A DNA stretch of 20,482 nucleotides from a virus. The notes below the pieces were generated by a model that saw only the letters and a program-made list of their open reading frames with translations, did no database searches and was not told where the DNA came from. The stretch spans positions 1-20,482 of the IMG/VR virus record IMGVR_UViG_3300029787_000427; one strand, 5' to 3'. Positions 1 through 20,482 of this stretch are shown here, one piece after another (position 1 is the stretch's first letter; every line of letters starts with the position of its first letter). The translations under genes and the position numbers were made by a program.

Positions 1-43
1 TTTTGAGGTGAGGTTGTGTCGTAGATTTTCGGCACATTGTTGA

Positions 44-75
44 GTTCGTTGTCGTTCGTTCGTTGTCGTTCGTCC
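44..75. repeat. 14-bp tandem repeat in G/T-rich left edge
   Basis: The unit GTTCGTTGTCGTTC occurs twice head to tail (44-57 and 58-71) and then begins a third, broken copy. It lies in a roughly 100-base stretch at the left edge that is strongly G/T-rich on the plus strand and clearly less A+T-rich than the rest of the window. No plus-strand gene is evident. On the minus strand an ATG (35-37) opens a frame that runs off the left edge, too short to judge. The stretch could be intergenic repeat DNA or the edge of a neighbouring gene. Confidence 0.6.
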
Positions 76-102
76 AAAGTTTGCCGTTTGTCCTTGTCGA
101 TA

Positions 103-147
103 GTTCCGAAGGAACGATAGTTCCAAAAAATTTTTAGAACTTTTTTT
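103..147 (+). terminator. possible rightward terminator
   Basis: Two overlapping dyads read towards the right. GTTCC-GAA-GGAAC lies at 103-115. An A/T-rich imperfect stem with outer arms GTTC (120-123) and GAAC (137-140) is followed directly by seven T (141-147). A 10-base direct repeat CGATAGTTCC (98-107, 115-124) is embedded. This could end a rightward transcript arriving from outside the window. The stem is A/T-rich, so the call is weak. Confidence 0.35.
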
Positions 148-151
148 AGAC

Positions 152-182
152 AAAAAAAAACCCCCGAGATTTCTCTCGGGGG
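152..182 (-). terminator. rho-independent terminator of the leftward gene
   Basis: A 9-bp G/C-rich stem, CCCCCGAGA (161-169) paired with TCTCGGGGG (174-182), has a 4-base loop. On the minus strand the hairpin is followed by nine U (plus-strand A run 152-160). It lies 22 bases past the stop codon of the leftward gene, which it should terminate. Confidence 0.9.
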
Positions 183-204
183 CTTAGTATTTAGTTATTT
201 AAAG

Positions 205-954
205 TTAAGCTGTAGCTCTAGAGTTTGAAAAGTTTGGCATTTTAGCATCGCCTATTGTTTTCATTTGTTTATTTGGCTCTTCTTTAGCTTCTATTATTGC
301 ATCAACCATATTTTCTTGAAGTAATTCAATAGTTTTTGCCACCATTTCTTGAGGTACATCTTTGATTAAATTTTTATGAGATTTAATCACCGCAAAAGCT
401 TCCACTAGTTGAGTTAAGGTACTAACCTGATTTTTTTTAGTCTCTCGATTTCTAGTAGGCTTTGAAGAGCTTTTCTTATCCAGTTCTTTAACTGGTACTA
501 CTTTTCCTTTGCTATCCAATATTTGCCCCTCATCAGTAATTGAGGTATTTTTATTTTCAAACAAATAGAAAGTAGCGTCAATCACTCTTTTAATAGACAT
601 CATAAAAGCTTTATTATCATCAGAGCTTTTATACCCAATGAAATGGTAAAGAGCTGAGCGTAAAGTATATCTATCAAGAGCCAGTCTATTTTTTTTAGCC
701 TCAATAATCATATGACCTGAGAGCCTCACCAGTTCCACTTTTTGTGAAGCTGTTCTTTTCTCAAATCTTTTATGAGCATCTAAAAAACTATTCCCAACCG
801 CATAAACTTTTTCAAGAGTCTTTGGTGAATAATAACTTTTCATACACTCATCGGAAATCTTAGCAGTAATTTTTTTTGCTGTCTTGCTAGCAATCTTTAA
901 TGAATGGTTAGCAGTTGATTTCTTTGGGCTTTTTGTTTTAGTAGTGTTTTTCAT
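205..954 (-). CDS. hypothetical protein, basic N-terminus, leftward gene
   Basis: A 249-residue protein that I do not recognise. It is the only convincing leftward gene here. The first ~35 residues are almost entirely Lys, Thr, Ser and Ala, a disordered basic tail that could touch nucleic acid. Residues ~45-130 look helical and carry the most regular hydrophobic pattern. A second Lys/Ser/Arg-rich linker follows near 155-175, then a helical C-terminal part (~178-225). There is no signal peptide or membrane segment. The start is well supported: on the minus strand a near-perfect Shine-Dalgarno AGGAGGT (plus 963-969) sits 8 bases before the ATG. A strong terminator follows. It has its own transcription unit, diverging from the late genes across a region with palindromic operators. 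A DNA-binding or regulatory role is possible but is inference only. Confidence 0.85.
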   Translation of the reverse strand: MKNTTKTKSPKKSTANHSLKIASKTAKKITAKISDECMKSYYSPKTLEKVYAVGNSFLDAHKRFEKRTASQKVELVRLSGHMIIEAKKNRLALDRYTLRSALYHFIGYKSSDDNKAFMMSIKRVIDATFYLFENKNTSITDEGQILDSKGKVVPVKELDKKSSSKPTRNRETKKNQVSTLTQLVEAFAVIKSHKNLIKDVPQEMVAKTIELLQENMVDAIIEAKEEPNKQMKTIGDAKMPNFSNSRATA

Positions 955-992
955 TTTTAGTTACCTCCTAAAAGGTTTGTTAATTAAGTAAA

Positions 993-1020
993 ATTTTAAA
1001 CTAATCGACCACTAATACAA
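993..1020 (-). promoter_or_regulatory. candidate promoter of the leftward gene
   Basis: On the minus strand, TTGTAT (1015-1020) stands 16 bases before TAAAAT (993-998), upstream of the strong ribosome-binding site. The -10 matches the sigma70 consensus at five of six bases, but the -35 matches at only three. In DNA this A/T-rich such matches arise by chance, so support is modest. Confidence 0.3.
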
Positions 1021-1058
1021 CAGTAAAAAGAATTAATTATTATTATTATTTATGGGGC

Positions 1059-1081
1059 TTATTTAGTAACACGTGTTACCA
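1059..1081. promoter_or_regulatory. palindromic operator-like site, copy 1
   Basis: The perfect 14-bp palindrome GTAACACGTGTTAC (1066-1079) lies inside a longer sequence (1059-1081) that recurs identically at 1160-1182. Identical flanks beyond the palindrome and a ~101-bp centre-to-centre spacing are what paired operators of a dimeric repressor look like. It lies upstream of the leftward gene and, at greater distance, of the rightward promoter. Confidence 0.65.
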
Positions 1082-1159
1082 GTGAATTAATTGAAACTAC
1101 TAGAGTTACATTTTTTCTCTATCTCTCTAGAGCTGTACTCATAAAACTACTTTATAAAT

Positions 1160-1182
1160 TTATTTAGTAACACGTGTTACCA
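1160..1182. promoter_or_regulatory. palindromic operator-like site, copy 2
   Basis: Second exact copy of the site at 1059-1081, with the palindrome GTAACACGTGTTAC at 1167-1180. Related half-sites (GTTAC) recur a little further right in the 1220-1236 stretch. Two well-spaced exact copies in an A/T-rich region suggest cooperative or looping binding of one protein. Confidence 0.65.
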
Positions 1183-1277
1183 ATTTATTTTTTAACTAAT
1201 TAATATTATTTTTTATTAACTGTTACTACTGGTTACAAATAATTATTACTAGGGGTAAAATAATTAATAATGCTATA

Positions 1278-1322
1278 GGGTGTGCAGGTGGCTAGGGGGG
1301 GTGTGTGTGTATACATATATAC
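1278..1322. other. G-rich tract joined to alternating purine/pyrimidine tract
   Basis: The plus strand carries several G tracts ending in a run of seven G (1295-1301). From 1301 to 1322 purine and pyrimidine then alternate without a break, first as GT repeats and then as AT/AC steps including GTATAC and TATATA. The first part could form a G-quadruplex, and the second is prone to Z-DNA or unwinding. No gene covers it. A role in replication initiation, packaging or promoter control is possible but unproven. Confidence 0.5.
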
Positions 1323-1504
1323 CAACGTACTAAAAATTCAGGATAGGTATTGAAACTACTTTTGTCACGACTTAAGGGGGTATTTAGGAATAGATATTTC
1401 GAATGAATTGAAGCCACCTTAAGGGTACAATAGGCGTACGTACCGGGCATAGCCCAATTACTATTTTAATACCCTATGCCATTTTGTCAATAACAAAATT
1501 TTAT

Positions 1505-1532
1505 TTGACAGAATATTGACTGACACTATAAT
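1505..1532 (+). promoter_or_regulatory. strong sigma70-type promoter of the small-gene operon
   Basis: A perfect -35 (TTGACA, 1505-1510) and a perfect -10 (TATAAT, 1527-1532) are separated by 16 bases. The start of transcription is expected near 1539. The -35 is flanked by the inverted repeat GTCAATA (1486-1492) / TATTGAC (1514-1520), and a hairpin ATTTTGT/ACAAAAT (1481-1499) lies just upstream, so the promoter may be repressible. It drives the cassette beginning at 1654. Confidence 0.85.
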
Positions 1533-1541
1533 TATATATTA

Positions 1542-1616
1542 AGGTTTAAATACATCCAAAGGGTCACACACACTTGATGCGAACCAAGGACAATCACGGT
1601 GTTATTATTTAAACCT
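1542..1616 (+). promoter_or_regulatory. structured 5' leader closed by 11-bp inverted repeat
   Basis: AGGTTTAAATA (1542-1552) pairs perfectly with TATTTAAACCT (1606-1616), enclosing 53 bases immediately after the expected transcription start. Inside, GTC (1563-1565) with GAC (1589-1591) and CTTG (1573-1576) with CAAG (1585-1588) can stack into an inner hairpin with an 8-base loop. The first gene starts 38 bases after the closing arm, behind an AAAAGGA ribosome-binding site. It may be a translation or stability element. I do not recognise it as a known riboswitch. Confidence 0.5.
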
Positions 1617-1653
1617 ATTTGAAAAAATAACTAAAAAGGATTAAAACTACAAT

Positions 1654-1830
1654 ATGGCAAAATCAACAGTTAATAAAGCAGGCAATTATACTAAGCCCGG
1701 AATGAGAAAACAACAATTCCAAAGAATTAAATCTGGTTCTAAGGGTGGTAGACCCGGACAATGGTCCGCAAGGAAGGCACAGCTTTTGGCATCGGCTTAT
1801 AAGAAAGCCGGTGGAGGATATAAGTCCTAG
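1654..1830 (+). CDS. small basic QWSARKAQ-motif phage protein
   Basis: A 58-residue protein with 14 Lys/Arg and no Asp or Glu. Residues ~31-56 contain GGRPGQWSARKAQLL followed by YKKAGGGY. I recall this as a widespread motif in marine phages. I also recall it forming the N-terminal half of a ~120-130 residue family of unknown function in bacteria and large DNA viruses, which I believe is Pfam DUF5872. The matching C-terminal half appears to be the separate gene at 3800-4045. The ATG lies 13 bases after AAAAGGA, and the gene is first in the operon behind the strong promoter and structured leader. Function is unknown. Charge and size suggest nucleic-acid or capsid association, which is inference. 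Confidence 0.85.
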   Translation: MAKSTVNKAGNYTKPGMRKQQFQRIKSGSKGGRPGQWSARKAQLLASAYKKAGGGYKS

Positions 1831-1845
1831 CTCTAACCCTCTTAT

Positions 1846-2169
1846 TTGCCTAAAAAAGTACTATATAAAGTTTACATAACATATTATGAGACTAAAGAAT
1901 ATTATATCGGTGTTACATCCAAATCAGGTGTACACTTTGATAATTATTTTGGCTCTAATACTACAGATTTAAAAATATCTCATAAAGAAATACTATTTCA
2001 TACACATAATAAATCAGATGCCAAGTTAATGGAGCTGATATATCAATTACGTAGTTTTAATGATAAGAAGTGTTTGAACAAAATGCTTAATATACGTCTC
2101 AGAAGAGATTTTATAAAAAAAATACCGAGGTTTACAATAAAAATAAAAGATGGCATTTCTCGTAGCTAA
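1846..2169 (+). CDS. GIY-YIG-like small nuclease or degenerate relative
   Basis: A 107-residue protein starting at TTG; an in-frame stop just upstream (1834-1836) excludes a longer form and no in-frame ATG lies nearby. The N-terminus reads VYI (residues 9-11), then ten residues later YIG (20-22), followed by a YFGSN segment (~34-38). This is the layout of GIY-YIG endonuclease domains of the short phage type. A Glu in a helix (MELIYQLR, ~63-70) could be the metal-binding catalytic residue. The first motif is imperfect (VYI for GIY) and the usual catalytic Arg is not obvious, so activity is uncertain. No good Shine-Dalgarno precedes the TTG. It overlaps the next gene by 20 bases. A homing-type or DNA-processing nuclease is the best guess. 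Confidence 0.6.
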   Translation: MPKKVLYKVYITYYETKEYYIGVTSKSGVHFDNYFGSNTTDLKISHKEILFHTHNKSDAKLMELIYQLRSFNDKKCLNKMLNIRLRRDFIKKIPRFTIKIKDGISRS

Positions 2170-2788
2170 CGTACCCCCAGTTAAAGTCTGGGTTAAAAAG
2201 CAATATTTATATGACCTTCAAAAGGGTCATGGAGAATATGTTCAAGGTATCTGGGCAACAGTGAAATCTATACAAGGCAGAGCCTTATACTTTGAAACCT
2301 ACATACCTGATTATGCTGCTCTCTATGATAAGTTACCGATTAGTGCATTTGTCAGTTCACCTGATGTAAAAGAAGATTTACCTTTAGAAGAATTAGAACT
2401 ATGGGATGCTTTTAGTTATCATATCACGGTGATAGAAAAAACAACTGTACCACCGAGAGCCAAGTATTTATCTCCTTCTAAACAATGGTATAAGGGTGAA
2501 TACTTGTTTACCATTGATAGCTGTCATGCTGACCATAACTTGCCTAATATAAATTATTCACAAGTTCCAGAAGAACATAAATCATTTAATATTCTAGAAT
2601 TAGAGAATGGACACTTTGCCGCTCAACCTAACAATAGAACATTATTTTATGATAAATCATTAACCCCGGCTGAACCCAAGCAACCTGATTTTAAAGTATC
2701 GACTGTTGAATATAATGTGGAGTCGGTAAGTAAATGGACTGCAGGAGATGATACGAATTACTTCTATAATTTTAAAGAACAAAAGTAA
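2150..2788 (+). CDS. conserved marine-phage hypothetical protein
   Basis: A 212-residue protein beginning MAFLVANVPPVKVWVKKQYL. It is soluble-looking, rich in aromatic residues (Tyr, Trp, Phe) and has a mixed alpha/beta pattern without membrane segments. Segments such as KGEYLFTIDSCHAD (~115-128), VPEEHKSFN and GHFAAQPNNR are, from memory, highly conserved in uncultured marine phages, where this gene often sits near the small basic protein genes and terminase. The CHAD segment (Cys-His-Asp) could be a metal or active site, but no known enzyme family fits. The start lies inside the preceding gene, and the stop overlaps the next ATG by one base (TAATG). Function unknown. Confidence 0.85.
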   Translation: MAFLVANVPPVKVWVKKQYLYDLQKGHGEYVQGIWATVKSIQGRALYFETYIPDYAALYDKLPISAFVSSPDVKEDLPLEELELWDAFSYHITVIEKTTVPPRAKYLSPSKQWYKGEYLFTIDSCHADHNLPNINYSQVPEEHKSFNILELENGHFAAQPNNRTLFYDKSLTPAEPKQPDFKVSTVEYNVESVSKWTAGDDTNYFYNFKEQK

Positions 2789-3102
2789 TGAATTTTATAA
2801 GTACTAAAAAACCTAGATGGTTAATGAGAGCATTAAACCCTAGGTCTCCTATGACAGAAAATAATGAAACTGTAAAATTAATAAGTTATGATAACAGAGT
2901 AGCCCCTACAATAATTAGAATTGGAACAAGAGGTAAAGGAAAATTTGTAAAATTAACAAATGAAGAAGCTATAAAAAGAGCAAATAAAAATAATACTTTT
3001 TTAGAATTTGCTACTAGTAAACAAGCAGAAAAGTTTGCTAAAAATTTTTCAACTATTATTCCTAATACTTTTAAAAATAAACCTAGAAGAACTAGTAAGT
3101 AA
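2788..3102 (+). CDS. conserved small basic phage hypothetical protein
   Basis: A 104-residue protein with a very basic C-terminus (KNKPRRTSK). The N-terminal part carries RALNPRSPM and TVKLISYDNRVAPTIIRIG, strings I associate with small conserved proteins of marine podoviruses. It has two probable beta strands, then a helix rich in Lys and Asn. No catalytic motif or membrane segment is present. Its ATG overlaps the previous stop as TAATG and its own stop overlaps the next ATG the same way, so translation is probably coupled. Function unknown. Confidence 0.8.
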   Translation: MNFISTKKPRWLMRALNPRSPMTENNETVKLISYDNRVAPTIIRIGTRGKGKFVKLTNEEAIKRANKNNTFLEFATSKQAEKFAKNFSTIIPNTFKNKPRRTSK

Positions 3103-3242
3103 TGCCACAAAAACAAACAGTAGTTAACAATATAAATTTTATTCCTAAAAGAACAAGTATAGGAAACGGCAAAGTAAAAATGTCATCAATGAATAAAAAT
3201 AAACGTAGAAGTTATAAAAAATACAGAGGACAAGGTAAATAA
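3102..3242 (+). CDS. 46-residue polycationic protein ending RGQGK
   Basis: Open frame of 46 codons plus TAA. The product has 13 Lys/Arg and no acidic residue. Visible motifs are PKRTSIG (15-21) and NKRRSYKKYRGQGK at the C-terminus. Short proteins with KRTSIG and KYRGQGK are, from memory, recurrent in marine phage genomes. The start is fixed by TAATG coupling to the upstream gene. The last 18 bases of the gene recur at 3412-3429, ahead of the gene at 3429. Composition suggests binding to nucleic acid or the capsid interior, but nothing proves it. Confidence 0.75.
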   Translation: MPQKQTVVNNINFIPKRTSIGNGKVKMSSMNKNKRRSYKKYRGQGK

Positions 3243-3251
3243 AATGGTAGC
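3225..3251 (+). repeat. direct repeat at gene junction, copy 1
   Basis: The end of the 46-residue gene and the start of the next: AGAGGACAAGGTAAATAA (3225-3242), one base, then ATGGTAGC (3244-3251). The same two blocks recur at 3412-3429 and 3429-3436, there overlapping by one base. Together they encode RGQGK-stop followed by MVA. This marks a duplication of about 187 bases covering one small gene. Confidence 0.8.
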
Positions 3252-3366
3252 TAAACTAATTAAAGTATCAAAAGCATTAAACAAAGCATCAAGATTACAT
3301 AAAAAACAATCTAAAATAATTAAAAATCATGCTAAGAAAATGACTGGTAACAAAAAAAAAAGTTAA
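3244..3366 (+). CDS. 40-residue polycationic protein, possibly truncated
   Basis: Open frame of 40 codons starting MVAKLIKVSKALNKASRLHK, with 14 Lys/Arg and no acidic residue. It begins one base after the previous stop. The frame ends at a TAA (3364-3366) just after a run of ten A. If that stop is ignored, the same frame stays open for 20 more codons and ends in RGQGK TAA (3427-3429), the same ending as the upstream gene. That suggests either a nonsense or indel event in the A run or a decayed duplicate. It shares the start MVAK with the gene at 3429. Confidence 0.6.
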   Translation: MVAKLIKVSKALNKASRLHKKQSKIIKNHAKKMTGNKKKS

Positions 3367-3436
3367 AAAATCAACAAGAAGATTATAGACATAATCAATG
3401 GTAAAAAAAAGAGAGGACAAGGTAAATAATGGTAGC
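3367..3436 (+). repeat. repeat copy 2 and coding remnant
   Basis: The second copy of the junction repeat (3412-3436) lies behind a 45-base stretch (3367-3411) that belongs to no intact gene. In the frame of the 3244 gene it reads on without a stop to RGQGK TAA, so it looks like the detached 3' end of that gene. The repeat supplies the stop/start of the gene at 3429 (TAATGG). Confidence 0.6.
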
Positions 3437-3800
3437 AAAAATAGTACTTAGTAAGAAATTAAAAGAAAAAAGAGAAAAGGCTAAAAGACAATTAGATAGT
3501 ATAGCCCATGCTAAGAAACTTAAAAAGTTTAATAACTACTGGTCTAAATTAAAACTAAGTACTATAACAAATTTAAAAAGAGCAGGTATAGATAAAAACG
3601 AAGCTAAAGATAGATATGTTCTTGGTAATGGTTTAGGGCTAAGAGTTAATATGTGGCAGATGGAGGATAAACCTGTAGTTCCCAAAGGTTCTTTTGAAGC
3701 AGGGGAAAAAGCAAAGAAAAATGTCATTAAAAAAAATAAAGAAACTAAAGAAGCTATTTTAAAAACTATAGATAACGTAAAAAAAATATTTAAAAATTAA
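3429..3800 (+). CDS. lysine-rich hypothetical protein
   Basis: A 123-residue, very basic protein beginning MVAKIVLSKKLKEKREKAKR. Residues 1-50 look like a charged helix or coiled coil. A more globular centre (~45-90) contains DRYVLGNGLGLRVNMWQ, and the C-terminal ~35 residues are again a Lys-rich helix. There is no membrane segment. The first codons match those of the gene at 3244, consistent with the repeat at the junction, but the remainder is different. It is coupled by TAATG to both neighbours. I do not recognise a family. Confidence 0.8.
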   Translation: MVAKIVLSKKLKEKREKAKRQLDSIAHAKKLKKFNNYWSKLKLSTITNLKRAGIDKNEAKDRYVLGNGLGLRVNMWQMEDKPVVPKGSFEAGEKAKKNVIKKNKETKEAILKTIDNVKKIFKN

Positions 3801-4045
3801 TGCTAGCTAAATCACAAAAAAGTTTAAAGTCTTGGACCAAACAAAAATGGAGAACCAAATCAGGTAAACCATCAAACAAGACAGGTGAAAGATATTTACC
3901 CAGTGCTGCAATAAAAAGTTTATCCCCTGCAGAATACGCAGCTACAACAAAAGCAAAGCGTCAAGGAACAAAAGCAGGTAAACAGTTTGTGAAACAACCA
4001 AAGAACATCGCAAAAAAAACGAGAGCCTATAGGAGGGTGACATGA
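3800..4045 (+). CDS. small basic protein resembling C-terminal half of a DUF5872-like family
   Basis: An 81-residue, strongly basic protein with only two Glu. The order KSLKSWTKQKWRTKSGK (~8-24), ERYLPSAAIKSLSP (~30-43), AATTKAKRQGTKAGKQF (~48-64) and NIAKK is distinctive. I recall it as the C-terminal half of a family of ~120-130 residues, probably DUF5872, whose N-terminal half carries the QWSARKAQ motif found here in the gene at 1654. In this genome the two halves are separate genes ~2 kb apart in one operon. The ATG overlaps the preceding stop (TAATG), and the stop overlaps the next ATG (ATGA). Biochemical function unknown. Confidence 0.82.
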   Translation: MLAKSQKSLKSWTKQKWRTKSGKPSNKTGERYLPSAAIKSLSPAEYAATTKAKRQGTKAGKQFVKQPKNIAKKTRAYRRVT

Positions 4046-4161
4046 CAAAAATAAAAGACATGATTATGGAAAAATGGAATGGCTTAAACAAAAAAGGTAA
4101 AATGTTTGTAGCCTTCATAGCATTAGTAATACTATTAGCTATTATTCAAGGAGTAGCATAA
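4042..4161 (+). CDS. 39-residue single-pass membrane protein, possible small holin
   Basis: Open frame of 39 codons. Residues 1-20 are charged and amphipathic (MTKIKDMIMEKWNGLNKKGK). Residues ~21-36 (MFVAFIALVILLAIIQ) form one hydrophobic helix that ends almost at the C-terminus. A very strong ribosome-binding site AGGAGGG (4031-4037) precedes the ATG, unusual within this cassette and a sign of high expression. The gene overlaps both neighbours (ATGA upstream, TAATG downstream). Small one-helix phage membrane proteins include pinholins, spanin-like and superinfection proteins. With no endolysin in view, holin is only a suggestion. Confidence 0.75.
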   Translation: MTKIKDMIMEKWNGLNKKGKMFVAFIALVILLAIIQGVA

Positions 4162-4427
4162 TGATATCAACAGTAGTAAAATTTATAGCAGCATTTGGTG
4201 TTAATAAAGCTATTAAAAAATTTGGTAAAGTTTTAGTAGATAAAGCTAGAACATTTATGAAAAAAAACCCTAACACGGTTGCAAAAATGAAATCTAATGT
4301 AGAACAAACACCAGTAGAAAAATTACCAATGTTTAAAAAGTTAAGTAATAGATATGTTAGTGAAGGCGTTGATTTTAGTGGATTGAATAAAGGGACTGAT
4401 ATCACTAAAGGTATGATGAAAAAATAA
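4161..4427 (+). CDS. small basic protein with FIA..GV.KA.KK N-terminal module
   Basis: An 88-residue basic protein. Residues 5-35 are a hydrophobic/amphipathic stretch followed by a Lys-rich helix, and they align without gaps to residues 12-42 of the protein at 4844 (14 identities in 31). The C-terminal half is polar and ends KGMMKK. The first ~14 residues could insert in or lie on a membrane, but they are short for a true transmembrane helix. It immediately follows the one-helix membrane protein with TAATG coupling. No known family recognised. Confidence 0.75.
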   Translation: MISTVVKFIAAFGVNKAIKKFGKVLVDKARTFMKKNPNTVAKMKSNVEQTPVEKLPMFKKLSNRYVSEGVDFSGLNKGTDITKGMMKK

Positions 4428-4591
4428 TGACAAAATCTTTATCATCTAAGCAAAAAAAAATAGCAAATCAAAGCCCTCCTTATGATAAAATTACAGGAGA
4501 AGATTTTCAAACTTTAAAAATGAAAAAAGGTAACGACATATCAAAAAATATGTTTGCTAAAAATAATGGCAATAGCAAAAAGAGTACGTAA
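4427..4591 (+). CDS. 54-residue conserved phage hypothetical (LS.KQKKIA motif)
   Basis: Open frame of 54 codons beginning MTKSLSSKQKKIAN. The pattern LSxKQKKIA, then a Pro-containing turn, then DKITGEDFQTLKMKKG is one I recall from very small conserved proteins in marine phages next to HNH-type genes. The start is fixed by TAATG coupling to the upstream gene. The 3' end overlaps the next gene by 26 bases in another frame. Function unknown. The gene is easily missed because of its size. Confidence 0.7.
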   Translation: MTKSLSSKQKKIANQSPPYDKITGEDFQTLKMKKGNDISKNMFAKNNGNSKKST

Positions 4592-4844
4592 TAAAAGTAC
4601 AGGTAGAAATTATAAGAAGGAATATGCTTCTTATCAAGGTAAACCTTCTGCCATTGCTAAAAGAGTTTCTAGAGACACTGCCCGTAGAGCAATGCAAAAA
4701 CGGGGAATAGTTAAAAAGGGAAGTGGTATGGATGTTGACCACAAGGATGGTAATCCTATGAACAACAATAAAAAAAACTTACGAGTAGTAAGTAAATTTA
4801 AAAATCGTTCCTTCGCTAGGAACAAAAACGGAGGAAAAAAATAA
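4566..4844 (+). CDS. HNH-like endonuclease, small phage type
   Basis: A 92-residue basic protein from the ATG at 4566; a TTG at 4554 in frame would add four residues but MAIAKRVRNK is the natural start. The core is VDHKDGNPMNNNKKNLRVVS (~57-76): a D-H pair (58-59), then DGN, then N71-L72-R73, which is the betabeta-alpha-metal layout of HNH nucleases. The third ligand would fall around Asn80 (KNRSFARN), as in N-ending variants. It overlaps the gene at 4427 by 26 bases and is coupled by TAATG to the next. HNH proteins near terminase genes in other phages help cut concatemers during packaging. This one lies ~1.2 kb upstream of the terminase genes, so that role is plausible but unproven. Confidence 0.8.
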   Translation: MAIAKRVRNKSTGRNYKKEYASYQGKPSAIAKRVSRDTARRAMQKRGIVKKGSGMDVDHKDGNPMNNNKKNLRVVSKFKNRSFARNKNGGKK

Positions 4845-5647
4845 TGCCAGTATTAGCAGTAGCAGCCATACCTACAGTCGCTAGTTTTATTGCTCGAATG
4901 GGAGTAACAAAAGCAGCTAAAAAGTATGCACCTAAATTAATTAAAGAAGCACAAAAATATATAAAAAAACATAACCTAACAAAAAAATTTCCTACACTAG
5001 GAAAGAAAACAGCCGAGTCAATGAAAAAGACTACGAAGAAAATGCAGGTTGTTAAAAAGAAAGTAAATCCAAAAATTCCTAAAAAAAAGAAAAAAGATTC
5101 TTTTGATGAAGAGTTAAAGAAAAAAGAAGGTACAAAAAACTTTAATAAGAAAAATAAAGATGCTACTACAACTAATAAAGCACCTAAAGCCTATGTAGAT
5201 AAATTTGGTAATCCTCATAGAACAGCAGCAGGAGCAGATAGAGCAAATAAACTTAATAAAAATCCTAGAATTAAAACAAAAAATAAAAAACTTAAAAAAG
5301 AAGAAAAACCAATAAATCAAAATATACAGACTAAAGCTCAATTAGAAAAAAGCTTAAAAAATAAAAAAATAATTACTGGTGGTGCTATACTTGCAGGAAG
5401 TATAGGTTTACCTTTTTTAAAAGGTAAAGGAGATAAAGTTATTAAGGGTTATAACTCAGCTAAGGACTCTATTACTGGTGGACCTTCTACTTTTGCTGCT
5501 GCATTTAAAAAAGCAAGAAAAGAAAAAGGACCTAACTCTACATTTACTTACAAAGGTAAACAATATAGTACTGTTACAGTAGACCAGTATCAAAAAGCAG
5601 GTTTTAATAGTCTTCGTGAATACCTAAACGCTCAAAAAAAGAAGTAA
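4844..5647 (+). CDS. large lysine-rich protein with hydrophobic N-terminus
   Basis: A 267-residue protein extraordinarily rich in Lys. Residues 1-20 are hydrophobic, 12-42 match the module of the protein at 4161, and ~43-175 are a long Lys/Asn/Thr-rich, presumably disordered region. A hydrophobic, Gly-rich segment, IITGGAILAGSIGLPFL, lies near 178-194. The C-terminal ~55 residues (TFAAAFKKARKEKG...FTYKGKQYST) form a small motif that I recall at the ends of structural or virion-internal proteins of marine phages. Two hydrophobic segments plus a polycationic middle would suit a virion protein that crosses or contacts a membrane while binding DNA, but this is inference. TAATG coupling occurs at both ends. 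Confidence 0.75.
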   Translation: MPVLAVAAIPTVASFIARMGVTKAAKKYAPKLIKEAQKYIKKHNLTKKFPTLGKKTAESMKKTTKKMQVVKKKVNPKIPKKKKKDSFDEELKKKEGTKNFNKKNKDATTTNKAPKAYVDKFGNPHRTAAGADRANKLNKNPRIKTKNKKLKKEEKPINQNIQTKAQLEKSLKNKKIITGGAILAGSIGLPFLKGKGDKVIKGYNSAKDSITGGPSTFAAAFKKARKEKGPNSTFTYKGKQYSTVTVDQYQKAGFNSLREYLNAQKKK

Positions 5648-5976
5648 TGGCTTTATCAGACGCAGAAAAAAAGAAAAACTTTTTAAAAAAACATGGATTA
5701 CCTAGGTTTAATTCTTGTGTATTGCGTTCTGAAGGTGGTAAAAAAGGAAAAGTAGGTATTTTAGTAAACGGAAAACCTAAATTAATACGTTTTGGTGATG
5801 CTTCTATGGGACATAACTACTCTCCTGAAGCTAGAAAGTCTTTTAAAGCTCGTCATGCAAAGAATATTGCTAAAGGTCCTACTAGTGCAGCTTACTGGGC
5901 TAACAAATGTCTGTGGGCAGGACCTAGTGGTAGTAAAAAATCACCTCCTAAAGGTCAAAAACACAGAAAAGGATAA
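5647..5976 (+). CDS. conserved phage hypothetical with RFGD...ARH...YWA motifs
   Basis: A 109-residue basic protein, the last of the cassette. Motifs in order: VNGKPKLIRFGDASM (~40-54), SPEARKSFKARH (~59-70), then SAAYWANKCLW (~79-89), ending in a Lys/Pro/Gly-rich tail. RFGD..M followed by R.SF.ARH and a YW motif recurs, as I recall, in small structural-type proteins of T4-like and other marine phages and in some large viruses, with no known activity. Two Cys residues (~24 and ~88) might form a metal or disulfide site. The start is coupled by TAATG. Only 58 bases separate it from the terminase small subunit start, and a new promoter lies in that gap. Confidence 0.8.
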   Translation: MALSDAEKKKNFLKKHGLPRFNSCVLRSEGGKKGKVGILVNGKPKLIRFGDASMGHNYSPEARKSFKARHAKNIAKGPTSAAYWANKCLWAGPSGSKKSPPKGQKHRKG

Positions 5977-5984
5977 CAATTTTA

Positions 5985-6013
5985 ATGACAAGTAGTTTAT
6001 ATGTGTGTATAAT
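5985..6013 (+). promoter_or_regulatory. promoter before terminase genes
   Basis: ATGACA (5985-5990, five of six match to TTGACA) is 17 bases before a perfect TATAAT (6008-6013). Transcription should start near 6020, only about 15 bases before the terminase small subunit ATG at 6035, giving a very short 5' leader. It separates the small-gene cassette from the packaging genes. Confidence 0.65.
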
Positions 6014-6034
6014 AAAGGATAAGTGTTAAAAAAT

Positions 6035-6439
6035 ATGTTTAACATTGATAAACCTAAAAAAACAGAACTTTCTGACCAACAAAAAAAGTTTTTAACAGTA
6101 TTGTTTGGTGAAGCTAATGGAAATGCTAAACAAGCTGCAGAAATAGCAGGATATTCTGAATTTTATTACCCTGATTTAGTAAAAAATTTAAAAGAAGAAA
6201 TAATTAATAGAGCAGAAGAAATATTAGCAGCTCATTCACCTAAAGCAGCATTAGGAATGATAAATGCTTTAGATGAAGATGGTTCTACACCGGGTGTTAA
6301 TATTAGAATGGAAGCAGCTAAACAAATTTTAGACAGAGTGGGCGTTTCTAAGAAAGAAAGAATTGATATGAATGTCAAACAAGCGACAGGAATTTTTATT
6401 TTACCCCCTAAACATGGAACAACAGGAACAACAGAATAA
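6035..6439 (+). CDS. terS: terminase small subunit
   Basis: A 134-residue protein from ATG 6035; an in-frame GTG at 6023 would add four residues but sits only 3 bases from the AAAGGA element. Residues ~7-40 (LSDQQKKFLTVLFGEANGN, then AKQAAEIAGYS) form the helix-turn-helix typical of small terminase subunits that recognise phage DNA. A helical oligomerisation region follows (~50-110, including IRMEAAKQILDRVGVSKKE), then a short tail ending ILPPKHGTTGTTE. It should bind the packaging start site and deliver DNA to the large subunit encoded just downstream. Length and order fit the family well. It overlaps the next gene by 26 bases. Confidence 0.85.
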   Translation: MFNIDKPKKTELSDQQKKFLTVLFGEANGNAKQAAEIAGYSEFYYPDLVKNLKEEIINRAEEILAAHSPKAALGMINALDEDGSTPGVNIRMEAAKQILDRVGVSKKERIDMNVKQATGIFILPPKHGTTGTTE

Positions 6440-6668
6440 TTATCAAAAGCGTAAAAGACGAGCAAGAGTTATACCTTTTGGATATACAGTTGATGAAAGT
6501 AATCCTGAATATTTAATTCCTATTGAATCAGAATTAGATGCATTACAAGAAGCAGAAAAGTATTTACAAAATTGCTCGTATAAGGAAGTTGCAGAATGGT
6601 TGATGAGAAAGACAGACAGGAAAGTAACGGGCATGGGATTACGCAAGATTCTAATGAGAGGTTGGTAG
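6414..6668 (+). CDS. small DNA-binding protein like the serine-recombinase domain
   Basis: An 84-residue protein from ATG 6414. An earlier in-frame start at 6372 lies deep inside terS and is less likely. A basic N-terminus (QKRKRRAR, 11-18) leads into RVIPFGYTVD (~18-27), then SYKEVAEWLMRKTDRKVTGM (55-74) and GLRK. The series R..P.GY, helix, S...VA.WL...T.R, GL is the pattern of the DNA-binding recombinase domain downstream of serine recombinase catalytic domains, here without any catalytic domain. Genes like this between the two terminase genes are, from memory, recurrent in marine phages. It overlaps terS by 26 bases and the terL start by 73 bases. A packaging-site DNA-binding role is an attractive inference. 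Confidence 0.75.
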   Translation: MEQQEQQNNYQKRKRRARVIPFGYTVDESNPEYLIPIESELDALQEAEKYLQNCSYKEVAEWLMRKTDRKVTGMGLRKILMRGW

Positions 6669-8311
6669 AACCTCCAAAACCTAAAGCAAAAGGTAGAAAA
6701 AGAAAAGTTGCTATTCCTAAAATATCAAGCTCAGTAGCCAAAGCAAAAAAATCTGCTACAGAGTCTTTAACTAACTCTTACAAAAATTTAGAGAAAGCTA
6801 GAGAAAAGTATAAAGCAGAACAAGAAAAGTATAAAAATAAAAAAGAAAAGTTAAAAGATTTAGACAATGCTTTAGAAGGAAAAGTTTCTACAGTTTTAGA
6901 AACAACTCAAATTGAAGAGACTACTCCTAGTATACAAAAAGTTTTAAAAGAACGAGAGGTTATATTTGAACCTAATGAAGGACCTCAAACAGAATTTTTA
7001 GCAGCACCTGAACGAGAAGTATTTTATGGTGGTGCAAGAGGGGGTGGCAAATCTTATGCGTTATTAATTGACCCATTAAGATATTGTCACAAATCTGCTC
7101 ATCGTGGTTTATTTATTAGACGTACGATGCCTGAACTAAGAGATATTATTAATCATTCTCTTAATCTTTATCCTAAAGCTTATCCCGGTGCTAAATGGAG
7201 AGAGCAAGAAAAAGAATGGAGATTTCCTTCAGGTGCTAGAATAGAGTTTGGATATGCTGAGAACTTAACTGATGTACTTCGTTACCAAGGACAATCTTAT
7301 ACTTGGATTGGAATAGATGAATTACCTCAATATCCAACCGAAGATATTTATAATTTTCTTCGGTCTTCTTTAAGAAGTGTAGACCCTAATATACCAGTAT
7401 ATATTAGAGCAACAGGTAACCCCGGAAACGTAGGTTCCCATTGGGTAAAAAAAATGTTTGTTGAACCCGGAGAACCTAATGAAGCATTTACTGTAGCTAT
7501 CCCTACAATGGCAGGAACTAAATCAATTACTAGAAGATTTATTCCTGCAAAATTACAAGATAATCCTTATCTAATGCAAACAGATGATTATCTTATTATG
7601 TTATCATCTTTACCTGATGTACAACGTAAACAATTTTTAGAAGGGGATTGGGATGCTTATGAGGATTCTAGTTTTCCAGAGTTTTCTAGAGAAGTCCATG
7701 TATTAGATAATTTTGAAATACCTAATAACTGGATGAGATTTAGAGCAGCAGACTGGGGATATAGTTCACCTGCTTGTTGTTTATGGTTTGCAGTTGACCA
7801 TGATAATGTAATGTATGTATATCGAGAATTATACACACAAAAAATTACAGCAGATGAATTTGCAAAACAAGTTATAGATTTAGAGTATGGAGAATATATT
7901 AGATACGGTGTATTAGATTCTTCTACTTGGGCTAACAGGGGAGATGTTGGACCTAGCATAGCAGAAACAATGATTAAAGAAGGATGTAGATGGAGACCAT
8001 CAGATAGAAGTCCTAGAAGTCGTGTAAATGGTAAGTTAGAAATACATAAAAGATTAAAACTAGATGAAGATACAAAAGAACCTACTTTATATATTCTTAA
8101 TAGTTGTAAAAATTTATTAAGAACATTACCTATGTTACCCCTTGATAAAAATAATAGTGAAGATGTAGACACTAAAGCAGAAGACCATGCTTATGATGCA
8201 CTAAGATATGGATGCATGAGTAGACCTGCTCACCCTCATAGTTTACAAACTCATTCTCCTTTATCAAGAGAACAAAAGTTTAAACCAGTGGATGAAGGAT
8301 TTGGATATTAA
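6596..8311 (+). CDS. terL: terminase large subunit
   Basis: The 571-residue ATP-driven packaging motor and nuclease. The ATPase half shows Walker A GGARGGGKS (145-153, Lys152), Walker B WIGIDE (237-242, Asp241-Glu242) and coupling motif ATGNPG (272-277). The C-terminal RuvC-like nuclease half shows AADWG (Asp386), LDSS (Asp441) and EDHAYDALRY (Asp530/Asp534). About 110 residues precede the ATPase domain; 47-95 are a Lys/Glu-rich coiled coil, so the protein is longer than the usual ~420-500. The start at 6596 has AAGGAAG 7 bases upstream, and no other in-frame Met occurs before residue 178, so the extension is real if this start is used. It acts at the portal, threading DNA into proheads. Confidence 0.97.
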   Translation: MVDEKDRQESNGHGITQDSNERLVEPPKPKAKGRKRKVAIPKISSSVAKAKKSATESLTNSYKNLEKAREKYKAEQEKYKNKKEKLKDLDNALEGKVSTVLETTQIEETTPSIQKVLKEREVIFEPNEGPQTEFLAAPEREVFYGGARGGGKSYALLIDPLRYCHKSAHRGLFIRRTMPELRDIINHSLNLYPKAYPGAKWREQEKEWRFPSGARIEFGYAENLTDVLRYQGQSYTWIGIDELPQYPTEDIYNFLRSSLRSVDPNIPVYIRATGNPGNVGSHWVKKMFVEPGEPNEAFTVAIPTMAGTKSITRRFIPAKLQDNPYLMQTDDYLIMLSSLPDVQRKQFLEGDWDAYEDSSFPEFSREVHVLDNFEIPNNWMRFRAADWGYSSPACCLWFAVDHDNVMYVYRELYTQKITADEFAKQVIDLEYGEYIRYGVLDSSTWANRGDVGPSIAETMIKEGCRWRPSDRSPRSRVNGKLEIHKRLKLDEDTKEPTLYILNSCKNLLRTLPMLPLDKNNSEDVDTKAEDHAYDALRYGCMSRPAHPHSLQTHSPLSREQKFKPVDEGFGY

Positions 8312-8651
8312 AAGTAAAATTAAAATAGGATATAGAAATTACTCTTTAGAAAAAAATGATAGAGTATGGAATAAGCAAACAGAATCCTATGGTCAGTTTC
8401 TTTCTAAAGAAGGTATAATATGTTTATCTTCTGAAGAGGATAGTATATCACAAGCTAATACATTAATACATGAGGTACTCCACGGTATCGTGTATCAATG
8501 GGGTTTAGAATCAGAGCTTGATGATAAAGAAGAACGAATTGTTAATACTCTATCAAATGGTATAACAACAGTTTTTCGAGATAACCCGTGGATGTTAAAC
8601 TTTATAAAAAATAAAGTTGAGGAGGAAAAAAAGAATGATGAAAAAAAGTGA
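8292..8651 (+). CDS. HExxH zinc-metallopeptidase-like protein
   Basis: A 119-residue protein with HEVLH at 60-64 within ANTLIHEVLHGIV, the zincin HExxH motif. A downstream helix with Glu (EERIVNTLSNGITTVFRDNP, ~80-99) may supply the third ligand. The layout matches the small phage proteins related to the ImmA/IrrE-type metallopeptidase fold. The N-terminal part (~8-50) is beta-rich. It overlaps the end of terL by 20 bases and precedes the portal cluster. No classical prohead protease is seen among the head genes, so a maturation role is possible, as is an action against host regulators. Both are inference. Confidence 0.75.
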   Translation: MKDLDIKSKIKIGYRNYSLEKNDRVWNKQTESYGQFLSKEGIICLSSEEDSISQANTLIHEVLHGIVYQWGLESELDDKEERIVNTLSNGITTVFRDNPWMLNFIKNKVEEEKKNDEKK

Positions 8652-8871
8652 AATGAGCAAAGAAATCAAAACTGAATTAGGTACAACTTACAAACAAGGT
8701 GAGTTAGGTTCTGCTGCTGATGGTGCTGTAAAAAACAGTCTATTAACACAGGGCGGTGCATTTCCTGCCGATGCTTATGCAGAAGGCAATGTAGCATATC
8801 CTAAACAAAGTAAATCAGAAGTTGATGCATCTATACTTAAAAAATATTCTCAAGGTGACCTTGCAGAATAA
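8635..8871 (+). CDS. small conserved hypothetical before portal
   Basis: A 78-residue protein. The start is set at ATG 8635, nine bases after GAGGAGG (8619-8625); a TTG at 8617 would lie inside that ribosome-binding site. An adjacent ATG at 8638 is equally possible. After a Lys-rich beginning the sequence is polar, Ala/Gly-rich and probably flexible (GAAFPADAY-like stretch near 44-52), ending KKYSQGDLAE. There are no recognisable domains. Position just before the portal gene and a strong ribosome-binding site suggest a minor structural or assembly factor. Confidence 0.7.
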   Translation: MMKKSEMSKEIKTELGTTYKQGELGSAADGAVKNSLLTQGGAFPADAYAEGNVAYPKQSKSEVDASILKKYSQGDLAE

Positions 8872-8877
8872 TAATTA

Positions 8878-10995
8878 ATGGACAAAACGAACGATATAGA
8901 AACAGGCGTTGATACTACAGCATCTCTTAAAGACGAAGAACAAGAGATATATGGTTTAGGTGCATTAGTAGAAGAAAAATTTAAGTTATCTGAAGACGCA
9001 AGATTATTTGACGAAAAAAGATGGTTAAGAGCTTACAGAAACTATAGAGGAATCTATGGTCCTGATTTAGCTTTTCGTGAAAACGAAAAATCTAAAGTAT
9101 TTGTTAAAATAACTAAAACAAAAGTTTTAGCTGCTTATGGTCAGATAACAGAAGTTTTATTTTCTCAAGGTAAGTTTCCTATTGGTATAGAACCAACAAC
9201 TATACCAGAAGGAGCTTCAGAATATGCACATTTAAAACCTGATGGTAAAAGTCAGCAACCTGAAAATCCTTATGGTTATCCGGGTGATGGTAAAGAAATA
9301 AAACCCGGAACAACTATTAACGAAATTTTAGGTGGTCTAAAAGATGAATATGGTTCGTTACCTTTTGAAGATGGTCCTGCACCGGATTTAAAATCTATGC
9401 CTCAGTTAGAACCTGCAAAGATAGCATCTGAGAATATGGAAAAAGTAATTCATGACCAATTAGATGAATCTTTAGCTTCTACTGTATTACGACATATTAT
9501 TTTTGAAATGACGTTGTTAGGCACAGGCATTTTAAAAGGTCCTTTTAACTATGAAAAAAAATTACATAGTTGGGACAGTGAAGATGATACAGATGAATTA
9601 TTTTATAATCCTAAAACAAAATTAACACCAAAAATAGAAGCAGTTAGTTGTTGGGATTTTTATCAAGACCCTAATGCAACTTCTATTGAAGATTGTAATT
9701 ATGTTATTCAACGACATAAACTTACAGCTTCAGATATGAGAGATTTATTAAATAGACCTTTCTTTAGAGAAACAGCTATTAGAAATTGTATTGCATCAGG
9801 CTCAAACTATGAACAAAGAAGCTATGAAACGGCTTTGTATGATAGAGAAAATCAATCAGACTACAATCAAGATAGATTTGAAGTGTTTGAGTATTGGGGA
9901 AAAATGGATGCTAATCTTGCAGAAGAAGCAGGTTTAGAAGTTAACCCTGAAGAAGTAGATGTACTAAATGAAGTAGATATTAATGCATGGGTATGTAATG
10001 GTCATATATTAAGATTAGTATTAAATCCTTTTACTCCTTCTAGATTACCTTACATGGTTTGTCCTTATGAAATTAATCCTTATCAATTTTTTGGTGTAGG
10101 TATACCTGAAAATATGGATGATTCTCAACAAATTATGAATGGTCATGCACGTATGGCTATAGATAACTTAGCTTTAGCAGGTAATTTAATCTTTGATGTT
10201 GATGAAACAATGTTAGTACCCGGACAAGATATGTCTGTTTATCCCGGAAAAATATTTAGAAGACAAAGTGGACAAACAGGACAAGCAATTCACGGATTAA
10301 AGTTTCCTAATACTGCAAATGAAAATCTAATGATGTTTGATAAATTTAGACAACTAGCTGATGAATCAACAGGTATTCCTTCTTACTCTCATGGACAGAC
10401 TGGAATACAATCAACAACTAGAACTGCAGCAGGTATGTCAATGTTATTAGGAGCTGCAGCTTTAAATATTAAAACAGTTATAAAAAATATTGATGATTAT
10501 TTATTAAGACCTTTAGGAGAATCTTTATTTTCTTGGAATATGCAATTTAATAAAGATGCTAAAAAAATTAAAGGAGATTTAGTTATTAAAGCAAGAGGAA
10601 CATCTTCCTTAATGCAAAAAGAAGTAAGGTCTCAAAGACTAATGACTTTTATGCAAGTAGCATCTAATCCTGCATTAGCACCTTTTGTTAAATTTCATAC
10701 TATACTTAAAGAAATTGCTAAGTCTATGGATATAGACCCTGAACAAGTTATTAACGACCCTGAGAAAGCAGCATTGTATATGAAAATGATGGGAGGACAA
10801 AATGAAAATCAACAGACTGGGAATACTGGTGGAATCCCCGGCATGGGAAGTACTGGAGGAGTACCTTCAGGAGCAAATCCGCTTGACCCAACGGGCGTTG
10901 GAGGTGGCAACATTGGAGTTGGAAGTGTTCCGACTACAGGGGAAGCTCAATTCTCTTCGCCAAATAATAGCCCTCAAGGAACAGGTGAACAGTAA
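8878..10995 (+). CDS. portal (head-tail connector) protein
   Basis: A 705-residue protein, the size of podovirus-type portals. The N-terminal region (RWLRAYRNYRGIYGPD, ~46-61) and the core with WDFYQDPNAT, PFTPSRLPYMVCPYEINPYQ (~380-399), GIPENMDDSQQIMNGHARMA and a long helical stem region fit the portal ring fold seen in marine podoviruses. The last ~65 residues are Gly/Asn/Gln/Pro-rich and disordered. Twelve copies would form the ring through which TerL pumps DNA and to which tail adaptors attach. Its place after terL and before scaffold/capsid supports the call. Only a weak ribosome-binding site is visible, so translation may depend on the upstream gene that ends 6 bases earlier. Confidence 0.88.
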   Translation: MDKTNDIETGVDTTASLKDEEQEIYGLGALVEEKFKLSEDARLFDEKRWLRAYRNYRGIYGPDLAFRENEKSKVFVKITKTKVLAAYGQITEVLFSQGKFPIGIEPTTIPEGASEYAHLKPDGKSQQPENPYGYPGDGKEIKPGTTINEILGGLKDEYGSLPFEDGPAPDLKSMPQLEPAKIASENMEKVIHDQLDESLASTVLRHIIFEMTLLGTGILKGPFNYEKKLHSWDSEDDTDELFYNPKTKLTPKIEAVSCWDFYQDPNATSIEDCNYVIQRHKLTASDMRDLLNRPFFRETAIRNCIASGSNYEQRSYETALYDRENQSDYNQDRFEVFEYWGKMDANLAEEAGLEVNPEEVDVLNEVDINAWVCNGHILRLVLNPFTPSRLPYMVCPYEINPYQFFGVGIPENMDDSQQIMNGHARMAIDNLALAGNLIFDVDETMLVPGQDMSVYPGKIFRRQSGQTGQAIHGLKFPNTANENLMMFDKFRQLADESTGIPSYSHGQTGIQSTTRTAAGMSMLLGAAALNIKTVIKNIDDYLLRPLGESLFSWNMQFNKDAKKIKGDLVIKARGTSSLMQKEVRSQRLMTFMQVASNPALAPFVKFHTILKEIAKSMDIDPEQVINDPEKAALYMKMMGGQNENQQTGNTGGIPGMGSTGGVPSGANPLDPTGVGGGNIGVGSVPTTGEAQFSSPNNSPQGTGEQ

Positions 10996-11000
10996 ATAAA

Positions 11001-12428
11001 ATGGCAGATACAAAAACATCAGAAACTTTAGCACAAGAAGTTAAAAAACAAGATTATGGTATTTATAATCAAGGAAGAATAAAACTTAATTATAATGATG
11101 AAACTCAAGAATACTCTGAACAGTATGAACCTACAGAAGGATATAAAATGTTTATTCCTCCTATACCTAAAGATGTTAAATTACCTACTGATGTAACTGT
11201 ACCTGATACACCTATAACTGACCCTATGCCGAATTTACCTTCTGAGCCTGCAACTCCTATAGTACAACCAAGAGATGAAGGAGAAACTGCAGGTGAAAAA
11301 CGCAGAAGAGAAGATATGGAAAGATTTGGTCCGGGACAAGACCCTATGACATTTTCTAAAACAATGTCTAATATATTTACTCCGGGTACAGAACAAAATC
11401 TTTATTATTCTACTAGGGGTATACTAACTCAAGATGGAAATAATTTAACAGTAAATTTTGACCAAATAGATGAAGAAGGAGGATATGGTTTACCTTCTTT
11501 CCTAGGTGGAGCATTTAAATATGCAGAAAAAGATATTATATCTGGAACAATTAATAGATTAAAATATGCAGGTATTATTGAAGGTGGAAAAGATATAGAT
11601 GAATCTAAAGGATTGTATACATTTACTATTAATAGAGAAAAAATGGATAAGTATACAGACAATGTTTCTTCTTTAGCTAATAAATTAACTGGAGGCTACA
11701 GAGATGCTAACGGTAATTTTGTAAGGCGTAATGATTATTTAATAGAAGAGCTAGGTAAATTAGGTAAAGATGATGCTACTAAATTTATATCTGATATGGC
11801 TATAGCTTCTGATAATGATAATATGAAAAATATTATTGATAACGCAATAGCTAATGGAACTAGAGGGGCAGCAGCAGCATTAATAGCTTTCCAAACAGGT
11901 GAGGAATTAGATTTAGATAGAAAAGGTTTGTTTGGATTTACTTATTATAATGATGCATTTAAAGAAGCATATACTAATACATTAACTGAGTTAAAAGGAG
12001 CAGAGTCTCCAACAAAAGAAGAAGTTACTGAAGAAGAACCATCAAACATAGAAACACAGGCTTTAGTATCAGCTAGAAAAGAAGAACAGAGACAGCAATC
12101 AGATTCTATGAAAAATACTTTTGATAATTTAGTAAATGAAGCTAAAAAATCTAATAATCCTCAAGTTAAAACTGCATTATTAAATCAAGCATCAGCTTAT
12201 TCAGGTGCAGGAGATATAGCTGACCCTACAGAAGATGGAAAACAATTCCCTTCTAGCTATGGTGGTGTTTATCAAGGTGATACTAAAAAAAATACAAGTA
12301 ATAACAAATCTAATAATAATAATAATAACAAATCTAATAATAGTAATAAATCTAAAAATCAATCTATAGCATCAAAATTAAGTTCAGCCAAAAAAAAATA
12401 TGGCTCACTAGCTACAAGAGGAAAATAA
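11001..12428 (+). CDS. putative virion protein between portal and scaffold
   Basis: A 475-residue protein I do not recognise. Residues ~50-105 are Pro-rich with repeated PxTP-like elements and likely extended. The centre (~130-330) looks globular and mixed alpha/beta, and ~335-400 is charged and helical. The C-terminal ~50 residues are an Asn/Ser/Lys low-complexity tail ending in a basic KKKYGSLATRGK-type segment. There is no membrane segment and no catalytic motif. It starts 5 bases after the portal stop without a Shine-Dalgarno, so it probably depends on readthrough from portal. Position suggests a minor head or ejected internal protein. A series of hairpins follows its stop. Confidence 0.75.
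   Translation: MADTKTSETLAQEVKKQDYGIYNQGRIKLNYNDETQEYSEQYEPTEGYKMFIPPIPKDVKLPTDVTVPDTPITDPMPNLPSEPATPIVQPRDEGETAGEKRRREDMERFGPGQDPMTFSKTMSNIFTPGTEQNLYYSTRGILTQDGNNLTVNFDQIDEEGGYGLPSFLGGAFKYAEKDIISGTINRLKYAGIIEGGKDIDESKGLYTFTINREKMDKYTDNVSSLANKLTGGYRDANGNFVRRNDYLIEELGKLGKDDATKFISDMAIASDNDNMKNIIDNAIANGTRGAAAALIAFQTGEELDLDRKGLFGFTYYNDAFKEAYTNTLTELKGAESPTKEEVTEEEPSNIETQALVSARKEEQRQQSDSMKNTFDNLVNEAKKSNNPQVKTALLNQASAYSGAGDIADPTEDGKQFPSSYGGVYQGDTKKNTSNNKSNNNNNNKSNNSNKSKNQSIASKLSSAKKKYGSLATRGK
12299..12360 (+). repeat. AAT-rich tandem repeat encoding Asn/Ser/Lys tail
   Basis: An AAT-type microsatellite with a 24-bp period: the block ATAACAAATCTAATAAT occurs at 12301-12317 and 12325-12341, with degraded copies after it. 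It encodes the Asn/Ser/Lys low-complexity end of the 475-residue protein. Such tracts change length by slippage without breaking the frame. Confidence 0.75.
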
Positions 12429-12432
12429 CAAG

Positions 12433-12471
12433 TTTCTACTAACGTAGAAAAGCACTAGAATTTCTCTAGTG
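12433..12471 (+). other. two tandem stem-loops after the 475-residue gene
   Basis: TTTCTAC-TAAC-GTAGAAA (12433-12450) and CACTAGA-ATTTC-TCTAGTG (12453-12471) are perfect 7-bp stems with 4- and 5-base loops, only two bases apart. Neither is followed by a T run. They precede the true terminator at 12478. They may stabilise or direct processing of the upstream mRNA 3' end. Confidence 0.65.
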
Positions 12472-12477
12472 TTAAAA

Positions 12478-12512
12478 GGGCTACCTAGGATAACCTAGCC
12501 CCCTTATTTTTT
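12478..12512 (+). terminator. rho-independent terminator before capsid genes
   Basis: A GGG...CTAGG-ATAA-CCTAG-CCC hairpin (12478-12501; GGGCTA/TAGCCC pairing is an alternative) is followed by TTATTTTTT (12504-12512). It should end or reduce transcription arriving from the portal region before scaffold and capsid. The 63 bases after it hold another weak dyad, GTTAC (12536-12540)/GTAAC (12555-12559), and no convincing promoter. Confidence 0.75.
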
Positions 12513-12575
12513 ACACAACAAAATAAGAGCTACCTGTTACCATTCGCAGCCCTCGTAACTTAAAAGGAGTTATTC

Positions 12576-13478
12576 ATGAATGAAGAAGAAAAGCAAACTG
12601 AAGTTATTGAGGAAGGCAAAGAATCCGCACCAGTGGAGACTAAGTCTGAATCATTAGTAAGTTCAAAGCCTTACAAAAACAAAGACCGTGAGGATGTTTG
12701 GAAAGAAGATGAACCCAATAACGAACAGAGTGCAGCTACCGTTGACAAGGACACCGAAGAAAATTCTAAGGCTACTCCGGATGAACAACGCCCTGCAAGT
12801 GCTGAAGAAAAGGTGTTTAAAAAAAGATATGATGACCTTAAACGCCATCACGATTCTACTATCGGGAAGCACAAAGATGAACTTTTAAAACTTAAAAAGC
12901 AAGTCGAGCAAGCCGCTAAAAAAGCCTATCTACCTCAAATGTCTAAAGATGAATTAGATGATTGGAGAAAAGACAATCCTGAAATGTATGATGTTATGAA
13001 AACATTAGCATATGAGGAAGCTGATGAAAAAACAAAAGCTGTTGAAGTTAAACTAGAAGAGATTAAAAATGCTCAACTAAATTTAGCTAGAGAAAAAGCA
13101 GAAGTGGAATTAATTAAATTACACCCTGATTTTTACGATATTAAAAGCAGTGATGAATTTCATGAGTGGGTTGATAAGCAAGATGATATGATTAAAAATT
13201 GGTTATACAACAATTTTGATAATGCTAAACTTGCTGCTAGAGCTATTGATTTATATAAGATGGATTCAGGTCTATCTAAAAAAGCAAAAGTATCTAGTTC
13301 AGAGGCTAAAGCAGAAGCAGCAAAAGCTGTTACTAAAACTCGAACAGGTGAAGAAAACAAAATGAAGGAAAAGAAAGTTTGGAGCTTAAAAGAAATTTCT
13401 AAACTTAAACCTTATGAGTTTGATAAGTTAGAAAAAGAAATCGATACAGCAAAACGAGAAGGTAGAATCACGTCTTAA
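12576..13478 (+). CDS. head scaffolding protein
   Basis: A 300-residue, highly charged, almost entirely helical protein, as capsid scaffolds are. Residues 1-75 are acidic and disordered. Coiled-coil heptads run at ~80-122 and ~145-185. Then come LHPDFYDI (~189-196), EFHEWVDKQDD and ARAIDLYK, a signature I associate with scaffolds of marine podoviruses. The C-terminal ~45 residues are basic, as expected for the coat-binding end. Strong ribosome-binding site AAAAGGAG (12562-12569), 6 bases before ATG. It lies directly upstream of the major capsid gene. It would guide prohead assembly inside the shell and be lost on maturation. Confidence 0.85.
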   Translation: MNEEEKQTEVIEEGKESAPVETKSESLVSSKPYKNKDREDVWKEDEPNNEQSAATVDKDTEENSKATPDEQRPASAEEKVFKKRYDDLKRHHDSTIGKHKDELLKLKKQVEQAAKKAYLPQMSKDELDDWRKDNPEMYDVMKTLAYEEADEKTKAVEVKLEEIKNAQLNLAREKAEVELIKLHPDFYDIKSSDEFHEWVDKQDDMIKNWLYNNFDNAKLAARAIDLYKMDSGLSKKAKVSSSEAKAEAAKAVTKTRTGEENKMKEKKVWSLKEISKLKPYEFDKLEKEIDTAKREGRITS

Positions 13479-13512
13479 CGAACTAACTAAATAACAATAA
13501 AGGAGAAATAAA

Positions 13513-14412
13513 ATGGCAGTATCAAGAAGTTCCGGTTACGGAAATTTGCCTAATGATAATTTTATCCCTCAGATATTTAGTCAAAAAGTTCAAAAATTCT
13601 TCAGAAGAGCGTCTGTTGTTGAGGATATCACAAATACAGATTATGCCGGAGAAATTGAAAATTTTGGCGATACTGTGAAAATTATCAAAGAACCTGTAGT
13701 AAGCGTACAGTCTTACACAAGAGGTTCAGTAGTAAACCCGCAAGACTTAGCAGATGACCAAATTACTATGGTTGTTGACCAAGCTAATGCTTTTGCATTT
13801 AAAGTAGACGACATTGAAGAAAGACATTCTCACATTAACTTTGAGAGTGTTGCAACTTCATCAGGTGCGTATGCTCTTAAGAATAACTATGACCAAAACG
13901 TATTATCAAATATGTTCTCAGGTGCAGGAACAACTATTGGTTCCGATGGCTCAGGACAAGACGTAGGTTTTGGTTCTTCAGAAGTAGACCCATTAAACGT
14001 AATGGCTAATCATTCTAAGAGACTAAACGCAGCAGACATTCCATTTGAAAACAGATGGTTTGTTGCTTCACCTGCTTTTTACGAGCAATTACAGCAAACT
14101 GATTCTAAGTTACTTGACACACGTTTTTCAGGAGACGCTGACGGCGTACTGAGAAATGGTAAAGTGTACGAAGGAAACATTGGTGGTTTTACTTTATATA
14201 TGAGTAATAACTTACCTGCTTCTTCAACATCTAACTATGAAAAGTTATTATCAGGTCACATGTCTTCAGCTTCAACAGCAAATCATATTGCTAAGATTGA
14301 AGTTGTAAGAGACCCTGATTCTTTTGCTGATGTTGTACGTGGCTTACACGTTTTCGGAAGAAAAGTACTAAGAACAGAAGCTCTACTTGCAGAGCATATA
14401 TTAGTCGATTAA
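13513..14412 (+). CDS. major capsid protein
   Basis: A 299-residue coat protein of presumed HK97 fold. The start MAVSRSSGYGNLPNDNFIPQ leads to FSQKVQKFFRRASVVEDITN (~24-43), then GDTVKI (beta strand) and DIEERHSHINFESVATSSGA (the spine helix region, ~105-124). A peripheral-domain segment, FVASPAFYEQL, and a C-terminal part, RGLHVFGRKVLRTEALL, follow. Position after scaffold, length, and a strong AGGAG 7 bases before ATG agree. The gene uses more C-ending codons than its neighbours (AAC, GAC, TTC), as expected for the most abundant product. No N-terminal propeptide is obvious, and no protease is visible, so assembly is probably scaffold-only. Confidence 0.92.
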   Translation: MAVSRSSGYGNLPNDNFIPQIFSQKVQKFFRRASVVEDITNTDYAGEIENFGDTVKIIKEPVVSVQSYTRGSVVNPQDLADDQITMVVDQANAFAFKVDDIEERHSHINFESVATSSGAYALKNNYDQNVLSNMFSGAGTTIGSDGSGQDVGFGSSEVDPLNVMANHSKRLNAADIPFENRWFVASPAFYEQLQQTDSKLLDTRFSGDADGVLRNGKVYEGNIGGFTLYMSNNLPASSTSNYEKLLSGHMSSASTANHIAKIEVVRDPDSFADVVRGLHVFGRKVLRTEALLAEHILVD

Positions 14413-14430
14413 TAGAGGAGGAACTATATT

Positions 14431-14874
14431 ATGACAGCATATAATAGCAGTGTTACTTCTACTAACATTCCTGCAAAAAGGGGTGCTAGTATTCCAAGAG
14501 TAATATCAGACGTAGTAGATTTTTCTTCTACTACAAATGCTTCAGGCGACACTTTTGATATCTTACCTATTCCGGCTAATTCTTTAGTTTTAGCTGCAGG
14601 TTTTGATATTATGACAGTAGGTACTGGTTCAGGAACAGTTGCACTAGGAGATAGTGTAGATGCAGACCAGTATGTTGCAGCAGTAAACTTACAAGCTGCA
14701 GGACAAAAAGTAACGCTAGACGCTAACTACGCTTATTCTTCTGCTGATGCTATAAGAGCAACTATTGCTACAGCAGCAGTAAATGGAATAATCAGAGTAT
14801 GGGCTTGTGTTATTTCACTAGATGATGGTGCAACATTATCTGATAGTGATACACAAACATCAACTTACTCATAA
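14431..14874 (+). CDS. putative capsid decoration or head fibre protein
   Basis: A 147-residue protein, nearly all beta-strand-like with short polar turns and rich in Ala, Ser, Thr and Asp. SSTTNASGDTFDILPIPANS (~36-55) followed by a jelly-roll-like alternation, and IIRVWACVISLDDG near the end, match the small beta-rich proteins found next to capsid genes in many marine phages. A strong GAGGAGG lies 9 bases before ATG, the gene follows the capsid gene by 18 bases, and a hairpin follows its stop, so it is expected to be abundant and co-transcribed with the capsid. Decoration of the outer head is the likely job, but no specific family was confirmed. Confidence 0.7.
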   Translation: MTAYNSSVTSTNIPAKRGASIPRVISDVVDFSSTTNASGDTFDILPIPANSLVLAAGFDIMTVGTGSGTVALGDSVDADQYVAAVNLQAAGQKVTLDANYAYSSADAIRATIATAAVNGIIRVWACVISLDDGATLSDSDTQTSTYS

Positions 14875-14886
14875 TACATAAATAAT

Positions 14887-14910
14887 AAAGGGGGGTTTAT
14901 TCCCCCCTTT
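14887..14910 (+). terminator. hairpin terminator after capsid block
   Basis: AAAGGGGGG (14887-14895) pairs perfectly with CCCCCCTTT (14902-14910) around a 6-base loop. The stem is very stable for this genome, but the T tail is only the paired TTT plus scattered T, so it may be a partial terminator that protects the capsid mRNA and lowers tail gene expression. Confidence 0.8.
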
Positions 14911-14923
14911 AACTAAATTTAAA

Positions 14924-15214
14924 ATGCCAATATATATTTATGAAAATACTAAAACAGGTAAAGTATGGGAAGAGAATGTCCCCTATGAAGATAGAAATAA
15001 AATTGTTAAAAAAAATATAATTAGAATACCTGCAGCTACTAATATGCTTCGTATTTTAGATACAAATGAAAATAAAATTAGAGACCGTTTAGGTAGTATG
15101 GTCCAACAAGGTTATAAACAAAGAGATACTCTAGAAAAAAGAGGATTAATAAAAGTTTCTAACACTGAAAAAGAAAGTAGAGAGAAACGTAAACAAAAAA
15201 GGAAATGGGTATAG
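14924..15214 (+). CDS. small hypothetical protein in tail module
   Basis: A 96-residue protein beginning MPIYIYENTKTGKVWEENVP. The opening MPIYxYxxxxxGKxxE resembles the first strands of FmdB-type zinc-ribbon proteins, but the Cys residues are absent, so no zinc site can form. The second half is a highly charged helix (~45-96) ending in a Lys/Arg-rich tail. It starts 13 bases after the hairpin terminator with no Shine-Dalgarno, and ends directly against the next ATG (TAG-ATG). Function unknown; a tail assembly or adaptor accessory role is possible from position. Confidence 0.75.
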   Translation: MPIYIYENTKTGKVWEENVPYEDRNKIVKKNIIRIPAATNMLRILDTNENKIRDRLGSMVQQGYKQRDTLEKRGLIKVSNTEKESREKRKQKRKWV

Positions 15215-16294
15215 ATGAATTATTTACAATTATGTAATGCTGTATTATTAGAACTCAATGAAGTTGTATTAACTAGTGCAAACTTTGCAAATAGTAGAGG
15301 TGTACAAACTGCAACTAAAGAGTTTATTAATAAAGGTATTTCTGATTTGTATAATGCAGAATTAGAATGGGCATGGCTACACTCATCTAAAACTCAAGAC
15401 ACAATAGTAGGTCAACAAGAATATACTTTACCTACAGATATGAGAAAAGTAGATTTTGAATCTTTTTATCTTACACCAAAACAAGTTATATCTAATAATG
15501 AATTTACAAGTAATATTTCTAATTGGACAACTGTATCTGGTTCTCCTTCTTATTCAAGTTTAGGCAATGGTAGATTATTATTAAATAATTCAGAGGTAAC
15601 TCAATCAGTAACCGTAACTACTAACAGACCCTATCAGTTAGCAGTAAGAGCAATGGGAGGAACTATTAATCTTAAAGTAGGTACTTCGTCAGGGGATAGT
15701 AGTATTATTAATAGTAATATTTCTGTTACTAATGTAGGTGAAGGTAAAATGCATTATGTTTTATTTACCCCTACTGTTTCTACTATTTTTATAGGATTAG
15801 CAAATACTGCTAGTGCAGATTATTATGTAGATTTTATAAAGTTAGCAGAAGATTTTCAACCTTTTAAATTAAGATATATTTCTTATGACGATTTTTTAAG
15901 AGAATATACTCATAGAGATTTTGATACAGATGTTAAATATAAAAAACCTGATAGAGTATATAGAACACAAAATCACACAAGTTTTGGTTTAACACCTATA
16001 CCTAATAAAGATACTTACACTATTAACTATGAATATTTTAAAACCCATACAGATTTAAGTAGTGCCACAGATGAACCTTTAGTGCCTTCTATATATCATA
16101 GTGTTATAGTTAATAGAGCTAAATACTATTTATATAAATTACGTTCTGATGTTCCTATGGCAAATATAGCTAATGCTGAATATGAAGATGGTGTTAAAAG
16201 AATTAGAATAGAAATGTTAAATAAACCTGATTATATTAGAGATTTAAGAGTCAATCTTAATACTTTATCTTCAGGGGGTTTAACTAACGTATAA
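15215..16294 (+). CDS. head-tail adaptor / tail tube protein with inserted CBM-like domain
   Basis: A 359-residue protein. Residues 1-90 (MNYLQLCNAVLLEL, helices, ELEWAWLH, then VGQQEYTLPTDMRKV) and ~213-359 (FKLRYISYDDFLREY, FGLTPIPNKDTYTINYEYFK, then VPSIYHSVIVNRAKYYL) form the adaptor fold usual for short-tailed phages, comparable in position to P22 gp4 or T7 gp11. Between them, ~92-212, lies a complete beta-sandwich unit (NEFTSNISNWT..., QSVTVT, then YYVDFIKL) with the pattern of carbohydrate-binding modules of the CBM4/9 type. Relatives without the insert would be ~240 residues. It should dock under the portal; the insert may face outward. The next gene overlaps by TAATG. Confidence 0.75.
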   Translation: MNYLQLCNAVLLELNEVVLTSANFANSRGVQTATKEFINKGISDLYNAELEWAWLHSSKTQDTIVGQQEYTLPTDMRKVDFESFYLTPKQVISNNEFTSNISNWTTVSGSPSYSSLGNGRLLLNNSEVTQSVTVTTNRPYQLAVRAMGGTINLKVGTSSGDSSIINSNISVTNVGEGKMHYVLFTPTVSTIFIGLANTASADYYVDFIKLAEDFQPFKLRYISYDDFLREYTHRDFDTDVKYKKPDRVYRTQNHTSFGLTPIPNKDTYTINYEYFKTHTDLSSATDEPLVPSIYHSVIVNRAKYYLYKLRSDVPMANIANAEYEDGVKRIRIEMLNKPDYIRDLRVNLNTLSSGGLTNV

Positions 16295-17835
16295 TGCCTG
16301 ATACCTCTTCCTTAGCTCCTGCAATAGTTAGTTGTTCAGGAGGACTAGTTCTTAATAGAGATATATTTTCTATGCAACCGGGAGAAGCATTAGAGTTAAA
16401 AAATTTTGAACCTGATATTGCAGGTGGTTATAAAAAAATATTAGGAACATCATTATATAATTCTAATATTGTTCCTCAAGTTTCTTCTGCAAGTGAACGT
16501 ATTGTAATGTCAGCTATATTTAATGATGTAGTATTAGCAGCAAGAGGAGGAAGTATTCATAGAGCAGGTAGTTCAGGTTCTTGGACATCTTTAATTACAG
16601 GATTAGGAACACCTACTGTTAATTATGAATTTAGAAGATTTAATTTTGATGGGACAGATAAAATTGTTATATGTTCTGGAACATCTACACCTAGAATATT
16701 AGATACTAGTTATAGTGTAACTAATGTTAATGCAACAGGAAGTAATAATTTTAAATTTGTTGAAATATTTAAAAATCATATTTTCTTTGCGGGGCATCCT
16801 ACTAATAAACAAGAAATTAGTTTTATGGGTCCTTTTGAAACTAATAACTTTACCACTAATGATGGCGGAGGAACAATTAAAGTAGATACTGAAATTGTAG
16901 GATTAAAAACTTTTCGTGATAGTTTAATTATTTTTGGTAAGGATAGTATATTTAAATTAACAGGGTCTACTACATCTGATTTTGCTATTCAACCTGTTAC
17001 AAGAAAAATAGGATGTATAGATGGTAGAAGCATCCAAGAATTTAGTGGAGATGTTGTATTTTTAGCACCTGATGGATTAAGAACTATTGCAGGTACAGAT
17101 AGAATTGGTGACGTTGAGATTGGAACTATTTCTAAACAAATACAAGAAATTATAGATAATATTATAACTCATAACATTAATTCTTTAGTTATTAGAAATA
17201 AATCTCAATATAGATTATTTTTTCCTACTAGTGCTGACCAAGCAGAAGATTCAGCAAAAGGAATATCTTGTGTTATTAAAGGTCAACCTGAAGGTGGAGC
17301 AGCATTTGAATACTCAGAATTAGAAGGATTAAAAGTAGCATCATCAGATTCTGATTTTATAACTGATACAGAAACAATTATATCAGGTGGATATGATGGT
17401 TATATTTATAAACAAGAATCAGGAAATACTTTTGCTAGAGCAGGCAGTACTGTAAATATTAATGCTTTTTATAGAACACCTGATATGACAATGGGTGACC
17501 CCGGCATACGTAAAAACATGCAAAGGGTTATTTGGAATTATGAAAATGAAGGGGATGTTAATTCCAGTTTTAAAGTTCGTTATGATTTTGATAGCCCAAC
17601 AGTACCTCAGCCTGATGCTTACACTTTATCAACAGGAGCAGGTATTGCTGTTTATGGTTTATCATCATCAAAATATGGCACAGGAGTTTATGGTTCATCA
17701 GGAGCAAATTTAGTAAGACAATCTGTAGAGGGTAGTGGCTTTACCGTTGCATTGAGAGTAGAAGAAACCACTACTAATCAACCAATATCATTTAAAGGAT
17801 ATCAATTAGAATTTATACCCGGAGGTAGAAGATAA
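16294..17835 (+). CDS. tail hub / DNA-stabilisation-like protein
   Basis: A 513-residue, almost wholly beta-structured protein. Repeated short strands with Gly turns (e.g. GGLVLNRDIFSMQPGEALEL at 16-35, FRDSLIIFGKDSIFKLTG, GDVVFLAPDGLRTIAG, ISGGYDGYIYKQ) give the look of a beta-propeller, as in P22 gp10-type packaged-DNA stabilisation proteins and their podovirus tail-hub equivalents. The C-terminal ~100 residues form a further beta domain. It is translationally coupled to the adaptor (TAATG) and abuts the fibre gene. Role: closing the portal channel and connecting tail fibres. The family assignment is by pattern, not search. Confidence 0.7.
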   Translation: MPDTSSLAPAIVSCSGGLVLNRDIFSMQPGEALELKNFEPDIAGGYKKILGTSLYNSNIVPQVSSASERIVMSAIFNDVVLAARGGSIHRAGSSGSWTSLITGLGTPTVNYEFRRFNFDGTDKIVICSGTSTPRILDTSYSVTNVNATGSNNFKFVEIFKNHIFFAGHPTNKQEISFMGPFETNNFTTNDGGGTIKVDTEIVGLKTFRDSLIIFGKDSIFKLTGSTTSDFAIQPVTRKIGCIDGRSIQEFSGDVVFLAPDGLRTIAGTDRIGDVEIGTISKQIQEIIDNIITHNINSLVIRNKSQYRLFFPTSADQAEDSAKGISCVIKGQPEGGAAFEYSELEGLKVASSDSDFITDTETIISGGYDGYIYKQESGNTFARAGSTVNINAFYRTPDMTMGDPGIRKNMQRVIWNYENEGDVNSSFKVRYDFDSPTVPQPDAYTLSTGAGIAVYGLSSSKYGTGVYGSSGANLVRQSVEGSGFTVALRVEETTTNQPISFKGYQLEFIPGGRR

Positions 17836-20016
17836 ATGGGAACATCATATACAAGACAGCAATCCAGTAATATTACTGATGGTTCTGTTATTGAGGCTAG
17901 TCATCTTAATACAGAATATAATCAGATAGAATCAGCTTTTGCTGCATCTACTGGTCATAGTCATGATGGTACAGCAGGAGAAGGAGGATATGTTCCTCTT
18001 ATAGCAGATTCAGATGCTAATAACAAAATACTTTCAGACACATCTAATAATAGATTTGGAGTATTTGTAGAAGTATCTTCTAGTGCTGTAGAACAATTTA
18101 GATTTCAAGATGGAGCTATTGTTCCTGTTACTGACAACGATATAGATTTAGGAACAAGTTCTTTAGAATTTAAAGATGCCTACTTTGATGGTACTGTTAC
18201 TACAGATGCTTTAATAGCAGACACTGCAGATATTAATGGTGGTAGTATTGATGGTGCTACACTGGGTACTAATAGTGCTATTACACAAGCAGTTATAGAT
18301 AACATTAATATTAACGGAGCAACTATTGGTCATACTAGTGATACGGATTTATTAACATTATCTAGTGGAGTGTTAACAGTTGCAGGAGAAGTTTCTATGA
18401 CTACTCTTGATATTGGAGGCACAAATATAACATCAACGGCAGCAGAGCTAAACTTACTAGATGGAGTTACTGCAACAACAGCAGAATTAAATATTCTTGA
18501 TGGTGTAACTTCTACTACAGCAGAACTAAATTTAGTTGATGGTATAACAGCAGGAACAGTGACTGCATCAAAAGCAGTTATTGTAGATTCCAATAAAGAT
18601 TTAACAGGACTTAGAAATTTAACAATAGAAGGAGACTTAACAGTATCGGGTGATGATATCACTATGGGTACAAATACTTCAGGTAATCTTCTCGTAGCAG
18701 ATGGCACAAACTTTAATTCTGTAGCAGTAGGTTCTTTATCAGAAATATCTACAGTAGCAAATGATGATGTCTTTTTAGCAGTAGACACCTCAGGCGGTGG
18801 TCTTAAAAAAATTACAAGAAGTGCTGTTGTAGCAGGTCTTGCCACATCAAGTGCTATAGCAAATTTATCAGAAGATTCTACACCACAACTAGGTGGAGAT
18901 TTAGATGTCAATGGTAATGATATTGTATCAGTATCTAATGGTAACATTAATTTATTACCTAATGGTAGTGGTAAAGTTATATTAGATGGTAATGGTTCAT
19001 CAGGTGGTGTATCTATAACAGATGGTAATATTGATATTAGAACAGGTACAGGTGCTGTATCTAAAGTAAAGTTTTATTGTGAGTCATCCAATGCTCACGC
19101 ACAAACACTTCAAGCAGCCCCTCACTCAGCAAGTAGTTCTGCTGTAGTAGTTTTACCAACAGCTTCTGGTACACTTGTTGGTAGCGGTGATAGTGGTACA
19201 GTAACAAATACTATGTTGGCAGGAAGTATTGCTGATAGTAAACTTAATACAATATCAACAGCAGATAAAGTTTCAGGTGCTGCTATACAGGTAGATGGTG
19301 CTACAGATGGTACAAGTATTACAGTTGCTGATGCAGACAAGTTTTTAATAGATGATGGTGGTACTACAAAGTATATTAATGCATCTCAATTAAATAGTTA
19401 TATAAGTGCAGAAGCTTCAGCTATTGCTGCAGACAATATTACTGCAGGTGACGCAGCTATAAATTTTACAACTACTGCAGGTAATATTACTCTTGATGCA
19501 CAAGGCAATGATACAGACATTATTTTAAAAGGAACTGATGGTAGTTCAGATACAACTTTCTTAACTATTGATGGTAGTGCTGCAGGTGCTGCAACATTTA
19601 ACAGTGATGTTACTGTAGGTGCTTTACTTAAAATGCCAGATGTTACATCAGGTAAAATACTTGTAGGTGATGGTACATCTTTTGAAGAGGTAGCAGTATC
19701 AGGAGACGCAACTTTAGCATCTAATGGTGCATTAACAATAGCAGCTACTTCTGTAGAAAACTCTATGTTAGCAGGTTCTATTGCAGACAGTAAATTAAGC
19801 ACAATATCTACTGCAGGTAAAGTAGCATTAACAGCACTAGAGATTGATGGTGGTTCAGATATTGGAGCAGATTTAACAACATCTGATTTAATTATAGTAG
19901 ACGATGGTGCAGGTGGTACAAATAAAAAAGCCGCATTATCAAGAGTAGTAACTTTAATGACGGCACAAGGATTTTCTCAAGAAGACCCAACAGCCTTGGC
20001 AATCGCATTAGGATAA
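17836..20016 (+). CDS. tail fibre / receptor-binding protein with repeats
   Basis: A 726-residue fibre rich in Gly, Ser, Thr, Asp and Ala. The N-terminal ITDGSVIEASHLNTEYNQIE (~13-32) followed by TGHSHDGT (~38-45) is the virion-anchor pattern of marine phage fibres. From ~100 on, the chain is beta-repeat-like, with three exact-register 13-residue repeats TxTTAELNxLDGV (residues ~199-237). Two related blocks near SMLAGSIADSKLSTIST occur ~550 bases apart. There is no catalytic motif of a depolymerase. The gene abuts the hub gene with no gap. It probably trimerises and binds the host surface. Fibres are the most variable part of such phages, so the repeats may be recombination points. Confidence 0.85.
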   Translation: MGTSYTRQQSSNITDGSVIEASHLNTEYNQIESAFAASTGHSHDGTAGEGGYVPLIADSDANNKILSDTSNNRFGVFVEVSSSAVEQFRFQDGAIVPVTDNDIDLGTSSLEFKDAYFDGTVTTDALIADTADINGGSIDGATLGTNSAITQAVIDNININGATIGHTSDTDLLTLSSGVLTVAGEVSMTTLDIGGTNITSTAAELNLLDGVTATTAELNILDGVTSTTAELNLVDGITAGTVTASKAVIVDSNKDLTGLRNLTIEGDLTVSGDDITMGTNTSGNLLVADGTNFNSVAVGSLSEISTVANDDVFLAVDTSGGGLKKITRSAVVAGLATSSAIANLSEDSTPQLGGDLDVNGNDIVSVSNGNINLLPNGSGKVILDGNGSSGGVSITDGNIDIRTGTGAVSKVKFYCESSNAHAQTLQAAPHSASSSAVVVLPTASGTLVGSGDSGTVTNTMLAGSIADSKLNTISTADKVSGAAIQVDGATDGTSITVADADKFLIDDGGTTKYINASQLNSYISAEASAIAADNITAGDAAINFTTTAGNITLDAQGNDTDIILKGTDGSSDTTFLTIDGSAAGAATFNSDVTVGALLKMPDVTSGKILVGDGTSFEEVAVSGDATLASNGALTIAATSVENSMLAGSIADSKLSTISTAGKVALTALEIDGGSDIGADLTTSDLIIVDDGAGGTNKKAALSRVVTLMTAQGFSQEDPTALAIALG
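18430..18546 (+). repeat. three tandem 39-bp repeats in the fibre gene
   Basis: Three in-frame units of 39 bases (18430-18468, 18469-18507, 18508-18546) encode TSTAAELNLLDGV, TATTAELNILDGV and TSTTAELNLVDGI. The protein is more conserved than the DNA, because most synonymous positions differ, so selection keeps the 13-residue unit. It is probably one turn or layer of the fibre shaft. Confidence 0.9.
19210..19850 (+). repeat. dispersed duplicate block in fibre gene
   Basis: Blocks at about 19210-19298 and 19759-19850 encode TMLAGSIADSKLNTISTADK and SMLAGSIADSKLSTISTAGK, each followed by a similar V...I/E.DG strand. The DNA is diverged while the protein is close, so this is an old internal duplication or a repeated structural module of the fibre C-terminal half. 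Confidence 0.8.
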
Positions 20017-20027
20017 TAGGAGGATAG

Positions 20028-20375
20028 ATGGCAAATACGTTTAAAACAATAACTAAAGCAGGAGTAACTAGTGCTGATGTTATTTACACAGTAGCAAGTA
20101 GTACAACAACAGTGCTTCTTGGTATTATGATAGGTAACACAACAACTAGTCAAATTACTGTAACAGTTAGTTTGGCTTCAGATACTTCCAATAGAGCAGG
20201 AGCAAACAATGAGGCTAACCAAACAGTTGAGTTAGTAACCAATGCACCCGTTCCTGTTGGTGGTACACTTGAGTTGTTGGCAGGAAATAAAGTTGTTATG
20301 GAAACAACAGATGCTCTTTCGCTAACATCTTCAGCAGCAGCAGACATAATTTTATCAGTAATGGAGATAACCTAG
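20028..20375 (+). CDS. small beta-rich virion protein after the fibre
   Basis: A 115-residue protein, Thr/Ser/Ala/Val-rich, with alternating beta-strand pattern: VIYTVASSTTTVLLGIMIGN (~19-38), then TSQITVTVSLAS, APVPVGGTLELLAGNKVVM (~73-91), ending ILSVMEIT. This outline recurs, from memory, in small tail or baseplate-like proteins encoded just after fibres in marine phages. The Shine-Dalgarno AGGAGGAT lies ~4 bases before ATG. One base separates its stop from the next ATG. The most likely role is a tail or fibre accessory; exact function unknown. Confidence 0.75.
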   Translation: MANTFKTITKAGVTSADVIYTVASSTTTVLLGIMIGNTTTSQITVTVSLASDTSNRAGANNEANQTVELVTNAPVPVGGTLELLAGNKVVMETTDALSLTSSAAADIILSVMEIT

Positions 20376-20376
20376 A

Positions 20377-20482
20377 ATGGCATACGTTGGTACACCTATA
20401 GATACAACCAATCAGTTTCAGTCTTTACAAGGTAAAAGGTTTAGTGGTGATGGCAGTACAACTGCTTTTACATTAGACGTTG
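20377..20482 (+). CDS. virion protein, 5' end only (cut by window end)
   Basis: A frame opens at ATG 20377, one base after the preceding stop, and runs to the window edge (35 codons). It starts MAYVGTPIDTTNQFQSLQG and continues with DGSTTAFTLDV. An N-terminus of the type MAYVG.P.......F.GDGSTT.FTL is one I recall from tail-associated structural proteins of marine phages. The rest of the protein lies outside the window. Confidence 0.65.
   Translation, partial: MAYVGTPIDTTNQFQSLQGKRFSGDGSTTAFTLDV

Follow-up and report, generated by a model that had tools for sequence, protein, structure and literature searches.

Small basic proteins encoded ahead of the terminase genes of a putative HMO-2011-type phage, with possible roles at the phage DNA or procapsid core

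The internal proteins of phage T4 (IPI, IPII and IPIII) are small and are packed with the DNA; their N-terminal sequence is conserved, whereas their bodies differ widely. About 1000 copies are present in the head, their lysines contact DNA phosphates and the capsid targeting sequence is their only conserved part (PMC3012670). Cations and polyamines, rather than proteins, are generally held responsible for neutralising phage DNA, and according to the same source evidence for a large contribution of basic proteins is lacking (PMC3281028). Among large eukaryotic viruses, basic virion proteins such as A278L/A282L of PBCV-1 and P64 of ascovirus are found with, or bind, the viral genome (PMC3281028, PMC6163548). 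Phage phi29 encodes p6, a DNA-organising protein acting on intracellular DNA (PMC11894785).

Phages of the HMO-2011 type occur widely in the ocean (PMC9038755). The window analysed here (the whole stretch of 20,482 nucleotides) appears to belong to a phage of this type; the best isolate matches of its large terminase subunit were HTVC033P (70%), CRP-1 and HMO-2011 (about 51-53%). The replication genes are located beyond the limits of this 20.5-kb fragment. The window carries a cassette of small basic ORFs, which we read, with moderate confidence, as a late operon. Its products would most likely join the phage DNA, the procapsid core or both, and finish inside the head.

Organization and promoter of the cassette

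Fourteen consecutive ORFs occupy a single strand between positions 1654 and 5976 and mostly overlap their neighbours by 1-26 nt, an arrangement of stop/start coupling (Table 1). An earlier note had described them as an operon of mostly very basic products, placed under a consensus promoter and adjoining packaging genes. Thirteen of the 14 were indeed basic (net charge +4 to +52, or +10 to +35 net per 100 aa; pI 9.9-11.7), the exception being acidic ORF 2150, and the genes for TerS (6035) and TerL (6596) follow directly. The large structural genes downstream are neutral or acidic (pI 4.1-6.9), including the acidic products of 12576 (likely scaffold) and 13513 (likely coat); two small downstream ORFs, 14924 (pI 10.1) and 6414 (pI 8.8), depart from this trend. 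Likewise, the absence of Asp and Glu claimed for ORFs 1654 (58 aa), 3102 (46 aa) and 3244 (40 aa) was borne out by their composition. Given that Asp and Glu make up 13.7% in the downstream genes, the probability of this absence was 2e-4, 1e-3 and 3e-3, respectively.

The promoter was the sole 12/12 match in the window (shuffles averaged 0.08) and was found exact upstream of module A in seven relatives (L243, L244, L245, L247, L248, L089 and L171) with varying spacers, in agreement with the consensus promoter announced earlier. The stem of the 5'UTR element (9-13 bp) occurred at a nearly fixed place with differing stem sequences in six sequences (shuffle P 0.0005-0.02 each), and an Rfam search with this element matched no family. 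A palindrome pair upstream of the cassette was present in just one other locus.

Since pN/pS against the best relative was low (about 0.05-0.34) for most cassette ORFs, they behave as genes, most of them under purifying selection; the value was 0.6 for full-length 4844. Basicity as a by-product of AT-richness was ruled out by the charge of A and B, which is kept across GC classes: homologues on viral contigs of 45-55% GC still displayed about +20 per 100 aa. The operon, treated as one set in the earlier note, was kept in related genomes, but broad conservation was limited to A, B, C and, less widely, the HNH ORF, whereas ORFs 2788, 3244 and 3429 were sporadic and ORF 2150 belongs to another family. 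The cassette is a conserved core plus cargo rather than a single uniform unit, and is composed of three layers, i.e. core modules A, B and C, tagged proteins, and lineage-specific small ORFs.

Table 1. Features of the cassette and of the adjacent packaging genes
Feature	Coordinates	Strand	Characteristics
Promoter TTGACA-16-TATAAT	1505..1532	+	12/12 consensus match, precedes cassette
Structured 5'UTR RNA element	1543..1615	+	Invariant core (ATCCAAAGGGTCACACA ... TCACGG) inside 11-bp stem
Module A, 58 aa	1654..1830	+	N-terminal half of DUF5872-like protein; phrog_17747, E 1.1e-30
107-aa ORF	1846..2169	+	Insertion between A and B, possibly homing-endonuclease-like; weak phrog_314, E 0.0034
212-aa acidic protein	2150..2788	+	pI 5.4, outside basic set; phrog_3704, E 1.3e-93
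104-aa basic ORF	2788..3102	+	Sporadic cargo
46-aa polycation	3102..3242	+	No Asp/Glu; phrog_17967 / phrog_516
40-aa polycation	3244..3366	+	No Asp/Glu, sporadic; 1 close relative, pN/pS 0.34
123-aa basic ORF	3429..3800	+	Sporadic
Module B, 81 aa	3800..4045	+	+21; C-terminal half of DUF5872-like protein; phrog_14910, E 9.4e-40
39-aa ORF	4042..4161	+	Single hydrophobic segment, basic N-terminus; phrog_14087, E 5e-4
Tagged protein 1, 88 aa	4161..4427	+	N-terminal tag (about residues 1-37) and tail
54-aa basic ORF	4427..4591	+	12 close relatives
HNH endonuclease-like protein, 92 aa	4566..4844	+	+23; PF13392
Tagged protein 2, 267 aa	4844..5647	+	+52; N-terminal tag, C-terminal motif, hypervariable middle
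Module C, 109 aa	5647..5976	+	+21; phrog_7595, E 3.6e-16
Terminase small subunit (TerS)	6035..6439	+	phrog_2538
Terminase large subunit (TerL)	6596..8311	+	70% identical to pelagiphage HTVC033P

Modules A and B and their relationship to DUF5872

The earlier note had proposed a synteny comparison. Separate A and B genes were on the same strand, A first, in 129 of 129 viral loci with both genes, and within 600 bp of each other in 91. Most viral loci lacking one partner end near its expected place. Gene content between the two varies, with gaps up to about 3 kb, and HMO-2011 harbours a monooxygenase gene there. TerS/TerL were on the A-B strand in all 55 loci having them, the first terminase gene lying 0.2-4.7 kb downstream of A in 48; A and B are away from the terminase in HTVC033P and HTVC035P.

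A and B are the two halves of one DUF5872-like protein. Their fusions occur in bacterial chromosomes in both orders; fusion ORFs comprised A-B (49), B-A (12), B-DUF6321 (7) and B-C (1), and a 710-aa viral ORF, L098, displayed the arrangement A-B-DUF6321-HNH-like. Pfam and NCBIfam searches with A, B or C singly gave no match. Concatenated A+B aligned collinearly with DUF5872 (PF19197; residues 20-120 on profile positions 5-110 of 116, E 1.4e-4). Because the scores (22.8 bits for concatenated A+B, 25.5 for bacterial fusion L041) are below the gathering cut-off of 27.5 bits, A+B is, judging from these profiles, related to DUF5872 and not a member of it. Foldseek and VIA-align comparisons of the A-B and C models with the PDB gave nothing convincing; a match to the Mu transposase DNA-binding subdomain was weak (E 4.7, Z 2.8) and was not relied on. 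PDB sequence profiles gave no match for A-B and a single chance-level one for C (E 0.61). The literature yielded one paper on DUF5872, with a gene list only, and none on DUF6321.

Chromosomal A-B homologues were recorded in some SAR11 genomes and in 57 of 59 Methylobacterium-group genomes. In some cellular fusions the end shows weak similarity to Rho_N, which binds nucleic acids; in others it is a PAAKR-rich tail reminiscent of histone H1. The A-B proteins of bacterial chromosomes carry only a mild positive charge (+8 to +10 per 100 aa), so polycation behaviour is not a necessary property of the A-B fold. The SAR11 B-A gene adjoins a FAD oxidase-DUF1365-CFA synthase-DUF3833 cluster, often with TspO, a neighbourhood which we take to suggest photo-oxidative stress; a conserved-neighbour check of the Methylobacterium/Sphingomonas copies gave no informative context.

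These cellular copies, which exist without a virion, together with their Rho_N-like or PAAKR-rich ends and the SAR11 gene neighbourhood, favour an alternative in which the site of action is the infected cell and not the virion. The proteins would coat or organise replicating phage DNA, on the model of phi29 p6 or of a phage nucleoid protein, or displace host nucleoid proteins, and the terminase neighbourhood would reflect late transcription only. We regard this as less likely, since C is a prohead protease module and tagged proteins also occur among portal and capsid genes (see below).

Module C, tagged proteins and lineage-specific ORFs

Module C was on the same strand as A/B in 71 of 71 viral loci. 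Matches to phrog_7595 were found in ICP1 gp125 (residues 184-261, E 6.5e-11), C-terminal to the protease, and in Aeromonas 2L372D gp102 (residues 75-150, E 8.6e-11), N-terminal to it; a PHROG that bears the label minor head protein and DNA pilot is a further match of C. By these matches, C is a detachable module of prohead maturation proteases. Its predicted model reached a pLDDT of 82.5. A Pfam search of ORF 5647 found no protease domain (XkdF/S78_2), and neither a protease cleavage site nor a prohead protease gene was identified within the window.

Fusion of C to S78_2 proteases in both orders and the acidity of the likely scaffold and coat would also suit a second alternative, namely that part of the set consists of procapsid-core or scaffold partners, or of protease-targeting modules, which never touch DNA and whose charge docks the acidic scaffold or coat interior. 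The chromosomal relatives of A and B, which have no capsid, render this improbable, and association with DNA and/or the procapsid core is still the preferred reading.

ORFs 4161 and 4844 share a tag of 37-44 residues (alignment score 79 versus a shuffle mean of 21). The tag family comprised 43 ORFs, reversed and shuffled controls giving 0 each, and the tag sits near the N-terminus, joined to eight unrelated tail families. Tagged ORFs were on the strand of the terminase/capsid genes where those are present, and some lie among portal and capsid genes. The tag was found in uncultured relatives only and not in isolate genomes. Tagged protein 4844 is a fast-changing mosaic with a conserved tag and C-terminal motif. 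In L242, DNA identity is about 100% in the flanks but falls to about 30-55% over much of the middle.

Conservation of the remaining ORFs was uneven. ORF 3102 has 14 close relatives (pN/pS 0.07), ORF 4042 has 15, ORF 3429 has 4 relatives in the viral collection (pN/pS 0.21), and ORF 2788 was missing from 147 viral loci (93-97% in L241 and L260). ORF 1846 displayed a pN/pS of 0.2, phrog_3704 (ORF 2150) carries the label ferredoxin and ORF 4566 passes the curated cut-off of HNH_3 (33 versus 24.8 bits). A mere hotspot of small mobile cargo ORFs with no joint function, basic through AT-rich composition, would fit the variable A-B interval, the monooxygenase gene of HMO-2011 and the sporadic ORFs 2788, 3244 and 3429, but is very improbable in view of purifying selection, the charge maintained at higher GC, and modules A, B and C being both strictly linked and found fused.

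Possible roles and comparison with known systems

The earlier note had suggested that the polycations could condense or coat DNA, neutralise it inside the head or be ejected into the host. Its reading is supported in part, by the operon kept next to packaging genes and by indirect signs of a place inside the head (module C and the tag), while condensation, neutralisation and ejection are conjectural. The cassette products would most likely join the phage DNA, the core of the procapsid or both shortly before packaging and while it proceeds, and would end inside the head. Modules A, B and C may contact DNA phosphate via their conserved positive charge, and possibly acidic scaffold too, and this could help to neutralise or organise the DNA. 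The tag would send variable-tail proteins into the procapsid, like the T4 capsid targeting sequence, and these tails may leave with the DNA by ejection and act in the next host cell. We infer both head location and DNA binding. In favour of the reading are A-B linkage, terminase proximity, A/B/C fusions, the DUF5872 match of A+B, the Rho_N-like or PAAKR-rich ends of some cellular fusions, charge conserved across viruses, the relationship of C to prohead proteases, the tag shared by variable tails and the precedent of T4 internal proteins. Against it stand the mild basicity of chromosomal A-B, the lack of a convincing structural match for the A-B and C models, the position of A and B in HTVC033P and HTVC035P, the restriction of the tag to uncultured relatives, the failure to identify a prohead protease in the window and the published statement on neutralisation (PMC3281028). 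The literature contained neither virion proteomics of HMO-2011-type phages nor DNA-binding data on any cassette protein that we could find.

More tentatively, abundant marine podoviruses could possess a T4-independent, tag-directed internal-protein system, in which a changing set of basic effectors would enter the procapsid beside DUF5872-related DNA-binding core proteins and be ejected into the next host, rapid tail swapping reflecting an arms race. A conserved polycation module tied to the terminase, together with an N-terminal tag on variable tails, would make protein-assisted packaging and effector injection open to testing in a system other than T4. It would also give clues to the function of DUF5872-like proteins, which are present in giant viruses as well as bacterial chromosomes, and to that of the C module in the capsid protease of ICP1.

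The earlier note knew of no described system matching the set. This is true for the whole, but parts of it match named families (DUF5872-like, PHROGs), and the architecture of tag plus variable tail resembles T4 internal proteins. DUF5872 occurs, for example, in alga-infecting giant viruses, and concatenated A+B covers nearly its whole profile; a DUF5872 protein of Chrysochromulina ericina virus was among the structure matches (E 0.05). There it is one protein, here two genes. Likewise, the XkdF/S78_2 prohead proteases ICP1 gp125 and 2L372D gp102 contain a domain homologous to C, which in the window stands alone, without the protease domain. The likeness to phi29 p6 would be one of role, and that to the basic proteins of large eukaryotic viruses implies no homology. 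The latter are virion-proven, whereas for the cassette proteins a place in the virion is predicted. ORFs 4161 and 4844 recall T4 internal proteins in architecture, their common N-terminal tag being joined to tails of eight unrelated families, and a capsid-targeting role of the tag is putative; A, B and C differ in carrying no tag.

Operon organization and upstream region

The window is a virus record of 20,482 bases from IMG/VR. According to its TerL, the phage was closest to pelagiphage HTVC033P (70%), followed by HMO-2011-type roseophages and HMO-2011 itself. The cassette, i.e. the small-ORF operon ahead of the terminase genes, comprised 14 ORFs on one strand, the majority of which overlapped by a few bases. 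Thirteen were basic and one (ORF 2150) was acidic; the earlier note had singled out three proteins devoid of Asp and Glu, and the ORF check bore this out. Purifying selection was observed in most cassette ORFs, and the order A-1846-2150-3102-B-4042-4161-4427-HNH-4844-C-TerS-6414-TerL was identical in five relatives (L243, L244, L245, L247, L248). The promoter, the sole 12/12 consensus match in the window, was unchanged in seven relatives apart from a variable spacer.

The 5'UTR displayed a candidate new RNA element, a 9-13 bp stem around an invariant core, for which an Rfam search gave no match. The stem sequence varied among relatives L089, L247, L243, L179 and L101, and the element also occurred in L290, downstream of a promoter-like sequence and in a different gene context. 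Further upstream, the palindrome GTAACACGTGTTAC occurred twice in a noncoding stretch (spacing about 100 bp) and, among the loci fetched, elsewhere in L248 only; this pair is possibly an operator or a packaging/origin site. For the divergent basic protein encoded beyond it, hardly any relatives were found. The protein following TerL has an HExxH-like motif, as in a possible metallopeptidase, and a weak peptidase match.

Coordinates of the features discussed
Feature	Locus	Position	Remarks
Terminator	window	158-185	strong; after the 249-aa gene
Divergent basic protein	window	205-954 (-)	249 aa, pI 9.8
Palindrome GTAACACGTGTTAC	window	1066-1081, 1167-1182	
Promoter	window	1505-1532	
Candidate RNA element	window	1543-1615	
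Cassette	window	1654-5976	
Module A	window	ORF 1654	58 aa
Module B	window	ORF 3800	81 aa
Tagged proteins	window	ORFs 4161, 4844	
HNH endonuclease-like	window	ORF 4566	
Module C	window	ORF 5647	109 aa; phrog_7595
TerS, TerL	window	ORFs 6035, 6596	
Protein after TerL	window	8292-8651	119 aa; HEVLH; phrog_1233
Monooxygenase gene, HMO-2011	L002	7358-8440	
SAR11 B-A gene (example)	L051	4950-5414	
Multidomain viral ORF	L098	680-2800	710 aa
ICP1 gp125	L343	5870-6706	

Modules A and B in viruses and bacteria

Modules A and B were present in HMO-2011-type, HTVC103P-type, HTVC034P/035P-type and MEP401-type phages. As separate genes they occurred in 129 viral loci, always on one strand with A first and less than 600 bp apart in 91/129 pairs, these loci being contigs fetched by A or B similarity that include overlapping pieces and close relatives and are thus non-independent samples. 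Where terminase genes were visible (55 loci), they shared the A/B strand, and the first of them began 0.2-4.7 kb downstream of A in 48; module C was likewise on the A/B strand in 71/71 loci. In HTVC033P and HTVC035P the pair was located elsewhere, away from the terminase. HMO-2011 has a gene between B and A whose annotation is methanesulfonate monooxygenase, which makes the space between the two modules look like a site for cargo.

The two modules also occurred fused into one protein; the order was A-B in bacteria including Sphingomonas, Methylobacterium, Aureimonas and Roseomonas, and B-A in SAR11 genomes. The fused gene was recorded in 57/59 sampled Methylobacterium-group genomes (nearly all full length), in about 13/61 of the Sphingomonas group and in about 13/118 of the SAR11 family. 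Since the concatenated A and B of the window matched Pfam DUF5872 nearly end to end (E 1.4e-4, under the Pfam cut-off), the pair is referred to as DUF5872-like. Among viral fusions, B was joined to DUF6321 in seven ORFs and to C in one, and in the L098 ORF both A and B stood together with DUF6321, MKKGG-rich repeats and a module resembling HNH. Some cellular copies ended in a weak Rho_N-like match or a PAAKR-rich tail, which hints at nucleic-acid association. The SAR11 B-A gene (L024-L051) adjoins genes for FAD oxidase, DUF1365, cyclopropane-fatty-acid (CFA) synthase and DUF3833, and often TspO.

In viruses, the median net charge per 100 residues was +22 for A, +24 for B and +21 for C; in SAR11, A and B had +24 and +25, against only +8 to +10 in high-GC alphaproteobacteria. 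The latter values indicate that the fold does not require positive charge. Among viral homologues, higher GC went with just a small drop in charge, from about +24 to about +20, which argues that it is maintained in viruses.

Module C and the tagged proteins

In Vibrio phage ICP1, gp125, a predicted scaffold-degrading protease (PMC9040626), carries an S78_2 protease domain (residues 37-160) followed by a C module (184-261). Aeromonas phage 2L372D gp102 displays the reverse order (C 75-150, protease 176-287). Both genes are flanked by portal and capsid genes, the position expected of a capsid protease. These findings make the strongest case for linking the cassette with the inside of the procapsid.

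The N-termini of 4161 and 4844 aligned with a score of 79 (shuffle mean 21; 0/3000 shuffles as high). A profile of this tag matched 43 of 41,432 ORFs, near the N-terminus, and no reversed or shuffled ones, so composition alone yields no such matches; as the profile was iterated from the same 43 ORFs, the pairwise alignment is the strict test. Outside the tag, these ORFs formed eight families without mutual similarity detectable by BLAST. Those with known neighbours lay on the terminase strand, mostly between A/B and the terminase, and two (L124, L151) near a capsid gene. The window and L242, whose flanking DNA is about 100% identical, differ in gene 4844 (4844-5647 and 1375-2190, respectively), which is a recombination mosaic: DNA identity fell to about 30-55% in much of its middle, whereas its two ends were conserved.

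Proposed role and comparison with T4 internal proteins

Individual cassette domains are mostly already known, as families of unknown function. Our literature search found no account of the whole operon, of a DUF5872-like protein split into a pair, of a connection between C and prohead proteases, or of the shared N-terminal tag.

Operon, selection, linkage, fusions, protease-module homology and shared tag are established features of the cassette. In the best supported, likely mode of action, the strong promoter would drive late expression of the cassette; its modules A, B and C would associate with DNA and/or the procapsid core, the tagged proteins would be carried into the head, and some products may be ejected. 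The strongest rival is that these proteins organise DNA inside the infected cell, since relatives of A/B are encoded in chromosomes, where there is no virion.

The tagged proteins may be compared with the internal proteins of T4, a diverse set having only a capsid targeting sequence in common (PMC3012670). About 1000 of these molecules are packed with the DNA, their lysines contacting DNA phosphates, and at least one of them, IPI*, is injected and counters a restriction enzyme (PMC3012670). The resemblance of 4161 and 4844 to these proteins would be one of architecture.
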